A DNA stretch of 64,000 nt, taken from positions 558,001-622,000 of the forward strand of contig NZ_WJIE01000006.1 of the NCBI RefSeq assembly GCF_009649845.1, read 5' to 3'. Source of the stretch: Polyangium spumosum (GTDB taxonomy: Bacteria > Myxococcota_A > Polyangia > Polyangiales > Polyangiaceae). The stretch's first letter is position 1; every line of letters begins with the position of its first letter. The notes under the pieces were generated by a model that saw only the letters and a program-made list of their open reading frames with translations, was not told the origin of the DNA and ran no database searches. Shown piece after piece: positions 1 through 64,000 of this stretch. The position numbers and the translations under genes were made by a program.

Positions 1-175
1 GCTCACGCCCGCGCAGATCCGCGAGGGCCTGCTCGCCACGGCCGCGCCGATGCCGCAGTTCCCGAAGATCCAGCAGGGCGCAGGCTTCATCCGGCCACGT
101 CAGGCCGTGATGTGGGCGCAGCAGAAGAAGCAGGACAAGTCCGTCGCCGTGGTGGAAGAAGGCGCGCTCGAATAG
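1..175 (+). CDS. C-terminal end of a probable subtilisin-like (S8) protease, partial
   Basis: Only the last 57 codons are in the window, in the frame beginning at base 2, with a TAG stop at 173-175. The visible peptide has the shape of the tail of an S8 peptidase domain: a TPAQIREGLLATA helix followed by QGAGFIRPRQAV. This is like the LTPxQVxxxLxxTA...GAGxVxPxxAV end that follows the catalytic Ser in subtilases. A Lys/Gln-rich acidic tail follows. The catalytic residues lie outside the window, so the call rests on the C-terminal pattern alone. It converges on the sulfate-binding protein gene with only 3 nt between the two stop codons. Confidence 0.5.
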   Translation, partial: LTPAQIREGLLATAAPMPQFPKIQQGAGFIRPRQAVMWAQQKKQDKSVAVVEEGALE

Positions 176-178
176 CGC

Positions 179-1216
179 TCACGGCTCCGCGTACACGCTC
201 TCCCACGTGCGCGGAAAGACGCCGTCCTTCGCGAAGAGCTTCGGCTGGGCCTCGTCCCAGCCGCCGAGATCGTCGATCCGCGCGGGGGCTTCGACCTCGG
301 GGAACGTGAGCGCGTGCGCGGCGCGCACGGCCGGGTCGTCGCTGCGGAAGCCGTACTTCGCGAGGATGTGCGCGGCTTCGTTGGAGCTCAAATAATCGAC
401 GAAGGCCTCGGCCTCGGGCAAGAGGCCGTGCTTTTTGGCGTTCACGTCGACGACGGCCGCCATGACCTCGACGACCATCGCCCCGGGGGGGATCACCATG
501 TCGTAGGTGCGGCCCGCGGCGCGGCCCGCGAAGACCTCGCTCTCGTAGGTGACGGCCACGTCGCCGACGCCCCTCTCGAAGGTGATGAGGCTCTCGCGCG
601 CGCCCTTGTCCATGATCGCGACGTTCCCGAGCACGCCGCGGAGATATCCGCGCGCGGCGCCCTCGTCGTTCGCGGCGACGCCCGCATGTCCGCGGAGCGC
701 CGAGGCCCAGAGGGCGCTGACGTTCCACATCGCGCCGCCGCTCGTCTTCGGGTTCGGCATGAGCACGTCGAGGCCGGGGCGCGCGAGATCCGAGAAGCCC
801 GTGATGCCCTCGGGGTTGCCCGGACGAACCGCGAGGGCCACGACAGAGGTGGTGAAGGCGCCGCGCCTGCCGCGCGCGCGCCAGTCGTGCGTGATGAGGT
901 GCTCCTTCTCGAGGCGCGTGACGTCGGGGGCGAGCGCGAGCACGACGACGTCGGCAGGAAAGCCGGAGGCGACGGCGCGAGACTGCGCGCCGCTCGCGAG
1001 GTACGAGGCGCGCACGCGGAGGCGCTTGCCAGTACGAGCCTCGTAGCGGGCCCGGAAGGCGGGGAGGAGGCCACGTTCGAACGCGTCACGCGGCGCGGAG
1101 TACGCGGCGAGGACGAGCGTGACGTCCGCCTCGGGTTCGCGGCGCGTGCTTCGGTCCGAGCACGACGCGAGCCCGAGGAGGACGACGAGCGCGAGGGCGA
1201 GGCGCGCCCAGCGCAT
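179..1216 (-). CDS. sbp: Sulfate/thiosulfate ABC transporter substrate-binding lipoprotein
   Basis: The 345-residue product is a periplasmic solute-binding protein of the sulfate/thiosulfate family (Sbp/CysP), which hands the oxyanion to a CysTWA-type permease. The N-terminus is a lipoprotein signal with lipobox LASC, so it is likely membrane-tethered. Family-typical stretches are visible: a GAQSRAV segment, the PADVVVLALAPDV strand, the NPKTSGGAMWN loop that lines the anion site, and a YESEVFAGR region. Length is normal for the family. It is the second gene of a minus-strand pair, starting 3 nt after the Kelch gene stop. No permease or ATPase gene is in the window, so its transporter partners must lie elsewhere. 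Confidence 0.85.
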   Translation of the reverse strand: MRWARLALALVVLLGLASCSDRSTRREPEADVTLVLAAYSAPRDAFERGLLPAFRARYEARTGKRLRVRASYLASGAQSRAVASGFPADVVVLALAPDVTRLEKEHLITHDWRARGRRGAFTTSVVALAVRPGNPEGITGFSDLARPGLDVLMPNPKTSGGAMWNVSALWASALRGHAGVAANDEGAARGYLRGVLGNVAIMDKGARESLITFERGVGDVAVTYESEVFAGRAAGRTYDMVIPPGAMVVEVMAAVVDVNAKKHGLLPEAEAFVDYLSSNEAAHILAKYGFRSDDPAVRAAHALTFPEVEAPARIDDLGGWDEAQPKLFAKDGVFPRTWESVYAEP

Positions 1217-1219
1217 CGC

Positions 1220-2722
1220 TCAGGGCAGGATCGACGGATCGAGGATGCCGCCGGTGTTGGTGACGGCGCCGCCGGGCGTGACGCCGCCCCAGATGATCAT
1301 CTTGCTGTTCGTGCTGATGGCCGTGTGGTGCGCGCGGCCCATGGGCGCCGTCGGGATCGGCTTCGCGCTCCACGCGTTCGTCATCGGGTTGTAGAGCGCA
1401 CCCGTGTTGAGGTAGGTGCCGCCCACGTTCTGGCCGCCCCACACGATGAGCCGCGGCGCGATCCACACGGCCGTGTGGTACTGCCGGAGCTCGGGCGCGC
1501 CCTCGGTCGTCATGAAGCTCCACTCGATCTTCGGCTTGTAACGCGCGCCGATCGAGGCGGGCCCGAGCATGTCGTAGCCGCCCCACACGATCATCTCGGT
1601 GCCCGTAAACTCGGCCGTGTGGCGCGCGCGCGCCGGCGGCTGGCCGTCCTTGACGACGCTCCAGACGCCGGTGCCCGGATCGAACTCGGCGCCGTCGCCG
1701 AGGTAGGTGACCTCGACGCCGTTGGAGCCGTAGCCGCCGAACACGATCATGTCCGAGCCGGTCCATACCGCCGAGTGATCCGAGCGCGCGCTCGGCGGCG
1801 TGCCGCCCGCCGGGATCGGATCCCAGCGATCCTCGGTGACGTCGTACGCGCCGCCGTCGCCGAGGTAGTTCGTCCCGTCGAACCCGCCCCACACGAGCAC
1901 CTTCGAGCCGGTCCACACCATCGTGTGCCCGGAGCGAGGCGAGGGCGCGCCGGCCGTGGTCATCGTGGACCACGTGTTCGAGATGGGGTTGAAGACGCCG
2001 CCCGACTGGAGCGGGCTGCCGTTCTCACCGCCCCAGACGACCATGTGCGTGCCCGTCCAGACGGCGCGCGCGCGTGAGCGCGGCGCGGGGACGTTCGCGG
2101 TGCTCGTGGGCGTCCACTTGCGCGTGGCGAGGTCGAACATGCCGCCGCTGTTCGTGGTGCCGCTCGGCGTGTTGCCGCTCCACACGATCATCGTCGCGCC
2201 GGTCCACACCGCGACGTGATGCGAGCGCGCGGCGGGCGCATCCTGCGTCGGCGTCGGCTCCCAGGCGTCGGCGCACTTGCCCTCGGTGCACGCGCCGAAG
2301 CAGGCCTGCCCGCACGTGCCGCAGTCCTGGCTGTCCGATTGCAGATCGACGCAACGCGCGGGCTCGCCGCAGAACGAGTCGCCCGCGTTCGGGCAGACGC
2401 ACTGGCCCTCGGAGCAGACCGTGCCCGGTCGGAAGGAGCAGTCCGTGATCTCGAGGCACTCGACGCACGTGGCCTTCTTTGTGTCGCAGACCGCGGTGGG
2501 CGCGGGGCAATCGGAGTTCGAGACGCAGCTCGTCGGCACGCCGCCGCCGTCTCCGCCCGCCCCGCCTGCACCTGCGCCCGCGCCGCCCGTGCCGCCGGTC
2601 GGCTCCACGCCGGGGAGGGTCAAGATATCCCCACATGCCCCGAGCAGCATCACGAGCGCTGCCGAGACACCCACGAGCCCCCACGGCCTTTGGCGAGTCG
2701 CACCCATCTCGAACCTTCCCAT
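1220..2722 (-). CDS. Cys-rich, Kelch-repeat surface lipoprotein
   Basis: The start at 2722 is chosen because GGAGG sits 8 nt upstream; an in-frame GTG (2728) and ATG (2707) are alternatives. The product is about 500 residues. It begins with a signal peptide and lipobox (LLGAC), then a Gly/Ala-rich linker and a Cys-rich module (about residues 60-145) with many CxxxxC spacings of the kind common in myxobacterial surface proteins. The remainder is a run of Kelch repeats, each with a W-G motif such as VVWGGENG or LVWGGFDG and the phrase HTAVW, enough for a beta-propeller. It is probably a surface-exposed binding protein with unknown ligand. It sits upstream of the sulfate-binding gene in an apparent operon. 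Confidence 0.8.
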   Translation of the reverse strand: MGRFEMGATRQRPWGLVGVSAALVMLLGACGDILTLPGVEPTGGTGGAGAGAGGAGGDGGGVPTSCVSNSDCPAPTAVCDTKKATCVECLEITDCSFRPGTVCSEGQCVCPNAGDSFCGEPARCVDLQSDSQDCGTCGQACFGACTEGKCADAWEPTPTQDAPAARSHHVAVWTGATMIVWSGNTPSGTTNSGGMFDLATRKWTPTSTANVPAPRSRARAVWTGTHMVVWGGENGSPLQSGGVFNPISNTWSTMTTAGAPSPRSGHTMVWTGSKVLVWGGFDGTNYLGDGGAYDVTEDRWDPIPAGGTPPSARSDHSAVWTGSDMIVFGGYGSNGVEVTYLGDGAEFDPGTGVWSVVKDGQPPARARHTAEFTGTEMIVWGGYDMLGPASIGARYKPKIEWSFMTTEGAPELRQYHTAVWIAPRLIVWGGQNVGGTYLNTGALYNPMTNAWSAKPIPTAPMGRAHHTAISTNSKMIIWGGVTPGGAVTNTGGILDPSILP

Positions 2723-2822
2723 TCTCACGGCCTCCGAGGCGCGCCGCGCGGACGCGCCGATGGAGCCGAGACCTTACCAGAACGGTCGAATTTCGTCGCG
2801 GTCGTCGAGGGAGGCCGCGGCG

Positions 2823-4037
2823 TCAGGGATTCGTCGCTCGCCGCAGGCCGTCGACGAGGCGCTCGATGTCCCGCTCCGGGACCGAGCAGAGGCCGACGCG
2901 GAGCGCGCCCTGGACCGGGACGACGAAGATGCCCTCTTCGCGGAGGCGCGCGGCGGCGCGCGGCGCGTCCTCGCAAAACACGGTGCTGAAGAACCCGCCG
3001 TCGATGCGGGGATAGGCGAGGCCCGCGGCGGTGGCGAGGGTGTTCCAGCGCGCGACGCGGCGGTCGAGGAGGTCCTTCCACGTGGCCCGCTCGGCGTCGA
3101 CACGAGCGCGGAGCTCGGGATCGGAGAGGACCTTGGCGATGGCGTTCATGCCGGCGGCGTTGCAGTTCGACCAGGTGCCGCGGCTCGCGTACGTGAGCGC
3201 GTTCTGGACACGCGCGCGCTCCTGGGCGTCGGGGCAGAGGGCGACGAGCGCGCCGACGCGCAGGCCGTACTGGGTGAACGACTTCGACGCGGACCATGCG
3301 AAGAGGACCATGGCCTTCTCCGCGAGGCGGAGCGCCGGCGCGAAGGTGTCGGTGAGGTTCGCCTTCGCGTACCGTCCGTAAGCGACGTCGAGCAGGACGG
3401 TGATGGGCCCGCGCGAGGCGGCGCGCCCGACGACGTCGACGATGCCGCTCCAGTCTTTTTCGTCGAGCGAATAACCCGTAGGGTTGTGGCAAGGCGTGTT
3501 CAAAAAGACGAGGGCGCGCCCCTGCGCGTCGAGGACGCCGCCGAGCTTGCGCTCGAAGTCGGCGACGTCGAGGCGGCCCTTGTCGTCGAACATGCGGAAG
3601 GTGGCGAGGGTGCGATCCGCCTCGTCCGCGAGGGTCTTGTAGGGGCCCCAGTAGAAGCCCGTCGTGAGGAGCATCTGCTGCGGCTCGAGGAACGTCGTGA
3701 TCGCGTGGCGCAGCGCGCCGGTGCCGCCGGGCGTGGCGACCGCGGTCGCGAGCGAGGCCTCGGGGCGGCCCGCGAAGAGGTCGTCGATCACGCCCTGCAA
3801 GAAGGCCTGCGGGCCGGCGATGGGCGCGTACGCGGCGCCGACCTCGGGCGGGAGCGAGCGCAGCGCTTCGACCACGGCGCCGATGATCGCGAGCTTGCCG
3901 TCGTCGTCGAGCAGCGCGCCGACCGTCGCGTTGATGACCGGCTCACCGGACTTCTTTCTTGCCTGCGCTTCCGCGTTCAGCGCGAAGATGGGGTCGTCTG
4001 CGGGGCGCGCGGTTCGCGAGGGAATCAAGAACTCCAT
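2823..4037 (-). CDS. Class I/II PLP-dependent aminotransferase
   Basis: A 404-residue fold-type I aminotransferase of the aspartate/aromatic group. The Schiff-base lysine lies in SASKSFTQYGLRVG, the usual SxSKxFxxxGxRxG motif. The NPTGYS substrate/cofactor motif (NTPCHNPTGYS) and the DVAYGRY segment holding the pyridine-binding Asp and Tyr are also present. The N-terminal INATVGALLDDDGKLA resembles the glycine-rich start of aspartate/tyrosine aminotransferases. The ATG at 4037 is preferred over an in-frame GTG at 4055. The substrate cannot be read from sequence. The gene is divergent from the subtilase across 130 nt and upstream of the Kelch gene with a 100-nt gap, so probably separately transcribed. 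Confidence 0.85.
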   Translation of the reverse strand: MEFLIPSRTARPADDPIFALNAEAQARKKSGEPVINATVGALLDDDGKLAIIGAVVEALRSLPPEVGAAYAPIAGPQAFLQGVIDDLFAGRPEASLATAVATPGGTGALRHAITTFLEPQQMLLTTGFYWGPYKTLADEADRTLATFRMFDDKGRLDVADFERKLGGVLDAQGRALVFLNTPCHNPTGYSLDEKDWSGIVDVVGRAASRGPITVLLDVAYGRYAKANLTDTFAPALRLAEKAMVLFAWSASKSFTQYGLRVGALVALCPDAQERARVQNALTYASRGTWSNCNAAGMNAIAKVLSDPELRARVDAERATWKDLLDRRVARWNTLATAAGLAYPRIDGGFFSTVFCEDAPRAAARLREEGIFVVPVQGALRVGLCSVPERDIERLVDGLRRATNP

Positions 4038-4155
4038 GGAAGCGGCCGCTACCACGACTTCGGTAGTGCTGCCAAGCCGCGCACGCGCCGCGATGCGTCC
4101 AAGGTCGCCCCGCTCGGCGGCTTCATGCCCACGGGACCCGGCTTCCGCGCTGCGC

Positions 4156-4161
4156 TAGGAT
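4156..4161 (+). promoter_or_regulatory. -10-like TAGGAT, 6 nt before ATG (putative leaderless start)
   Basis: TAGGAT lies 6 nt upstream of the subtilase ATG. A sigma-70 start would fall on or beside the A of ATG, leaving no room for a ribosome binding site. No clear -35 box is visible. The call is inferred from a pattern shared by many genes in this window. Confidence 0.5.
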
Positions 4162-4167
4162 AGCGGC

Positions 4168-6015
4168 ATGCGAACGCCTGCCGCTCTCCCGACCGCGCTC
4201 GTCGCGACGCTCGTCGCCTCCGCGCTCGTCGTCACCGTAAGCGCCGCGAGCGCCCAGCGACCCGAGCGCTCGCTCGTGGATCCCTCGCGTCCGAGCGGCA
4301 CGACGACGACCGTCGAGGAGCTGCTCGGCCCGCTCTACGAGCCGGTCGCGATCGCGACGGAAGGGTTCTTGTCGACGCCGGAAGGTCTCGGCGAGACGAG
4401 CTGGGACGTTCCGGGGCAGATCGTGGTGGACGCTCGGGACGACCTCGACGCGCCCTCGCTGCTCTCGCTCGCCGCGGACTTCGGGCTCGCCTTCACGCCG
4501 ACCGATCTCGAGCCGACGACGAAGATGCAGATCGCCAGCGTGCCTGCGGGCGACATGCAGAGCGTGCTCGATCGCCTCTCGCGTGATCCACGCGTCGAGT
4601 TCGCCGAGCCGCTCGCGAAGGTCCGCGCGTCGTTCGTGCCGAACGATCCGCTCGCGGGCGAGCAGTGGCACATGCAGCGCATCGGCGCGCAGCGGGCGTG
4701 GGACTTCTCGGCCGGCCGCGGCGTGACCGTCGCCGTCGTCGACACGGGCATCGCCTGCGAGGACCACGGGCCGTACACGAAGGGCAGCGATCTCGCCGCG
4801 ACCGAGTGCGCTCCGGGCTGGAACTTCGTGACCGGCACCGAGCACGCGAACGACGATCAAGGCCACGGCACGCACGTGGCCGGCACGATCGCGCAGTCGA
4901 CGAACAACGGCATCGGCGCGTCGGGCGTGGCCTTCGGCGCGCGGCTGATGCCTGTGAAGGTGCTGAACGAGAACGGCTGGGGCACGACGGCGGACGTGGC
5001 CGACGGCATCCGCTGGGCCGCCGACAACGGCGCGCACGTGATCAACCTGAGCCTCGGCGGCCCGCGCAACGCGAAGGTGATCCAGAAGGCGATCGACCAC
5101 GCGAGGAGCATGGGCGCGGTGGTCGTCGCCGCCGCGGGCAACACCGGCGGCAGCGTGCAGTACCCCGGCGCCTCCGACGGCGTCATCGGCGTCTCCGCGA
5201 CCGATCCGAACGACAAGCTCGCCTCGTTCTCGTCGCGCGGCGAGGGCGTGGATCTCGCCGCGCCGGGCGTGAAGGTCGTGCAGCAGACGGTGTGCAACAA
5301 GGGCCGCAACAAGTGCGAGCAGTTCCCCGGCTGGAACGGCACGTCGATGGCGTCTCCGCACGTCGCCGGCGCGGCCGCGCTGGTGATGGGCCTCGGCGTG
5401 ACCGACCCGGCCGCGGTCGAGGACGCGCTGCGCAAGAGCGCGCGCGTGGTCGACAGCTCCGACGGTGGAAAGAAGCTCTACGGCGCGGGCGTGCTCGACG
5501 CGGCCGAGGCGGCCGTGTCCGTGACGAAGCAGCACGCCTTCACGCGGCTCGTCGCGCTCGTCCTGATGACGGCCTTCGTCGCGCGTGCGGCGCGCAAGAA
5601 GAACAAGGACGCGAAGAGCCCGCTGCGCCTCGACTTCCTCCTGCCCGCGCTCGCAGCGGGTCCGGGCCTCTTCTTCTTCGCGCCCTGGCTCTTGCCGCGC
5701 GCGGACTTCTGGGTCGACGTCGCCGCGCGCCCGATCGCGGACCTCGATCTGCTCGTGGGCGTCTCGCTGCACCGCTTCTTGCCGCTCGCGAACGCGCTCG
5801 TGCCCTTCCTCTTCACGGCCGTGTTCTTCGGCGTGAAGCGGCTGCGTCCGGCCATCGCCGGGCTCGCCGTGGGCACGGGGGCGTACCTGCTCTCGCTCGT
5901 CGCGCTCGGCGACGCGGCCGGCCCCTTCGGTCGCGTGGCGCTCGTCGCGTGGTGCGTCCTGAACGCGGCTCTCTGCGCCTGGATCGCGCGCACGAACCTC
6001 GCCGAGACCCGCTAG
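4168..6015 (+). CDS. Membrane-anchored subtilisin-like serine protease (S8)
   Basis: The product has 615 residues. A signal peptide (about 1-29) is followed by an inhibitor-like propeptide region (about 80-150) and a complete S8 catalytic domain. Catalytic residues are visible: Asp192 in VVDTGI, His233 in HGTHVAG, Ser393 in NGTSMASPHVAG, with the oxyanion-hole Asn in AAGNTGG. After the catalytic domain come about five predicted transmembrane helices (roughly residues 455-610), which is unusual because most bacterial subtilases are secreted or end in a sorting signal. It is therefore likely an envelope-anchored protease with its active site outside the cytoplasm. The substrate is unknown. The start is fixed by the -10-like box immediately upstream. 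Confidence 0.9.
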   Translation: MRTPAALPTALVATLVASALVVTVSAASAQRPERSLVDPSRPSGTTTTVEELLGPLYEPVAIATEGFLSTPEGLGETSWDVPGQIVVDARDDLDAPSLLSLAADFGLAFTPTDLEPTTKMQIASVPAGDMQSVLDRLSRDPRVEFAEPLAKVRASFVPNDPLAGEQWHMQRIGAQRAWDFSAGRGVTVAVVDTGIACEDHGPYTKGSDLAATECAPGWNFVTGTEHANDDQGHGTHVAGTIAQSTNNGIGASGVAFGARLMPVKVLNENGWGTTADVADGIRWAADNGAHVINLSLGGPRNAKVIQKAIDHARSMGAVVVAAAGNTGGSVQYPGASDGVIGVSATDPNDKLASFSSRGEGVDLAAPGVKVVQQTVCNKGRNKCEQFPGWNGTSMASPHVAGAAALVMGLGVTDPAAVEDALRKSARVVDSSDGGKKLYGAGVLDAAEAAVSVTKQHAFTRLVALVLMTAFVARAARKKNKDAKSPLRLDFLLPALAAGPGLFFFAPWLLPRADFWVDVAARPIADLDLLVGVSLHRFLPLANALVPFLFTAVFFGVKRLRPAIAGLAVGTGAYLLSLVALGDAAGPFGRVALVAWCVLNAALCAWIARTNLAETR

Positions 6016-6046
6016 CGTCCCGCCGGCTGGGCACCCTTCGCTCGGT

Positions 6047-6052
6047 TATAGT
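6047..6052 (+). promoter_or_regulatory. -10-like TATAGT, 6 nt before ATG (putative leaderless start)
   Basis: TATAGT, one base from the sigma-70 consensus, ends 6 nt before the ATG of the small lipoprotein. It is the best -10 match in the window and would give a leaderless transcript covering both the lipoprotein and the overlapping PDZ gene. Confidence 0.55.
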
Positions 6053-6058
6053 CCGCGC

Positions 6059-6253
6059 ATGCGTTCGCGATCCTTCCTCGTCCTCTGCGTCCTTTCGCTC
6101 CTCGGCTGCGGCGGCTCGTCCAGCGAGACGCCGTGGCCTGCCGAGCCCGAAGGGCCTGCGCTCGGCCCCGCCGGTGAGACCTCGCCCGGCGAGCTCGACG
6201 ACATCAAAAGCGCCGCGCCCGACGCAGGCGGGGAGCCAGGCGTCGAGCCGTGA
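6059..6253 (+). CDS. Small lipoprotein
   Basis: A 64-residue product with a lipoprotein signal (hydrophobic core VLCVLSLLGC, acylated Cys about residue 18) and a short acidic, Pro/Gly-rich mature part without a recognisable domain. Its TGA overlaps the GTG start of the next gene (GTGA, 4 nt), so the two are probably translationally coupled and may act together at the envelope. It could be an entry leader for the next gene, but the well-formed lipobox argues that it is made as protein. Confidence 0.6.
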   Translation: MRSRSFLVLCVLSLLGCGGSSSETPWPAEPEGPALGPAGETSPGELDDIKSAAPDAGGEPGVEP

Positions 6254-7569
6254 CCGCGCCCCGGCGCGCCTGGTCGTACGCGCTCGCGACCTTCGTCGCG
6301 ATGCTGGTGCTTCCGCTCGTCGTGTGGCTCGTCTTGCCGCGCCCCGGTCCGCCCGCGAAGCCGCCGCGCCCGCGCGCCACCGCCGCGGCCCTCGCGACGC
6401 CCGAGCACGTGCCTGCGGCGAGCTCGACGCCCGCGCCGCGCGCTCCGTCGAAGCCCGCGATCGCCAAGGAGGACGAGCTGCCGGCCGAGGACGAGGTGAC
6501 CGGGACCGTGGTCGACTCCGACGGGCAACCGGTCGCGCGCGCGGCCGTCGGCTGCGACGATCGCGGCGCGCAGATGACGACCCTGAGCGACATGGAAGGT
6601 CATTTCCGCCTGCCTGCGGAGGCCTCGGGGTGCCTCGTCGTCGCGCATCACTCGCAGCACCCTTCGTCCGAGCGCGTGCGCGTCGAGCTCGGCAAGGACA
6701 ACGTCGTGAAGCTCGGCGCGGGCGGCGCGATCGAGGGCGTGGTCGTCGACGAGCAAGGCGCGCCGGTGCCGTCGTATCGCCTCACGGTCGAGCTCTTCTT
6801 GCCGAACACCGAGGGCGTCGACATCGGCGTACGTGGTCGGCCGAGGAAGGTGGACGACCCGGCAGGGGCGTTCCGCATGGAAAAACTCCCGCCGGGGAAG
6901 TACGTGCTCGGCGCGAGCGCGGAGGGGCATCCGCCGGGCAAGAGCGAGACGGTCGAGGTCGAGGTCGGACAGACGGCGCGCAACGTGCGCATCGCCCTGC
7001 CGCGTACGGCGACGCTCTCGGGCACGGTGCTCGACGAGGAGACGAAGAAGCCCATCGCGGGGGCCACGGTGCGGCTCGACGGCATCGCGGGTGGTGGAGG
7101 CTTCGACATCGCGACGCCCGTGACGACGGACGCGGAAGGCGCGTTCTCGCTCGTGGGCGTGCCGCCTGGGCCCTTCTCGGTGCGCGTGGAGCACGCGAGT
7201 TACAAGAGCCGGATCGTGCCGGGTTTGACCACGCGCGGCGCGTCGACCATCCGCGAGGACATCACGCTCCGCGCCCGCGGCGACGGCGGCAGCGAGAGCG
7301 AGCTCGAGGGCATCGGCGCGATCCTCGTGCCCACGGCGACTGGCATCGTCGTCTCGTCGCTCGTCGAGAACGGCCCTGGGGCGAAGGCGGGGCTCCAGCG
7401 CGGGGACAAGCTTCTGCGCATCGACGGCGTATCGGCCCTCGAGATGACGCTGCCCGACGCGATCCAGAGGCTCCGCGGGCCCGCCGGCTCGCGCGTCACG
7501 ATCTCGGTCGCGCGTGAGGGCGAGGCAAGCGTCGAGGTGATGGTGACGCGCGAGCGCATCGAGCGGTAG
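6250..7569 (+). CDS. Carboxypeptidase-regulatory-like and PDZ domain membrane protein
   Basis: The 439-residue product has a GTG start overlapping the preceding stop. One N-terminal transmembrane segment (about 10-30) is followed by a Pro/Ala-rich linker. Two or three carboxypeptidase-regulatory-like (transthyretin-like) domains follow, with the repeated GTVVDSDGQPVARA / GTVLDEETKKPIAGA motif and GxFxLxxxPxGxFxV endings. A C-terminal PDZ domain (about 355-435) has the NGPGAKAGLQRGD and IDGVSA core. It has no protease domain. The topology suggests an inner-membrane-anchored periplasmic scaffold that binds peptide C-termini. The partner may be the co-encoded lipoprotein. Confidence 0.8.
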   Translation: MTAPRRAWSYALATFVAMLVLPLVVWLVLPRPGPPAKPPRPRATAAALATPEHVPAASSTPAPRAPSKPAIAKEDELPAEDEVTGTVVDSDGQPVARAAVGCDDRGAQMTTLSDMEGHFRLPAEASGCLVVAHHSQHPSSERVRVELGKDNVVKLGAGGAIEGVVVDEQGAPVPSYRLTVELFLPNTEGVDIGVRGRPRKVDDPAGAFRMEKLPPGKYVLGASAEGHPPGKSETVEVEVGQTARNVRIALPRTATLSGTVLDEETKKPIAGATVRLDGIAGGGGFDIATPVTTDAEGAFSLVGVPPGPFSVRVEHASYKSRIVPGLTTRGASTIREDITLRARGDGGSESELEGIGAILVPTATGIVVSSLVENGPGAKAGLQRGDKLLRIDGVSALEMTLPDAIQRLRGPAGSRVTISVAREGEASVEVMVTRERIER

Positions 7570-7620
7570 CGTTCGTCCGGTCGATCTATTCGCCTCGTGG
7601 CCGTGCTACATGCTCGGCCC

Positions 7621-10317
7621 ATGGTCACCCGCAAGGCCGAGCTGCCGCCGCCGGGCGCGCCCGATGTCCTCTACATCATCGACCTGTCGGGGTACGTCTT
7701 CCGCGCCTACCACGCGATCCAGACGCCCCTCACGAGCCCCACGGGCGAGCCCACGCACGCCACCTACGGCACCGTGAGCATGCTGTCGAAGCTCGTCGAC
7801 GAGCGCAAACCGGCGTTCCTCGCGGTCGCGATGGACTCGCCCGGGCGCACGTTCCGCGACGATCTCGACGAGCGTTACAAGGCGCATCGCCCCGCGCCGC
7901 CGCCGGACCTCCACGTGCAGATGGCGCGCTGCAAGGAGATCGTCGAGGCCTACCGCATCCCGATCTACATCGCCGAGGGCCTCGAGGCCGACGATCTGCT
8001 CGCCGTCGCGGTCGCGCGCGCGAAGGAGCGGGGCCTGCGCGTCGTGATCGTGAGCAGCGACAAGGACCTGATGCAGCTCGTCGACGCCGATCGCGTGATG
8101 CTCTGGGACGGTCGCGACAAGGTCTACGGCCCGACCGAGGTCGAGGAGAAGTTCGGCGTGCCGCCCGCGCAGCTCCGCGACCTGCTCGCGCTCGTCGGCG
8201 ACACGAGCGACAACGTGCCCGGCGTGCCCGGCGTCGGCTTGAAGACGGCCGCGGACCTCTTGAAGGAGTTCGGCACGCTCGACGGCGTGTACGCGGGGCT
8301 CGATCGCGTCAAGCGCCAGAAGATCCGCGACAACTTGCGCGAGCACGAGGCGGACGCGCGCCTCTCGCAGAAGCTCGTCAGCTTGCACATGGAGGCGGAG
8401 GTCGACTTCGACTTCGAGGCCCTCCGCTACGGCGGCGCTGACGTCGCGCGGCTGCGGGCTCTCTTCACGGAGCTCGGCTTCACGCGCTTCATCAAGGCCG
8501 TGCCCGCCTCGGCGCCCGTCGGCGGCAAGCGGCGCGCGATCACCACGCGTGACGAGCTCGCAGCGTTCGCCGCCGAGGTGCAGAAGGCCGGCAGGCTCGC
8601 GATCGAGGTCCACGCGACCTCGCGCGAGGCCATGCGCGCGCACGTCTGCGGCCTCGCGCTCGCCCACGAGCGTGGCCAGAGCGTCTACGTGCCGATCGGC
8701 CATCGTTACCTCGGCGTGCCGGCGCAGCTCGTCATGGCCGACATCGCCGCGGTCCTCGGCCCGATCCTCGCCGACCCCGCGATCGTGAAGCTCGGCCACG
8801 ACCTGAAGTTCTCGGACGTCCTCTTGCGCCGGCACGGCCTCTCGCTCCGCGGCGTCACGTTCGACACGATGCTCGCGAGTTACCTGCTCGACGCGGAGGC
8901 CTCGCACGAGCTCGCCGACGTCGCCGAGCGCGACGCGGGCGTGAAGATGCAGCCCTTCGAGGAGCTCGCGCCGAAGAAGCGCGGGCAAGCGCAGCGCGCG
9001 CTCGACGACGTCGAGATCGAGCAAGCGACCGGCTACGCCGCCGCCTTCCCCGAGGTGGTGCTCACGCTCGCCGAGCAGCAGACGCCGCGCCTCGAGGCCG
9101 CGCACCTCGGTGACCTCTTCACGAAGATCGAGCTCCCGCTCGCGTCCGTGCTCGCGCAGATGGAGTACACGGGCGTGCTCGTCGATCCGAAGGCGCTCGC
9201 CTCGCTCGGCGAGGAGATGGCCAAGGAGCTCGCGGTCCTCGAGAAGCGCGCGCACGACGCCGCGGGCAAGGAGTGGAACCTCGCCTCGCCGAGGCAGCTC
9301 GAGACCATCCTGTTCGACGAGCTCAAGCTGCGCAGCCTGCGCAAGACGAAGACGGGCCGCTCGACGGACGCGGACGTGCTCGAGCAGCTCTCCGAGGATC
9401 ACCCGCTGCCGGGGATCGTGCTCGAACATCGCGCGATCGCGAAGCTCAAGGGCACGTACGTCGACGCGCTTCCGAAGCTCGTGCACCCGGAGACCGGGCG
9501 CATCCACACGCGCTGGAGCCAGGCCGTCGCGGCCACGGGCCGCCTCTCGTCGCAGGACCCGAACCTGCAGAACATCCCGATCCGGACCGAGCTAGGCCGC
9601 CACATCCGGCGCGCGTTCGTGGCGCCGCCGGGGTACGTCGTGCTCAGCGCCGACTACTCGCAGATCGAGCTCCGCGTGCTCGCGCATCTGTCGAAGGACC
9701 CGGTGCTCGTCGACGCCTTCCGCACGGGGCAGGACGTGCACACGCGCACGGCGATGGAGATCTTCGGCGTCGAGGCCTCCGAGGTGACGGCCGAGATGCG
9801 CGCGCGGAGCAAGACGATCAACTTCGGCGTGATCTACGGCATGGGCGAGGCCGCGCTCGCGAGGCGGCTCGACATCCCGCGCGCCGATGCCGCGCGCTTC
9901 ATCGACGCGTACTTCCAGCGTTACCGCGGCGTGCACGAGTTCATGGAGCGCACGATGACGGAGGCGCGGCACACGCAGGTCGTCCAGACGATGCTCGGTC
10001 GAAGGCGCATGGTGCCCGACGTGCACAGCTCCGATCGCGGCCGGCGCGCCTACGCCGAGCGCATCGCGCAGAACACGCCGATCCAGGGGTCGAGCGCGGA
10101 TCTCTTGAAGCTCGCGATGGTTCGTCTGGGCGAGCCGGTGGTCCCGGGCGCGCGGATGGTCCTGACGGTCCACGACGAGCTCACCTTCGAGGTGCCCGCG
10201 GATCGCGTGGAGGAGGCGAAGGAGAAGGTGCGCGAGGTGATGGAGACGGTGTTCCCGCTCGACGTGCCGCTCGTGGTGAACGTGGGCGCGGGGTCGACCT
10301 GGGCCGACGCACATTAG
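7621..10317 (+). CDS. polA: DNA polymerase I
   Basis: An 898-residue Pol I counted from the ATG at 7621; an in-frame GTG at 7597 would add 8 unlikely residues. Domain order is 5'-nuclease (DLSGYVFRAYHAI, EGLEADDLL, VSSDKDLMQLV, GDTSDNVPGVPGVG), a 3'-5' exonuclease-like domain (about 305-490), then polymerase. Polymerase motifs are intact: motif A with catalytic Asp678 (DYSQIELR), motif B with Arg729, Lys731 and Phe735, and motif C H851-D-E853. The exonuclease domain appears inactive: Glu329 and His331 replace the DxE of Exo I, Ser398 sits at the Exo II Asp, and Phe476 sits at the Exo III Asp. It functions in lagging-strand maturation and repair synthesis, probably without proofreading. Confidence 0.96.
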   Translation: MVTRKAELPPPGAPDVLYIIDLSGYVFRAYHAIQTPLTSPTGEPTHATYGTVSMLSKLVDERKPAFLAVAMDSPGRTFRDDLDERYKAHRPAPPPDLHVQMARCKEIVEAYRIPIYIAEGLEADDLLAVAVARAKERGLRVVIVSSDKDLMQLVDADRVMLWDGRDKVYGPTEVEEKFGVPPAQLRDLLALVGDTSDNVPGVPGVGLKTAADLLKEFGTLDGVYAGLDRVKRQKIRDNLREHEADARLSQKLVSLHMEAEVDFDFEALRYGGADVARLRALFTELGFTRFIKAVPASAPVGGKRRAITTRDELAAFAAEVQKAGRLAIEVHATSREAMRAHVCGLALAHERGQSVYVPIGHRYLGVPAQLVMADIAAVLGPILADPAIVKLGHDLKFSDVLLRRHGLSLRGVTFDTMLASYLLDAEASHELADVAERDAGVKMQPFEELAPKKRGQAQRALDDVEIEQATGYAAAFPEVVLTLAEQQTPRLEAAHLGDLFTKIELPLASVLAQMEYTGVLVDPKALASLGEEMAKELAVLEKRAHDAAGKEWNLASPRQLETILFDELKLRSLRKTKTGRSTDADVLEQLSEDHPLPGIVLEHRAIAKLKGTYVDALPKLVHPETGRIHTRWSQAVAATGRLSSQDPNLQNIPIRTELGRHIRRAFVAPPGYVVLSADYSQIELRVLAHLSKDPVLVDAFRTGQDVHTRTAMEIFGVEASEVTAEMRARSKTINFGVIYGMGEAALARRLDIPRADAARFIDAYFQRYRGVHEFMERTMTEARHTQVVQTMLGRRRMVPDVHSSDRGRRAYAERIAQNTPIQGSSADLLKLAMVRLGEPVVPGARMVLTVHDELTFEVPADRVEEAKEKVREVMETVFPLDVPLVVNVGAGSTWADAH

Positions 10318-10332
10318 CCCCCGGCCGACAAG

Positions 10333-10399
10333 CCCTCATCCCTCACCCCTCACCCCTCACCCCTCACCCCCAACCCCTCTCCCGCGCGCGGGAGAGGGG
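10333..10399. repeat. C-rich 8-mer repeats plus 26-nt perfect palindrome
   Basis: Between the convergent polA and rpsT genes lie about five near-perfect tandem copies of an 8-mer (CCTCACCC type, 10333-10370). They are followed by a perfect 26-nt inverted repeat at 10374-10399 whose half-site is CCCCTCTCCCGCG, then a GGGGA-rich run. The hairpin has no T tract. It resembles the palindromic CCTCTCCCGC...GCGGGAGAGG intergenic elements scattered through many GC-rich genomes. It could also act as a two-way terminator. The rest of the 182-nt gap is featureless. Confidence 0.7.
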
Positions 10400-10499
10400 A
10401 GGGGAGGGGAGGCGGCGGAGACAAAATGCAACAAACCGCCGCACGCCTCGATGTTTCGAGGTGTGTAGCGGTCCGATGCTTGCTCGGCCGAGGCCGAGA

Positions 10500-10781
10500 T
10501 CAGCCGCGGGTCTCGACGGCCTTGCTCGCCTTGTGCAGCGCGCGGGCGAGGCGACCCTGCAGGCGCGAGGCGCGCTTGCGGGGGATCGTGCCCTTGTGCG
10601 CGGCCATGTCGAGCGCGCCGATGGCCTCACGAACGGTGTTCGTCGAGTCCGCGGGGGCGGCCACGATCTGGGCGCGCGCCTTCTTCAGCTCGGTGCGGAG
10701 GGCGGACTTGGCGGCGCGGTTACGAGCCGTCCTCTTGATGCGCTGGCGGTTGCGCTTTTCGGCAGATGCGTGATTGGCCAT
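10500..10781 (-). CDS. rpsT: 30S ribosomal protein S20 (bS20)
   Basis: The 93-residue, strongly basic product begins MANHASAEKRNRQ and contains the KRTARNRAAKSALRT segment and the KGTIPRKRASRLQGRLARA C-terminal helix typical of bS20, which binds the 5' domain of 16S rRNA. Length is normal (E. coli 87). It starts 11 nt after the stop of the small basic gene upstream, so the two form a minus-strand operon reading toward the palindrome downstream of polA. Confidence 0.95.
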   Translation of the reverse strand: MANHASAEKRNRQRIKRTARNRAAKSALRTELKKARAQIVAAPADSTNTVREAIGALDMAAHKGTIPRKRASRLQGRLARALHKASKAVETRG

Positions 10782-10792
10782 GGAGCAAATCC

Positions 10793-10975
10793 CTACTTCT
10801 TCGCGGTCGCGCTCGCCGCCGTGGGCCGGGCATCGGGCGCGTTCGGGTCGTAACCCTCGAGGTGGATCGGAAACTTCGGCGTGCCGTGTGCGCGGAGATC
10901 GCGCTTGCGGGCCGTGCCTGCGCGCCGCGCCTTCCGCTTGCGGATGCGGCTGCTTTGCTGCGTTGCGGAGACCAT
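10793..10975 (-). CDS. Small basic protein co-transcribed with S20
   Basis: The 60-residue product is very basic in its first half (SSRIRKRKARRAGTARKRD), followed by a GTPKFPIHLEGYDPNAPDA segment and an Ala/Lys-rich tail. I do not recognise a named family. Composition, size and position directly ahead of rpsT suggest a ribosome- or RNA-associated protein, but that is inference. A good promoter (TTGACA, 16 nt, TAGACT) ends only 10 nt before its ATG, so it is the first gene of the S20 operon with almost no leader. Confidence 0.6.
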   Translation of the reverse strand: MVSATQQSSRIRKRKARRAGTARKRDLRAHGTPKFPIHLEGYDPNAPDARPTAASATAKK

Positions 10976-10985
10976 GGGGGGGCGG

Positions 10986-11013
10986 AGTCTATTCGGAGGG
11001 CCCGCCCTGTCAA
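10986..11013 (-). promoter_or_regulatory. Sigma-70-type promoter of the S20 operon
   Basis: On the minus strand TTGACA (11013-11008), a 16-nt spacer and TAGACT (10991-10986). This is the clearest two-box promoter in the window, fitting a constitutive ribosomal-protein operon. The predicted start lies about 4 nt before the ATG at 10975, so the mRNA would be nearly leaderless. Confidence 0.7.
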
Positions 11014-11095
11014 GGCAAGACGGGTGTTTTCCACGCGATCCGTCGCGCCGGCCGAACCCCCCTTTTGTTGGGCCCGGCCGACGCGATACGGCCGT

Positions 11096-12574
11096 TCAGG
11101 GCCGGATCGTCACGCCGACGGTGAACGAGGGCTTCGAGAACGCGCCGACGTTCGCGCCCTTCAGCGCGGACTTGACGCACCCGCTCTGCCCGTTGCTCGC
11201 GGCCCAGCCCGTCACGCTGACGTTCGACACGGAGCCGCTCGACGAGAACGTGATCTGCGCGCGTGACACGTCGTCCGCGCCCGCGACGCACGCCTTCGCG
11301 CCGCCCATCACCGAGCCGACCGCGCTCGCGACCGAGCCCTGCGAAGGTTGCTCCGGGATCGTCTGGTTGCCCTTGTTGTTGCCGGCCGCGGGGACCGCGT
11401 CCTTGGGTTCGTCGTTCGTCTCGGTCGAGCCGCCGACGGCCTGCGCCATCGCGCCCGCGAGATCGCCGGGCTTCGCGCCGATCGTCGGGGCCGGGCCCGT
11501 GAGCGCCTTCTGCGTGTCGGCCGCGGCCGGCGTGGGCGTCGCCGCGGCGACCTTGCCCGGATCTTCGCCCGCGGCGCCCGCCGTCGGCTGCGCGGCCTTC
11601 TGCGCGTCCGAGGGCGAGGGCTCCGTCGGCAGCGAGTCCACGGACAAACCCGTCGGCGCCGGCGGCGGCGCCTCGGCGATCTTCTGCTCGACCGCCTTCG
11701 GCGCCTCGGCTGCGACCGCCGGTTTTTCCTGCCCGACGTTCGCCGCCTGCGTGTTCTCCTTCGAGCCCTGGCCGCGCATCACGATCGCGACCGCCGCGGC
11801 GATGCCGACGACCGCGACGAGGATGCCCCACGTCGCGCCGCCGCCCTTCTTCTCGGCCTTCTTCTCGCGGGCCTCGGCGAGGCTCGTGACCTTGCCGCTC
11901 GCCGCCGCGGCCTTCTCGTCGCCGTCGAACGCGAGGTCGTGCGTCGCGGGCTTGGCCTTCTCGGCCGCCGCGATCTGCTCGGCCGTCGCCGTCTTGTTGA
12001 TGAGGTTGAGATCGACGACGCCCGAGTCCTCCTTGCCCGCCTCGGAGGCCTTGGGGGGAGGCGCGGAGGGCAGCGGCGTGCGCGTGACGGGCGCGGGAGG
12101 CGCCTCCGACGGCGGCTTGCTGATCGCGGCCGGCGGGATCGAGGAAGGGCCAGGGATGCTCGCTCGGGACGCGCCCGCCTGGCTGGCCCTCGCGGCGAGC
12201 TCCTTCAGCGAAGGTCGCTTGGAGGTCGCAGCGCTCGTGGGCATGCTCTCGGGGGGCTTGGCCGACGAGCCGGAGTTCGAATCCTGAGACATCTTTTTTT
12301 CTCCTGAAGCAACAACAGGCCGCGCGGGGCCCTCCGAAGCAATCGAGCGTTCTGCCTCCCCCTCCTCTGGCGACAGCACAGGCGGCGCGAGCAGCGCCGA
12401 GAGCGCCGCGTCGTCCGCGCGCGGAGCGGCCTGTGCAGCCGCGACGATCGAGGCCGAGCGCTCCTCCCAGGCCGCGTCGTCCATGGACGGCGCAGGCCAG
12501 GAGCCGAGGAGCGTGTCGACCTTGGAACCGAGATCGGTCTTGTCGGTCTTGTCGATCTTGTCGTGGGGGCTCAT
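11096..12574 (-). CDS. Single-pass membrane protein paired with ECF sigma factor (putative anti-sigma factor)
   Basis: The 492-residue product starts at an ATG that overlaps the sigma-factor stop (ATGA). The cytoplasmic half (about 1-270) is long and Ala/Pro/Ser-rich with an early SWPAPSMDDAAWEER segment. One transmembrane helix follows (WGILVAVVGIAAAVAIVM). The outer half is another low-complexity linker, ending in a compact domain of about 75 residues with two Cys (KACVAG, GCVKSALKG) and the ending FTVGVTIRP. That last domain recalls the AgmX/PglI-type C-terminal domain encoded at 54.7-59.4 kb. Overlap with the sigma gene and topology suggest an anti-sigma factor that senses the envelope. 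No zinc-binding HxxxCxxC motif was seen. Confidence 0.65.
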   Translation of the reverse strand: MSPHDKIDKTDKTDLGSKVDTLLGSWPAPSMDDAAWEERSASIVAAAQAAPRADDAALSALLAPPVLSPEEGEAERSIASEGPARPVVASGEKKMSQDSNSGSSAKPPESMPTSAATSKRPSLKELAARASQAGASRASIPGPSSIPPAAISKPPSEAPPAPVTRTPLPSAPPPKASEAGKEDSGVVDLNLINKTATAEQIAAAEKAKPATHDLAFDGDEKAAAASGKVTSLAEAREKKAEKKGGGATWGILVAVVGIAAAVAIVMRGQGSKENTQAANVGQEKPAVAAEAPKAVEQKIAEAPPPAPTGLSVDSLPTEPSPSDAQKAAQPTAGAAGEDPGKVAAATPTPAAADTQKALTGPAPTIGAKPGDLAGAMAQAVGGSTETNDEPKDAVPAAGNNKGNQTIPEQPSQGSVASAVGSVMGGAKACVAGADDVSRAQITFSSSGSVSNVSVTGWAASNGQSGCVKSALKGANVGAFSKPSFTVGVTIRP

Positions 12575-13158
12575 GCCGCGTCCCCTCCAAACCCTTGCTT
12601 TTCGAGATGCTCGCGCAGCTTGCGCCGCGCTTCGTGCACGCGCCACGCGACCGTGCCTTCGGGACAATCGAGCACCCGCGCGGCCTCTTCGTGGCCCATG
12701 CCGTCGATGCACACGAGGACCAGCGTGGTCCGGAGCGTGTCCGACAGCTTGTCGATGCCCTCGCACAGCGCCTTCGTGAGCTGACGCTCCTGCGCGATGC
12801 GCGCCGGATCCGAGCCGTGCGACGAGCGATGCTCGGCGAGCAGGGGCTCGATGCGCGGGTCGTCCGCGGGCACGGCGTCGCGCTTCGGCTTGCGGGCGCG
12901 GATGGTGTTGAGCGAGAGGTTGACGGCGATGCGATAGAGCCACGTGAACGGCTCGCTCCGGCCGTCGAAGCGGTCGAGCGCCTGGTAGGCTCGAACGAAG
13001 GTCTCTTGCGTCACGTCCTCGGCCTCCGCGCCCGTACGCACGAGGTGGAACGCGAGGCGGAAGATGCGCCGCTGGTAACGCTGCACGAGCGTCCCGAACG
13101 CTTGCGCGTTCCCGGCGCGTGCCTGCTCCACGAGCTCACGATCCGTCGGTTTGCCCAT
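12571..13158 (-). CDS. ECF-type RNA polymerase sigma factor (RpoE-like)
   Basis: A 195-residue group 4 sigma factor. Region 2 (about 10-85) has FGTLVQRYQRRIFRLAFH, the DVTQETFVRAYQAL segment and the -10-recognising FTWLYRIAVNLSLN helix. Region 4 (about 130-185) has LPxxLRTTLVLVCIDGMGHEEAARVLDCPEGTV-type sequence followed by the HEARRKLREHL recognition helix. It directs RNA polymerase to a dedicated regulon. Its stop overlaps the start of the membrane partner by 4 nt, the usual sigma/anti-sigma arrangement. The regulon cannot be read from this window. Confidence 0.92.
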   Translation of the reverse strand: MGKPTDRELVEQARAGNAQAFGTLVQRYQRRIFRLAFHLVRTGAEAEDVTQETFVRAYQALDRFDGRSEPFTWLYRIAVNLSLNTIRARKPKRDAVPADDPRIEPLLAEHRSSHGSDPARIAQERQLTKALCEGIDKLSDTLRTTLVLVCIDGMGHEEAARVLDCPEGTVAWRVHEARRKLREHLEKQGFGGDAA

Positions 13159-13559
13159 CTTGGAAGGCTCGCTGGTGCGTGAAACGAAGGGAGGGCGCCC
13201 TGGGCGGGTCCCGCCGCGGCCGGACCACGCACGACTTCCGTGAGTCCGACGAGGAGCGCGAAGATGTGATCTGCCCGAAATCCGTGGCCGGGGACGAGGG
13301 ATCGCCGAGCGGAAGGACCCCCGAGAGGGGCGGGCCTTGCCCCCGACGGTCTCTCCGATGAGCGCCCCGAGCCACGTTCAGGCGCGCGAACATAACCGAA
13401 CATGGCCGGTTGGACAAAGCAACGCGCCGATGCTTGGGACGAGCCTGGCCCTCGGGCGCCTGGATTTTGCTGCCCCCGGCGGGCGCGCGTCACGACGGGG
13501 GCCCCCTCGCCAGGCTCCTCGGCCCCGGCTGCCGAGCCGTGATCCAGGCCGCGGGCTGC
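13159..13559. other. Noncoding region between divergent sigma-factor and ctpA genes
   Basis: About 400 nt separate the two divergent genes. No convincing gene was found; the open frames here have no family match and start arbitrarily. No autoregulatory ECF promoter (GGAACTT-like) could be identified ahead of the sigma gene. The only supported element is the -10-like box next to ctpA. Confidence 0.4.
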
Positions 13560-13565
13560 TATGGT
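13560..13565 (+). promoter_or_regulatory. -10-like TATGGT, 6 nt before ATG (putative leaderless start)
   Basis: TATGGT ends 6 nt before the ctpA ATG at 13572, matching the spacing seen at other genes in the window. It supports that ATG over the more upstream in-frame start at 13410. Confidence 0.5.
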
Positions 13566-13571
13566 CGGGGC

Positions 13572-14909
13572 ATGCGCATGTCCGCTCCCCGATGGCTCCG
13601 GACCGCCGGACTCGTGCTCGCCGCTTTCGCCGGCGGCGCGGTGACGAGCCAGGCCGTACACGCGAGGAACCAGGCGAGTAGCCCGTACGACCCCTTCGAC
13701 CAGCTCTCCTGGGTGCTCGTGCTCGTCGAGAACCACTACGTGGATCCCGCGCAACGAAACAAGATCGTGGAGGGCGCGATCAAGGGGATGGTGGCCGAGC
13801 TCGATCCGCACTCGGCGTACATGGACCCGAAGGAGTACGCGCTCTTCCAGAGCGACACCGAGGGGAAATTCGGCGGCATCGGCGTCGAGGTCGACTTCCG
13901 CGACGAGCGCGTGACGGTGCTCGCGCCGATGGAGGGTTCACCCGCCGCGCGCGCCGGGGTGAAGCCCGGCGACGAGATCGTGGCGATCGAGGGCAAGCCC
14001 GTGCGCGGCGAGCGGCTCGAGAAGATCATCGGGTTGATGCGAGGCCCCGCAGGGTCACGCGTGCGGCTCACGCTGCGCAGGCAAGGCGTCTCGGAGCCGA
14101 TCCAGCTCGACCTCGCGCGCGAGGAGATCCACGTGGCGAGCGTGGTGGGCAAGCGGCTGGACAACGACGTGGGGTACGTGAAGCTGCGCCAGTTCCAGGC
14201 CGGGACGCACGAGGAGCTCCTGCGCGTGACGAAGAAGCTGCGCGAGGAGAGCCAGCGGCCGCTGCGCGGCGTCTTGCTCGACATGCGCAACAACCCCGGC
14301 GGGCTCGTCGACGAGGCCGAGGCGGTGGCCGACGAGATGCTCGACACGGGCCTCATCTACACGACGCGGCATCGCGGCAAGGTGATCGACACCGCGAAGG
14401 CGAACGGAGGCGGCGCGCTCGCGAACCTCCCGATCGTGGCGCTCGTGAACGAGTACTCGGCGAGCTCGTCGGAGCTCGTCGCAGGCGCGCTGCAGGACAA
14501 CCGACGCGCGCAGGTGATCGGGTCGTCGACGTTCGGCAAGGGGAGCGTGCAGACGATCTTCGATCTGCCGGGCGGCGCCGGGATGCGGCTCACGACGATG
14601 CGCTACTACACGCCGAGCGGTCGGTCGATCCAGGCGCAAGGGATCAAGCCCGATGTGGTGGTCGAGGCGAGCCGGCCGCTGCAGCCCGGCGAGGTGGTGC
14701 GCGAGAGCGACCTCGACGGGCATCTGCCCGCAGAAGCAGGCGGCGGGACCGGGAACACGAACGTCGCGCGTGGGCCGATCGTGCGAGCGACCGCCGACGA
14801 TACGGGGCCCGCGCGCGACGTGCCGACGGACCCGACGAAGGGCTCCGACTTCGTGCTGGCCACGGGCTACAAGATGCTGATCGAGCGGCTCGGGACGGCG
14901 GCGCGTTAG
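13572..14909 (+). CDS. ctpA: Carboxy-terminal processing protease (S41A)
   Basis: The product has 445 residues. An N-terminal signal/anchor (about 8-30) is followed by the S41 N-terminal helical region, a PDZ domain (about 85-165, GSPAARAGVKPGDEIVAI) and the S41 catalytic domain. The Ser-Lys dyad is visible: Ser298 in EYSASSSE and Lys323 in TFGKGSVQT, separated by 25 residues as in CtpB. The LRDMRNNPGG-type strand (LLDMRNNPGGL) and YYTPSGRSIQAQGI are also family-typical. It would cleave periplasmic proteins near their C-termini, in signalling cascades or protein quality control. The start at 13572 is set by the adjacent -10-like box; the longer in-frame version lacks a signal peptide at its beginning. 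It converges with glpB (4-nt overlap). Confidence 0.93.
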   Translation: MRMSAPRWLRTAGLVLAAFAGGAVTSQAVHARNQASSPYDPFDQLSWVLVLVENHYVDPAQRNKIVEGAIKGMVAELDPHSAYMDPKEYALFQSDTEGKFGGIGVEVDFRDERVTVLAPMEGSPAARAGVKPGDEIVAIEGKPVRGERLEKIIGLMRGPAGSRVRLTLRRQGVSEPIQLDLAREEIHVASVVGKRLDNDVGYVKLRQFQAGTHEELLRVTKKLREESQRPLRGVLLDMRNNPGGLVDEAEAVADEMLDTGLIYTTRHRGKVIDTAKANGGGALANLPIVALVNEYSASSSELVAGALQDNRRAQVIGSSTFGKGSVQTIFDLPGGAGMRLTTMRYYTPSGRSIQAQGIKPDVVVEASRPLQPGEVVRESDLDGHLPAEAGGGTGNTNVARGPIVRATADDTGPARDVPTDPTKGSDFVLATGYKMLIERLGTAAR

Positions 14910-16162
14910 GCAGAGGCTGCAGCGCGGCCCGCGCGCAGGCCCGACGTGACGGCCTCGAGCAGCGTGCGCGGGCGGCCCGCGAGGGCGTCGCCCGCGACGA
15001 AGAGGCCCGGCGCGGCGCGGCCGCCGGGCGCATGTACGCCGACGGCTTCGAGCGCGGAAGGCGCGGCGTCCCTGGGCCACGCGGTCTGATCGAGCTCGGG
15101 GCCTTGCATCGAAGCGACGACGTCGAGCGGGCCCCGGCCGAGCGCGAGCGCGACGGGCGCGTCGATCGAGAGCGCGAAGGGGACACGGCCCCTCGGCGGG
15201 AGGTCCTCGCCGGCTCCATGCTCGGGAGGCTCGTAGACGATGCCGCCGCCCGCGACGCCGCCCATCGCGATCACCACGGCGTCGGCCGCGATCCGCGCGG
15301 TGTCGTGCGAGCGCGTGAGGAGGAAACGCGCGCCGTCGTGGACGAGCGAGACGGCGCGGTCGCGGATCCGCTGCACGCCGAGCGCGTCGAGCAGCCTCTT
15401 CTGCGCCGCATCGAAGCGCAGGCCCGCCGCAGAGCCGACGCCGACGAGCGCCTCGCCGACGGGAACACCGACCCGCGCGGAGAGCTCTGCCGCGCTCGCC
15501 GCGCGCGCGCCGAGCCAGGAGCCGAGCAGCACCGCAGAAGCGGGTTCGCCGTCGCGGAGGCGCGTCTCCGCGCCGATGGCCTCGCGCAAACGCTCGGCGA
15601 GCCAGCCGATCCGCGCCGGGTCGTCGTGCCGCGCCGCGAGGTCTCCGTCGGAGATCCGCGCCTCGTCGGCGAAGCGCAGGACGGGCGCGTCGAAGGCCTC
15701 GAAGCGGAGGCCCGCGCGGCGCGCGAGCGGATCGTCGGAGAGCGTCGCGGCGATGGCGTCGGCGTCCCAGCCGGCGCGCGGGGTCCGGGGCAAGAGCACC
15801 CGCTTGCCCCGGAGCGCGCCGAGATCGAGCAGGCCCTTGTCGCGGCCACGCGCGGGGCGAAGGCGGCCCGCGACCGTCGCGACGAACGGAGGCGGGGCCT
15901 GATCCGGCAGGTCCCAGATCCCGAGCGCGTCGGAGAACGATTGGACCTCCAATGAAATGGCGTGGAGCTCGATCGGGCTGCCGAGCGTACGCGCCGCGCG
16001 CACGCGCTCCTCCCAGGGCACGTCGTCGACGGCGCCGCCGCCGAGCGAGCTCGCGCCCGCGCCGGCCGAGACGAGGACGACGTCGGCGCCGCTGTTCTTC
16101 GCGGCGAACGCGGCCGAGAGGCCCGCCGCGCCCGCGCCGAGGACGAGGACCTTGTGGCTCAC
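14906..16162 (-). CDS. glpB: FAD-dependent glycerol-3-phosphate dehydrogenase subunit B-like
   Basis: The 418-residue product starts at a GTG overlapping the glpA stop by 4 nt. The N-terminal dinucleotide-binding motif is clear (VLVLGAGAAGLSAAFAA), as is a C-terminal FAD motif (PGLFVAGDALAG). The body matches the GlpB-type FAD/NAD-binding subunit of anaerobic glycerol-3-phosphate dehydrogenase, which passes electrons from GlpA to the membrane chain. The membrane FeS subunit GlpC is not adjacent, so the electron acceptor must differ or be encoded elsewhere. The last gene of a four-gene minus-strand run; its stop overlaps the ctpA stop. Confidence 0.75.
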   Translation of the reverse strand: MSHKVLVLGAGAAGLSAAFAAKNSGADVVLVSAGAGASSLGGGAVDDVPWEERVRAARTLGSPIELHAISLEVQSFSDALGIWDLPDQAPPPFVATVAGRLRPARGRDKGLLDLGALRGKRVLLPRTPRAGWDADAIAATLSDDPLARRAGLRFEAFDAPVLRFADEARISDGDLAARHDDPARIGWLAERLREAIGAETRLRDGEPASAVLLGSWLGARAASAAELSARVGVPVGEALVGVGSAAGLRFDAAQKRLLDALGVQRIRDRAVSLVHDGARFLLTRSHDTARIAADAVVIAMGGVAGGGIVYEPPEHGAGEDLPPRGRVPFALSIDAPVALALGRGPLDVVASMQGPELDQTAWPRDAAPSALEAVGVHAPGGRAAPGLFVAGDALAGRPRTLLEAVTSGLRAGRAAASA

Positions 16163-17886
16163 GCGGCCTCGCCTTCTTCGAGGTCGCGCGCGTCCACGCC
16201 GAGCTCGGCGCGGACCGCGGCGATCGCCAGCGCCTCCTGCTGCGCCTGCTCGGGCCCGAGCGCGACGGCGCGGGTCTGCGCCTGGCGCGCGAGGAAACGC
16301 GCTGCTTGTTGCAGGCCCTCGCGCGGCGGCAGCTCGAGCTCCTGCGCCACGATTTGCCCACAACGCGCGGCGCAACGCATGCCGCCGCACGCGCCGAGGC
16401 CGAGCCGCGTCCTGCGCGCGACATCGGAGACCGAGCGGGCCCACTCGGTCCGCACCACGTGCCGCACCTCGGCCTCGATCACCGGCTCGCACGCGCACAC
16501 GATCGCCGCCTCGCGGGGACGCTCGTGCACGCGCTCGGCGATGCGCAGCGAGCGTGACCCGTGCCGGAACACGAGCCGCCGCGCCGCGACGGGATCGATC
16601 TCCATCCGCGCGGCGAGCTCGATCGCGTCGACGGGCGCGTCGCCGCCGGGCAGCGGGCGCTCGTGCGTGGCGCAGCGCGCGCCGAGGTCGAAGCGCGCCG
16701 CGAGGACGTCGGTCATCTCCTCGGCGAAGATGCGGTAGCTCGCGAGCTTGCCGCCGATCATCGAGTAGACGCCCGGCGCCTGGTGCTCGGCGTGGTCGAC
16801 GATCTCGTGCTCGCGCGAGAGCCGATCCTCGTGCGGGCCGTAGGCGTAGAGCGTCGGCCTGACGCCGGCGTAGGTGCCGATCGCGCGCGCCGTGTGGATC
16901 TGCGGGAAGACGCGGGCGACGCCCTGCACGAGGTAACGCACCTCCTCGCTCGTCGCGCGGACCTCGTCGAGGTCGCCGTAGAAGTCGTCGTCGGTCGTGC
17001 CGACGATCGTCATGTTCTGCCAGGGCGCGACGAAGATCTGCCGGCCGTCGATGGTCTGCGCGGCGACGGCGTAGTTCAAGAGGCGCCGGTCGTAGACGAC
17101 GTGGATGCCCTTGCCGGGGCGGACGCGCGCGCGGGTCGGCGCGACGCGGCCGAGCGACGCCGTGATCGGGGCCCACGCGCCCGTCGCGTTGATGACCGTG
17201 CCCGTGCGCAGCGAGCCCGTCCCGCCCGTGCGCCGGTCGCGGTAATGGACCGCGACGACCTCGCCCGTGTCCTCGCGCCGCTCGATCCGCTCCACCGTGC
17301 AGCCGACGAAGATACGCGCGCCGCGCTCGCTCGCGTCGACGGCGTTGGCCGCGCAGAGCCGCGCGCCGTCGATGCCCCACTCGTCGAAGCTGATGCCGCC
17401 GACCATGTTGCCGCGCAGGCCCGGCTCGAGGCGCTGCATCTCCTCGGCCGTGAGCATCGCGTGCTTCTTGCCGTGCTTGAGCGGCTGGTAGCGGTCGTAG
17501 GCCTCGAAAAACGCGTCGATGAGGGCGAACATGATCTTCGCGCGGCCCTTGTTCTCGACGGGCATCAAGAACGGGACGCGGTGAAGCATGTGCGGCGCGA
17601 TGCGCTGGATGTAGCCCGAGTCGCGGCACGAGGTCGCCGTCACGTTCGGGTCGTTCAGCATGTACCGCGGGCCGCCGTGGATGAGGCCGCTGTTGTTGCC
17701 GCTCGCGCCGAAGGCGAGGTCGTTGCGTTCGAAGAGCGCGACGCGCAGGCCTCGCATGGAGGCGTCGCGGGCGACGCCGGTCCCGTTCACGCCGCCGCCG
17801 ATCACGACGACGTCGACGTCGTGGTCGGATCGGCGAGGCTCGGCTTTGGCGGAGTTCTTGACGGGGCGCGGCATGGTGCGCGTCAT
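16159..17886 (-). CDS. glpA: Glycerol-3-phosphate dehydrogenase, GlpA type with BFD-like [2Fe-2S] domain
   Basis: The 575-residue product has an FAD motif (DVVVIGGGVNGTGVARDA) near residue 25 and the DAO fold with GASGNNSGLIHGGPRYM and GKLASYR segments typical of GlpA/GlpD. The C-terminal extension (about 470-530) carries cysteines CAC...CGGMRCAARC of a bacterioferritin-associated-ferredoxin-like [2Fe-2S] domain, the feature that separates GlpA from GlpD. It oxidises sn-glycerol-3-phosphate to dihydroxyacetone phosphate. The ATG at 17886 is chosen; a second ATG at 17874 is possible. It follows the glycosyltransferase gene by 17 nt and overlaps glpB. Confidence 0.88.
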   Translation of the reverse strand: MTRTMPRPVKNSAKAEPRRSDHDVDVVVIGGGVNGTGVARDASMRGLRVALFERNDLAFGASGNNSGLIHGGPRYMLNDPNVTATSCRDSGYIQRIAPHMLHRVPFLMPVENKGRAKIMFALIDAFFEAYDRYQPLKHGKKHAMLTAEEMQRLEPGLRGNMVGGISFDEWGIDGARLCAANAVDASERGARIFVGCTVERIERREDTGEVVAVHYRDRRTGGTGSLRTGTVINATGAWAPITASLGRVAPTRARVRPGKGIHVVYDRRLLNYAVAAQTIDGRQIFVAPWQNMTIVGTTDDDFYGDLDEVRATSEEVRYLVQGVARVFPQIHTARAIGTYAGVRPTLYAYGPHEDRLSREHEIVDHAEHQAPGVYSMIGGKLASYRIFAEEMTDVLAARFDLGARCATHERPLPGGDAPVDAIELAARMEIDPVAARRLVFRHGSRSLRIAERVHERPREAAIVCACEPVIEAEVRHVVRTEWARSVSDVARRTRLGLGACGGMRCAARCGQIVAQELELPPREGLQQAARFLARQAQTRAVALGPEQAQQEALAIAAVRAELGVDARDLEEGEAA

Positions 17887-17903
17887 AGCACGCCGGCCCG
17901 AGG

Positions 17904-18623
17904 CTACCCCTTGATCCGGATCGCCCAGGTGAGCTTCGCCAGGCTCTTCAGCACATTGGGCACGCGCTTGGCGAGGTTGATCGAGGGGGGACGCTTTTCC
18001 TTCACGCGGACGGGGATCTCCTGGATCGACAGGCCGTGCCTGTAGGCGCGGATCACGAACTCGCTCGCGAAGACGTCCTTCTCGACCACACACGCGCGGG
18101 CGATCGGCAGGAGCGTGCGCCGCCGGAACGCCTTCAGCCCGTGCGTGTCCGTGCCCTGGAAGCCGAGCGTCACGCGCAAGAGGCCGTTGTAGAAGATGCT
18201 GGCCGCGTGACGCGCGAGCGGGCGCTCGTCGGCCGAGCCGTCGAGCAGCTTGGAGCCGATCACCATGTCCACGGAGCCTTCGCTGAGCAGATCGACCGCG
18301 CGCTTGTGGAAATCGGCGTCGCAGAGGTCGATCTCGTCGCAGAGGACGAGCTCGCCGCGCGCCTCCTCGACGATCCCTCGCTTGAGGGCGCCGCCGTAGT
18401 TCGGCTCGCCGAACGAGAAGAACCGGACCTCGGGGTATTTCGCGGCGAGCTCGGCCGCGATCTCGACCGTGCGGTCGCGCGAGCCATTCTCGGCGAGTAC
18501 GATCTCGTAGGACCAACCAAAGGGGCGCAGCCGCTCGCGCAGGTCGACGACCGCGGCGTGCAGGATGGCCTCCTCGTTGTAGACGGGGATGACGATCGAT
18601 ATCCGGGGATCCATCGGGCTCAC
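17904..18623 (-). CDS. Family 2 glycosyltransferase (dolichol-phosphate-mannose-synthase-like)
   Basis: A 239-residue GT-A enzyme. It starts with [14 protein letters not shown], has the ENGSRDRT nucleotide-binding segment, and the acidic metal site lies in [16 protein letters not shown]. There are no transmembrane helices at the C-terminus, as in short DPM1-like enzymes that glycosylate polyprenyl phosphate or a small acceptor. Its ATG overlaps the stop of the upstream FAD-protein gene by 4 nt, implying coupling and a shared glycan pathway. The donor sugar is not predictable. Confidence 0.85.
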
Positions 18624-19948
18624 GGCTCCTCCGCCGCCCCACCGCCGAGCGAGGAGACGGCCTTCGTCGCGGCGTCACGGCCGAAGCGCAGCGCGTCCTC
18701 CATCGACGAGTAATTCCATCCGCCGTACCGGCCCGCGGTCACGATGCCGTTCGCCTCGAGGAACGGCAAGACGACCTCGAGCGACTCGAAATACGCGTGG
18801 TCGAAGATCACGTAGGCATGGTCGATGCGGCGCAAGCGGGCGAAGCGGATCTGCTTCGGCGCGTCGATGAGGCGCATCTCCCGCAGGCCCTCGGCGACGC
18901 GGGGCAAGAGCGCGGGGAGGTCGGGCTCGCTCCGGTCCGCGAGCTCCACGTAGAGGTTCGCCTTGCCAGGCGGGGCCATCGCGTCGGAGAAATTCGAGTA
19001 ACAGCCGACCCGGTAAAACGGATATTTCTCCTCGGGCACGTACACCCAGTGCAGCGGCTCTCCGCAGGGGCCGTCGAGCGCGACGTCGAGGTAATACAGG
19101 TGCGTGCAGCGCAGGCGGCGCGCGGCCTCGACGACGTTCGCCGGGGCGCCTGCGAGCCGCTCGACGAGCACGTTCAAGGGCGCCGTGGAGACGAGCACGT
19201 CGTACGGCACGGCCTCGTCCTCGAAATGGAGCTCGCGCGCCCTCCAATCGATCGATCGTGGCGCGCGGCCGAGCTCGATCCGCTCGGGCAGGCTCCGGGC
19301 CATGCCCTCGGCGAGCGCGCCGATGCCGAGGCGCGGATAGACGAACCGCGTGTTGTACCCGAGCTCCCGGTCGTTCAGCCCCACCGCGCCGGCGAGCACG
19401 TCCTCGAGCTTTGGCAGCGGCACGAACCGCGAGCACCACGCGGCCGTGATCTCCCGCGGAGACACGCCCCAGAGCCGCGTGTTGTAGGGGATCATGAAAT
19501 GCTTGCTGATCCCCTCGCCGAAATGCTGGAGGCAAAACTCCTCGAAGTTCCTCGGCGCGGGTTTGTCGGCGTTATGGTGCGCCCGAACGAACCCGTGCAG
19601 GCACTCGTAGGCGACCTCGGGCGGCAGGCCGAAGGTGTTCGCCTGGAAGGGATACCGGGTGTAGGTGCCGTGCGACCAGATGCGCGAGCGGCGCTCGACC
19701 TCGACCCAGTCGTCGCCGATCCAGCCGAGCGCGAGCGCGCGCAGCTCCGGATCCCGCAGGTGCAGGAGGTGGCCCGTCCGGTCGAAGCGGTAGCCCTCGT
19801 CCTCCAGCGTGATCGCATGCCCGCCCGGCCGGTCGAGCCGTTCGAAGATACGATGCGACGCGCCCGCGCGGCCGAGGTGAAACGACGCCGACATGCCAGT
19901 CAGGCCAGCGCCCAGGATCGCGACGGGGGTGCGGGGAGAACGAATCAT
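18620..19948 (-). CDS. FAD-dependent amine-oxidase/UDP-galactopyranose-mutase-like protein
   Basis: The 442-residue product has a Rossmann FAD motif ([18 protein letters not shown]), the [10 protein letters not shown] segment and a [14 protein letters not shown] region. [19 protein letters not shown] stretch and [10 protein letters not shown] recall UDP-galactopyranose-mutase-like and protoporphyrinogen-oxidase-like proteins that sit in polysaccharide clusters. The C-terminal [15 protein letters not shown] holds the second FAD contact. It is the first gene of the minus-strand run and is coupled to the GT2 gene. A sugar-nucleotide ring-contracting role is possible but unproven; desaturase-like activity is an alternative. 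Confidence 0.7.
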
Positions 19949-20049
19949 CCGGCGTTATCGGCAATCCCCGCGTCCGCATGCGGGGGGCGCCGGACTCTAG
20001 CAGGCATTCGCCGGCTCGGAAGGAGGGATGCGCACACCACCTCCGAGGT

Positions 20050-21681
20050 CTAGCGCCGCCGCAAGACGCGGCCGCGTGGTCGGTCGAGGTGCGTGGTGTT
20101 GTGGTCGACGACGACGTGGCCCGCGAGGATCACCTTGTTGATCCCCACGGGCGGCGCGTTCGGGCCGCCCTCGCCGACGCGGCGCGGATCGAAGAGCACG
20201 AGGTCGGCCGCGTGGCCGGGCGCGAGGCGACCGATGCCCGGAAGGCCCACGCGCTCGGCGGGGAAGGACGTCATGCGGCGGACGGCCTCTTCGAGCGAGA
20301 AGAGGCCCTGATCGCGGCTGTAGCGGCCGAGCACGCGCGGGAAGGTGCCGAAGGAGGCGGGGTTGTGGAAGCGGCCGCGGCGCGTGAGGATCGCGTCGGT
20401 CTCGAACGCGCAGAGCCGGTGCGAGAGCACGGCGCGCAGCGGCTCCTCGTGCGCGTCGTCGCCCGAATAGGTCCCGATGAGCACACGCGCCGAGCCTGCG
20501 CTCTCGCGCGAGACGTGGACGTAGGCGTCGAAGGGCGAGACGCCGAGGCGGCGGGCGATCTCCGCGATGTGCAGGCCTTCGAAGGGCTCGAGCGTGGCGC
20601 TGCCCGCGCCCCAGGTGACGGTGATGTCGGACCAGTCGAGCCCGAGCGCGAGGCGGAACATGGTGAACTCGCGCCGCAGCCGCGCGAGGACCTCGGGGTC
20701 GCGGATGCGCTCCTCGAAATGGTCGAGCACCCACGCGGGCAGGATCGCGTTGATGGTCGTGTTGCCGACGGTGTAGGGGAAGGCGTCGAAGGCGACGTCG
20801 ACGCCCGCGGCGACGGCCGCCTCGATGCGCCGGAGCACGGCGGGGTAGGTGCGCCAGGTCCGGCGGCCGATGAAGATCTGGTGCGAGAGCTGCAGGCGCG
20901 CGCCGCCTCGTTTCGCCGCCGTGACGAGCTCGTCGACGGAGCGCACGTTGTGCGGCTTGCCGAGCAGCATCGGCTTGTAGAAGGGCGAGATCCACACGTA
21001 GGCGCGGCCGTGCACCGTGAAGATCGCGCCCTCGTCCGCGACGACGCTGCAAAGCGAGGCGAGCTCGTCCGCGTCCGCGAACACGCCGGGCTTGTAGGCG
21101 AGGCCGGCGGAGAGGCCAAACGCGCCTTCGCGCAAGGCCTCGCGTGTGGCGCGCCGGAGCGCTTCGAGCTCGCCCGGCGAGGGCGCGCGTGGCGCGTTGC
21201 CCATCACCGATTGACGGATCGTCCCGTGCCCCGCGAGGAACGCCACGTTGAAGGCCACGCCGCGCGCCTCGATCGCGTCGAGCATCTCGGCCGTCGAGCG
21301 CCACGTGTAGGGGAAGGCGCGGTCGCGCAGGATCTCCGACGAGGCGTCGGCGAGGCGCGTGGAGGCGTCCGTGACGGGCGCGAGCGAGTGGCCGCAGTTG
21401 CCGACGACGAGCGTGGTCACGCCCTGCCGCAGCATCGGCGCGAGGATCTCGCCGTGGTCCTCGAGCGGCAAGAGCCAGTCGGCGTGCGAGTGGATGTCGA
21501 CGAAGCCGGGCGCGACCACGAGGCCGCGGGCGTCGAGCGTCTCCTTTCCCGTGATCGCGCCGGGGACGGTGAGCGCCGCGACGCGCCCGTCTTTGACGCC
21601 GACGTCGGCCACGAAGCGTGGCCTGCCCGTGCCGTCGATGACGTCGCCTCCGCGCACCACGAGGTCGAATTCGTCGGCCAT
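20050..21681 (-). CDS. N-acyl-D-amino-acid deacylase family amidohydrolase
   Basis: A 543-residue metal-dependent hydrolase of the D-aminoacylase (amidohydrolase) family. The N-terminal beta-sandwich motif (DLVVRGGDVIDGTGRPR) is followed by the HSHAD metal ligands in PGFVDIHSHAD, a GNCGHS loop, the AGHGTIR segment and the late GLPGIGRLAPGHAADLVLFDP closing motif. Members remove N-acyl groups from D-amino acids or act on N-carbamoyl or lactam substrates. The exact substrate is open. The gene stands alone, divergent from the membrane-protein gene across only 32 nt. Confidence 0.85.
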   Translation of the reverse strand: MADEFDLVVRGGDVIDGTGRPRFVADVGVKDGRVAALTVPGAITGKETLDARGLVVAPGFVDIHSHADWLLPLEDHGEILAPMLRQGVTTLVVGNCGHSLAPVTDASTRLADASSEILRDRAFPYTWRSTAEMLDAIEARGVAFNVAFLAGHGTIRQSVMGNAPRAPSPGELEALRRATREALREGAFGLSAGLAYKPGVFADADELASLCSVVADEGAIFTVHGRAYVWISPFYKPMLLGKPHNVRSVDELVTAAKRGGARLQLSHQIFIGRRTWRTYPAVLRRIEAAVAAGVDVAFDAFPYTVGNTTINAILPAWVLDHFEERIRDPEVLARLRREFTMFRLALGLDWSDITVTWGAGSATLEPFEGLHIAEIARRLGVSPFDAYVHVSRESAGSARVLIGTYSGDDAHEEPLRAVLSHRLCAFETDAILTRRGRFHNPASFGTFPRVLGRYSRDQGLFSLEEAVRRMTSFPAERVGLPGIGRLAPGHAADLVLFDPRRVGEGGPNAPPVGINKVILAGHVVVDHNTTHLDRPRGRVLRRR

Positions 21682-21688
21682 CCCGGGC

Positions 21689-21694
21689 AGGCTA
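21689..21694 (-). promoter_or_regulatory. -10-like TAGCCT, 7 nt before ATG, minus strand
   Basis: Minus-strand TAGCCT ends 7 nt before the deacylase ATG. It faces away from the plus-strand TAGGAT at 21701-21706 with only 6 nt between the two boxes. Confidence 0.5.
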
Positions 21695-21700
21695 CCACGC

Positions 21701-21706
21701 TAGGAT
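21701..21706 (+). promoter_or_regulatory. -10-like TAGGAT, 7 nt before GTG
   Basis: TAGGAT ends 7 nt before the GTG of the membrane-protein gene at 21714 and supports that start. It is paired back-to-back with the minus-strand box of the deacylase gene. Confidence 0.5.
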
Positions 21707-21713
21707 AGGGGCC

Positions 21714-22886
21714 GTGCTTGCCGTCGCCCTCGTGGTTTGCCTCCTGCTCGCGGCCGTCCTCGTGCTCGTCCTGGTGAGGCTCGGCCGGAAGCACGACGCC
21801 GAGCGCGCCGAGCTCGATCGGCGCTTCCTCGCGCTCGGCGAGCAGCTCTCCGCGGAGAAGGTGGATGGCGCGCTCCGGGTCACGTCGCAGGGCCGGCCGT
21901 TCCTCTTGCGGCTGCGGCACGGGCGCGGAGGGAGGGCGGAGCTCGAGGTCGAGGCGGATCTCCACGAGGGCCAGGCGCCGCGGCCGCCGATCGTGATCCG
22001 GCGCGAGACCTCGGTCGACATGCTCGGCAAGAAGCTCCGGATCAACCGCGAGGTGCAGACGGGAGACGTGGCCTTCGACGCCGCGGTGTACGTCGAGTCG
22101 GACGCGCCGGACGAAAGCGTGAAGCGCGTGCTCGGCGAGGCGGGCGTGCGAGGGCACGTGCTCGCGCTGCTCGATCGAGGTTTCTCCGCGGTCGCGATCC
22201 ACGACGGCGCGGGGAAGCTCCGCGCCGCGCGGGAGGCGGGTGATCGGTTCGACGCGGAGGCGCTCGCTCGGGTGTGCGGCGAGCTCGGGGCGATCGCGGA
22301 TGCCTTGCCTGCGCCCTCTTCGAGGCGGGCTCCGCCGTCGCTCTGGCTCGCGGGGCCGGTCACGGCCGTGGTGTCGGCGGTGCTCGCGTTCGTGGGGTTT
22401 TACCTCCTGTCGTGGGCGCGCGGCGTCTACTTCCCGCTCGGGAGCCGGGCCGCGGCCGTGGGCGCGGCGCTCGGGCTCGTCGCGTGGCTCGGCATGATGC
22501 CCTTGGTGGGCGTGCTCGTGCGTGGTCGCTCGGTGAGCTTTCGCCTCTTCGGCGCGTGTTTTGGGCTGCTCCTCCTCGCCTTGCCGCTCTCCGGCGCGGG
22601 GACCGCGATCGCCATGAACGGCCGCATGGACGAGAGCGCGCCGACGTGCCGGCAGGCGCGCGTGGCCGCGAAGGGATCGCGGACCTACCAGACGAGCACC
22701 TCGTATTTCGTCGAGCTCGACGGCCTGCCGGTGGAGGCCTCGTCGGTCGAGCTGCCGGTCCAGCGCGAGCTCTTCTCCTCGCTCCACGAGGGGCAGGACG
22801 TGTTCGTCGAGGTGGGCCGAGGTCACTTCGGCTGGGCGTGGCTGAAGCGGATCCGCCTCGACGACGTCGGCTGCGGCAGGTGGTAG
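21714..22886 (+). CDS. Membrane protein of unknown function
   Basis: A 390-residue product I do not recognise. An N-terminal transmembrane helix (about 3-22, ending LVRLGRKHD) precedes a soluble region (about 25-205) that might bind a ligand; its strand-rich RPFLLRLRHGRGGRAELEVEA resembles DUF3137-type modules. Three hydrophobic helices follow (about 215-240, 250-270, 280-300). A C-terminal soluble beta-rich part (about 305-390) contains YFVELDGLPVEASSVELPV and the FVEVGRGHFGWAWL ending. Likely an envelope protein with both ends on the same side. No operon partner. Confidence 0.55.
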   Translation: MLAVALVVCLLLAAVLVLVLVRLGRKHDAERAELDRRFLALGEQLSAEKVDGALRVTSQGRPFLLRLRHGRGGRAELEVEADLHEGQAPRPPIVIRRETSVDMLGKKLRINREVQTGDVAFDAAVYVESDAPDESVKRVLGEAGVRGHVLALLDRGFSAVAIHDGAGKLRAAREAGDRFDAEALARVCGELGAIADALPAPSSRRAPPSLWLAGPVTAVVSAVLAFVGFYLLSWARGVYFPLGSRAAAVGAALGLVAWLGMMPLVGVLVRGRSVSFRLFGACFGLLLLALPLSGAGTAIAMNGRMDESAPTCRQARVAAKGSRTYQTSTSYFVELDGLPVEASSVELPVQRELFSSLHEGQDVFVEVGRGHFGWAWLKRIRLDDVGCGRW

Positions 22887-22981
22887 GAGCCGCGCTGCCA
22901 CGACGCGTCAAGGCGCCGGAAAAATTTGCGGAGAGTCCCGGATTGGATCTCGTACGGGATCGGATTAAAACCGCGAGGAAC

Positions 22982-24970
22982 ATGCCCATCCCCCGCCGCA
23001 CGTCGGTCCGCCCGAGCGGACGTATCCTGTACCTGACCGAGGATCCCGAGGCGCTGAAGCTCCAGCTCGCGGGCGGCTCGATCGAGTTCGACCCCGACGA
23101 GCACGCCCTCGTGAACAACATCTCGACGGACGAGCTCACGCCGGGCTGGGTTTGTTACTACTACGACGAGACGCTCGCGCGGTATTGCCTCGTCGGTCTG
23201 CGCGGCGGGCTCATCGAGCGTGACGCGATCAAGAGCGGCGGCTTCGGCGTGATCGTCAGCGGCCGCTCGAAGGGCTGCGGATCCTCGCGCGAGACGGCGC
23301 CGTACTCCGAGCGCGAGGCGGGCATCCAGATCGTCGTCGCCAGGAGCATCGAGAAGATCTACGGGCAGAACTGCCAGAACATCGGCCTGCTCACGACCAC
23401 GGATTTCGGCGTCCTCGACCGCGTCCGCGCTGGCGAGGAGATCCCGATCGGCGAGTTCACGCGTGGGCTCGACCCGATCAGCCGCGACGTCGTCGAGTAC
23501 GGGGGCCTGTTCACGTACAACAAGGCGCGCCTCGCCGGTGAGGTCTCGCCGCCGACGATCGACACGCCTTCGCGGCCGATGACGCTCTGCGAGAAGATCA
23601 TCGCGGCGCACGCGATCGTGGACGCGAAGACGGGCAAGATCGGCGTCGCGGCCGTCAAGCCTGGCGACGCTCTCTTCGTGCGCACCGACGTCCGCTTCTC
23701 GCACGAGTACGTCACGCCCATGGCCGAGTCGCTCTTCCGGGCGGGCTTTGGCCCCGACGCGAAGGTCGAGGCGCCGGAGAGCGTGTACGCGTTCCGCGAT
23801 CACCTCACGTTCCTCGACCTCGTGATGTCCGACGCCCACAAGAAGATGGGCCTCCGGGAGCAGGCCGCCTCGCTCGCCACGGTGCAGGAGGCCTTCACGC
23901 AGAAGCACCACGTCAAGCTCTACGGCGAGGTCGTGCGTGGAGGAAAGACCGTGGGATCCGAGGCGATCTGCCACAACAAGGTGATCGAGGAGATCGCCCT
24001 GCCCGGTCAGGTCGTGGCGGGCACGGACTCGCACACGTGTATGGCGGGCGCGCTCGGCTGCTTCGCGTTTGGCGTGGGCTCGACGGACATGGCGAACGCC
24101 TGGCTCACGCGTGACATCCGCGTCGCCGTGCCCGAATCGGCGCGCTTCAACTTGCACGGCAAGTTGCGGCCGGGCGTCACGGCCAAGGACGTGATGCTCT
24201 ACCTGCTCTCGCAGCCGTTCTGGAAGAGCGGCGAGGGCATCGGCAAGGTGCTCGAGTTCGCGGGCGAGGGCGTGCGCGCGATGGGGCTCGACGAGCGGGC
24301 GACGCTCACGAACATGGCCGTCGAGGCGGGCGGCTTCACGGGGATCATCGAGGCGGACGAGGTCGTGGTCGACTACCTCGTCAAGCAACGTGGCCTCGAC
24401 GCGGACGAGGTGCGCGCGCGGATCGTGCGCGCGGACGAGGGCGCGACCTACATGGCCGTCTTCGACGTCGATCTCGGCGCAATCGAGCCGATGGTCGCGA
24501 CCCCGGGTGACCCGCGCAACGGCGTGCCTCTGCGCTCGCTCGAGGAGGTCGCGGGTGGCGCGGTGAAGATCAACGTGGCCTACGGCGGCTCGTGCACGGG
24601 CGGGAAGAAGGCGGACATGGACATGTACGCCGAGGTCCTGCGCGCCGCGGTCGAGCGGGGCAAGCGCGTGGCCGAGGGCGTGCACCTCTACATCCAGTTC
24701 GGCTCGCAGGACATCCGGAGGTACGCCGAGCAGAAGGGTTACATCGAGATCTTCCAGCGCGCGGGCGCCGAGCTCGTGGACCCTTCGTGTGGCGCCTGCA
24801 TCAAGGCGGGGCCGGGCGTGTCGTTCACCGCGGACGAGGTGACGGTCTCGGCGATCAACCGGAACTTCCCCGGGCGATCGGGGCCCGGCAAGGTGTACCT
24901 CGCGAGCCCGCTCGTGGTCGCGGCGAGCGCGATCGCGGGGCGGATCGTCGAGCCTGCGGCGATCGCCTGA
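22982..24970 (+). CDS. Fused aconitase-family hydro-lyase (isopropylmalate/homoaconitate dehydratase-like), swivel domain first
   Basis: A 662-residue single chain. The N-terminal third (about 1-190) is the small-subunit swivel domain, with SGRSKGCGSSRETAPY and YGQNCQNIGLLT as in LeuD. The rest is the catalytic LeuC-like part, with GTDSHTCMAGALGCFAFGVG, one FeS cysteine in GGSCTGGK and the Cys-x2-Cys pair in DPSCGACIKAG. These three Cys should bind the [4Fe-4S] cluster that catalyses dehydration/rehydration of a 2- or 3-hydroxy tricarboxylate or isopropylmalate. The domain order small-then-large is unusual; aconitase places the swivel last. Leucine biosynthesis is plausible, but no leu genes are adjacent. 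GCGAGGAAC upstream acts as ribosome binding site. Confidence 0.8.
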   Translation: MPIPRRTSVRPSGRILYLTEDPEALKLQLAGGSIEFDPDEHALVNNISTDELTPGWVCYYYDETLARYCLVGLRGGLIERDAIKSGGFGVIVSGRSKGCGSSRETAPYSEREAGIQIVVARSIEKIYGQNCQNIGLLTTTDFGVLDRVRAGEEIPIGEFTRGLDPISRDVVEYGGLFTYNKARLAGEVSPPTIDTPSRPMTLCEKIIAAHAIVDAKTGKIGVAAVKPGDALFVRTDVRFSHEYVTPMAESLFRAGFGPDAKVEAPESVYAFRDHLTFLDLVMSDAHKKMGLREQAASLATVQEAFTQKHHVKLYGEVVRGGKTVGSEAICHNKVIEEIALPGQVVAGTDSHTCMAGALGCFAFGVGSTDMANAWLTRDIRVAVPESARFNLHGKLRPGVTAKDVMLYLLSQPFWKSGEGIGKVLEFAGEGVRAMGLDERATLTNMAVEAGGFTGIIEADEVVVDYLVKQRGLDADEVRARIVRADEGATYMAVFDVDLGAIEPMVATPGDPRNGVPLRSLEEVAGGAVKINVAYGGSCTGGKKADMDMYAEVLRAAVERGKRVAEGVHLYIQFGSQDIRRYAEQKGYIEIFQRAGAELVDPSCGACIKAGPGVSFTADEVTVSAINRNFPGRSGPGKVYLASPLVVAASAIAGRIVEPAAIA

Positions 24971-25390
24971 GTCCTCGCGGGACACGACTCGGCCCTCGCG
25001 GGACACGACTCGGCCCTTGCGGGACACGACTCGGCCCTCGCGGGACACGACTCGGCCCTCGCGGGACACGACTCCGCCCTTGCGGGACACGACCCCGCCC
25101 TTGCGGGACACGACCCCGCCCTTGCGGGACACGACTCCGCCCTTGCGGGACACGACTCCGCCCTCGCGGGACACGACCCCGCCCTTGCGGGACACGACCC
25201 CGCCCTCGCGGGACACGACCCCGCCCTTGCGGGACACGACTCCGCCCTTCTTGCGAACGACCCCGCCCTTGCGGGACACGACTCCGCCCTCGGCGCGAGC
25301 GACTCCGCCCTCGGCGCGAACGACCCCGCCCTTGTTGCGAACGACCCCGCCCTTGTTGCGAACGACCCCGCCCTCGCGGAACCTCGCCTA
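24971..25390. repeat. Twenty-copy 21-bp tandem repeat array between convergent genes
   Basis: Twenty head-to-tail 21-bp units with no insertion or deletion. The usual core is TTGCGGGACACGAC or CTCGCGGGACACGAC; units 14 and 16-20 diverge (TTGCGAACGAC, CGGCGCGAGCGAC). The array begins on the base after the dehydratase stop codon and its last unit ends on the last base of the PATAN-gene stop codon, so it is the entire intergenic space. Units ending in CCCC allow a GCGGG/CCCGC hairpin with a 7-nt loop across each junction. There are no spacers, so it is not CRISPR. Because the unit is a multiple of three and GC-rich, frames across it stay open; I do not read that as coding. Confidence 0.9.
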
Positions 25391-26629
25391 GCTCCCGCGC
25401 CTCGACGACTTGATCACCTGCTCGACCTCGAGCCCCCGCAGCGTGCCTCGCATGGCCGCCTTCTCGGCGGAGACGTCGGGCTTCGAGGGCCGCGGCTGCT
25501 GCGACGGCACGGGTGTCGCCCGCTCGTCGAAGCTCGTCAGCGTGCTCGTCAGGTCCGCGGGCGCCGGCGCGACCTTGCCGCTCGTCGTGTTCCCCACGCG
25601 GATCCCCGCCGCCGTGTCCCCGAGCTTGAGCCCCGCCACCGAATCGGAGAGCCGCGCCCCCGCGATCGTGCTCGCGAGCCGCAGGCCCGCCGCCGTGTCG
25701 CGCAAGAACCTCCGCCCCGCCGCCGTGTCTTCGAGCCGCAGGCCCGACGACGTCTCGCCGAACCGCAGGCTCGCCGCCGCGCGTAGCCCCGCGATCGACT
25801 CCGTCAGCTTCAGGCTCGACGCCGTGTCGCTGAAGAGCCGATGGCTCGTCACGATCTCCTGCGCCAGCCGCTCGCTCGGCTCGGTCTCGTGGAACGCCGC
25901 GATCAGGAGCGCCCCGAGCGTCTGCGCCCCCGGCGGCGCCGGCGCGGCTTCCCGCGCCACGAAGCCGAACTGTGTACCCGACCACACGAGCGCCGCCTTG
26001 AGGGCTTCCAGCGCGGAGATGCTCTGCCCGTCCAGCGTGCCCGAGGTGATCACGCCGGAGCTGATGTACATGGAAAGCCGGCTCGGGCTCGTGGTGCTCG
26101 AGAACCTGAGCTCGCCGCTCCTTTGTTCGAGCTCGAGGGCGCCGAGCACGCTGGCGATCGACATCTTCGTGGGGTCACCGAGCACGGCGAAGGCCTCGCC
26201 GTCGCTCGCGGGGGGCAGGATCGACTGGCCTCGCTCGAGCTCGCGGATGCGCTCGCCCATGGCGATCATGGCGTTCACCTGGGCGACGAGCTCGGCGGGG
26301 TCGATGGGGGCGGAGAGCACGACGTCGGCGCCGCTCCCGAGCACGGTGAGGCGCGTGCCTTCATCGTCCGACGTGGTCAGGACGACGAGCGGCGTGTAGG
26401 CGACGCGGGTGTCGTGGCCCCGGATCACGGAGGCGAGCTCCAGCGCGTCGGCGTCGGGCAGGTCGAGCGAGGCCACGATCACGTGGGGCTCGAGGACGCA
26501 GGCGACGTTGAACCCGGCCCTCGCCGTGGCCACCGAGACGACGTCGTACGTATCGGACGGCAGCCCCTCGACGAGGGCCCGGTAAGCGGAGAGATCCGCG
26601 TCCACGACGAGCACGAAGTCGCCCGACAT
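25388..26629 (-). CDS. Pseudo-receiver/PATAN (DUF4388) protein with 9-residue repeats
   Basis: The 413-residue product has three parts. Residues 1-125 have the receiver fold (LVVDADLSAYRAL, LVVLTTSDDE), but Ser54 replaces the phospho-acceptor Asp and Ala107 replaces the conserved Lys, so it cannot be phosphorylated normally. Residues about 145-250 form a DUF4388/PATAN module (MSIASVLGALELEQRSGELRF...GVITSGTLDG), common in myxobacterial response regulators. Residues about 266-352 are about nine copies of a nine-residue repeat, G-L-R-L-x-D-T-A-A, likely a small beta-solenoid. The C-terminus is short and basic. It is likely a signalling scaffold. It sits divergently from the RHH gene and its stop codon lies in the 21-bp array. 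Confidence 0.75.
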   Translation of the reverse strand: MSGDFVLVVDADLSAYRALVEGLPSDTYDVVSVATARAGFNVACVLEPHVIVASLDLPDADALELASVIRGHDTRVAYTPLVVLTTSDDEGTRLTVLGSGADVVLSAPIDPAELVAQVNAMIAMGERIRELERGQSILPPASDGEAFAVLGDPTKMSIASVLGALELEQRSGELRFSSTTSPSRLSMYISSGVITSGTLDGQSISALEALKAALVWSGTQFGFVAREAAPAPPGAQTLGALLIAAFHETEPSERLAQEIVTSHRLFSDTASSLKLTESIAGLRAAASLRFGETSSGLRLEDTAAGRRFLRDTAAGLRLASTIAGARLSDSVAGLKLGDTAAGIRVGNTTSGKVAPAPADLTSTLTSFDERATPVPSQQPRPSKPDVSAEKAAMRGTLRGLEVEQVIKSSRRGS

Positions 26630-26635
26630 GGAGCG

Positions 26636-26641
26636 AACCTA
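26636..26641 (-). promoter_or_regulatory. -10-like TAGGTT, 6 nt before ATG, minus strand
   Basis: Minus-strand TAGGTT ends 6 nt before the ATG of the pseudo-receiver/PATAN gene, the same arrangement as at several plus-strand genes. Confidence 0.5.
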
Positions 26642-26710
26642 CCATGCCGCCTGACGAGAACGGAGAGGGGCGTGCCGGGACGGACGCGGGTTCGGCGGAA
26701 GGTAAGATTT

Positions 26711-26724
26711 CAGCGAATTCGCTG
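26711..26724. promoter_or_regulatory. 14-bp perfect palindrome, candidate operator
   Basis: CAGCGAATTCGCTG is a perfect palindrome in the 203-nt divergent gap between the PATAN gene and the RHH gene, 82 nt and 109 nt from their starts. A TAAGAT hexamer precedes it. Ribbon-helix-helix proteins often bind such sites at their own promoters, so autoregulation is a reasonable guess, not shown. Confidence 0.35.
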
Positions 26725-26832
26725 TGAGGAGGAGCACGCATGCGACGTGAGCGTGGGTCCTGCGGAGCTTCCTCGTGCATCCCGCGTGCGCTAAGGTATT
26801 CCCTTGTAGCTAGCTCACGCCTTCGGGGAGCC

Positions 26833-27066
26833 ATGAACGACAAAGACACGCTGGCGAAGAACAACGGGGCGGCGAAGACCGACAAGCGCAAGCAAAGCCT
26901 GTATTTCCCCGAGGACATGCTCCAGGAGATCAAGGAAGAAGCGGCGCGGCTCGATCGGTCCTTGTCGTGGGTGGTCCAGCGCGCGTGGAAGCTCGCCCGC
27001 CTCGAGATCAAGAAACTCCCGAGCGTGAACGAGGTCGGGGAAGGCGAAGAGGATCTGGGCGATTGA
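26833..27066 (+). CDS. Small ribbon-helix-helix protein (TIGR04563-like)
   Basis: A 77-residue product with a Lys-rich N-terminus, then a beta strand (KQSLYFP) and two helices (EDMLQEIKEEAARL and SLSWVVQRAWKLARL), the layout of MetJ/Arc-type DNA-binding dimers. The sequence resembles a small family known mainly from Myxococcota. The acidic tail is short. The ATG at 26833 follows a GGGGAG ribosome binding site; a TAAGGT -10-like box lies at 26792-26797, giving a leader of about 30 nt. Probably a transcription factor or antitoxin-like regulator; no toxin-like gene overlaps it. Confidence 0.7.
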   Translation: MNDKDTLAKNNGAAKTDKRKQSLYFPEDMLQEIKEEAARLDRSLSWVVQRAWKLARLEIKKLPSVNEVGEGEEDLGD

Positions 27067-27125
27067 CGACGAGCAGTTTTCCCCCTCCTTCGAGCGGGAG
27101 CGCGCCACAGACGGCCTCGTTCGCC

Positions 27126-27971
27126 ATGGCCCCGGACACGACGCGCCTCTTCGTGCGGCGCAGGCGGGGCCCCTCGGATCTCACGGTCCTGCTCACCGAC
27201 GGGATCGCCTGCGACGGCTTCATCTGGAAGTACCTGTGGGACGACCTCTCCAGCGCCTCCAGCGTCGCCCACTGGAACTACCGCGGCCACGGCCGTAGCA
27301 GCCTGCCCGCCGATCCCAGGCGGATCGAGCTCGCCGACCACGCGAACGACCTCGACGCGGTCCGCCGCGCCGTCGGCGACCCCGAGGTCGTGCTCGTGGG
27401 CCACTCGATGGGCTGCCAGGTCTCGCTCGAGGCCTACCGCACGAGGCCCGAGAAGGTGCGCGCGCTCGTCCTGATCTGCGGCGCGCCGGGGCGGATCACC
27501 CACACCTTCAAGGGCACCGACGTGCTCGCGCAGATGCTGCCGAAGCTCATCGAGCGCGTCGACGCCCACCCCGAGATCGTGCGCGCGCTCTGGGCCCGGG
27601 TGCCCGCCGAGATGGCCCTGCGCCTCGCCATGATGACGGGCGAGATCGATCGCTCGATCCGCCCCGACGACGTGATGCCGTACCTCAAGCACATGGTCGA
27701 CATCGACGTGCCCATGTTCCTGCGCATGCTCCGGTCCGCCGGCGAGCACTCGGCCGCGGACCTCCTGCCGAAGGTCGAGGTGCCCGCGCTCGTGATCGCG
27801 GGGGATCGCGACACCTTCACGCCGCCCCGTTACGCCGAGGAGATGGCCGCCGCGTTGCCGCACGGCGAGCTGCTCATGGTGAACGGCGGCTCGCACGCCG
27901 TGCCGATCGAGCGGCCCGATCTCGTGCGCGACCGGATCCAGCGGTTCTTGCGCGAGCGCGTGCTGGGATGA
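27126..27971 (+). CDS. Alpha/beta-fold hydrolase
   Basis: The 281-residue product has the nucleophile elbow GHSMG (Ser near residue 97), an Asp in IAGDRDTFTP and the catalytic His in GSHAVP, so the triad is complete. The HWNYRGHGRS oxyanion strand is typical of the alpha/beta hydrolase 1 group (esterases, haloperoxidase-like, MhpC-like). Substrate unknown. The ATG at 27126 is chosen; the open frame extends upstream into the RHH gene. Its TGA overlaps the ATG of the next gene (ATGA), so the two are coupled. Confidence 0.8.
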   Translation: MAPDTTRLFVRRRRGPSDLTVLLTDGIACDGFIWKYLWDDLSSASSVAHWNYRGHGRSSLPADPRRIELADHANDLDAVRRAVGDPEVVLVGHSMGCQVSLEAYRTRPEKVRALVLICGAPGRITHTFKGTDVLAQMLPKLIERVDAHPEIVRALWARVPAEMALRLAMMTGEIDRSIRPDDVMPYLKHMVDIDVPMFLRMLRSAGEHSAADLLPKVEVPALVIAGDRDTFTPPRYAEEMAAALPHGELLMVNGGSHAVPIERPDLVRDRIQRFLRERVLG

Positions 27972-29008
27972 GCCGCAAGGAGGGCGCGCTCTCGCGGATC
28001 GCCGCGGCGGCGCTCGTCCTCGGGGCCTGTTCACGGGAGCGGCCGACGGAGGCCGATCCGCCGCCCCGCGCGCAGCCCGCGCTCTCCGCCGCGCCGGTCG
28101 CGAGCGCCGCGCCCGCGTCCCCGCCCGCCTCGGCCGCAGATCCCCTGCGGCGTGAGCTCCTGCGGGCGCCGATCACCTCGGCCTCGATCGTCGGCTGGCA
28201 CCGGCCGGGGCTGTTTCGCGTCACGATCGAGCGGCGAGACCCGCCGGGCTCCGCGCCTGCGCTGCTCTTCCTGTCCCTCGCCGAGAACCCCGTCGTGTGG
28301 CGGCGGAGCCTCGCGTTCGAGCGGCTCGCGTGGGCGCTCGGCGCGCGTGTCGTGCCCGCCGCCGTGCTCCGGCGCATCGGCACGGGCGAGCTAGGCGCCC
28401 TCTTCGCCGGGCAGAAGGACCTGCGCGACTACCTCGCGCGACACGCCGTCGTGCAGAACGACGGCACCGTCGACGCCTTGATGTTCGCCCCCGGGCGGGG
28501 CGAGGGCGCCGAGGCGTGGCGCGTCCCCGCGGGGCGCGACGTGACGCTCGAGCACTCCCTCGAAGCCGAGACGTGGGCCCGCTGGGCCGCCTCGCCCGAG
28601 CCGCTCCTCGGCGAGAACAGCGCGCTGCTCGCCGACTACGTCGAGACGCTCGTCCTCGACTACCTCAGCGGCAACGTGCTCCGTCGCGGCCTGCACCTCG
28701 ACCCCGCCGGCAGCGCGATTCACCTCACCGACAACCGATCGGCGTTCCCCGCGAAGGTCGAGCCGCGCGCGCTCGACGTCCTGCTCGCGCGCCTCCGCCC
28801 CGTGGCGCGTTTCCCGCGTGGCCTGGAGAGGGCGCTCCTCGCGCTCGATCGGGAAAGGGCGCGGGCGCTGTTCGTGTCGGGCCCGTTCGAGACCTGGCTC
28901 CTCCCGCCGCGCACGCTCGTGGACCTCGACGAGCGCCGGAAGAGCCTGCTCACGCTGATCGCGGCCCGTATCGCTGAACGTGGGGACGCCGCGGTCCTCT
29001 GTTTGTAG
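27968..29008 (+). CDS. Lipoprotein with Fam20/HipA-like kinase-fold segment, probably catalytically dead
   Basis: A 346-residue lipoprotein (lipobox LGAC, Cys21) with a Pro/Ala-rich linker to about residue 58. Residues 230-262 read LDYLSGNVLRRG...IHLTDNRSAF. This matches the catalytic core of Fam20C/HipA/PI3K-like kinases, where the form is FDYLxGNxDRHH...IHLDNGRGF. The metal-binding Asp of the second half is kept (Asp255-Asn256), but the catalytic Asp-Arg-His is replaced by Leu-Arg-Arg. The similarity is short and should be treated as a hypothesis. If right, this is an extracytoplasmic pseudokinase or a kinase using other residues. Translationally coupled to the hydrolase. Confidence 0.55.
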   Translation: MSRKEGALSRIAAAALVLGACSRERPTEADPPPRAQPALSAAPVASAAPASPPASAADPLRRELLRAPITSASIVGWHRPGLFRVTIERRDPPGSAPALLFLSLAENPVVWRRSLAFERLAWALGARVVPAAVLRRIGTGELGALFAGQKDLRDYLARHAVVQNDGTVDALMFAPGRGEGAEAWRVPAGRDVTLEHSLEAETWARWAASPEPLLGENSALLADYVETLVLDYLSGNVLRRGLHLDPAGSAIHLTDNRSAFPAKVEPRALDVLLARLRPVARFPRGLERALLALDRERARALFVSGPFETWLLPPRTLVDLDERRKSLLTLIAARIAERGDAAVLCL

Positions 29009-29059
29009 GTTTCTTCCGGAGATCGGTCTCGTTTCCGTGCCTGGACTGCCGCTTCGCGG

Positions 29060-29065
29060 TATCCT
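29060..29065 (+). promoter_or_regulatory. -10-like TATCCT, 8 nt before ATG
   Basis: TATCCT ends 8 nt before the ATG of the histidine-kinase-like gene at 29074. It continues the leaderless pattern. Confidence 0.45.
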
Positions 29066-29073
29066 GGCCGACG

Positions 29074-29784
29074 ATGTCCGACGTGGGCGGCGATGCTTCG
29101 CTCGAAGAGTTGATGGCCGTGATGGCGCACGACCTCAACAACCCCATCGCCGCGCTGATCACGAACCTGAGCTTCCTCGAGAGCGCGCTCGCGCCGGGGA
29201 CGAGCGCGGAGGCGGCCGAGGCGCTCTCCGACGCGCAGATGCTCTGCGACGTGCTGCGCCGCCTCGCGAGCAACCTCGACCTCGTGGCGCGGCGGGGCGG
29301 GCCGCAGGGGGCGGTCACGGGGTTCGACGTCGCCCAGCTCGGGCGGGAGGCGATCGGGCGGCTCGACAAGCAGGCCGCGGCGGCGGAGGTCGAGCTCGCG
29401 CTGGATCCGTCGCTCCAGCCGGGTCGGGTGCTCGTGCGCTGTGATCGTTCGCTCTGCGGGCGGGCGATCGAGAATTTGATCGCGTTCGGGATCGAGCGCG
29501 CGGCGCCGAAGTCGAGCGTCACGCTGTCGGCGACGCGCGCGGGCGACGAGGTGCGGGTCGAGGTCCGCTACCGGGCGCGATCCCACATCGTGGTCGAGCC
29601 GCCGCCCCCGGGCGCGCCGGCGGCGCAGCGGCGGCGGTACATCCAGGCGACGTATGGCCGGGGGCTCTCGCTCTACTGCGTCCGCATCGCGGCGACCCTG
29701 ATCGGCAGCCGGCTCGACATCACGCACGAGGACGATGGCCGGGCCCGGCTCTGTCTCGTCGCCAACCGCCCGGAAGAACGCTAG
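29074..29784 (+). CDS. Histidine-kinase-like protein with degenerate ATP-binding domain
   Basis: A 236-residue soluble protein. An H-box with the phospho-acceptor His19 (VMAHDLNNPIAALITN) begins almost at the N-terminus, so there is no sensor domain. An N-box Asn is present (about 134, AIENLIAFG). The DxGxG G1 box is not recognisable; RYRARSHIVVEP occupies its place. A GRGLSLY G2-like motif remains (about 195-201). It may be a kinase fed by a separate sensor, a histidine phosphotransfer dimer, or a pseudokinase. Followed by the YbjN-domain gene 11 nt later. Confidence 0.75.
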   Translation: MSDVGGDASLEELMAVMAHDLNNPIAALITNLSFLESALAPGTSAEAAEALSDAQMLCDVLRRLASNLDLVARRGGPQGAVTGFDVAQLGREAIGRLDKQAAAAEVELALDPSLQPGRVLVRCDRSLCGRAIENLIAFGIERAAPKSSVTLSATRAGDEVRVEVRYRARSHIVVEPPPPGAPAAQRRRYIQATYGRGLSLYCVRIAATLIGSRLDITHEDDGRARLCLVANRPEER

Positions 29785-29795
29785 GCTGCCCGGCG

Positions 29796-30182
29796 ATGGA
29801 CGTCGAGACGGTCCGCGGTTGGCTCGAGAGGCTCGATTACGAGGTCAAGGACGAAGGCCCGAAGACGCTGCGTGTCTTCCCGCGTCGGCCCGGCGCCGAG
29901 GCGCTCCCCCCGTACTTCATCCAGTGCAGCGAGCACTGGCTCATGCTCTCGCTGCTGCCCGTGCTCTCCTCGCGCATCCAGCCCTCGCCGGAGCTGCCGC
30001 GCCGGCTGCTGCTCCTGAACCGCGACATGCGCATCGCGAAGTTCGCGCAGGGCAGCGGGGGCGAGGTGGTGCTCTGCGCGGAGCTGCCGACCGAGTCGCT
30101 CGACTTCCCCGAGTTCGCCGACGCGACCGAGCGGCTGGTGAAGTATTTCCACCACTATCACGATTACCTGGCGTCGCCTTGA
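29796..30182 (+). CDS. YbjN-domain protein (type III secretion chaperone-like fold)
   Basis: A 128-residue product with the YbjN/CesT-like pattern: an N-terminal helix (VETVRGWLERLDYEV), strands including FIQCSEHWLMLSLLPVL, then LLLLNRDMRIAKFAQ and a C-terminal helix FADATERLVKYFHHYHDYL. Proteins of this fold act as chaperones or small adaptor proteins. It lies directly after the histidine-kinase-like gene. A TAGGCT box 8 nt before its ATG uses the upstream stop codon TAG, so that match may be coincidence. Its function in this species is unknown. Confidence 0.75.
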   Translation: MDVETVRGWLERLDYEVKDEGPKTLRVFPRRPGAEALPPYFIQCSEHWLMLSLLPVLSSRIQPSPELPRRLLLLNRDMRIAKFAQGSGGEVVLCAELPTESLDFPEFADATERLVKYFHHYHDYLASP

Positions 30183-30189
30183 GGCGGCC

Positions 30190-31425
30190 TCACTTCTGCG
30201 TGATCACCACGCGCCCGTCGTCGCGGTAGGTCACGTTCCCCGACTCGCCCCGACAATCCCAGCACGTCGCCCAGGACAGGCGTTTGCGGACGTAACCATT
30301 GAAGCCGAGGGCGATCGGGCCCTTCTCGTCTTTCAGGACGAGCGTCGAGGCGATGCGGTATCGATCCCCTGGCAATCGATAAAAGGCCACGACGAACGAG
30401 TCTTTGCCGGCCCGGCCCGCGAGCACCACGATCTGCTCGCCCGGCACCGGGTTCCAGAGCAGCGGCGAGGTCGTGAGCACGGTGTTCGGCGGCGGCCCGC
30501 CCGCGTCGCCCCGGGCGAGCACCACGTTCACGTCGTCCGGCTCCTTGAAATACGTGATCTCCCGGTCGAGCGAGGAGAACGCCGGCACCGAGGCGAACAT
30601 CTCGGCGAGGTCCTTCACCGGCAGCTCCACGCGCTTGTAGGTCTGCTCCCATTGCGGCGACGGGATCACGCTCGCGTTCGGGGCGCCGCGGCAGCAACGA
30701 AAGCCGAGGTCCTCCGCGCTCGCGCCCGGGTCGATCGCGGTCCTGTGCGCGCACCTGTGATCCGGCCCGGAGGCGCTGCCCCGCGCCCCGCGCACGGCCG
30801 CCGCGCGTGGCTGCATGTCCTCGATCGGCAGGACCTCGCTCGCCGTCCATTCGCGGTACGCCGCGCCCATGCCGAGCACGCCGAAGCCCGACGCGCAGGA
30901 GGCCGGCTCCTTCGCGCATTTCGTGTCCCACGAGGCCCGGCCCGCGTAGTCCGTGCCCTCGGGCCCTTTGCAGGCCCGCTCCCATTCGAGCTCGGTGCAG
31001 AGACGCCCGCCGGTCTGCTCGCAGAGCTCGGCCGCCTTGGCGCGCGACACGCCCGTCAGCGGCGGTTTTTGCGGGTCGTTCGGGTAAAGATACCGGTCGA
31101 TCGTGTAGTCGCCGAGCTTCACCTCGAGCTCGGCGGCCTCGAGCACCGGGTCGCGGCCCTTGTCGCCCGGGGTCGAGCCTGCGACGAACGTGCCGCCGGG
31201 GATCTCCACCCGCTCGCTCTTCGCGGCCTCGGTCTTCGTGGCGCCGGCGTCCGGGTCCTTCTCGTTCTCGGCCGCCTCGAGCACCTTGCCCTTCGGCGAG
31301 AGCACGACGGCCGGCCCGCCGTCCGTGTTGCCCGCGCCGGAGCTGCCTCCGCCCGAGGTGCAGCCCAGGGGCGCCACGAGGGCGGCGAGCAGCGAGAGGG
31401 CGGTCGCATTTCCCTGGAATTTCAT
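30190..31425 (-). CDS. Formylglycine-generating-enzyme-like (SUMF1) lipoprotein
   Basis: The 411-residue product starts at the ATG (31425) that opens a lipoprotein signal (lipobox APLGC); a GTG further upstream is less likely. After a Gly/Asp-rich linker comes an FGE-sulfatase/SUMF1-like domain (about 85-260) with IPGGTFVAG, the LCTELEWERACKGP motif, a REWTASE segment and the ending DLGFRCCRG. The last third (about 270-411) is an unassigned beta-rich domain with two Cys pairs (ATCWDCRG). Many FGE-like proteins in myxobacteria are non-enzymatic or act in glycan or protein modification; catalysis is not assured. Convergent with the YbjN gene. Confidence 0.75.
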   Translation of the reverse strand: MKFQGNATALSLLAALVAPLGCTSGGGSSGAGNTDGGPAVVLSPKGKVLEAAENEKDPDAGATKTEAAKSERVEIPGGTFVAGSTPGDKGRDPVLEAAELEVKLGDYTIDRYLYPNDPQKPPLTGVSRAKAAELCEQTGGRLCTELEWERACKGPEGTDYAGRASWDTKCAKEPASCASGFGVLGMGAAYREWTASEVLPIEDMQPRAAAVRGARGSASGPDHRCAHRTAIDPGASAEDLGFRCCRGAPNASVIPSPQWEQTYKRVELPVKDLAEMFASVPAFSSLDREITYFKEPDDVNVVLARGDAGGPPPNTVLTTSPLLWNPVPGEQIVVLAGRAGKDSFVVAFYRLPGDRYRIASTLVLKDEKGPIALGFNGYVRKRLSWATCWDCRGESGNVTYRDDGRVVITQK

Positions 31426-31498
31426 GCGTGGACGGCGGTTTATGCCAGACCCGGCGTGCTGCGGCAAAGCCTCGCGTTATGCTGCGGCTCCCTTGCTG

Positions 31499-32455
31499 AT
31501 GCTCGGCGACGTGCCCCTCCCGGTCCTCTACGGCTTCGCGCTGATCTTCGGCCTGCTCTGGGGCAGCTTCCTGAACGTCGTGATTTACCGCGTTCCGCGC
31601 GGGAAAAGCGTCGTCCGCCCCGCCTCGTGTTGCCCCGCCTGCGAGACGCCGATCCGCCCCTGGGACAACATCCCGGTCCTCGGCTGGCTCTTGCTGCGTG
31701 GCAAGGCGCGTTGCTGCGGCGTGGCCGTCTCGCCGCGGTATCCGCTCGTCGAGGCGATCGGCGGCGTGCTCTCGGTGGCGATCGTGCACGTGCTCATCGC
31801 GCCGCTCGACCCGACCACCTCGCTCGCGCGCGCGGGGGCGATCTACGTCGCCGACCTCGCGCTCGTGCTCGGCCTCGTGGCCGCGGCGTTCATCGACCTC
31901 GAGCACATGATCCTGCCCGACGAGATCACGCTCGGCGGCGCGGTGCTCGGCTTCGCGACGGCCTCGTTTCGTGACCTCTCGTTCGTCGACTCGCTGATCG
32001 GCGCGGCCGTGGGGTTCGGCGTGGTGTGGCTGCCGTTCATCGTGATCTACCCGCGCCTGCGGGGCGGGGCGGGCATGGGGCTCGGCGACGCGAAGCTCCT
32101 GTTGCTCGCGGGCGCCTGGTTCGGCTGGGGCGGGGCGCTCGTGGTGCTCTGCGCGGGCGCGGTGCAGGGCACGCTCGCGGCGATCGGTCTGCTCGTGGTG
32201 CGGGGCAAGATCGAGGAGCCGGAGGCGGTGCGGCTCGAGCGTGAGGAGATCCGGAAGGAGCTCGAGGCGATGACGCCGGAGGAGCGCGCGGAGGCGGAGA
32301 AGGAGCTCGCCGACGACCCGCTCGCGGAGGAGGCGGGGGAGGGGTTCGGGCAGGCGCGCCTGGCGTTTGGCCCGTTCCTGGTGCTCGCCACGCTGGAGTA
32401 CCTCTTTTTCGGCCGCTGGGCCGTCGAGGCGTTTTTCGGATGGGCCGGGGGCTGA
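31499..32455 (+). CDS. pilD: Prepilin peptidase (type IV leader peptidase)
   Basis: A 318-residue polytopic aspartyl protease. The first domain has GSFLNVVIYRVPRGKS and two cysteine pairs (CPAC, CCG) for the zinc-binding methyltransferase-associated loop. The catalytic aspartates lie in AAAFIDLEHMILPDE and the GxGD motif GMGLGDAK. A charged 60-residue insert (KIEEPEAVRLEREE...) extends before the last helix, longer than usual. It processes prepilins for type IV pili or type II secretion. The ATG at 31499 is preferred; TATGCT at 31478-31483 could be the -10 box. Divergent from the SUMF1-like gene and overlapped by the next small gene. Confidence 0.9.
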   Translation: MLGDVPLPVLYGFALIFGLLWGSFLNVVIYRVPRGKSVVRPASCCPACETPIRPWDNIPVLGWLLLRGKARCCGVAVSPRYPLVEAIGGVLSVAIVHVLIAPLDPTTSLARAGAIYVADLALVLGLVAAAFIDLEHMILPDEITLGGAVLGFATASFRDLSFVDSLIGAAVGFGVVWLPFIVIYPRLRGGAGMGLGDAKLLLLAGAWFGWGGALVVLCAGAVQGTLAAIGLLVVRGKIEEPEAVRLEREEIRKELEAMTPEERAEAEKELADDPLAEEAGEGFGQARLAFGPFLVLATLEYLFFGRWAVEAFFGWAGG

Positions 32456-32796
32456 GCCTCCTCGTCTGCGCGTGGCTCCTCGGCTGCGGCGGCTCGCCGG
32501 TCCCGCTGCCCGAGATCGGCCCGCACGTGCGGGAGGCGCCGGTGATCGTGCCGTACCCGCCGCCGGCGGCCCGCGTGGAGATCGTCCCGCCGCGGCCGGG
32601 CGACAAAGAGGTCTGGATCGACGGGGAGTGGACCTGGGAGCGTCGGCGCTGGCTCTGGCGGCGCGGGCGCTGGGAGGTGCCGCCGCCGAACAGCTACTGG
32701 GCGCCGCCGGTGACGGTGCGGCGGTCGGACGGGTCGCTCGGGCACTTCTCGGGCGGGTGGCGGACGAAAGGCGGCGACCCGGCCCCGGGAGGTTGA
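32440..32796 (+). CDS. Small Trp/Arg-rich lipoprotein
   Basis: A 118-residue product with lipobox LLGC. Mature part is rich in Pro, Trp and Arg, with the WIDGEWTWERRRWLWRRG run of W-x-x-G-x-W type, as in YXWGxW-repeat outer-membrane lipoproteins. It overlaps the pilD 3' end by 16 nt. It may interact with peptidoglycan or polysaccharide through the Trp-rich strands, which is inference. Confidence 0.6.
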   Translation: MGRGLSLLVCAWLLGCGGSPVPLPEIGPHVREAPVIVPYPPPAARVEIVPPRPGDKEVWIDGEWTWERRRWLWRRGRWEVPPPNSYWAPPVTVRRSDGSLGHFSGGWRTKGGDPAPGG

Positions 32797-32845
32797 CGTC
32801 GAGACGCTGGAGTTCCTGATTATTATGTCATAGACGTAAACTTTT
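32797..32845. other. Short AT-rich intergenic stretch
   Basis: The 49 nt between two plus-strand genes are unusually AT-rich for this window (TGATTATTATGTCATAGACG). TTGACG near 32794 and TATTAT near 32819 could be promoter boxes, but their spacing is too long to call firmly. Confidence 0.3.
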
Positions 32846-33496
32846 GTGCGTCCAAGGCAAGTTACGCTCATCGGTCATGGCTGGCGCCTCGTGCCTCGTC
32901 TTCCCTTCGAGCTGGGGCGCCTGGCCTCGGGGGACGTGGTGATCGTCCACCACCGCGCCTCGAGCCCGGCCGAGCTGCGGATCGGGAGGAAGGGCGATCG
33001 GATGCAGATCACCCTCGGCGTCGGCACCACGAGCCCGGAGGAGGTGCTCCTCGATTTTTACGTCGATCAGCCGCTCGAGGCGCCTGGATGGTTGCTCGGC
33101 TGCGACGCGGGGTACCGGATGCCGTGGCCGGCGGGGACACGTGTTTGGTCCACCAAGGATCACGTGAGCTGGCCGGTGGAGCTCACCCTCGCCGGCGGAC
33201 AACCCGACGAGAAGCTCTACGTGCAGGGCCCGTTCGCGCGCGCGGATGCGCCGGCGCTCGGCACCCTCATGGGGGCGGGTTCGGAGCTCGTGGGCCGCGT
33301 GGAGCTCAGGGGCGCGCGCGGGGTGATCGAGGCGATCGAGATCCGTTCCGTGCACGAAGGCGCCGAGTGGCGGCAGTGGCGGTACCTCGTGCCGCTGGGC
33401 GACGCGCTCGTGGCGCTGGTGACCGCGCAAGCGAGCAGCGCGGGCTACCACGGCATGCTGGCGCTGGGGAAGACGATCGCGGCGGGGGTTTGCTGA
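32846..33496 (+). CDS. Hypothetical protein
   Basis: A 216-residue product with no recognised family. It starts at GTG 32846 (no in-frame ATG until well inside the protein). No signal peptide or transmembrane segment is evident. Strand-rich segments (RIGRKGDRMQITLGVG, RVELRGARGVIEAIEIRSV) alternate with short helices and the C-terminus is Ala/Gly-rich. Coding is supported by length, codon bias and collinearity with neighbours only. Confidence 0.5.
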   Translation: MRPRQVTLIGHGWRLVPRLPFELGRLASGDVVIVHHRASSPAELRIGRKGDRMQITLGVGTTSPEEVLLDFYVDQPLEAPGWLLGCDAGYRMPWPAGTRVWSTKDHVSWPVELTLAGGQPDEKLYVQGPFARADAPALGTLMGAGSELVGRVELRGARGVIEAIEIRSVHEGAEWRQWRYLVPLGDALVALVTAQASSAGYHGMLALGKTIAAGVC

Positions 33497-33527
33497 AGGT
33501 CGTCCTCATCGGCTGCGCGACCTGCGC

Positions 33528-33533
33528 TATCTT
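33528..33533 (+). promoter_or_regulatory. -10-like TATCTT, 7 nt before GTG
   Basis: TATCTT ends 7 nt before the GTG at 33541 and supports that start for the small Cys-rich lipoprotein. Confidence 0.45.
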
Positions 33534-33540
33534 CCGCGCC

Positions 33541-33852
33541 GTGAACCGGAAGGCCTCTCCGACGAACCTGCACGCGCGCCTCTTCGTGCTGCCGCTCCTC
33601 CTGCTCGTCCTCACCGCCTGCAAGGGCAGCGTCGAGTGCACGACCGAGATCACCGCCGGCACCGGCACGTTCAAGGGCTCCGCGCGTGGCCAGGGCGATG
33701 AGAAGGGGCCCGTCATGAAGGCCGCGCTCCGCGACGCCTGCCAGAAGATGTGCGTCGACACGAAGGCCCCCGTGATCGACGCCTGCGTCACGCGCTGCAC
33801 CGTCGACGTCGGCGCGGCGAAGATTGGCGCGCGCACCTCGTGCAACGACTGA
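33541..33852 (+). CDS. Small Cys-rich lipoprotein
   Basis: A 103-residue product with a signal ending in lipobox LTAC. The mature part has six further cysteines (VECTTE, ACQKMCVD, DACVTRC, SCND), enough for three disulfides in an extracytoplasmic domain. No family recognised. GTG start at 33541 supported by the -10-like box just upstream. Confidence 0.6.
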   Translation: MNRKASPTNLHARLFVLPLLLLVLTACKGSVECTTEITAGTGTFKGSARGQGDEKGPVMKAALRDACQKMCVDTKAPVIDACVTRCTVDVGAAKIGARTSCND

Positions 33853-33868
33853 TCGATAGAGACCTCCC

Positions 33869-34567
33869 ATGATGCTCGCCTGGTCCTTCTCCGCGCGCAC
33901 CACCGAAGACATCGAGCGCCTCCTGCGGGCCCTCGGCAAACACCGCTACGTCCGCGAGGTCGATCACCGCATCCACTGGACCGTCGATCGCGCCCTCGCC
34001 GATCTGCCCGCCTTCGCCCCGCACGCCAGGGCCTTCGCCGCGCGTCGCGAGCGCGAGAGGGGCCTCGAGATCGCTTCCCGCGATCCCTCCTTGTGGCGAC
34101 CGGCCACCGCCGACGAAGTCTGCGCCGTGTTCCGCGCCTTCTGGACCCCGGGCGAGGACGCCGAGCGTTACAAACAAGCCCTGCGCGAGGCTCTCGCCGA
34201 GACGAGCCTACCCCCGCAGACCCACGAGCCCTTCGAGGCCTCCGCGGACGAACCCCCGCACCCCGAGCTCATCCTGCTCGACTGGGAGCTCTTGCCCGTC
34301 GACGAGCTCGACGCCGATCGGCACCGCGGCGCGCTCGAGGCCATGGAAGAAGCGGGCGAGGAGGTCGACGCCTCCGCGCCCGTTTTCCAGGAAGGCCCGA
34401 TCCTCGCCGCGCCGGAGCTGCTCGATGGCGCCCCGGGCGGCGAGCTGCGCGAGGACTTCTTCGTCTGGTCCGACGGGCCCTACAGCTACTCGGACTACGT
34501 GTTCCGCGGCGCCGCGAAGGCCGCAAAACTCGCCGAGCCGCCGGTCGGGTACAACGACCTCGACTAG
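33869..34567 (+). CDS. Hypothetical acidic protein
   Basis: A 232-residue product without a named family. The first 120 residues are mostly helical (TEDIERLLRALGKHRYV; VCAVFRAFWTPGEDAERYKQAL); the rest is acidic and Pro/Glu-rich with a short WSDGPYSYSDYVF motif. No export signal. It begins 16 nt after the preceding lipoprotein gene. Confidence 0.5.
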   Translation: MMLAWSFSARTTEDIERLLRALGKHRYVREVDHRIHWTVDRALADLPAFAPHARAFAARRERERGLEIASRDPSLWRPATADEVCAVFRAFWTPGEDAERYKQALREALAETSLPPQTHEPFEASADEPPHPELILLDWELLPVDELDADRHRGALEAMEEAGEEVDASAPVFQEGPILAAPELLDGAPGGELREDFFVWSDGPYSYSDYVFRGAAKAAKLAEPPVGYNDLD

Positions 34568-34568
34568 C

Positions 34569-35132
34569 CTACGGCCCCACCATCGGCCGCGATCGACCCG
34601 GCTCGCCCGGGAGCGTCGCGCCCGCACGTTCCTCCAGGCGCACGCCCTCGTCGACCGGCACCTCCGTCTCGCTCATCGTCTCGCTCGCGCTCGCCCGCCC
34701 CGAGCGCATCGCGCGCACCGCGCCGAAGAAGGCGACCACGAAGAGCACACCCGCGAGGATCGCGAGCCTGCCCGCGACCGAGGGGATGATCGCGCCGAGC
34801 CCGATCATCACCGCGATGATCAACAACACGCCCGCCGCGGCGCCGCAGGCGAACGCGATGACGCCCCACACCACGCGCGGCACCATCTCGCCCACGGCCC
34901 GCTGCGCTTCGAGCTTGCCGAGCGCGATGCCGTCACGCACGAGCTCCGACGCCACGTCGATCGTGTCGCGCGCGACGGCCGCGATCGCCTCTCCGGTCGA
35001 CATCCCCTCGCCGGCCGGCCGCCGCGCGCTCGGCGGCAGCGCGCGCTCCCGGACCTCGGGAGGTGGCGTGCGCATCGACGTGCCACGCACGAGCGCGTGC
35101 CCGTTTCCGTTCGATGGTCGATCCTGGTTCAT
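34569..35132 (-). CDS. Phage-holin-family (DUF1469-like) membrane protein
   Basis: The 187-residue product has a disordered, Arg/Pro-rich N-terminus, an amphipathic helix (TGEAIAAVARDTIDVASELVRDGIALGKLEA) and two adjacent transmembrane helices (about 90-140). The order is that of DUF1469/holin-superfamily III proteins. These are chromosomal in many bacteria and often paired with a DUF3618-like gene, as here; it is not evidence for a prophage. Its stop is 1 nt from the stop of the convergent gene. Confidence 0.65.
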   Translation of the reverse strand: MNQDRPSNGNGHALVRGTSMRTPPPEVRERALPPSARRPAGEGMSTGEAIAAVARDTIDVASELVRDGIALGKLEAQRAVGEMVPRVVWGVIAFACGAAAGVLLIIAVMIGLGAIIPSVAGRLAILAGVLFVVAFFGAVRAMRSGRASASETMSETEVPVDEGVRLEERAGATLPGEPGRSRPMVGP

Positions 35133-35144
35133 CGCTCGCTCCCT

Positions 35145-35372
35145 TCACAACGAGCGCCACTGGAGGCGCCGACGTCGGCGCACCACGGCCGACACGATCC
35201 CGAGGAGCAAGAGCCCTCCGATCGTGGCCGCTGCGCGCACGATGTTCTTGCGCATCGAGCCGGCGCTCGATTTCAGCATCGACGAGACACGGCTGAGATC
35301 CGCGACGAGGCGCTCCTTCGCCAGCTCGAGCCGGTGCTCGAGCGCTCGTCGTTGTTGATCCACGGGCACCAT
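35145..35372 (-). CDS. Small DUF3618-like membrane protein
   Basis: A 75-residue product: a basic/acidic helix (QQRRALEHRLELAKERLVADL) and one transmembrane helix (AAATIGGLLLLGIVSAVV) before a cluster of Arg. It starts 240 nt upstream of, and is separated by 12 nt from, the holin-like gene, so the two form an operon. Such pairs are thought to associate with the envelope under stress in other bacteria; not tested here. Confidence 0.6.
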   Translation of the reverse strand: MVPVDQQRRALEHRLELAKERLVADLSRVSSMLKSSAGSMRKNIVRAAATIGGLLLLGIVSAVVRRRRRLQWRSL

Positions 35373-35552
35373 GGTCGTGCCCGACGCCCTCAGATCCTGG
35401 TCGCTGAGACGGTTCACGCCCGGGCGTTCGTGCAAGCCGCGTTCCCCGTTGGTGCGGCGCTCGTGCGCAGCGAGCGAGCACGGCCGCGTGACAACTTTGG
35501 GGTTTCGTTCCCTCGCCCGACGTGCCAAATCCGCGGGCGAGTAGGCATCCTC

Positions 35553-36953
35553 ATGAAGATCCCGCGCCACATCTTCCGCGAGTACGACATCCGCGGCGTC
35601 GCCGATCGTGACCTCTCCGACGACCTCGCCCGCGAGCTCGGTCGTGCCTTCGCGTTCGTGCTCCGTCGCGAGGTCTCGTCGCCCCGCGTCGCCGTGGCGC
35701 GTGACGGACGCCTCTCGAGCGAGCGCCTCTTCGCCGCGCTCACCGAGGGCCTGCTCGCGGGCGGCGCCGACGTGGTCTTCGTCGGCGTGGGCCCGACGCC
35801 GATGCTCTACTTCGCCGGACATCACCTCGAGACACACGGCGCGGTGATGATCACCGCGAGCCACAACCCCGCGCCCGACAACGGCTTCAAGATGATGCGC
35901 GGCAAGGGCTCGTTTTACGGCAAGGACATCCAGGCCCTCGCCGATCTCATCGAGCAAGGCGCTGCCCGCGCGGAGCCGCCGCCGGCGCGCGGAAAACGCA
36001 CGGAGACCCGCGTCGAGGACGCGTACATCGCGTCCGTGCGCCAATCGAGCCGCCTCGCCCGCACCGACGTTCGTTTCGTCATCGACGCGGGCAACGGCGC
36101 GGCTGGCCCGCTCGGCGTCGCGACCCTCGGCGCCCTCGGCCTCTCGCCCGAGGCGCTTTATTGCGACATCGACGGCACCTTCCCGAACCACCACCCCGAC
36201 CCGACGGTCCCCGAGAACCTCGCCGCGCTTCGCGAGCGCGTGCTCGCCACGGGCGCCACGCTCGGCGTCGCGTGGGACGGCGACGGCGACCGGATCGGCG
36301 CGATCGACGAGACGGGCGAGGTGGTCTGGGGGGACAAACTGCTCCTGCTCTACGCCCGCGCCCTTCTCCGCGAGCACCCCGGCGCCACGATCCTCGGCGA
36401 GGTGAAGTGCTCCGAGACGCTCTACGCCGACATCGAGAAACACGGCGGACGCCCGCTCGTGTGGAAGACGGGGCACTCGCTCATCAAGGCGAAGATGAAG
36501 GAAGAACGCGCGCTGCTCGCGGGTGAGATGAGCGGGCACATGTTCTTCGCGGACCGCTGGCCGGGCTTCGACGACGCGATCTACGCCACGGTGCGCCTCG
36601 TGGAGATCGTCGCGGCCGAGGGCAAGACCTTGCGCGAGCTGCTCGCCGACGTGCCCGAGACCTTCGCCACCCCCGAGATCCGCGTCGATTGCCCCGACGC
36701 GATCAAGTTCGCCGTGGTCGCCCGCGTGGTCGAGCACTACCGCGCCGAGCGGCCCGTGCTCGACATCGACGGCGGGCGCTTCGATTTCGGCGAGGGCGCG
36801 TGGGGCCTCTGCCGCGCGTCGAACACGCAGCCCGTGCTCGTCTTGCGCTTCGAGGCGAGGACGCCCGAGCGGCGCGACGAGATCCGGCGCGAGGTCGAGG
36901 GCGTGGTCGCCGCGGCGATCGGCCGCGCGGCCAAGGCGGGCGAAGAGACGTGA
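35553..36953 (+). CDS. Phosphomannomutase/phosphoglucomutase
   Basis: The 466-residue product has all four alpha-D-phosphohexomutase domains. Phosphoserine Ser103 is in TASHNP, the Mg2+ ligands are Asp242, Asp244 and Asp246 (DGDGDR), the sugar-binding loop is GEMSGHMFF, and the C-terminal phosphate-binding loop is near RASNTQPVLVLRFEA. Interconverts hexose 6- and 1-phosphates for nucleotide-sugar and surface-polysaccharide synthesis. The ATG at 35553 is preferred to longer upstream frames. Its stop overlaps the prmC GTG by 4 nt. Confidence 0.93.
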   Translation: MKIPRHIFREYDIRGVADRDLSDDLARELGRAFAFVLRREVSSPRVAVARDGRLSSERLFAALTEGLLAGGADVVFVGVGPTPMLYFAGHHLETHGAVMITASHNPAPDNGFKMMRGKGSFYGKDIQALADLIEQGAARAEPPPARGKRTETRVEDAYIASVRQSSRLARTDVRFVIDAGNGAAGPLGVATLGALGLSPEALYCDIDGTFPNHHPDPTVPENLAALRERVLATGATLGVAWDGDGDRIGAIDETGEVVWGDKLLLLYARALLREHPGATILGEVKCSETLYADIEKHGGRPLVWKTGHSLIKAKMKEERALLAGEMSGHMFFADRWPGFDDAIYATVRLVEIVAAEGKTLRELLADVPETFATPEIRVDCPDAIKFAVVARVVEHYRAERPVLDIDGGRFDFGEGAWGLCRASNTQPVLVLRFEARTPERRDEIRREVEGVVAAAIGRAAKAGEET

Positions 36954-37846
36954 CGGCGACGCGTGGCGAGGCGGCGGGCGAGACGTGGACGATCCGCCGC
37001 GTGCTCGCGTGGGCGGTCGACGACCTCAAGAAGCGCGGGTTCCCGTCGGCGCGCCTCGATGCCGAGCTCTTGCTCTGCCACGTCCTCGGCATCGACCGCA
37101 TCAAGCTCATCGTCGACGCCGAGCGCCCCCTCGCCAGGCCCGAGCTCACCCGGTACCGCGAGCTCTTCGTGCGTCGCAGGAGCGGCGAGCCGATCGCGTA
37201 TCTGCTCGGCGTGCGCGAGTTCTATGGCAGGCCGTTCCGCGTCGACAAGCGCGTGCTCGTCCCGCGCCCCGACACCGAGACCCTCGTCGAGGTCGCGCTC
37301 GAGCGCACGCGCCACCTCGACCTCTCGGCCCGCGTGCTCGACCTCTGCACGGGCTCGGGTTGTGTCGCGATCTCGCTCGCGCGTGAGCGTCCGACGACGT
37401 GCGTGCTCGGCCTCGACCTCTCGCCCGACGCGGCCGAGGTCGCGCGGGAGAACGTGGTGCGCCTCGGGGCCACGAACTGCGCGATCGGCGTCTCGGATCT
37501 CTTCGCCGCGCTCGAAGGTCGTGACGTCGCCTTCGACCTGGTCACGGCGAACCCGCCGTACATCCCGGACGCGGAGATCGACACGCTCATGGTGGACGTG
37601 CGTGGCTTCGAGCCGCGGCTCGCGCTCGCGGGGGGCGCGGACGGGCTCGACCTCCTCCGCCGCATCGCCGCGGAGGCCCCGCGTTTCCTCGCCCCGGGCG
37701 GCGTGCTCGCCGTCGAGGTGATGGCCGGCCAGGCGCCCGACGTCTCTGCCCTCTTCGCCGAGCGGGGTTTTTCCGAAATCGAGACCCGAAGAGACCTCGG
37801 CGGGCACGAGCGGGTCGTATCGGCCGTATGGCGAGGCAAATCATGA
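36950..37846 (+). CDS. prmC: Release factor glutamine N5-methyltransferase
   Basis: The 298-residue product methylates the GGQ glutamine of release factors 1 and 2. The N-terminal helical domain includes REFYGRPF and VPRPDTETLVE; the SAM-binding motif I is VLDLCTGSGCVAIS, and the catalytic NPPY is residues 201-204 (TANPPYIPD). Starts at a GTG overlapping the mutase stop (GTGA). The DUF4272 gene begins inside its 3' end. Confidence 0.92.
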   Translation: MTATRGEAAGETWTIRRVLAWAVDDLKKRGFPSARLDAELLLCHVLGIDRIKLIVDAERPLARPELTRYRELFVRRRSGEPIAYLLGVREFYGRPFRVDKRVLVPRPDTETLVEVALERTRHLDLSARVLDLCTGSGCVAISLARERPTTCVLGLDLSPDAAEVARENVVRLGATNCAIGVSDLFAALEGRDVAFDLVTANPPYIPDAEIDTLMVDVRGFEPRLALAGGADGLDLLRRIAAEAPRFLAPGGVLAVEVMAGQAPDVSALFAERGFSEIETRRDLGGHERVVSAVWRGKS

Positions 37847-38517
37847 GGGCGCCGGGGGGACGCGCGCCGGGGCCTGCGCCCGTGGATGCCGAGGCGCTGC
37901 GTATGATCCGCCAGCGCTCGCTTTTCATGGCGCGGCGGCTCGGGTATCCGGCCGACGTGAGCTTGCCGCTGCTCACGGACCGCGGGGTTTTACGGGACAA
38001 GGACGAGGTCGTCGACCGGATGCTCGCGCTCGACGCGGTGATCGCGTGCGCCTCCGGCATGCCGCCCGAGGTCGCCTTCGACTGGGTGAACGAGATCGGC
38101 GTGACGGGCGCGCTCTCGCCCTCGGAGGCGCGTGTGCTCGAGGGGCGCGCGGAGGACGTGCCCGCGGGCCTGCTCGACCGCATGGAGGCGCTCTGGGCGC
38201 TCGGCTGGGCGACCTCGCTCTTTCGCGCCCTCGATTACGCGCGTATCTGTGGCCCCGAGCTCGCCATGATCTTCGGCGAGCTCGACGACGCCCGCGACGT
38301 CCGCGCCTTGCGCAAGCGCAGCCGATTGCGCCGCCACGACGAGGTCCTCTCCGCCTGCGACCTCGCCCGTTGCCTGCACCGCGGGCTCGAGGTCGCGGCC
38401 CGCAAGCGCATGAGCTTGCCGGGGAAGATCCAGCCGCACGTCATCCTGGAGCGACGAAAAGCGCTGGAGTGGCTGCTGGGCGAGGAAGAATGGGACGAGG
38501 TGTTCGTCCGCGGTTAG
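37828..38517 (+). CDS. DUF4272-domain protein
   Basis: The 229-residue product overlaps prmC by 19 nt. The family features are the central ALWALGWATSLFRALDYAR helix and a C-terminal ERRKALEWLLGEEEWDEV motif. The family is widespread but uncharacterised. It may share the prmC transcript. Converges tightly with the outer-membrane-protein gene (1 nt between stops). Confidence 0.75.
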   Translation: MARQIMRAPGGRAPGPAPVDAEALRMIRQRSLFMARRLGYPADVSLPLLTDRGVLRDKDEVVDRMLALDAVIACASGMPPEVAFDWVNEIGVTGALSPSEARVLEGRAEDVPAGLLDRMEALWALGWATSLFRALDYARICGPELAMIFGELDDARDVRALRKRSRLRRHDEVLSACDLARCLHRGLEVAARKRMSLPGKIQPHVILERRKALEWLLGEEEWDEVFVRG

Positions 38518-38518
38518 C

Positions 38519-39286
38519 TCATTTGTGCCGCGGATACAGCGCCGTCCGCCAGCCGAGCACGAAGGCCCCGCCGCGGATCGAATTGCCGTACATGTAATCG
38601 TACGAGAGATACGGCCCCATCCCGAGCTTCTTCCCGAAACGGAGCCCCTCGTAAAACACGCCGAGCCCGAGGGCCGAGGTCAAACCTCCGTCGACGAGCA
38701 GCGTGTCCTGGTCGTCGGGCGGCGTCACGATCGCCGTCCCCACGCCCGTCTCGACCATGAGCCCGAGGTCCCGGAGCGGGCCGCCGAGCGTGTAGAGCGG
38801 GAAGACCTCCGTGTGAAACCCGACCATCCCGCTGAACATCACGGTCTCGCCCGCGTCGATCCCGAGCGACCCGAACGTCAGGCCAAACGTCAAGAAATCC
38901 CGTAGCGCCACGCCCATCCAGGCGCGCCCGCCGAAGCCCGCGCCCACGCCCGTGTCCGTGTAGTACCGCGCGAGGCCGATCTTCGTCGGATCGTTCGGGA
39001 AACCCGACACGCTCCCGAGCGACGCGCCGAGCGCGATCCCGAACGTGAAGCTGCTCCGCCGCTCGGGCTTCACCTCGCGCATCGTCGGGTCGTTCTCGTC
39101 CTCGAGGCCACTCGTGCCGAGCGTGCGGACGCCGGCCTGCTCTTTGTTCGCCTCGGCCTGGGCGTCCGTCGTGCTGCGGCCGCCGCGTGGACCTTGCTGC
39201 GCGCTCGCGGGCTCGGCCCACGCGAGCGGCGCGAGCAGGGCGATGGACAACGCAGCCACTTTTTTCGGGGAAACAACCTTCGCCAT
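38519..39286 (-). CDS. Predicted outer-membrane beta-barrel protein
   Basis: A 255-residue exported protein: a signal peptide ending ASAQ (about residue 30), then a linker rich in Gln/Gly/Arg and a C-terminal half of alternating strands (FTFGIALGASLGSVSG, GFGGRAWMGVAL, TFGLTFGSLG, GGAFVLGWRTALYP) with Gly and aromatic residues. This fits a small transmembrane beta-barrel. It ends at the stop 1 nt past the convergent gene. Divergent from the radical-SAM gene across 30 nt. Confidence 0.65.
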   Translation of the reverse strand: MAKVVSPKKVAALSIALLAPLAWAEPASAQQGPRGGRSTTDAQAEANKEQAGVRTLGTSGLEDENDPTMREVKPERRSSFTFGIALGASLGSVSGFPNDPTKIGLARYYTDTGVGAGFGGRAWMGVALRDFLTFGLTFGSLGIDAGETVMFSGMVGFHTEVFPLYTLGGPLRDLGLMVETGVGTAIVTPPDDQDTLLVDGGLTSALGLGVFYEGLRFGKKLGMGPYLSYDYMYGNSIRGGAFVLGWRTALYPRHK

Positions 39287-39303
39287 GCGGAGCCCTTCCC
39301 TTA

Positions 39304-39309
39304 TACGAT
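39304..39309 (+). promoter_or_regulatory. -10-like TACGAT, 7 nt before ATG
   Basis: TACGAT ends 7 nt before the radical-SAM ATG. The overlapping TTATACGATA on this 30-nt divergent gap also offers TATCGT/TATAAG on the minus strand for the outer-membrane-protein gene, so the two promoters may share bases. Confidence 0.5.
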
Positions 39310-39316
39310 ACGGCCG

Positions 39317-41671
39317 ATGTCCCGCATCGCGATCGTCTTCCCTCCGATCCGCGTCTCGCGCGACTTCATCGACTACCCGTACTTCGCCGACCTCGGCGCC
39401 CTCCAGGCGGCCGCCGTCCTGCGCGAGGCCGGGTTCGAGGTCGACCTCGTCGACGCCCTCGCGATGGAGGGCGCGACGCTCACGAGCCGCGAGGACGACC
39501 CGGGGTACGTGCTCCTCGGCGCGCCGCTCGGCCGGGTCCTCGCGCGTGTCTCCGACGAGACGGACGTCGTGCTCGTCGCGTACACGCCCTTCCATCGGCC
39601 GCCTTCGCGCGACGAACTGCTCGCGAAGCTCCTCGCTGATCTCGCCGCGCATCGTCCTGATCGTCCCCTTGTCTTGGCAGACCTCTACCAGAGCGGCCAG
39701 CACGTCGTCGACGTCCCCTCGCACGAGATCCTCGCCGCCTACCCCGAGGTCTCCGTTTTGATCCGCTACGAGGCGGAGGGCGTGCTCGCGCGCGTGCTCG
39801 AAGACCTCGTCCGGCGAGGCCCGCCGAAGGAGCCCTTCGCCCTCGTCCCCGAGGAGCCGCCGCGCCTCGACGATCTGCCCTTGCCCGCGTGGGACCTCGT
39901 CGATCTGCCCGCCTACTTCGCCTTCCACGAGGCCACGATCCGCGGCCTCGGCCGGCCCCACTGGGCCTTCCCGATCGGCGGCAAGAGCGCGCCCGTCCTG
40001 ACGAGCCGCGGTTGCCCCTACCGCTGCGTCCACTGCTCCAGTAACCCCACGGCCCGCAAGGACGGCGAGCTCGTCCGGCCGAAGACCCAGCGCCGCTACG
40101 CGCCCGCCTACCTCGACCGCCTCCTCGGTGATCTCGCCGCGCGTGGCGTGCGTCGCGTGCACCTGCTCGACGAGCTCGTCAACGTGAACGAGCGGCACTT
40201 CGACGCCGTGCTCGACCTGCTCGAGAAGCACGATCTCGGCTTCGAGATCCCCAACGGCGTCCGCGCCGACTACGTCCTTGCGCGTCACGTCGAGGCCATG
40301 AAGGGCCGCATGACCACGCTGAGCGTGAGCGCCGAGAGCGGCGTGCAGAGGGTCGTCGACGAGGTCGTGGACAAGCAGCTCGACCTCTCGGCCATCCAGG
40401 CCGCGGCCCGGCTCGCGCAGCAGGCGGAGCTGCCGATGCTCGTGCACTTCATGATCGGCCTGCCCGGCGAGACGAAGCGCGACATCAACGGCACGCTCGC
40501 CTTCGCGCTCGACCTCTTCGAGCAGACGGGCGCCTTCCCGAGCGTGCAGTTCGCGACGCCGCTGCCCGGCACGCGCCTCGGCGCCGAGGCCAAAAAGAAG
40601 GGCCGCGCGTTGCCCGTGGTGAGCGACTGGGGCCCGCGCTTCCAGCAGGTGCCCACGATCGCGACCGACGCCTTCACCGAGGAGGACCTGCGCCGCTTCA
40701 AGTGGACGTTCGACGAGCGCATCCGGGCCTCCGAGGGGCCGAAGAAGGTGATCATGAACGTCACCTACAAGTGCAACAACCGCTGCACCTTCTGCGCGAC
40801 CGGCACGCGCTCGCAGTTCGACGGCGACCTCGATCGGCAACGCGAGCTGCTCGTGAAGTACCGCAAGCTCGGCGTCACGCTGCTCGACTTCGACGGCGGC
40901 GAGCCCACGCTCAACCCGAACCTCGTCCGCCTCGTCCAGTTCGCGCGCCGCATCGGCTACGAGCGCGTCAACGTCACCACGAACGCGCGCATGTCGAGCT
41001 ACGAGGCGTACGCGAGAGAGCTCGTCCACTCCGGCGTCACCTCGATCCTCACGAGCATCCACGGCCCCGACGCGCAGACCCACGCGCAGAACGTGGGCGT
41101 CGCCGAGGCCTTCGATCAGACCGTCGCGGGCGTGAAGAACTTCGTCCGCCTCGCCCCGCCGGGCGTCGAGCTCGGCGCGAACATCACGCTCACGAAGTCG
41201 AACCACAAGAAGCTCTTCGACGTCGCCGCGCTCGTCTTCGACCTCGGCCTGCGCTGGTTCAACATCCAGTTCCTCACGCCCTTCGGGCGCGCCACGAGCT
41301 CGGTCTGCCCCGACACGGCCGCCGCCGCCGCGGAGACGAAACGGACCATCGACGCGTTCCGCGATCGCATGAAGATCCAGGTCATCAACCTGCCCTTCTG
41401 CTTCATGCCCGGCTACGAGGACTTCCTCCTCGGCGACATGCTCAAGCTCGAGCGGCACATGCTCTTCGTGAACAACGAGGAGGTGAACCTCTTCGAGTAC
41501 CTGCGCGAGCGGCGCGTGAAGAAGCCCGTCTGCGAGGCGTGCCCGCACGAGGTCTTCTGCGGCGGCTTCTACGAGCTCGAGGACGTCCCCGAGCCGACGT
41601 GGCTCATCCGGCCCGAGGATCTCGTCCGTCCGATCGCAGCGGATGTTCCGCGACCGTTCGCGCGCCACTGA
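39317..41671 (+). CDS. Tandem radical-SAM protein: B12-binding-type radical SAM fused to a second radical-SAM domain
   Basis: A 784-residue single chain with two radical-SAM cores. The first half has a Rossmann-like N-terminal domain as in cobalamin-binding BchE-type enzymes (no DxHxxG motif seen) and a first cluster site Cys233-x3-Cys237-x2-Cys240 (RGCPYRCVHC), followed by SVSAESGVQRVV and FMIGLPGET. The second half has its own site Cys486-x3-Cys490-x2-Cys493 (KCNNRCTFC), DFDGGEPTLNPNL and a C-terminal CEACPHEVFC triplet that could bind an auxiliary FeS cluster, as in SPASM-type proteins. Two cores in one chain suggest successive radical steps on one substrate. The substrate is unknown. Its 3' end overlaps the convergent ZIP gene by 68 nt. 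Confidence 0.8.
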   Translation: MSRIAIVFPPIRVSRDFIDYPYFADLGALQAAAVLREAGFEVDLVDALAMEGATLTSREDDPGYVLLGAPLGRVLARVSDETDVVLVAYTPFHRPPSRDELLAKLLADLAAHRPDRPLVLADLYQSGQHVVDVPSHEILAAYPEVSVLIRYEAEGVLARVLEDLVRRGPPKEPFALVPEEPPRLDDLPLPAWDLVDLPAYFAFHEATIRGLGRPHWAFPIGGKSAPVLTSRGCPYRCVHCSSNPTARKDGELVRPKTQRRYAPAYLDRLLGDLAARGVRRVHLLDELVNVNERHFDAVLDLLEKHDLGFEIPNGVRADYVLARHVEAMKGRMTTLSVSAESGVQRVVDEVVDKQLDLSAIQAAARLAQQAELPMLVHFMIGLPGETKRDINGTLAFALDLFEQTGAFPSVQFATPLPGTRLGAEAKKKGRALPVVSDWGPRFQQVPTIATDAFTEEDLRRFKWTFDERIRASEGPKKVIMNVTYKCNNRCTFCATGTRSQFDGDLDRQRELLVKYRKLGVTLLDFDGGEPTLNPNLVRLVQFARRIGYERVNVTTNARMSSYEAYARELVHSGVTSILTSIHGPDAQTHAQNVGVAEAFDQTVAGVKNFVRLAPPGVELGANITLTKSNHKKLFDVAALVFDLGLRWFNIQFLTPFGRATSSVCPDTAAAAAETKRTIDAFRDRMKIQVINLPFCFMPGYEDFLLGDMLKLERHMLFVNNEEVNLFEYLRERRVKKPVCEACPHEVFCGGFYELEDVPEPTWLIRPEDLVRPIAADVPRPFARH

Positions 41672-42488
41672 CGAGGCCCTTCACCACCACCGCCGCGACG
41701 AGGAGCACGACGCCGAGCACCCGCACGGGCCAGCCGAGGTGCAGCACCCACCCGTCGGGCTCGAGGCTCACGAGCGCGATCGACAGACCCACGAGGCCCG
41801 CCACGATCTCCGTCACGCGGCTGCGCGTGTTCTCGTCGCCCACCTTCGGCGCGTGCGTGAGCGCGTGCAGCAGGAGCCCCGCCACCGACGCCACGAGCCA
41901 CGGCCGGACCGCCGCGAGCCGCTCCTCGCCCACGAGGTCGAGCGACACCGCGCCGCACGCCGTCGCGACCACACACCCGACGAGCGCGAGCGCCGCGACG
42001 ACCCGCTTCTTCGGCCCCTCGACGTGCTCGAGCGCCTGGATCGCCACCACCATCGCGAGCGGCACCGTGTGCCCCGCGATCGCGAGGACGAGCGTCGGCT
42101 GAAGCTCCGCTGCGCGCGCGAGCGAAGCGACGGCCGTGCCCTCGCCGGCCTGGTGCAAGAGCACCGCCAGGTACCCCACGAGCAGCGCCGGCCCGTCCGT
42201 GTGTGCGTGCCCGTGCCCGTGTGCGTGCGCGTGCGCGTGGCGCGGCGCCACGAGCCGCTCGATCAGGAAAGGCACGAGGAAGCCCGCCACGGCCGCGCCG
42301 AGCGCGAGCCATCCGGCGTCGGCGATCGCCTCGGGCAGGAGGTGCAAGAGCGCGATCGCGGCCGAGCCGACCATCGCGAACGTCCCGAGCCCCGGCATGA
42401 CGCGTTGCCCGTGGTCACGCCAGATCGCGGCGAGGCCGCCGAGGAGGACGGCGAGCGCGAGGACGGCGAGCCCGGCGGCGAGAGACAC
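41604..42488 (-). CDS. ZIP-family metal transporter
   Basis: A 294-residue protein with about eight transmembrane helices. Between TM3 and TM4 is a His-rich loop (RHAHAHAHGHGHAH). TM4 has the HQAGEG metal site and TM5 the GHTVPLA segment, equivalent to the conserved HExxG/HEIP motifs of ZIP proteins that import zinc or related divalent ions. The GTG start at 42488 is used; no in-frame ATG is near. TACGAC, one base from the -10-like pattern, lies 7 nt upstream. Its C-terminal codons overlap the 3' end of the radical-SAM gene on the other strand. Confidence 0.8.
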   Translation of the reverse strand: MSLAAGLAVLALAVLLGGLAAIWRDHGQRVMPGLGTFAMVGSAAIALLHLLPEAIADAGWLALGAAVAGFLVPFLIERLVAPRHAHAHAHGHGHAHTDGPALLVGYLAVLLHQAGEGTAVASLARAAELQPTLVLAIAGHTVPLAMVVAIQALEHVEGPKKRVVAALALVGCVVATACGAVSLDLVGEERLAAVRPWLVASVAGLLLHALTHAPKVGDENTRSRVTEIVAGLVGLSIALVSLEPDGWVLHLGWPVRVLGVVLLVAAVVVKGLVSGARTVAEHPLRSDGRDPRAG

Positions 42489-42602
42489 GCGGCGCGTCGT
42501 AGCATGAATTCGGGCGGGTCCGGTCGAGAGCCTTGCTCCTCGTGGTGTGTCCTGGTCACCTGTAACGTCGCGCCCGTTCGTTGGAGGCGCGCAGGAGGGC
42601 GG

Positions 42603-42959
42603 ATGGACTCGGCAGAACGTGGTTTTTTGTCATTGCTCGGCGTGATGAGCACGGGCGTGTACGTGCTCGTGGCCATCGCCGTGCTCGTGCTGGGGCTCGC
42701 CCTCGTGCGGCCCGTGAACCAGACGGCGGGCTTGATCTTCGCGGGCGCGGGCGGCGTGCGGCTCTTCGGCCTCGGGCTCGATATCCTCCTCGACGCGATG
42801 ACGGTGAAGGCCGACTACGACTCGATGATGATCTGGAACGCCCTCGGCACCGTGATCTGGCTCGGGACGGGCACGGTGTTTTACGGCGGGGTCGCGTTCG
42901 CCTCGTACAAGCTCGCCGAGGCGCGGCAGCAGAAGGGCGGTGGGGCATGGGCGGGATGA
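42603..42959 (+). CDS. Membrane protein, first of two 118-residue tandem genes
   Basis: A 118-residue product with about three transmembrane helices (LGVMSTGVYVLVAIAVLVLG; GLIFAGAGGVRLFGLGLDIL; NALGTVIWLGTGTVFYGGVA). It starts after an AGGAGGGCGG ribosome binding site and a TAACGT box at 42563-42568, so unlike many neighbours it has a normal leader. It overlaps the start of the second 118-residue gene (ATGA). Function unknown. It lies just upstream of the encapsulin genes on the same strand. Confidence 0.6.
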   Translation: MDSAERGFLSLLGVMSTGVYVLVAIAVLVLGLALVRPVNQTAGLIFAGAGGVRLFGLGLDILLDAMTVKADYDSMMIWNALGTVIWLGTGTVFYGGVAFASYKLAEARQQKGGGAWAG

Positions 42960-43312
42960 GCGGGCTCGGCGCAGGGTTGCTCAGCTTCGCGTCCACGGGC
43001 ATCACGATCCTCTTCGGGGTCGCCTTCGTCGTGGTGGGTCTCGGCACGGTGCGGCGCGCGCATGGGGGCGCGGGTTTGGCCCTCGCGGGCGCGGGTGCGC
43101 TCACGGCCTTCGCCTCCCTCGTGCGGATGGTCCTGAGCTTCGCCCTGAGCTACTTCGGCTTCGGGACGTTGTTCACGCTCTTGCAGGTCCTCACGATGGG
43201 CATGCACGTCCTCGCGGCCGTGCTCGTGCCGGTGTCGATCTTCCTGCTCGTGAATGCGGTCAAGCAGGGAGCCGGGCAAGCGCAGCCCGGCGCGCCGCGT
43301 ATGCACTACTGA
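42956..43312 (+). CDS. Membrane protein, second of two 118-residue tandem genes
   Basis: A 118-residue product from the ATG that overlaps the previous stop (an ATG 9 nt upstream is also possible). Three to four transmembrane helices (GLLSFASTGITILFGVAFVVVG; GAGALTAFASLVRMVLSFAL; MHVLAAVLVPVSIFLLVN). Same length and helix layout as its neighbour, though without clear sequence identity by eye. The two probably form a heteromeric membrane unit. Followed after 70 nt by the encapsulated ferritin. Confidence 0.6.
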   Translation: MSGLGAGLLSFASTGITILFGVAFVVVGLGTVRRAHGGAGLALAGAGALTAFASLVRMVLSFALSYFGFGTLFTLLQVLTMGMHVLAAVLVPVSIFLLVNAVKQGAGQAQPGAPRMHY

Positions 43313-43382
43313 CCGGCCCGCCTGCGCGCCCTTCGCCCTCGACGCTCCGCGACCTCGCGCGCGGGTTCTTCATCCCAGGGGT

Positions 43383-43784
43383 ATGGGCAGCGAGACCTAT
43401 CACGAGCCATACGACGTCCTGTCCCCTGGCGCCCGGGAGATGCACCGGGCGATCTGGTCTTTGATCGAAGAGCTCGAGGCCATCGATTGGTATGCGCAAC
43501 GCGCCGAGGTCACGACCGACCCGGAGCTCGAGGCCGTCCTCCTGCACAACCGCGAGGAGGAGATCGAGCACGCCATGATGAACCTCGAATGGATTCGCCG
43601 GAAAGACGCGTTATTCGACGAAAAAATCCGCACGTATTTGTTGAAGACCGCGCCCATCACCGAGATCGAGGAGCGCTCGGAAGGAGGGGAGGGCGGGGGC
43701 GAAGACGAAAAGGCGGCGGCGCCCGCGAGGCCTCAACTGGGCTCGGGTCGTGGGCTCGGCATCGGCAGCTTGAAGGGGAGGTGA
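43383..43784 (+). CDS. encFtn: Encapsulated ferritin-like protein (EncFtn), encapsulin cargo
   Basis: A 133-residue two-helix ferroxidase. Close resemblance to Rhodospirillum and Haliangium EncFtn: HEPYDVLS near the start, MHRAIWSLIEELEAIDWYAQRA and HNREEEIEHAMMNLEWIRR. Glu30, Glu60 and His63 occupy the positions of the known iron ligands Glu32, Glu62 and His65. Such proteins form decamers with iron sites between subunits and oxidise Fe(II). After an acidic linker the C-terminus ends in LGIGSLKGR, the encapsulin-loading peptide. The shell gene starts 3 nt after the stop, so stoichiometry is set by one transcript. Confidence 0.95.
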   Translation: MGSETYHEPYDVLSPGAREMHRAIWSLIEELEAIDWYAQRAEVTTDPELEAVLLHNREEEIEHAMMNLEWIRRKDALFDEKIRTYLLKTAPITEIEERSEGGEGGGEDEKAAAPARPQLGSGRGLGIGSLKGR

Positions 43785-43787
43785 GCC

Positions 43788-44597
43788 ATGGCCATGGATC
43801 TGCTTCGCCGCAATCTCGCTCCGATCCTGCCCGAGGCGTTCGAGCTCATCGACGCCGAGGCGCGGCGCGTCCTCGAATTGAGCCTCGCGGCGCGCAAGCT
43901 CGTCGATTTTCGCGGCCCGTTCGGCTGGGGATATGCCGCGCGGAACACGGGCCGGCTCCGGCCGCTCGGCGAGGGCCCCGTCCCCGGCGTGACCATCGGG
44001 CAACGCACGTCCCAGCCGCTGCTCGAGCTCCGGACGCCCATCGTGCTCGACCTCCCCGATCTCGACGCCGTCGCGCGCGGGGCGGCGGACGTCGACCTCT
44101 CGGCCGTGGTGCAGGCGGCCGAGCGGATCGCGCGTGTCGAGGACGGCGCCATCTTCCACGGTTATGCCGAGGGCGACATCCCCGGCATCGTGCAGAAGAG
44201 CCCGCACCCGCCCGTGCGTGTCCCGTCCGTCACGGCGTTCCCCGCGGCGGTCGTGCAGGCGAAGGAGGTCCTGCGATCGGCCGGGGTGACGGGCCCGTAC
44301 GTGCTCGTGGCTGGCTCGCGTGAATACGACGAGCTCGCGGCGGGCTCGGACGACGGGTATCCGATCTTGAAGCGCATCGAGCGACAGATCATCGATCACC
44401 CGGTCGTCTGGGCGCCCGCGCTCACCGGCGCGGTGCTGCTCTCCGTGCGCGGCGGCGATTTCGAGCTGACGGTGGGGCAGGACCTCTCGATCGGATACAC
44501 GTATCACGAGAAAAACAAGGTCGAGCTCTTCCTCACGGAGTCGTTCACCTTCCGGGTGATCGAGCCGCAGGCCGCCGTGGTCTTGCGTCGCGGCTGA
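43788..44597 (+). CDS. enc: Encapsulin shell protein (family 1)
   Basis: A 269-residue HK97-fold shell protein of the linocin-M18 type, about the length of the T. maritima encapsulin. Visible are the N-terminal helix LLRRNLAPILPEAFELIDAEA, a RVLELSLAARKLVDFRGPFGW segment that forms the cargo-binding pocket, YPILKRIERQIIDHPVVWAPAL and the C-terminal FTFRVIEPQAAVVLRRG. It assembles into a 24-42 nm compartment that stores iron oxidised by EncFtn, protecting against iron and oxidative stress. Start at the first ATG (43788); a second ATG two codons later is possible. Confidence 0.96.
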   Translation: MAMDLLRRNLAPILPEAFELIDAEARRVLELSLAARKLVDFRGPFGWGYAARNTGRLRPLGEGPVPGVTIGQRTSQPLLELRTPIVLDLPDLDAVARGAADVDLSAVVQAAERIARVEDGAIFHGYAEGDIPGIVQKSPHPPVRVPSVTAFPAAVVQAKEVLRSAGVTGPYVLVAGSREYDELAAGSDDGYPILKRIERQIIDHPVVWAPALTGAVLLSVRGGDFELTVGQDLSIGYTYHEKNKVELFLTESFTFRVIEPQAAVVLRRG

Positions 44598-44677
44598 TCT
44601 CGATCGGGCCCGCCCCTTCCGTTTCGCCCCACCCTCGTGTACGGTGCGCCGCCGCCCGCGCGGCAGGAACACCGACC

Positions 44678-45007
44678 ATGGAAACACGCTCCCTGCGCGC
44701 CCTCCCCGCGCTCGTCCTCGCCTTCCCCTTGCTCGCCCTCGGCTGCTCGAAGGAAGCGAAGGCCAAGGCGGCGCTCGAGAAGTACGAGGCGGTGTTCCGG
44801 GTATGCAAGGAGGAGACGGAGAAGGCGAAGCAAGCGCCCGGCGAGCACCCCTGCTCGCTCATGGCGAGCGTCGCCGTCGATCTCGGCCTCGAAGAGTCGG
44901 GGCTCGAGGAGCCGAAGCGGGGCGAGCTGCTCGCCTCCTGGCTCGAAAAAAAGGGTTTTTCGACCCATTACGTGCCGCCCTCCCGGCGGCCCGCGGAGGA
45001 GCGCTGA
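44678..45007 (+). CDS. Small lipoprotein
   Basis: A 109-residue lipoprotein (lipobox LALGC) with a helical, Lys/Glu-rich mature part (SKEAKAKAALEKYEAVFRVCKEETEKAKQ) and two Cys. Resembles other short myxobacterial lipoproteins without a named family. A TACGGT box at 44640-44645 and CAGGAAC before the ATG suggest a promoter with a leader of about 30 nt. Followed 21 nt later by a TPR-like gene. Confidence 0.55.
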   Translation: METRSLRALPALVLAFPLLALGCSKEAKAKAALEKYEAVFRVCKEETEKAKQAPGEHPCSLMASVAVDLGLEESGLEEPKRGELLASWLEKKGFSTHYVPPSRRPAEER

Positions 45008-45028
45008 GGCGCCACGGAGAGGTTTGTC

Positions 45029-45685
45029 ATGACGGTTGAAGGGACGGACGATCCGCGGAGCGCGCTCGCGCTCGCCGCGAACGAGCTCGGGGCGGGGCAA
45101 TTCGAGGACGCGCTCTCGCGGGTGAAGGCGCTCCAGCCGTCGTTATCGGCGACGCCCGACCTGCTCGCGCCTTCGCGGGCGCTCGAGGCGCGGGCGCTGG
45201 CGAGCCTCGGGCGCGGGGAGGAGGCGCTCTTGGTGCTCGATCGGGCGCAGAAGGACGCCGAGGCGGCGAACCTGCCCGAGCACGTCGAGGGCCTCGGGCG
45301 GCTGCGCGCCGGGCTCGCGCAGGCCTTCGAGATGGAGCGGCTCGCCTCGATGTCGGCGGACGACCTGGAGCGACAAGCCGAGGATCCGGTCCAGCGCGCG
45401 GTGCTCTTCTCGAACAAGATCGTGGCGGCGCTGTCCGTGGGCGACATCGAAGGCGCGCGCGCGCTCTTGCCGCGGGCCCGCATGGCCGCCGAGCTCGCCG
45501 AGGATCCGGCCGCGCTCCTGCCCGTGCTGCTCGCGACGACGCAGCTCTGCGTGGCCACGAACGACGTGAAGACGGCGCGGCGCGCGCTCGACGCGGCCCG
45601 CAAGGTCGCCGAGGCGAGCGAGCCGGACGCGATCCCGCTGATCGATGAAATGGCGGGTTATCTGCTGCGGGATCCCGACGCCTGA
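45029..45685 (+). CDS. Helical-repeat (TPR-like) protein
   Basis: A 218-residue soluble protein made of paired helices: AANELGAGQFEDALSRVKAL, ARALASLGRGEEALLVLDRAQKDAEAANL, NKIVAALSVGDIEGARALLPRARMAAEL, and TNDVKTARRALDAARKVAEA. These fit four to five degenerate TPR-like repeats and a protein-binding role. A GGAGAGG ribosome binding site precedes the ATG. Convergent with lpxC. Confidence 0.6.
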   Translation: MTVEGTDDPRSALALAANELGAGQFEDALSRVKALQPSLSATPDLLAPSRALEARALASLGRGEEALLVLDRAQKDAEAANLPEHVEGLGRLRAGLAQAFEMERLASMSADDLERQAEDPVQRAVLFSNKIVAALSVGDIEGARALLPRARMAAELAEDPAALLPVLLATTQLCVATNDVKTARRALDAARKVAEASEPDAIPLIDEMAGYLLRDPDA

Positions 45686-45692
45686 CGCCCGG

Positions 45693-46526
45693 CTACCCGC
45701 CCTCCAAAAGCCGCCTCGCGAGCCGCACGTGCAAAGCGTGCCCCGCCTTGAACGCGAGGTAATGCGCCCGCGGCAGCGGATCGACGAGCGACAGATCCCC
45801 CACGAAATCGAGCAGCTTGTGGCGCGCGGGCTCCTCCGGGAAGCGCAGCGGGCCGTTCAGCCACCTCGTCTGATCACAAACGATCCCCACATCGAGGTTT
45901 GCCCCCGCGAGCAACCCGCGCGCCCGCATCATCTCCACGTCCGCGAGGGTGCCGAACGTCCGCGCCGGGGCGATGTCTCGCAAGAATCGCTCGGGTGAGG
46001 CGACGAAGGAGAACCATTGCTCGCCGATCGGCGCCGCGTCGAACGCGATTCCACAGGAAAAACGCAATTCGGGGGAGGGGACGGCCGCGACGAACCCGCC
46101 CTCCATCGAGGGGATCCAGATCGGCGCTTCGAGCGTCGTCTCGAGCCGCGGCGCGTAGGCCGCCGAGAGCCCCACCCGCGCGAGCGCCTCCGCCCACGGC
46201 AGGGCCGAGCCGTCGAGGATCGGCACCTCCGGCCCCGTGAGCTCGATTCGCGCGTCGTCCACGTCCATCATGGCGAGCGCCGCGAGCAAATGCTCCGGCG
46301 TCCTGATCTTCGTGTCTCCATTCGCGAGCGTGGTCGAGCGGGTCGTATCGGCGACGAACGTCGCGCGGGCCCGGATCACGGGCGCGTCCGGCAGATCCAT
46401 CCGCACGAAGAAGCGGCCTTCGCCCGGCGCGACGGGCCGAATGCGCACCTCGGCGACCTCACCCGTATGCAGGCCTCGCCCCGCGATCACCACCTCGTCC
46501 GCCGGCGTTTTTCGTTTGTCGACCAT
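45693..46526 (-). CDS. lpxC: UDP-3-O-acyl-N-acetylglucosamine deacetylase
   Basis: A 277-residue zinc amidase that commits UDP-GlcNAc derivatives to lipid A. Key motifs are GRGLHTGE near the start, the zinc ligand in TPEHLLAAL, HKLLDFVGDL with the other two ligands (His and Asp), and GHALHV with the catalytic His. It is slightly shorter than E. coli LpxC (305). Shows that the organism makes lipid A, consistent with a Gram-negative envelope. A GAAGGA ribosome binding site precedes the ATG. Divergent from the lipid-kinase gene. Confidence 0.95.
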   Translation of the reverse strand: MVDKRKTPADEVVIAGRGLHTGEVAEVRIRPVAPGEGRFFVRMDLPDAPVIRARATFVADTTRSTTLANGDTKIRTPEHLLAALAMMDVDDARIELTGPEVPILDGSALPWAEALARVGLSAAYAPRLETTLEAPIWIPSMEGGFVAAVPSPELRFSCGIAFDAAPIGEQWFSFVASPERFLRDIAPARTFGTLADVEMMRARGLLAGANLDVGIVCDQTRWLNGPLRFPEEPARHKLLDFVGDLSLVDPLPRAHYLAFKAGHALHVRLARRLLEGG

Positions 46527-46671
46527 TGTTCCTTCGTGACGCTCTCGTGTCGTTCGGGTCCTTCGTTCGTGGCGCGAGGCGCGAAAAACATTTCGCGGCG
46601 CGTCACGGAGTGGAGAACGAGGCCGGTTCGATCTTGTGGCGCGCGGTCATGTCGTGGCAAGGGTTGGATCG

Positions 46672-47622
46672 ATGAAGCCGCTCCTCATCGTGAACCCTCG
46701 CTCGGCTGGCGGAAAGACCGGCGCGCTCTTCGAGAAGATGCGCGGCCCGATCGAGCGCCACCTCGGGCACGTGGACGTCGCGTTCACCGAGCGCGCGCGC
46801 CACGCGGTCGACATCGCGCGCGACGCGGCGGGCGAGGGGCGGGAGATGGTGGTCGCGGTCGGGGGCGACGGCTCGATCCACGAGGTCGTCTGCGGGCTCA
46901 TGGAGGCGCGCGAGGCGGGCAAGAAGCCGCCGAAGCTCGGCATCATCGGCGCTGGCACGGGTGGCGACTACCGGCGCACGCTCGGCTTCGAGAACCGCCT
47001 CGACCGTTATTGCGAGGCCATCGCCGAGGGCAAGACGCGCGCGGTGGACATCGGCCGATTCTCGTACGCGACGCAAGCCGGGGAGCGGAAGAGCTCTTTT
47101 TTCGTGAACATCCTCTCCGTCGGCATGAGCGGCCTCGTCGACCAGCTCGTGGCCGAGTCGACGCGCACGCTCGGCGGCACGATGGCGTATTTCACGTCCT
47201 CGGTGAAAGGCCTCGCGCAGAGCGTCGTGGGCCGCGTCAAATGCACGATATGGCGGGAGGACAGCTCGCGCGAGGAGACGATCGAGACGCGCTGCCTCGC
47301 CATCTGCAACGGCCGCTTCTTCGGCAGCGGCATGCAGGTCGCGCCGATGGCCCACCCCGACGACGGGCTCTTCGACGTCGTGGACCTCGGCGCCGCCTCG
47401 AGGCTGCGTTTTTTCATGGTCTCCTCGCGCATGTACACCGGCACGCACGTGCACTCGCTCGACGTGAAGCACTACCGCTGCGAGCGCATCCAATTGGAAC
47501 TTTTGAACCAGGATGTCGCGGATCGGTTCCTGCTCGACGTCGACGGCGAGCCGCTCGGCCGCTTGCCGCTCGAGGTCGAGATGGTGCCCGGCGCCATCGA
47601 GGTGCTCGTCCCCAAGCAATAA
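46672..47622 (+). CDS. Diacylglycerol/lipid kinase family protein (YegS/DagK-type)
   Basis: A 316-residue kinase. The first motif is IVNPRSAGGKTG, followed by VVAVGGDGSIHEVVCGL, the GGDG nucleotide loop typical of DGK catalytic domains. TGGDYRRTLG and an SGMQVAPMAHPDDGLFDVV segment complete the family signature. It phosphorylates a lipid such as diacylglycerol or a related alcohol. The ATG at 46672 is preferred over an in-frame GTG at 46636. No membrane segment. Confidence 0.88.
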   Translation: MKPLLIVNPRSAGGKTGALFEKMRGPIERHLGHVDVAFTERARHAVDIARDAAGEGREMVVAVGGDGSIHEVVCGLMEAREAGKKPPKLGIIGAGTGGDYRRTLGFENRLDRYCEAIAEGKTRAVDIGRFSYATQAGERKSSFFVNILSVGMSGLVDQLVAESTRTLGGTMAYFTSSVKGLAQSVVGRVKCTIWREDSSREETIETRCLAICNGRFFGSGMQVAPMAHPDDGLFDVVDLGAASRLRFFMVSSRMYTGTHVHSLDVKHYRCERIQLELLNQDVADRFLLDVDGEPLGRLPLEVEMVPGAIEVLVPKQ

Positions 47623-47669
47623 TGCGGTGCGGCATTGCGGAATTGGCTCGCGCGCCGCTGAATTGGTTG

Positions 47670-47675
47670 TAGAAT
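47670..47675 (+). promoter_or_regulatory. -10-like TAGAAT, 10 nt before ATG
   Basis: TAGAAT ends 10 nt before the ATG at 47686, a somewhat longer gap than at other genes. Confidence 0.4.
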
Positions 47676-47685
47676 CTCTTGCCTC

Positions 47686-48894
47686 ATGAGCCAGGACGAC
47701 GTCTCGAGCGGCGCGCGCTCCTCTGGACCGCGCTTTTTGGTCGTTGGATGCGGCGGAATCGGTGGCCTCGTGGCCGCGCACCTCTTCGCGGGTGGGCACG
47801 ACGTCACGGCGCTGACCACGAATACACGAATCGCGGACGCGATCAATACGAAGGGCCTGCGCGTCCTCGGCGAGAACAGCCCCGGCACGGTGCGCGGGCG
47901 GGCCGTCTCGTCGCTGCCCGCGGGCACCGAGCCGTTTGATTACATCCTGCTCGCCACGCAGCCGCCGCAGGTGGAGGAGGCCGCGCGCGGCGTGGCTCCG
48001 TTCCTCGCGGAGGCGGGCGCGATGGTGACGTTCCAGAACGGCCTGTGCGAAGAACGAATCGCGCGGATCGCGGGGCCCGAGCGGGTGCTCGGCGGCGTCG
48101 TCGCCTGGGGCGCGTCCATGCTGGAGCCCGGCGTGTACGAGCGCACCTCGCCCGGGGGATTCGTCCTCGGGCGGATGGATGGGCTGCCGGACGAGAGGCT
48201 TCCTCCGCTCGCGAAGGCGCTCGGCTCGATCGGCGAGACGATCCTCACCGACAACCTCGCCGGCGCGCGCTGGTCGAAGCTCGCCATCAATTGCACGATC
48301 ACCTCCCTCGGCGCGCTCGGCGGCGAGCGGCTCGGCGTGCTCTTGCGCCATCGCTTCATTCGTCGGCTCGCGCTGGAGATCATGACCGAGGTCGTGCTCG
48401 TCGCCCGCGCCTCGGGCGTCCGGCTGCAGAAGGTCTCGGGTACGCTCGATCTCGACTGGATCGCGCTCTCCGACGCCGACCGCGCCTCCGTCGGCTCGCC
48501 CTCGCTTTTCGCCAAGCACGCCATTTTGCTCGCCGTGGGCGCGCGCTTCCGCAAGATGCGCTCGTCGATGCTCTCCGCGATCGAGCGAGGCCGCCCGCCC
48601 GCCGTGGATTTCCTGAACGGCGAAATCGTGAGCCGCGGCCTCTCGCTCGGCATTGCCACGCCCATCAACGCGGCGGTCCAGGCCGAGGTCCACGCGCTCG
48701 CCAAGAACCGGACGACGCCGTCGCTCGCGATTTGCCGCGCGCTCTACGAGCGCACGCGAACGCTGGTGAACGCGCCGTTCTCCATGCCGCCGCCGCCCGC
48801 GGAGGCGGATCCGGCCGCGCTCGACCCGGAGATCCCGCCCCCGCCGCGCAAGCCGGCGGCCCGCGTCACGTCCCCGTCATCGCTCGAGTTATGA
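47686..48894 (+). CDS. Ketopantoate reductase (ApbA/PanE)-family protein
   Basis: A 402-residue NADPH-dependent reductase. N-terminal Rossmann motif VVGCGGIGGLVAAHLFAGG; central WSKLAINCTITSLGAL carries the catalytic Lys; NGEIVSRGLSLGIATPINA contains the substrate-binding region. Longer than E. coli PanE (303) because of an insert around residues 225-270 and a Pro-rich C-terminal tail of about 35 residues. Pantothenate synthesis is possible, but many homologues reduce other 2-oxo acids. Overlaps the convergent peptidase gene by 6 nt. Confidence 0.85.
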   Translation: MSQDDVSSGARSSGPRFLVVGCGGIGGLVAAHLFAGGHDVTALTTNTRIADAINTKGLRVLGENSPGTVRGRAVSSLPAGTEPFDYILLATQPPQVEEAARGVAPFLAEAGAMVTFQNGLCEERIARIAGPERVLGGVVAWGASMLEPGVYERTSPGGFVLGRMDGLPDERLPPLAKALGSIGETILTDNLAGARWSKLAINCTITSLGALGGERLGVLLRHRFIRRLALEIMTEVVLVARASGVRLQKVSGTLDLDWIALSDADRASVGSPSLFAKHAILLAVGARFRKMRSSMLSAIERGRPPAVDFLNGEIVSRGLSLGIATPINAAVQAEVHALAKNRTTPSLAICRALYERTRTLVNAPFSMPPPPAEADPAALDPEIPPPPRKPAARVTSPSSLEL

Positions 48895-50487
48895 CCTGAC
48901 GCCGAGCAGGCGCTCGGCGGCCGGATAGATCGGACGGATATCCACCGGGATATCGCCGAGCTTGCCGAGCGCCCGTTCGAGCGCCGCCGACATCACGCCG
49001 TATTTCGACAACATGGCCCGCGCCCCCTCCTTGTCGCCGCGGGCCTGCACGAGGAGGATCTCGCCGAGCAGCTCGCGGATCGCCGCGGGCACAGCGTCGT
49101 GATCGATCGAGAACAGCCCGCTCGCCGCGTCCTCGCGGATGACGCCCTTCTCCATCAGCCAATGGAACTGGAGCGCCGTCCCTTTGCCGTGCGCCTCCTC
49201 GACTCCGAAACGCGTCGCGCGGAACATGCCGGCGAGGAACGTCGAGAACAGCGCGCTCCGCCCCTCGGCCGGCAGGACGCCACGATCCATCAAAAAGAGG
49301 AGGTTGTAGATCCCCATCACGTCGGCCTTCGCCTCCTCGAGCGGCGAATGCAGCTCCAGGAGCCGGAGCCGCACCTCCGTGGAGGCGCCGTCCACGACGA
49401 TCCGGCCCGGCCCGAGGCCGTGCGAGAGCTCGTGCAGGAGCGTGTGGTGGAAAAATGCGTCGGCCGAGAGGCGCCCGAGCTCCTCGGGCGCGAGGACACG
49501 CGCCGCGATCGGCCTCAGGATCCCCTCGAATTTGGCCTTCATCACATTGCGGAGCAGGACGTTTTTGCTCCCCTTCGCCTCGCGGACCCGCTCGTCGTTC
49601 GGCAGGTTGAACGCGAGCGTCTGCACGCCCGCCCGGGTGTCGCCCGCCGAAAAGACGAGGTCGGCCACGCGAATGGGTGAATCGGTGCCGCGGTTCGGGT
49701 TCTTGTGCTCGTCCGGCAGGGGGAGGTTCTGCTCCATCGCGGGCAGCTCGGACTTCAGCCGCGCGAGCGTGCTCGACGCCGAAGGGTCGATCACGGTCAC
49801 GAACGAGGTGAACGCGGCCTTGTACCCGAAGAGCCGATCCTCGTAGGTCTCGTAGGGGCCGATCGTGACCTCGACGCGGCTCGCCATATCCATCCAGGCG
49901 ATGTCGCTCGCGTAATAATCATCGACGCCGAGCGCCTCGACGACGGCGCCGAGGTAATGCGAGAGCCCCTCGTCTTTCGACGCCTTCCGCGCCGCTTCGA
50001 GCTCCCTGGCGACGGGCCCGAGGAATACCCGGAAGGCGTCGCGGTACGGGATCGTCACGAGCCCCTTCTCCGCGCGCCGGACGAGCGTGTAGAGGCTCCG
50101 GAGCGCGTCGGCCTCGCCCGGAGACGCGGCCATGTGCGCCTCGAGCTCCTCCTTCGTCATGTCGACCGGGTAATAACCGGCGCCGGGCGGCCGCGGCATT
50201 TCGCCCACGAACGGCGCCTGATCGAGCCTGTCCCAGGGCCCGGCCGAGAGGTCGAAATAAACGAGCGCGTCCTTCGCGAGTGGCGACGCCTCCTTCGCCA
50301 GCGCCTCGCGCAAGGCGGGCGCCTCGGCGAACGATTGCCGCAAAAAGATCTCGTCGATCGGCAAGGACGCCCGGACGAGGTGCGCGAGGACCTCGCGCTC
50401 CTCCGGCGAGAGCGCGTCGAGGTCGGCGTCGATGGGCGTGGGCACGAAGCGCGCGAGGCGCGCGGAGACGTCAGGCAGGATTCGCAT
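48889..50487 (-). CDS. DPP III (M49)-like zinc peptidase
   Basis: A 532-residue protein resembling dipeptidyl-peptidase III-type (M49) enzymes. The zinc motif is HELSH (His352, Glu353, His356), five residues long, whereas classical DPP III has the six-residue HELLGH. The third ligand is in EEAKAD (384-389), as in the family. SHGLGPGRI and a following helix also match bacterial homologues. It probably acts on peptides or related small molecules. The ATG at 50487 begins the reading frame. Upstream is a small lipoprotein gene on the same strand. Confidence 0.78.
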   Translation of the reverse strand: MRILPDVSARLARFVPTPIDADLDALSPEEREVLAHLVRASLPIDEIFLRQSFAEAPALREALAKEASPLAKDALVYFDLSAGPWDRLDQAPFVGEMPRPPGAGYYPVDMTKEELEAHMAASPGEADALRSLYTLVRRAEKGLVTIPYRDAFRVFLGPVARELEAARKASKDEGLSHYLGAVVEALGVDDYYASDIAWMDMASRVEVTIGPYETYEDRLFGYKAAFTSFVTVIDPSASSTLARLKSELPAMEQNLPLPDEHKNPNRGTDSPIRVADLVFSAGDTRAGVQTLAFNLPNDERVREAKGSKNVLLRNVMKAKFEGILRPIAARVLAPEELGRLSADAFFHHTLLHELSHGLGPGRIVVDGASTEVRLRLLELHSPLEEAKADVMGIYNLLFLMDRGVLPAEGRSALFSTFLAGMFRATRFGVEEAHGKGTALQFHWLMEKGVIREDAASGLFSIDHDAVPAAIRELLGEILLVQARGDKEGARAMLSKYGVMSAALERALGKLGDIPVDIRPIYPAAERLLGVRS

Positions 50488-50526
50488 GGTGTCTTGATGA
50501 CCCGGACAGGCCGCGCGACCCACGCG

Positions 50527-50670
50527 TCAACGCGACCACTGGTTCTGCTGCTGGTTGTTTTGCCGTGCCGCGCAGCCGCAGCCCGGATCGGCGGCGCGGG
50601 GCGGCGGCCGGTGGGTGCATGCGGCGAGGAGGCCCGAGAGCGCGACGAGGGCGACGAGGAGGTGGCGCAT
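50527..50670 (-). CDS. Tiny Cys/Gln-rich lipoprotein
   Basis: A 47-residue product too short for most gene finders. A signal peptide with lipobox LLAAC is followed by a Pro/Arg stretch, a CGC triplet and an Asn/Gln-rich end. A promoter sits exactly upstream: TTGACC, 17 nt, AACGAT, 6 nt, ATG. That arrangement and the good lipobox support a real gene. Function unknown. Confidence 0.55.
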   Translation of the reverse strand: MRHLLVALVALSGLLAACTHRPPPRAADPGCGCAARQNNQQQNQWSR

Positions 50671-50676
50671 GGAGGC

Positions 50677-50705
50677 ATCGTTTCCGAGCCGATGCGGCGG
50701 GTCAA
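50677..50705 (-). promoter_or_regulatory. TTGACC-17-AACGAT promoter, 6 nt before ATG, minus strand
   Basis: On the minus strand TTGACC (50705-50700), 17 nt, AACGAT (50682-50677), then GCCTCC and the ATG at 50670. The -35 box and ideal spacer support a sigma-70 promoter that would again start transcription next to the ATG. Confidence 0.55.
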
Positions 50706-50739
50706 GCGCCCGCGCTTTTCTCGGGGTGCGCTTCGGCGA

Positions 50740-50745
50740 TACCCT
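50740..50745 (+). promoter_or_regulatory. -10-like TACCCT, 9 nt before ATG
   Basis: TACCCT ends 9 nt before the DUF4139-like gene ATG at 50755 and supports this start over the much longer upstream open frame. Confidence 0.4.
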
Positions 50746-50754
50746 TGCGTCCGC

Positions 50755-52674
50755 ATGGGACGAAACCTTGGGCCACGCATCCGGCGCGTGGTCCTCTCCA
50801 AGGAAGGCCTCGCCCACGTCGAGCGACGCGGCAGCGCCGACGGAAGCTTCGAGTTGCCCTTCGGCCGCGCCGAGCTCGGCGAGGTGCTGCGCTCGCTCGT
50901 GGTCTGGGTCGAGCGCGGCGAGGGTCGCGCCACGGCGCTCGGCTTCGACGCGCCCGAGGATCCGGACGCCGCGCTCGCCGAACGAAAGCTCCGCTTCGAG
51001 CCCGGCGCGACGCTGCGCGGCATCGTGCACGCCGCGCGCGGGCGGCGCGTGCGGGTCTCCGGCAGCGACGGGCCGATCGAGGGCGAGGTGCTCGGCTTCG
51101 AGGAGTCGCCCGGCGGCCAAGGTCCACGCAGGTGGTTGCTGCTCCGCACGGGCGCCGGGCACATCGAGGTCGTCGACCTCGCCTCGGTGCGGAAGATCGA
51201 GCTCGCCGATCCCGCCCTGCAAGGCAGCCTCGACGTGCTCGTGAGCCGCGGGCGCGCCTCCGCCGGCGGAGACGGTCGCGCCGTGCGCGTGACGCTCGAG
51301 GGCCACGTCGAGGACGTGCGCGTGCTCTACGTGGTGCCCGCGGCGCCGTTCCAGGTCTCGTACCGCCTCGCGCTCTCCGGCGCGGAGGCGCGGCTCCTCG
51401 CCTTCGCCCTCGTGCAGAACCCGCTCGAAGAGGACCTCGAGGACGTGGAGCTCGTGCTCACGTCCGCGCAGCCCGCCGCGGCGACGAGCGACTCGTTCGG
51501 GCGCGTCGATCGGCGGGGCGACGACGACGAGCCCGAGAACGCCACGAAGCTCGAGCGCACCCGCCGCGCGCACGGCCAGCCGGCCACGATCCGCGCCGCC
51601 GCGCCGCTCGGCACGCTCGTCGCGCTCGCTGGCCGCGCGCAGGAGCGGCTCGACGAGGCGGACACGATGGACACCGAGCTCGCCGCCGCCGAGCTCGCCG
51701 CCGCGATCGCCGCCGAGCCGAGGGAGTGGACCGCCGAGGGTCCCGTCTCCATCCCGCGCCGCGGCGCCGCCATGATCCCGGTGCTCGCCAAGAGCGTCCG
51801 TGTGCGCAAGGAGCGCCTCTTCCGCGAGGGCGCGGGCCCGAACCCCGACCTCGTGCTCTGCTTCGACAACGACACCGGCGTTCGCCTCGAAGAGGGCCGA
51901 TGCGCGGTCTACGACGACGGCCGTTACGTCGGCGAGTCCGCCCTCGGCCCCGCGGCGCGTGGCGCGTCGGCGCGCGTCACCTTCACGAAGGACCCGGGGG
52001 TCCGTTGCAGCCGCACGAGCCGCAGGGACACGACCTTCGCGGGCCTCGTCTTCGAGGCGGGTGGCCTCATCGAGCAGCGGCGCGTCGAGGAGCGCCACGT
52101 CGTCTGCGTGCGAAACGATCACCTCGCCGCCGTCGACGTCGTGGTCGAGCTCTCGCGCAAGGAGGGCCGCACGCTCACGGCCAGCGGCCTCGCGCCGCTC
52201 GCGGAGACGTCACGCGCCACGCGCTTCCGTGTCGAGGCCCCGTCGCGCGGCGAGGCCTCGATCGAGGTCACGGAGGCGTGGACCGAGGCGACGCGCCTCG
52301 CCTACGAGTCTGTCGCGCCTTCGCAGATCGAGGCCTGGCGAGCGTCCGGGCGGGTCGAAGCATCACGCCTCGACGAGCTCTCCGGGCTCTCGCGCGACCT
52401 CGAGCAGGCGACCTCGATCGAGGCGGAGCGGGTGCGGCTCGATCGCGAGCTCGTCGACGTCTTCGCCCGGCACGGAAAGATCGCCGAGCAGCTCGCGGTG
52501 CTGCGCGACGTGGGCCCGGAGGGTGCGCTGCGCGCGCGGTACGTGAGCGAGCTCGACGCCATGCAGCAGCGCATCGGCCCGATGGAGGCGGAGCTGCGCA
52601 GGCTGAAGGACGAGGCCGACGCGAGGCGACGCTCTGCGGAGCGGGCGCTCGAGGCCCTCGCGCGGAGCTCGTAG
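50755..52674 (+). CDS. DUF4139-like protein
   Basis: A 639-residue cytoplasmic-looking protein with no signal peptide. The middle (about 170-560) is beta-rich and carries DUF4139/MuiA-like patterns: APFQVSYRLAL, LLAFALVQNPLEEDLEDVELVLTS (N...TGEDW-type strand) and RTFREG...RCAVYDDGRYVG. The C-terminus (about 540-639) is a coiled coil (DELSGLSRDLEQATSIEAERV...). MuiA-like proteins are linked to mucoidy in other bacteria. The exact role is unknown. Stands 38 nt upstream of cstA. Confidence 0.7.
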   Translation: MGRNLGPRIRRVVLSKEGLAHVERRGSADGSFELPFGRAELGEVLRSLVVWVERGEGRATALGFDAPEDPDAALAERKLRFEPGATLRGIVHAARGRRVRVSGSDGPIEGEVLGFEESPGGQGPRRWLLLRTGAGHIEVVDLASVRKIELADPALQGSLDVLVSRGRASAGGDGRAVRVTLEGHVEDVRVLYVVPAAPFQVSYRLALSGAEARLLAFALVQNPLEEDLEDVELVLTSAQPAAATSDSFGRVDRRGDDDEPENATKLERTRRAHGQPATIRAAAPLGTLVALAGRAQERLDEADTMDTELAAAELAAAIAAEPREWTAEGPVSIPRRGAAMIPVLAKSVRVRKERLFREGAGPNPDLVLCFDNDTGVRLEEGRCAVYDDGRYVGESALGPAARGASARVTFTKDPGVRCSRTSRRDTTFAGLVFEAGGLIEQRRVEERHVVCVRNDHLAAVDVVVELSRKEGRTLTASGLAPLAETSRATRFRVEAPSRGEASIEVTEAWTEATRLAYESVAPSQIEAWRASGRVEASRLDELSGLSRDLEQATSIEAERVRLDRELVDVFARHGKIAEQLAVLRDVGPEGALRARYVSELDAMQQRIGPMEAELRRLKDEADARRRSAERALEALARSS

Positions 52675-52699
52675 CGCCTCGATCTGCGCGGCGTGGCCG

Positions 52700-52705
52700 T
52701 ATACT
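52700..52705 (+). promoter_or_regulatory. -10-like TATACT, 6 nt before GTG
   Basis: TATACT, a near-consensus -10 box, ends 6 nt before the cstA GTG at 52712. Confidence 0.55.
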
Positions 52706-52711
52706 CGCCGC

Positions 52712-54451
52712 GTGTTGCCCCTGCTCGCGCTCGGCGTCATCGTCCTGCTCACCGTCGGCTACTTCTCCTACGGCCGCCTCGTCGCGAGGAACTACGCGCT
52801 CGACGACGCCAAGGTGACGCCCGCGGTCACGCGCGCCGACGGCGAGGACTTCGTGCCGACGAAGCCCTTTTACCTCCTCGGCCAGCACTTCAGCGCCATC
52901 GCCGCGGCTGGCCCCATCGCGGGCCCGATCCTCGCGGCGCAGATGTTCGGCTGGGGCCCGTGCGTGCTCTGGATCGGCTTCGGCGTGATCTTCATCGGCG
53001 CCGTGCACGACTTCTCCGCGCTCGTGGCGAGCGTGCGACACGAGGGCGAGAGCGTGGCCGAGATCGTCCGTCGGCAGCTCGGCCGGCGCGCGTGGCTGCT
53101 CATCCTCGCGTTCATCTGGCTGGCGCTGATCTACGTGATCGTGGCCTTCGCCGACATCACGGCGAGCACGTTCGTGGGCAAGACCGAGGAGTTCGAGGGC
53201 GGCACCTACAGCTTCAACCCGGGCGGCGCCGTCGCGGCGGCGAGCGTCATGTACCTCGGCCTCTCCGTCGTGATGGGCCTCGTCGAGCGGCGCTTCAAGC
53301 CTCCGCTCTGGCTCATGACGCTCGTCTTCGTGCCCGCGACGCTCGGCGTCGTCTGGCTCGGCACCAAGGTCTCCACGGCGTTCGTGCTCCCCTTCGAGAA
53401 CCCGCAACGCGCCTTTGGCCTCGGCATCCTCGTCTACTGCTTCATCGCCTCGCTCCTGCCCGTGTGGCTGCTGCTCCAGCCGCGGGGTTACCTCGGCGGG
53501 TTCGTCCTCTACCTCGCGCTCGCGGCCGGCATGATCGGCCTCTTCTTCGGTGGCCTGCGTTATCCCGGCGAGTTCGACATCCGCATGCCGGCCTTCAAGA
53601 CCTTCGACGCCGGCGGCCCCTTCGGCGCGCTCTTTCCGTTCCTCTTCGTGACCATCGCGTGTGGCGCTTGCTCGGGCTTCCACGGCCTCGTCTGCTCCGG
53701 CACGACCTCGAAGCAGATCGCCAAGGAGTCGCACACGCACCCCGTCGGTTACGGCGCGATGCTCCTCGAGGCCTTCGTCGCCATCATCGCGCTCACGACG
53801 GTCATCACCCTCGCGCCGGAGGGAAAGCTCCCTGGTCCTGGCAAGATCTACGGCGATGGCGTGGGCCGCTTCATGACCGTGATCCTCGGCAAAGAGCATT
53901 TCCTCTTCGCCGCGACCTTCGGCGCGATGGCCTTCTCCACCTTCGTCTTCGACACGCTCGACGTCTCCACGCGCCTCGGCCGTTACGTGCTCGAGGAGCT
54001 CTTCGGCTGGAGCAAGAAGCGCAAAGCGGGCGCGATCGCCGCGGCTTTGACCCTGCTCCCGCCGGCGTATTTCGTCGCCACCGCGCGCCCGCCGGGCCCC
54101 GGCGTCCGGCCGGCCTACCTCGATTTCTGGACGCTCTTCGGCACGAGCAACCAGCTCCTCGCCGCGCTCACGCTCCTCGCGATCACCGTCTGGCTCCACC
54201 GCGAGAAGCGCCGCATCTGGTACACGGCCGTGCCCATGCTCTTCGTCATGACCGTGACCCTCTGGGCCCTCGTCGCCCAGATCCGCCACGCCTTCGGATC
54301 GCTGCGCGACGGCGGCCTCTCGTTGAACACGGCGACCATGAACGGCGTCGTCGGCGTCCTGCTCGTCGGCCTCGCCGTGGCCCTGCTCGTCGAGTCGGGA
54401 AGGGCCCTGCTCGGCCGCGCCCCCCTTCCGGCCGAGACACGCGCGGGCTAG
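52712..54451 (+). CDS. cstA: Carbon starvation protein A-family transporter
   Basis: A 579-residue transporter with about 14-16 transmembrane helices. Typical CstA signature: YFLLGQHF-like segment (YLLGQHFSAIAAAGPIAGPILAA), HDFSALVASVRHEGESVAEIVRRQLG, and SGFHGLVCSGTTSKQIAKESH. E. coli CstA imports pyruvate and peptides during carbon limitation. Length is shorter than E. coli CstA (701). Starts at GTG 52712 following a strong -10-like box. The large gap that follows separates it from the AgmX-type gene. Confidence 0.92.
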   Translation: MLPLLALGVIVLLTVGYFSYGRLVARNYALDDAKVTPAVTRADGEDFVPTKPFYLLGQHFSAIAAAGPIAGPILAAQMFGWGPCVLWIGFGVIFIGAVHDFSALVASVRHEGESVAEIVRRQLGRRAWLLILAFIWLALIYVIVAFADITASTFVGKTEEFEGGTYSFNPGGAVAAASVMYLGLSVVMGLVERRFKPPLWLMTLVFVPATLGVVWLGTKVSTAFVLPFENPQRAFGLGILVYCFIASLLPVWLLLQPRGYLGGFVLYLALAAGMIGLFFGGLRYPGEFDIRMPAFKTFDAGGPFGALFPFLFVTIACGACSGFHGLVCSGTTSKQIAKESHTHPVGYGAMLLEAFVAIIALTTVITLAPEGKLPGPGKIYGDGVGRFMTVILGKEHFLFAATFGAMAFSTFVFDTLDVSTRLGRYVLEELFGWSKKRKAGAIAAALTLLPPAYFVATARPPGPGVRPAYLDFWTLFGTSNQLLAALTLLAITVWLHREKRRIWYTAVPMLFVMTVTLWALVAQIRHAFGSLRDGGLSLNTATMNGVVGVLLVGLAVALLVESGRALLGRAPLPAETRAG

Positions 54452-54580
54452 GGCCCCAGAGCCCACGAATCCCCTTCATTCCCCGCCGTTTCAGCCCCCT
54501 GTCGCTTTTCTGGAACCCGTCCACGATCTCGCTGTCGCTTCGTACGTGGACGCGATGCTGAACGCCGGATGAGACGCAGG

Positions 54581-54600
54581 GACGCCCTGGAGAGGGCGTC
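54581..54600. other. Small hairpin in a 237-nt leader/intergenic region
   Basis: GACGCCCT-GGAG-AGGGCGTC forms an 8-bp perfect stem with a 4-nt loop, 89 nt before the AgmX-type ATG. No T tract follows. The 237 nt between cstA and that gene hold nothing else I can name. A long leader or a cstA terminator are both possible. Confidence 0.35.
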
Positions 54601-54688
54601 GCCGAGGGTCGCCCGCGTAGCAGAGGTTCACGGCAAACGAATGCAGCCATCCCCGCGAGAGCGCGGAGGACATCAGGAGAGGTTCGTC

Positions 54689-56308
54689 ATGGAGCATCGC
54701 AACGAGAAGAAGCAGGCACTCGACTCGAACAACCCGTTCGTCGCCAAGGCGCCCGTGGATCTCTTCGGCGCGGCCCAGGCGCGCCCCTTCGATCCCCGCG
54801 CCCTCTTCGCCGACAAGACGAACGAGCCCGTCGAGGTGAGCGCCGACGCGCCCGAGGGTTCGTACACGTACGCGCTCGTCAAGAGTGGCCCCGAGGTCCC
54901 GAGCGAGGAGTGCGAGCGCGCCGAGGAGGCGATCGAGATCATGATCCTCTGGGGCGACTCGATCCTGCACGTCGCGCACCTCTCGCCGGCGCGCCCGTTC
55001 CACGTCGGCGAGGAGAACGCCGACTTCGTGATCCCCTCGGCCACGCTCGGCGCCTCGCGGCTCCCGGTCGTGCTCGTGGGCGCGGACGGCAAGGCGCGCG
55101 TCGTGGTGCCGGCGTCGGCGAAGGGCTCGATCGAGACCGAGGGCAAGCGCGCCCCGGTCGACGCGACGAACGCGGCGCCGTGCGCGGCGCTCGCGGGCAG
55201 CGTGGAGATCGCGCTCTCGCTCGGCCAGATGGTGAAGGTGGCGATCGGCGATCTCACGATCCAGGTCGCGAGCGTGAAGGCGGGCCGCAAGGTCAAGGGC
55301 CCGGTGGTGGCGACGCAGGGCAAGGGTCTGTCCTGGCACGGTGTCTCGCTCGCGGTGCACGCGGGGCTGCTGGCGGCGGCCGCGTTTTTCCTCCCGCCCC
55401 TCGGCGTGGACGAGCAGGACGGGATCTCGGCGGAGGACAAGTACTTCATCCAGCACGCGCTCGACGTGAGCGCGGAGCGCGAGCAGGAGAAGAAGGAGAC
55501 GCCCGAGCTCGTCGAGACGGACGCGCAGAGCCCCGGCGGCAGCTCCGGCGCGCGCGCCAGGGACAGCGAGGGCAAGACGGGCAGCACGACGAGCAGAAAC
55601 ACCGATGGTCGGCTCGCGTTCAGCGGGCCGAGGGACAACACGGACCCGCAGATCGCCCGGCACGCGGCGCTCGACGAGGCGCGCAACTTCGGGATGATCG
55701 GCATGCTCAACGTGATGAACGGGGGCAGCCCCGTGACCGCGTCCTGGGGCGGCGAGACCTCCCTCGGCAGCGACCCGCGGGACGCCGTCGGCAACCTCTG
55801 GGGCACGACGCTCGACGACGCCGCGGGCGCGGGTGGGCTCGGTTTGACGGGGCTCGATCAGGGAGGTGGTGGCAAGGGTGAGGGCATCGGGATCGATCGT
55901 ATCGGCACGATCGGCGCGAACCTCGGCGGTCCGGGCGGCTTCAACCGCCAGTTCAAGCCGCGGGAGCACAAGACGAGCGCGCCGATCGTGCGGCCCCAGG
56001 GCGTCTCGGCGAGTGGTCGTCTGCCCGCCGAGATCATCCAGCGGACCGTGCGGCAGAACTTCGGGCGTTTCCGGTTCTGCTACGAGCAGGGCCTGCGGCA
56101 GAACCCGAACCTCGGCGGTCGCGTGGCCGTGCGGTTCGTGATCGGTCGCGACGGCGCGGTGTCGCAGGTGTCGAACGGCGGCGCGGACATCGCCGATCAG
56201 AACGTGGTCTCCTGCGTGGTCCGCTCGTTCTACGGCATGAGCTTCCCCGCGCCGGAGGACGGGATCGTCACCGTGACCTACCCGATCCTCTTCCAGCCCG
56301 GGAGCTGA
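54689..56308 (+). CDS. AgmX/PglI-type C-terminal-domain membrane protein, paralogue 1
   Basis: A 539-residue product. The N-terminal 200 residues include an FHA-like beta module (ILWGDSILHVAHLSPARPFHVGEENADFVIP...LGASRLPVVL). One transmembrane helix follows (VSLAVHAGLLAAAAFFLPP, about 215-235). A Gly/Ser-rich linker leads to the C-terminal domain (about 445-539): RTVRQNFGRFRFCYEQGL, a GRVAVRFVIGRDGAVSQV strand pair and VVSCVVRSFYGMSFP with a conserved Cys pair. This C-terminal module is TonB-like and found in myxobacterial gliding/envelope proteins such as AgmX. A GAGAGG ribosome binding site precedes the ATG. Paralogue of the gene at 58.2 kb. Confidence 0.85.
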   Translation: MEHRNEKKQALDSNNPFVAKAPVDLFGAAQARPFDPRALFADKTNEPVEVSADAPEGSYTYALVKSGPEVPSEECERAEEAIEIMILWGDSILHVAHLSPARPFHVGEENADFVIPSATLGASRLPVVLVGADGKARVVVPASAKGSIETEGKRAPVDATNAAPCAALAGSVEIALSLGQMVKVAIGDLTIQVASVKAGRKVKGPVVATQGKGLSWHGVSLAVHAGLLAAAAFFLPPLGVDEQDGISAEDKYFIQHALDVSAEREQEKKETPELVETDAQSPGGSSGARARDSEGKTGSTTSRNTDGRLAFSGPRDNTDPQIARHAALDEARNFGMIGMLNVMNGGSPVTASWGGETSLGSDPRDAVGNLWGTTLDDAAGAGGLGLTGLDQGGGGKGEGIGIDRIGTIGANLGGPGGFNRQFKPREHKTSAPIVRPQGVSASGRLPAEIIQRTVRQNFGRFRFCYEQGLRQNPNLGGRVAVRFVIGRDGAVSQVSNGGADIADQNVVSCVVRSFYGMSFPAPEDGIVTVTYPILFQPGS

Positions 56309-56330
56309 TCGGGAGCGAGAGGGTTCGAGG

Positions 56331-56368
56331 ACCGACTTCGCCGGGGGTCAACCTCCGGCGAAGTCGGT
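56331..56368 (+). terminator. 14-bp-stem hairpin after the AgmX-type gene
   Basis: A perfect 14-bp inverted repeat (left arm ACCGACTTCGCCGG, right arm ending AAGTCGGT) with a 10-nt loop lies 22 nt after the stop codon. No T tract follows. It could terminate transcription from the AgmX-type gene in a GC-rich genome, but it is also embedded in a 43-bp direct repeat, so its role is uncertain. Confidence 0.5.
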
Positions 56369-56419
56369 CGAGGCCCGTCTTCGTTGGGGGTCAACCTCCG
56401 GCGAAGTCGGTCGAGGCCC
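56343..56419. repeat. 43-bp-period direct repeat with partial third copy
   Basis: A 34-nt block (56343-56376) recurs identically at 56386-56419, period 43, sharing the core CAACCTCCGGCGAAGTCGG. A third partial copy begins at 56420 with TCTTCGCCGGGGG. It overlaps the 14-bp-stem hairpin. It fills most of the gap between the AgmX-type gene and the ATPase-nuclease gene. Confidence 0.8.
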
Positions 56420-56494
56420 TTCTTCGCCGGGGGTCGAGTTCGTCGGCGAGCGGGGACGGTGCGGATGCGGCCCTCGTGGTGCATGCTCCCGCAC

Positions 56495-58072
56495 ATGAAG
56501 CTCTTCAACACCGCGGGGCCTTGCCGGCCGGAGATGCACTACATGCTCCCGCCGCTGCGGCGCATCCCGGAGGCGATCGCGCTCATCGAGACGATGGGTT
56601 ACTTCGTGCTCCATGCGCCCAGGCAGACGGGCAAGACCACGGCGTTGCGAGCGCTCGCGGAGGAGCTGACGGCCTCGGGTCGTTACGCGGCGCTGCAGTT
56701 CTCCTGCGAGGCGGGTGAGGTCGCGGGCGACGACTTCGAGGGCGCCCAGCGGACGATCCTCGCCTCGCTGCGAAGCCGCGCCGAGACCAGCCTGCCGCCG
56801 GAGCTCCAGCCGCCGCCGTTCTCGGAGGTCGCCCCCGATGGATTCCTCCTGTACGGCGCCCTCAAGGCCTGGGCGGAAGCGTGTCCCCGGCCGCTCGTGC
56901 TCTTCTTCGACGAGATCGACGCGCTGCGCGGGCAGAGCTTGCTCAGCGTGTTGCGGCAGCTCCGCGCGGGATACGCCGAGCGACCGCACGCCTTCCCCGC
57001 ATCCGTCGTGCTCTGCGGCTTGCGCGACGTGCGCGAGTACAAGGTCGCGAGCGGCGGCGATCCGAACCGGCTCGGCACCTCGAGCCCGTTCAACGTGAAG
57101 GTCGCGTCCTTGCGCCTCGGCAACTTCTCGGGCGAGGAGGTCGCGGAGCTCTACCGCCAGCACACGACCGAGACGGGGCAGGTGTTCACGGACGAGGCCG
57201 TCGCGCATGCCTTCGAGGTCACCGGCGGGCAGCCGTGGCTCGTCAACGCGCTCGCTCGCGAGATCGTCGAGGTGATGCGCGTGCCCGCGACCGAGCCGAT
57301 CACGGCCGCGCACGTGGACGCCGCGAAGGAGCGGCTCATCCTCGCGCGCCAGACGCACCTCGACTCGCTCGTGGCGAGGCTCATGGAGCCGCGCGTGCGC
57401 CGCGTGATCGAGCCGATGCTCGTCGGCGTGCCGGGGGACGAAGGCGCCGACGTGACCTACGACGACGACGTCTCCTACGTGCGCGACCTCGGCCTCGTGC
57501 TGACGCGGCCCTTGCGGATCGCGAACCCGATCTACAAGGAGGTGATCGTCCGGGTCCTCGGGAACAAGGCCGAGGATCAGGTGATGGACGAGCCTCGCGC
57601 GTTCGTGCTCCCGGACGGCAGGCTCGCGTGGCGCAAGCTCCTGCGGGCGTTCTCGCGGTTCTGGCGGGAGCACGGGCAAGCGCTCGCGACGCGGATGCCC
57701 TACCCGGAGGCCGGGCCGCAGCTCGTGCTGATGGCGTTTTTGCAGCGGATCGTCAACGGCGGCGGGTACATCGATCGCGAGTACGGGGTCGGTCGAGGGC
57801 GGATCGATCTCCTGGTGCGTTACCCCTATCGAAAGCCCGACGGCACGCGCGCCGAGCAGCGGCGAGCCATGGAGATCAAGGTGTGGCGGCGCGGGCAGAA
57901 GAACCCGCTGAAGAAGGGGCTCGCGCAGCTCGATGTGTACCTCGGCGAGCTCGGCCTCTCGCGCGGGACGCTCTGGATCTTCGACGCGCGGGGCAAGCTC
58001 GCGCGCAAGCCCGTGCGCAAGGAGGACGTGGTCACGCGCGGAGGGCGGCGCGTGCGGGTGATCTGGGCCTGA
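56495..58072 (+). CDS. AAA ATPase with C-terminal PD-(D/E)XK nuclease-like domain
   Basis: A 525-residue product from ATG 56495 (in-frame ATGs at 56483 and 56465 are alternatives). The N-terminal ATPase has a P-loop (APRQTGKT, Lys47), Walker B LVLFFDEIDAL (Asp139, Glu140) and a winged-helix-like region (TGGQPWLVNALAREIVE). The C-terminus (about 420-525) has the GRIDLLVRYPY...AMEIKVWR pattern of the PD-(D/E)XK fold. Similar AAA_14/AAA-ATPase_like plus nuclease proteins are widespread and mobile, and some act in genome defence. It separates two AgmX-type paralogues and is flanked by short repeats, suggesting insertion. Activity not demonstrated. Confidence 0.8.
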   Translation: MKLFNTAGPCRPEMHYMLPPLRRIPEAIALIETMGYFVLHAPRQTGKTTALRALAEELTASGRYAALQFSCEAGEVAGDDFEGAQRTILASLRSRAETSLPPELQPPPFSEVAPDGFLLYGALKAWAEACPRPLVLFFDEIDALRGQSLLSVLRQLRAGYAERPHAFPASVVLCGLRDVREYKVASGGDPNRLGTSSPFNVKVASLRLGNFSGEEVAELYRQHTTETGQVFTDEAVAHAFEVTGGQPWLVNALAREIVEVMRVPATEPITAAHVDAAKERLILARQTHLDSLVARLMEPRVRRVIEPMLVGVPGDEGADVTYDDDVSYVRDLGLVLTRPLRIANPIYKEVIVRVLGNKAEDQVMDEPRAFVLPDGRLAWRKLLRAFSRFWREHGQALATRMPYPEAGPQLVLMAFLQRIVNGGGYIDREYGVGRGRIDLLVRYPYRKPDGTRAEQRRAMEIKVWRRGQKNPLKKGLAQLDVYLGELGLSRGTLWIFDARGKLARKPVRKEDVVTRGGRRVRVIWA

Positions 58073-58160
58073 GCGAGCCCCCCTCCCTTCCTGCGCCTCG
58101 GGAGCTCGTGTACCTTCGAGCGAGGCGAAGGTCCTCGGCTGGAACGATCGGGAGGGTTTC

Positions 58161-59405
58161 GTGGTCGGTGTCTCCGTGGCCTCCGATCCGCCGGTTCGAG
58201 ATGCAAGGGTGAGCGCCGCGGCGCGCGCCGTCGACGTCGTCGTGCGCTGGGGGGACGACTGCACGCTCGCCGCGCACGAGCTCTCGCCGCCGCGCCCGTT
58301 CTTCGTGGGCGACGAGCCGGGCTGCGACGTCGCGTTGCCGGCCGAGATCGTGGGCGCGTCGCGCGTGCCCGTGCTGCTCGCGCGCTGGGACGGAGACGTG
58401 CGCGTCGTCGTGCCGAAGGGCGCGAAGGTCGTGATCGACGGGGGCAAGCCGATGACGGCGGCGCGCGCGGTCGCGCGGGGCCTCGCCGAGGCTTCGCGTG
58501 TTCATCGAGACGCGGCGGAGGTGCTCCTCGGGTTGGCCGCGACGATCGCCGTGCGCATCGGGCCGATCACGATCGAGATCACCGGCAGCGAAGGCGCTCC
58601 CCGCGCGCCCAGGCAGCCCGTGATGGAGAGGCGCCTCGGGCTCTCGCACCTGGCCTCGGTGCTGCTCCACCTGCTCGTGTTCGCGCTCGTGGGCTCGCGC
58701 TTCCAGCCCATCGACGACGACGACTACGACGGCGTCACCGATGATCAGCGGTTCTACATCCAGCAGATGCTGGAGCGGGCCGCCGAGAAGGAGATGGAGT
58801 GGGCCGAGCGTGAAGGGGAAGAGAGCGTGCTCGCGGCCCTCGAACGCAGGGCGCGACGGCGAGCGCGTCGCCTTCGTTCGGAGGCCGATCAAGACGACGC
58901 GTACATGCGGTTCCTGCAGACCGCGAGCGAGCGCTGGGCCGCGGAAGAGTTCGCCCGCGCGCGCGCCGAGGAGCCGAGCGACACGCGCGACACCGGCCTG
59001 ATCGGCCTGCTTTACGAGCGGCCCCCGCAGCCGCCGAAGCCCCCGGCCCCGCAGCCCGCGCCCACCGGGCGCGCCTCGACGCAGACGCGCCCGGGCGCGA
59101 TGGCGTTGAACGGTCGTCTGCCGCCCGAGGTGGTCCGTCGCATCATCCGGCAGAACTTCGGGCGCTTCCGGCTCTGTTACGAGAACGGCCTGCGGCTGAA
59201 CCCGAACCTCCAGGGGCGCGTCGCCGTGCGGTTCGTGATCGGGGCCGACGGCGCGGTGTCGAACGTCGGCAACGGCGGCTCGGACATGCCCGACGGCGGC
59301 GTCATCGCGTGCATCGTGCGCGCTTTTCACGGCCTGAGCTTCCCGAAGCCCGAGGGCGGGATCGTGTCGGTGGTCTACCCGATCATGTTCTCGCCGGGTG
59401 GATGA
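58161..59405 (+). CDS. AgmX/PglI-type C-terminal-domain membrane protein, paralogue 2
   Basis: A 414-residue product (GTG start after GGGAGGGTTT). Same architecture as the protein at 54.7 kb but with a shorter linker: FHA-like N-terminal module (RWGDDCTLAAHELSPPRPFFVGDEPGCDVALP...VGASRVPVLL), one transmembrane helix (LSHLASVLLHLLVFALVG, about 155-175), a coiled-coil rich in Arg/Glu (about 195-270) and the C-terminal domain RRIIRQNFGRFRLCYENGL...VAVRFVIGADGAVSNV. A TACCTT box at 58111-58116 may be its promoter. It is likely an envelope-spanning TonB-like protein. Confidence 0.85.
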   Translation: MVGVSVASDPPVRDARVSAAARAVDVVVRWGDDCTLAAHELSPPRPFFVGDEPGCDVALPAEIVGASRVPVLLARWDGDVRVVVPKGAKVVIDGGKPMTAARAVARGLAEASRVHRDAAEVLLGLAATIAVRIGPITIEITGSEGAPRAPRQPVMERRLGLSHLASVLLHLLVFALVGSRFQPIDDDDYDGVTDDQRFYIQQMLERAAEKEMEWAEREGEESVLAALERRARRRARRLRSEADQDDAYMRFLQTASERWAAEEFARARAEEPSDTRDTGLIGLLYERPPQPPKPPAPQPAPTGRASTQTRPGAMALNGRLPPEVVRRIIRQNFGRFRLCYENGLRLNPNLQGRVAVRFVIGADGAVSNVGNGGSDMPDGGVIACIVRAFHGLSFPKPEGGIVSVVYPIMFSPGG

Positions 59406-59425
59406 GCGGAACGTAAAACCTTTGC

Positions 59426-59431
59426 TAGTCT
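59426..59431 (+). promoter_or_regulatory. -10-like TAGTCT, 7 nt before GTG
   Basis: TAGTCT ends 7 nt before the asparaginase GTG at 59439. Confidence 0.5.
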
Positions 59432-59438
59432 CGCGGCC

Positions 59439-60434
59439 GTGCGGCTCTTGCTGATCCACACGGGCGGGACGCTCATGATGCGCGGCGGCGATCCGACGCC
59501 GCTCGAGCCCGACGTGTACACGCGCGACCTCGTCGCGGAGCTGCCCGTCCTGCGCAAGCTCGCCGAGATCGAGACGAGGATCCTCTACAACCTCGACTCG
59601 GCCGACTTCCAGCCGCATCACTGGGTCGAGCTCGCCGCGTGCGTGCACGGCTCGCTCGATCGGTACGACGGCTTCGTGATCGTCCACGGCACCGACACGA
59701 TGGCCTACACGGCCAGCGCGCTCGCGTTCCTCCTGCCGGGGCTCGATCGGCCGGTGATCCTGACGGGCGCGCAGAAGCCGCTCATCGACGTGCGCACCGA
59801 CGCGCGCACGAACCTCGTCGACGCGTGTCACCTCGCCACGACGCGGATCCCCGAGGTCGGCATCGCGTTCCACTCGGAGCTGCTCCGCGGTTGCCGCGCG
59901 ACGAAGCTCGACGCGTGGGGGATGAAGGCCTTCGGATCACCGGCGTGTCCGCCGCTCGCCGAGCTCGGCCTCGGCGTGCACCTCGCGCCGCACGTGCTCG
60001 CGCCGCGGCCGAGGGCGCCGTTCGACGGCAGGCTCGAGCCCCACGTGCTCGCGGTGCGCGCCTTCCCGGGGCTCGATCCGCGGCTGCTCTCCGGCGCGCT
60101 CGCGGCGGGCGTGCGCGGCGTGGTGATCGAGGGCTTCGGCGCGGGGAACGTGCCGCGCCTGTCGAACTCGCTCGTGCCCGTGATCGAGGCGGCGAGCGCG
60201 GCGGACGTGCCCGTGGTGATCGTCAGCCAGTCGACGCGCGGCGCCGTGGATCTCGCGCGGTATCAGGGCGGCGTCGCGGCCGCGCGTGCAGGCGCGATCG
60301 GCGCGGGCGACATGACGACCGAGGCGGCCCTGACGAAGCTCATGATCACGCTCGGCCGCGCGGAGGGCGAGGGGCGGGTCGCGGCGGCGCGCGTGGCGTT
60401 CGCGTCTTCGTGGGCGGGCGAGATCAGCCTGTGA
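59439..60434 (+). CDS. ansA: L-asparaginase (type I)
   Basis: A 331-residue enzyme without a signal peptide, so cytoplasmic. First catalytic Thr in HTGGTLMM; second triad in VIVHGTDTMAYTASAL (Thr-Asp), with the Lys in ILTGAQKPL region. Catalyses asparagine to aspartate and ammonia, usually low-affinity for AnsA-like enzymes. Its stop overlaps the GTG of the EamA gene (GTGA), so the two form an operon. Confidence 0.92.
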   Translation: MRLLLIHTGGTLMMRGGDPTPLEPDVYTRDLVAELPVLRKLAEIETRILYNLDSADFQPHHWVELAACVHGSLDRYDGFVIVHGTDTMAYTASALAFLLPGLDRPVILTGAQKPLIDVRTDARTNLVDACHLATTRIPEVGIAFHSELLRGCRATKLDAWGMKAFGSPACPPLAELGLGVHLAPHVLAPRPRAPFDGRLEPHVLAVRAFPGLDPRLLSGALAAGVRGVVIEGFGAGNVPRLSNSLVPVIEAASAADVPVVIVSQSTRGAVDLARYQGGVAAARAGAIGAGDMTTEAALTKLMITLGRAEGEGRVAAARVAFASSWAGEISL

Positions 60435-61372
60435 GCGGCGCGTCGGGGCGGGCGCGCGCCGCGTTCATCGTGGCGCTCGCAAGTTTGTCCTTCGCCGTGA
60501 GCTCGCCGATGGCCATGGTGGCCAGGCCCGCGCACCCGCTCTTCCTCGCGTTCGGGCGCGTCCTGCTCGCCTCGATCCTGCTCTTCGCCTTCGATCCGGC
60601 GGGCGTCGTGCGGCACGCGCGCGCCGTGACGCCCGCGGTGCGGCTGCGCATCGTCGCGTGTGGCGTGTTGCTCGGCGCGCACTTCGCGCTCTTCCAGGTC
60701 GGCCTCTTCCAGACCTCGTTGCCCGCCGCCGTCTCGCTGGTCTCGCTCGAGCCGCTCAGCGTGGTCGTGTGCGCGTTCCTCGTGCACGGCGTGCGCCCCA
60801 CGCGGCGTGAGCAGATCGGCGTCTTGCTCGCGACCGCGGGCGCCGTGGTGATCGGGCAGGCCGCGGGCGCGGGGGATCACAGGCTCTCCGGCGACCTCTT
60901 CGTGCTCGGCGCGGTCTCGCTGTACGGGCTCTACGTGGCGGCCGCGCGCGCGATCAAGGACGCGCTGCCGGCGCGGCACGCGGGCTCGCTCATCTACGGC
61001 GTCGCCGCGATCACGATCTTCGTGGTCCTCCCGCCGCTCGGCGCGCTCGACGGCGTGACGCAGTTGCCCGCGAGGTCGTTCGTCGCGCTCGTGGTGATCG
61101 CTGTCGTCCCCACGATCATCGGGCACACCTCGGTGCAGGCCGCGGCGCGCACGCTGCCGCCTGCGATCGTGGCGCTCGTGTCGCCGGGCGAGACGCTCGG
61201 CAGCATCGTGATCGGCGCGCTCTTCCTCGGCCTCTTGCCGACGGGCCTCGAGCTCGTGGGCGGGGCCGTCATCCTCGCCGGTGTGCTCGTCGCGATCCTC
61301 GGACCGGAGGGCCGGACGGACGCGCCGCGCGCCGCCGAAGACCCGGACGCACGCAGGGCGACCGGGACGTGA
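60431..61372 (+). CDS. EamA/DMT-family membrane exporter
   Basis: A 313-residue protein with ten predicted transmembrane helices in two EamA halves (first about 10-145, second about 155-295). Typical ends: AAVSLVSLEPLSVVVCAFLV and PAIVALVSPGETLGSIVIGALFLGL. GTG start overlapping ansA by 4 nt. DMT proteins export amino acids, nucleotide-sugars or small metabolites; coupling with asparaginase hints at amino-acid export, not shown. Confidence 0.85.
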   Translation: MSGASGRARAAFIVALASLSFAVSSPMAMVARPAHPLFLAFGRVLLASILLFAFDPAGVVRHARAVTPAVRLRIVACGVLLGAHFALFQVGLFQTSLPAAVSLVSLEPLSVVVCAFLVHGVRPTRREQIGVLLATAGAVVIGQAAGAGDHRLSGDLFVLGAVSLYGLYVAAARAIKDALPARHAGSLIYGVAAITIFVVLPPLGALDGVTQLPARSFVALVVIAVVPTIIGHTSVQAAARTLPPAIVALVSPGETLGSIVIGALFLGLLPTGLELVGGAVILAGVLVAILGPEGRTDAPRAAEDPDARRATGT

Positions 61373-61387
61373 TCGAGGCCGATTTGC

Positions 61388-61401
61388 TGCTGGATCCAGC
61401 A
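61388..61401. promoter_or_regulatory. 14-bp palindrome upstream of the fusion gene, candidate operator
   Basis: TGCTGGATCCAGCA is a perfect palindrome 47 nt before the fusion ATG. TTGACA follows at 61413-61418 but without a fitting -10 box 16-18 nt later. GGGAGGA serves as ribosome binding site. Its function is unknown. Confidence 0.3.
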
Positions 61402-61447
61402 CAGTCGCGCGCTTGACACGGGCCTGTCCGGGAGGACGCTCGCTGCG

Positions 61448-63997
61448 ATGTACGCGAGCCTGTTCCAGTCCGTGCTCTTCCCGCTGTACGAGACCCACCT
61501 CCGGAAGCGCGACACGCTCCGCGCGCTCTCCGAGCTCGAGCAGTCGCAGTGGCGCAGGCCCGAAGAGGTCGCCGAGGACGCGTTCCGGCGGCTGCTCGAA
61601 GCGCTGCGCCACGCCGAGCAGAACATCCCCTTCTACCGGAGGCGCTTCGCGGAGTACGGCGTGCGCGCGAGCCAGGTGAAGGCGCCCGAGGACCTCGCCG
61701 CCTTCCCCATCCTGACGAAGGAGGACGTGCGCAAGCACGGCGAGGAGCTCGTCGCCGAGACGTTCCAGGGCAAGCTGCATCCGAGCTCGACGGGCGGCTC
61801 CACCGGAGACCCGATGCGCTTCGCCTTCGACCACGCGACCTACGAGCGGCGCGTCGCGGCGGCGATGCGCGCCGACGGCTGGGCGGGCGCGGAGATGGGC
61901 GAGAAGGAGCTGCACGTCTGGGGAAGGCCACCGGGCGAGAAGAAGGGGTTCGCCACGACGAAGCGCGCGATCCACGAGGCCGTGTGGCGGCGCAAGTACA
62001 TCTCGACCTTCCACCTGCGCGCCGATCGGCTCGGCGAGACCGTCCGCGAGATCGCCGCGTATGCGCCGCGCGTGGTCGTCGGGTACACGACGCCGCTCTT
62101 CTTGATCGCGCGCGCCGCGCTCGAGCACGGCATCGAGATCCCGCCGCCGCGGGGCATCATCACGGCCGCGGAGAAGGTCTTCGATCATCAGCGCGAGGTG
62201 ATCGAGCGCGCGTTCGGGGCGCCCGTCTTCGATCGGTACGGCTGCCGCGAGGTGATGCTCATCGGCGCCGAGTGCGAGCGTCACGAGGGCCTGCACCTGC
62301 ACGCCGAGGGGGTCTTCGTCGAGCTGCTCTCCGGAGGACGCCCGGCCGCCGTGGGCACGCCCGGCGAGGTGGTCGTCACCGACCTCTACAACCGCGCGAT
62401 GCCCTTCATCCGCTACCGCAACGAGGACGTGGCGATCGCGAAGGCGGGGGCCTGCGCGTGCGGCCGTGGTTTGCCGCGCCTCGCCTCGGTCGAGGGGCGC
62501 ACGCTCGACCTCATCCTCGGCGAGGACAGCCGCATCGTCGCCGGCGAGATGTTCCCCTTCCTGTTCAAGGACCTGCCGGTCGAGCGCTACCAGGTCCACC
62601 AGCGCGCCGATCGCACGGTGACGCTGAAGATCGTGCCCGGCCCGGACTACGGGCCCGAGGTGACGAAGCTCGTCGACGAGCGCCTCCGGCTCGTGCTCGG
62701 CCCGAACGCGCCGCTCGACGTGCAGCTCGTGCGCGACATCCCGCTCACCGCCGCGGGCAAACACCGCGTTACCGTCTCGGAGGTGCCCGTGGATCTCGGC
62801 AGCGTGACGATCACCCGGCCGAACCGGGAGAGGGACCAGCCGACGTCGCTCGGGGGCGGGCTCGGGTCGCGTCGGCTTCGCACGCGGGTCGCGCACGTGG
62901 TGCTCGGGCTCCGGGCTGGCGGGCTCGAGCGCGTGGTGCTCGACCTCGTGCAGGGCATGGACCGCGCGCGCTTCGATCCCATGATCATCGCGCTCGACGA
63001 GCCGGGCGAGCTCGCGCCGCGCCTCGCGCCGATGGATGTGCCGCTGCGCCTGCTCCGGCGCGGGCAGGGGCTCGATCCGGCGGTGATCGGTGATCTCGCG
63101 GAGCTCTTCGGCCGCGAAGGGATCGACCTCGTGCACACGCACAACCCGCGCCCGCACGTGCACGGCGCGCTCGCGGCCCTCGCCGCGCGGCGCGTGATCG
63201 GCAAGCGACCGCGGGTGGTCCACACGAAGCACGGGCGCAACTACCCGGACGACGCCGGGCGCGTGCTCGCGAGCCGCATGGCCTCGGCCCTCTCGGATCG
63301 TATCGTGGCCGTCAGCGACGACGCGCGGCGCGTGGCCCTCGAGATCGAGCGCGGCAGCGCGCGGCGGCTCGTGACCATCCGCAACGGCGTGGACACGCGC
63401 GTCTACGAGCCCGGCGACGCCGCGCGAGCCCGGCAGGCGCTCGACGTGCCCGCGGACGTGCTCCACGTGGGCTGCGTGGCGCGCCTCTCGGCCGAGAAGG
63501 ATCACGCCACGCTGATCCAGGCCTTCGCCCGCGTGCGCACGAGCCACCCGGGCGCGCGGCTCACGCTCGTCGGCGACGGGCCGGAGCGCGAGGCGCTCGA
63601 GGCGCTGGTCAAGAAGTTTGGGCTCCAAGGAGCGGTGCACTTCCTCGGGCACCGCGACGACGTGCCCGTGCTCCTGCCCGGCTTCGACCTCTTCACGCTC
63701 GCCTCGCGCACCGAGGGGACGAGCCTCACGCTCCTCGAAGCCGCCGCCGCGGGCCTGCCGATCGTGGCCACGCGCGTCGGCGGAAATCCCGAGATCGTGA
63801 CCCACGGCGAGACGGGCCTGCTCGTCCCCGCGGGCGAGCCAGCCGCGCTCGCGGACGCGATCTCGAGCGTGTGGACGCGCCCCGATCGGGCGCAGATGGG
63901 CCGAGCCGGCCGCGCGCTCGTGCAAGCGCGGTACGGCATCGGCCAGATGATCTCCGCCTACGAGACCCTGTACGCCGAGGTCCTGCGCCTCGCCTGA
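61448..63997 (+). CDS. CapK/PaaK-like adenylate-forming enzyme fused to GT4 glycosyltransferase
   Basis: An 849-residue single frame. Residues about 1-455 are an adenylate-forming enzyme of the phenylacetate-CoA-ligase/CapK type: SSTGGSTGDPMRF (112-124, the ATP loop), YGCREVMLIGAEC, and TDLYNRAMPFIRYRNEDV. A short Arg-rich linker (about 456-478) leads to a GT4 glycosyltransferase (about 479-849) with GLRAGGLERVVLDL, THNPRPHVHG, NGVDTRVYEPG, ARLSAEKDH and the EGTSLTLLEA motif (E-x7-E). No stop or frameshift lies between. CapK-like enzymes occur in capsule clusters. The product may activate an acyl group and add it with a sugar to one surface glycan. Ends at the window edge. Confidence 0.85.
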   Translation: MYASLFQSVLFPLYETHLRKRDTLRALSELEQSQWRRPEEVAEDAFRRLLEALRHAEQNIPFYRRRFAEYGVRASQVKAPEDLAAFPILTKEDVRKHGEELVAETFQGKLHPSSTGGSTGDPMRFAFDHATYERRVAAAMRADGWAGAEMGEKELHVWGRPPGEKKGFATTKRAIHEAVWRRKYISTFHLRADRLGETVREIAAYAPRVVVGYTTPLFLIARAALEHGIEIPPPRGIITAAEKVFDHQREVIERAFGAPVFDRYGCREVMLIGAECERHEGLHLHAEGVFVELLSGGRPAAVGTPGEVVVTDLYNRAMPFIRYRNEDVAIAKAGACACGRGLPRLASVEGRTLDLILGEDSRIVAGEMFPFLFKDLPVERYQVHQRADRTVTLKIVPGPDYGPEVTKLVDERLRLVLGPNAPLDVQLVRDIPLTAAGKHRVTVSEVPVDLGSVTITRPNRERDQPTSLGGGLGSRRLRTRVAHVVLGLRAGGLERVVLDLVQGMDRARFDPMIIALDEPGELAPRLAPMDVPLRLLRRGQGLDPAVIGDLAELFGREGIDLVHTHNPRPHVHGALAALAARRVIGKRPRVVHTKHGRNYPDDAGRVLASRMASALSDRIVAVSDDARRVALEIERGSARRLVTIRNGVDTRVYEPGDAARARQALDVPADVLHVGCVARLSAEKDHATLIQAFARVRTSHPGARLTLVGDGPEREALEALVKKFGLQGAVHFLGHRDDVPVLLPGFDLFTLASRTEGTSLTLLEAAAAGLPIVATRVGGNPEIVTHGETGLLVPAGEPAALADAISSVWTRPDRAQMGRAGRALVQARYGIGQMISAYETLYAEVLRLA

Positions 63998-64000
63998 GGC

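Follow-up and report, generated by a model that had tools for sequence, protein, structure and literature searches.

Two radical-SAM cores within one chain raise the question of what such a protein acts on, and whether each core carries out a step of its own. The protein considered here is encoded in a stretch of 64,000 nucleotides (the window) from the 10.76 Mb genome of Polyangium spumosum. Positions 39317-41671 on the + strand are translated into 784 residues without a stop codon, and the Pfam search matched PF04055 (Radical_SAM) to two stretches of this fusion (1.5e-31). Its features, by position in the window, are as follows.

39317..41671, + strand: two-core radical-SAM protein, 784 aa (P0001), an open frame with full-length homologues
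39317..39886, + strand: N-terminal Rossmann-type domain (residues 1-190), predicted to have the fold of the cobalamin-binding domain of class-B radical-SAM enzymes (AlphaFold2 model aligned from residue 1 to OxsB, TsrM and CysS)
39887..40726, + strand: first radical-SAM core (residues 191-470), one of the two Pfam stretches, with AprD4 and MgmA as relatives
40013..40036, + strand: first cluster site, Cys233-x3-Cys237-x2-Cys240 (CPYRCVHC), kept in 55/55 aligned sequences
40727..41668, + strand: second radical-SAM core and C-terminal extension (residues 471-784), HxsC/HxsC4-like (NF038332, 113 bits; SkfB, SuiB, viperin and BlsE fold matches)
40772..40795, + strand: second cluster site, Cys486-x3-Cys490-x2-Cys493 (CNNRCTFC), kept in 54/55 aligned sequences
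41399..41560, + strand: four conserved Cys, namely Cys695, Cys739, Cys742 and Cys748, in 55/55 aligned sequences

Cysteine sites and predicted fold of the two-core protein

Conservation was assessed in an alignment of 55 sequences, including that of the window, which were dereplicated at 85 % identity from 93 usable sequences and had to span approximately residues 20-740, shorter ones being left out. Colinearity of the fusion holds throughout the 55, and all ten Cys are present in 54. At the 15 motif positions tested, every sequence agrees except L061, in which Ser-Ser-Ser replaces the second triad; this protein is still full length, and the same genome carries a second copy with the triad intact. 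Further conserved motifs are R231-G232 and S338-A339-E340-S341 in the first core and G527-G528-E529-P530 in the second. The two cores described in the initial annotation are therefore real, and the Cys positions given there are exact. A frameshift or assembly error splitting the frame, which it had named as one possible refutation of this reading, is excluded, as is chance, because full-length homologues are found in many independent assemblies.

A C-terminal CxxCx5C site had also been described. Cys739, Cys742 and Cys748 (in CEACPHEVFC) are where they were placed, but the site falls short of the full SPASM motif, which comprises seven Cys and holds two auxiliary clusters. That seven-Cys motif is not found among the conserved Cys of the 55 aligned sequences: past the second core, these are limited to the three listed above and a fourth, Cys695, which was missing from the earlier list and is conserved in 55/55 (Cys664 occurs in 6/55). 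Four conserved Cys leave room for one auxiliary cluster, and they probably form a single [4Fe-4S] site.

The AlphaFold2 model of the fusion, for which 52 of the aligned sequences were used (L059, L065 and L066 were omitted from the 55), has a mean pLDDT of 90.4 and a pTM of 0.89. Fold matches were ranked among candidates preselected by Foldseek. For the N half, the top match by Z is AprD4 (6fd2; Z 26.4, 408 residues, 3.7 Å, range 1..745), and MgmA (9ccb; Z 25.2, 355 residues, 3.7 Å, 3..478) was ranked first by Foldseek. Other enzymes of the class-B type follow (CysS 24.5, OxsB 24.3 and TsrM 22.2), and residues 1 to 460-473 of the model align with OxsB, TsrM and CysS (Z 22.0-24.5), with the Rossmann domain ahead of the radical-SAM core. 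The C half, from about residue 470, matches viperin (Z 22.6), SkfB (6efn; 21.7), SuiB (5v1q; 21.3) and BlsE (21.3). The model supports assignment of the N half to the class-B radical-SAM type at the level of fold, in agreement with the B12-binding type proposed for it earlier, and cobalamin binding is putative. The Pfam search found no match to a B12-binding domain in the N-terminal region up to 0.01, and no peptide-recognition domain in the fusion. The N-terminal domain includes a conserved loop, P91-F92-H93-R94, after the strand at 84-88. Residues of the strand-3 loop sit under the Co in OxsB, TsrM and TokK, according to the available text of PMC13331322. However, the P91-F92-H93-R94 loop is only suggestive of residues under the cobalt, because the sequence profile of the N-terminal domain, when searched against the PDB, yielded no cobalamin protein.

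In the sequence search against the PDB, AprD4 is the best match of the fusion profile (1.7e-22) and spans the first core, while BlsE and PqqE span the second, with BlsE the top C-half match. Among the best 25 of 67 NCBIfam matches, the top one is HxsC4 (NF038332) on the C half, at 113 bits (cut-off 500), and the nearest models for the N half are AprD4 (60 bits) and BzaD (57 bits). None of these 25 reaches its own cut-off, all scoring far below it, and no CofG-like or CofH-like model is among them. With a score so far under the cut-off, the C half is, by sequence, a relative of HxsC4 and not a member. The second half had been linked to SPASM proteins; NCBIfam and the fold matches both place it in the HxsC/SPASM-like type, and the comparison of domain pairs by structure prediction that had been suggested thus returned a class-B N half and a C half resembling HxsC, SkfB and SuiB. 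The hopanoid/tetrapyrrole-like substrate offered as one possibility finds no support. A hopanoid substrate was rejected, as HpnJ is no more than a weak match of the N half (45.8 bits, cut-off 577.6).

Association of the fusion with the HxsA4 gene set

The fusion is flanked by a divergent frame without a Pfam match (38519-39172, - strand) and by a ZIP-like gene that scores under the Pfam cut-off (41604-42488, - strand), and EncFtn-like and encapsulin genes are close by. A substrate suggested by the window neighbours (DUF4272, ZIP-like, EncFtn/encapsulin) was rejected; EncFtn, the one neighbour that was profiled across genomes, fails to track the fusion. The earlier statement that adjacent genes reveal no substrate is therefore correct for the window, but comparison of the relatives points to HxsA4.

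Other genomes were searched for the same fusion and its neighbours, as the initial annotation had proposed. The nearest full-length relatives are from Polyangium species (92-93 % identical), and the fusion was matched in 89 of the 289 genomes of the class (E ≤ 1e-60). A further set of 76 loci from genome contigs carries mostly Myxococcota or 'Deltaproteobacteria' in the titles. Exceptions include L082, a MAG titled Elusimicrobia, and L073, titled Nanoarchaeota, which is possibly mis-binned. L073 encodes a distant relative amid eight further radical-SAM frames on a 12 kb contig, and no HxsA4 repeat or HxsB was found on that contig. One case of gene fission (G222) is only apparent, as both pieces run to contig ends.

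His-Xaa-Ser (Hxs) peptide systems are a known kind of system, defined by computation, for which NCBIfam names HxsA4, HxsB, HxsC4, HxsD and an HxsD-like family. To our knowledge, no Hxs product has been reported. In the one open-access library searched, only computational definitions of these systems were found, and nothing was found on the fusion, its link to HxsA4 or the reciprocal split described below. The models used for the HxsA4/HxsC4 branch were NF038313, NF038332, TIGR03978 and TIGR03976.

Class totals among the 289 genomes are 89 for the fusion, 96 for HxsB, 71 for HxsC4 and 85 for HxsA4 over the cut-off. HxsB is present in 84 of the 89 genomes with the fusion (E ≤ 1e-60), and the five without it at this threshold are 65-86 % complete. 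HxsC4 is found in 69 of the 89 (E ≤ 1e-80). An HxsA4 over the cut-off, the precursor that ends in (His-Gly-Ser)n-Trp, is found in 78; eight of the remaining 11 have a weaker match (E ≤ 1e-6) and three have none. Conversely, HxsB occurs without the fusion in 12 genomes, five with HxsA4 (G025, G041, G133, G213 and G287) and seven without. Four of these seven (G229, G244, G247 and G094) have classical precursors of the HRSHSS type, and the companion radical-SAM protein described next is absent from each of the six among them in which it was looked for. HxsA4 over the cut-off is found without the fusion in seven genomes, and completeness is 93 % or more for three of these (G025, G135 and G254); part of the HxsA4 branch therefore does without the fusion.

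Further genes were profiled in 70 genomes chosen from the 289, 40 with and 30 without the fusion. A companion radical-SAM protein (L114:12241-13938) is found in 39/40 and 2/30, respectively, and the two fusion-negative genomes that have it, G025 and G135, carry HxsA4. Relatives of a second two-core radical-SAM protein (L117:7490-9337) are found in 23/40 and 0/30. The control, EncFtn, a patchily distributed neighbour in the window, shows no association (15/40 and 8/30, p = 0.44). All of these profiles were taken within a single class, and the p-values of the Fisher test take no account of relatedness among the genomes.

Physical linkage is partial. A distance of 30 kb or less separates the fusion from HxsA4, HxsB or HxsC4 in 29 of the 89 genomes, a lower bound as only part of the HxsA4 places was used and nearly all HxsB and HxsC4 rows below the cut-offs were left out of the count. 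Among the 76 loci, for which flanks of 9 kb were asked and 36 are near full length (≥ 19.8 kb), HxsA4, HxsB, HxsD or HxsC4 is found in 16, the companion in 33 and either in 40, using bit thresholds of our own choosing. Restricting the count to the 36 longer loci gives 11 with HxsA4, HxsB, HxsD or HxsC4. Gene clustering recovered a broad radical-SAM group in 41 of 70 relatives' loci (97 copies). His-Xaa-Ser repeat frames are found at 23 relatives' loci, and the (HGS)n-Trp type is at nine of the 76. Neighbours over the cut-offs include the following.

L041:138-722: HxsD (57.1 bits, cut-off 50)
L013:14284-16122: HxsB (542 bits, cut-off 370)
L024:18425-19522: HxsC4 (583 bits, cut-off 500)

The fusion is near both HxsA4 and HxsB in L011, L013 and L082. 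In L013, from Minicystis rosea, one strand carries the fusion, fam7, an HxsD homologue, an HxsD-like frame (identified from its sequence by comparison with L135, see below), HxsB and HxsA4. The order in the Elusimicrobia MAG, L082, is HxsB (518 bits), HxsA4 (114 bits), a radical-SAM gene, the fusion and a further radical-SAM gene. HxsB is flanked by two fusion copies, each with all ten Cys, in G032 and G014. In G004, the fusion is beside HxsB and the companion is missing.

Neither the window nor any of the six genomes from this genus has a match to HxsA4, HxsB or HxsC4 at 30 kb or less from the fusion, and the link there is thus by co-occurrence only. HxsA4, HxsB, HxsD and HxsC4 were all found in the source genome (G000). 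HxsA4 and HxsB (G000:C6:142442-144241) are on the same contig as the fusion (G000:C6:597317) but not adjacent to it. The Hxs genes in L135 (G000:C6:133000-152000) are on the - strand, and the parts in this genome are as follows.

L135:14121-14975, - strand: HxsC-like radical-SAM protein (107 bits to HxsC, below the cut-off)
L135:11538-12023, - strand: HxsD (60 bits)
L135:11296-11541, - strand: HxsD-like protein (76 bits)
L135:9788-11299, - strand: HxsB (550 bits)
L135:9440-9736, - strand: HxsA4 precursor (NF038313, 111.8 bits, cut-off 55), whose C-terminus consists of His-Cys-Ser, consecutive His-Gly-Ser repeats and a last Trp residue
G000:C12:53935-54924: HxsC4 (599 bits)
G000:C4:630240-631934: companion radical-SAM protein, adjoining a radical-SAM-methyltransferase fusion
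G000:C19:81492-83336: second two-core radical-SAM protein

As the parts are scattered in this genome, the window alone is uninformative. Across genomes, the fusion is tied to HxsA4, HxsB, HxsD, HxsC4 and the companion radical-SAM protein by co-occurrence and partial physical linkage, in line with the earlier suggestion that the substrate is possibly a peptide.

Reciprocally split copies and the proposed role of the two cores

Three genomes, G075, G232 and G245, each carry a pair of copies in which one (A) keeps the N half and the other (B) keeps the C half. In the N half, identity to the window protein is 57-64 % for copy A and 30-35 % for copy B, which lacks the first Cys triad; for the C half, the values are 31-39 % (A) and 64-78 % (B). 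The second triad of copy A is lost in G075, and all ten Cys are kept in G232 and G245. Root-to-tip distances for the N half are 1.4-1.5 for copy A and 3.3-3.8 for copy B (median of the others 1.33), and for the C half are 1.15-1.41 for copy B and 2.3-3.3 for copy A (median 1.38). L065 and L066 were left out of these trees, which are compatible with a split that occurred once or more often. The reciprocal pattern was not seen in the multi-copy genomes G032 and G014, where the copies keep all ten Cys. An intact version of each core is thus still present in all three split-copy genomes, which suggests that both cores are required and are able to act on separate chains. The two chemical steps postulated in the initial annotation thereby gain independent evidence.

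We propose that the fusion is a maturase dedicated to the HxsA4 variant of the Hxs peptide system and carrying out two reactions (probability approximately 0.68). The substrate would be the (His-Gly-Ser)n peptide itself, and the one chain would amount to two radical-SAM enzymes, each making its own 5'-deoxyadenosyl radical for its own step. The N half, in which a Rossmann domain and a radical-SAM core appear to form the class-B architecture and for which AprD4 and the protein C-methylase MgmA are the nearest solved folds, may use cobalamin for methylation, methyl transfer or a related step; AprD4-like chemistry is an alternative. The HxsC/HxsC4-like C half, probably with one auxiliary cluster, may form a C-C or C-X bond or perform an oxidation on the same repeats. 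A more ambitious version sees the HxsA4 pathway as an assembly line of radical enzymes that modifies every His-Gly-Ser repeat of one peptide, the N half contributing C-methylation that depends on cobalamin and the C half contributing cross-links; it is put forward as tentative and is rather doubtful. The line in this genome would comprise six or more proteins, together holding no fewer than eight radical-SAM cores (HxsB, the HxsC-like protein, HxsC4, the companion, the fusion and the second two-core enzyme), and its product would be an imidazole peptide, modified and polymer-like, that belongs to a new chemical class.

It is unlikely that the fusion belongs to the HxsA4 pathway without touching the peptide, making a small-molecule donor or cofactor or modifying another pathway protein. 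Such a role would suit AprD4, an aminoglycoside dehydratase and by Z (26.4) the top fold match of the N half, BlsE, a nucleoside decarboxylase and the top C-half sequence match in the PDB, and the location of the fusion outside the HxsA4 operon in Polyangium-like genomes. However, MgmA, whose target is a glutamine residue of a protein, comes close in Z (25.2) and was ranked first by Foldseek. The C half is matched by two RiPP maturases, SkfB and SuiB, and the fusion is close to HxsA4 and HxsB in L011, L013 and L082. That the protein is an unrelated metabolic enzyme, with an Hxs-like distribution derived from shared ancestry only, is very unlikely: physical linkage recurs, including in the MAG of another phylum, and EncFtn is unassociated over 70 of the same genomes, although the profiles come from one class, the Fisher test ignores the tree and linkage is absent in this genus.

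The least probable alternative, to which we give hardly any weight, has a single catalytic core with the other serving as a scaffold. L061, full length with its second triad changed from Cys to Ser, and the copies B that have lost the first triad in three genomes could be taken in this sense, but for every lost triad the genome in question has another copy that keeps it, and both triads are kept in 54/55 aligned sequences. Coupling of the FbiC kind, with one molecule treated first by one core and then by the other to give one product and the fusion serving for channelling, is a narrower form that is compatible with the maturase reading; we consider it possible but not probable. The colinearity of the fusion in 55/55 aligned sequences is in its favour, but the activities appear to be split over two chains in G075, G232 and G245, and channelling inside a single chain is therefore dispensable. 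The archaeal counterpart of FbiC is likewise two proteins, CofG and CofH, according to the available text of PMC11917521.

If the fusion is a maturase of this kind, the HxsA4 branch gains a core enzyme that has two catalytic centres and is unnamed by the NCBIfam models searched, and a genome-wide parts list is now available for the branch. Were the N half to use cobalamin, class-B and HxsC-like chemistry would be joined in one chain. The three genomes in which the two centres have apparently been handed to separate copies are a natural experiment, and the split copies together with the parts list make the action of each core on the repeat directly testable by co-expression.

Comparison with known systems

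We know of no counterpart of the class-B half among HxsA-D. The fusion shares genomes, and in part gene clusters, with the HxsA4/HxsC4 branch of the Hxs system, and HxsC4 is the top NCBIfam match of its C half among the best 25 of 67. However, it is under every NCBIfam cut-off among these 25 matches, and the tested genomes that have HxsB but neither the fusion nor HxsA4 look classical. For the peptides with His-Xaa-Ser motifs, the available text of PMC9062424 gives a putative reliance on HxsB and HxsC. The second two-core protein (L117:7490-9337) is from the same genome and also has two cores per chain, but both match HxsC4-, MoaA- and HxsC-type models and it lacks a class-B half.

Among the single enzymes, the radical SAM diol dehydratase AprD4 (6fd2) is the top match of the N half both by Z and by sequence profile, but has one core where the fusion has two; its substrate is an aminoglycoside (PMC5461906, in the text available). 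MgmA (9ccb), the methyl-coenzyme M reductase glutamine methylase, shares the N-half fold over 3-478 and acts on a protein, as given in the title of the entry, but it has a single core, about 20 % identity and an unrelated substrate. The RiPP maturases SkfB and SuiB share the core fold of the C half (Z 21.7 and 21.3) and differ in substrate class, and the fusion has only four auxiliary Cys. FbiC has cores of different families from those of the fusion and makes a small-molecule product. By analogy, it is a precedent for two radical-SAM domains that are fused in some organisms and separate elsewhere: this FO synthase has both domains in one chain, and in archaea they are two separate proteins (PMC11917521, in the text available).

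Radical-SAM and CxxxCxxC frames elsewhere in the genome and in L073

On contig C4 of the P. spumosum genome, a single protein (L114:10430-12244) carries a radical-SAM core and a SAM-dependent methyltransferase domain, and its gene lies immediately 5' of that for the companion radical-SAM protein, the two overlapping. Two CxxxCxxC sites also occur in one open frame on contig C19 (L117:8724-12407, +), which is divergent relative to the second two-core radical-SAM protein; judged by eye, these sites appear to be followed by a Gfo/Idh-type oxidoreductase domain. The contig titled Nanoarchaeota (L073:1-12019) contains a fusion homologue (34% identity) and eight more radical-SAM-group frames, and a search of that contig found neither a His-Xaa-Ser repeat frame nor HxsB.

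Genes of the fusion and HxsA4/HxsB neighbourhoods

A small-protein family, fam7, was found repeatedly across these neighbourhoods. Its start is twin-arginine-like by eye, and the members scanned had no NCBIfam or Pfam match. Members include:
L135:14980-15525 (-), P. spumosum
L013:12539-13069, Minicystis rosea
L024:2761-3498, another genome

Within the P. spumosum HxsA4/HxsB region, the gene at L135:12072-14114 (-) encodes a protein in which seven putative metal-binding motifs of the MopE type (PF11617) occur. Two HxsA4-type precursors are adjacent in L027, from another genome (15077-15820 and 15923-16468, both -), and the His-Gly-Ser runs of both are far longer than in the P. spumosum HxsA4.

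Encapsulin genes in the window

Pfam identified an EncFtn-like ferritin gene (PF22277, 4e-36) followed immediately by an encapsulin shell gene (PF04454, 2e-83):
43383-44597 (+), ferritin and shell genes

The ferritin has GLGIGSLKGR at its C-terminus, which we take to resemble a cargo-loading tag.
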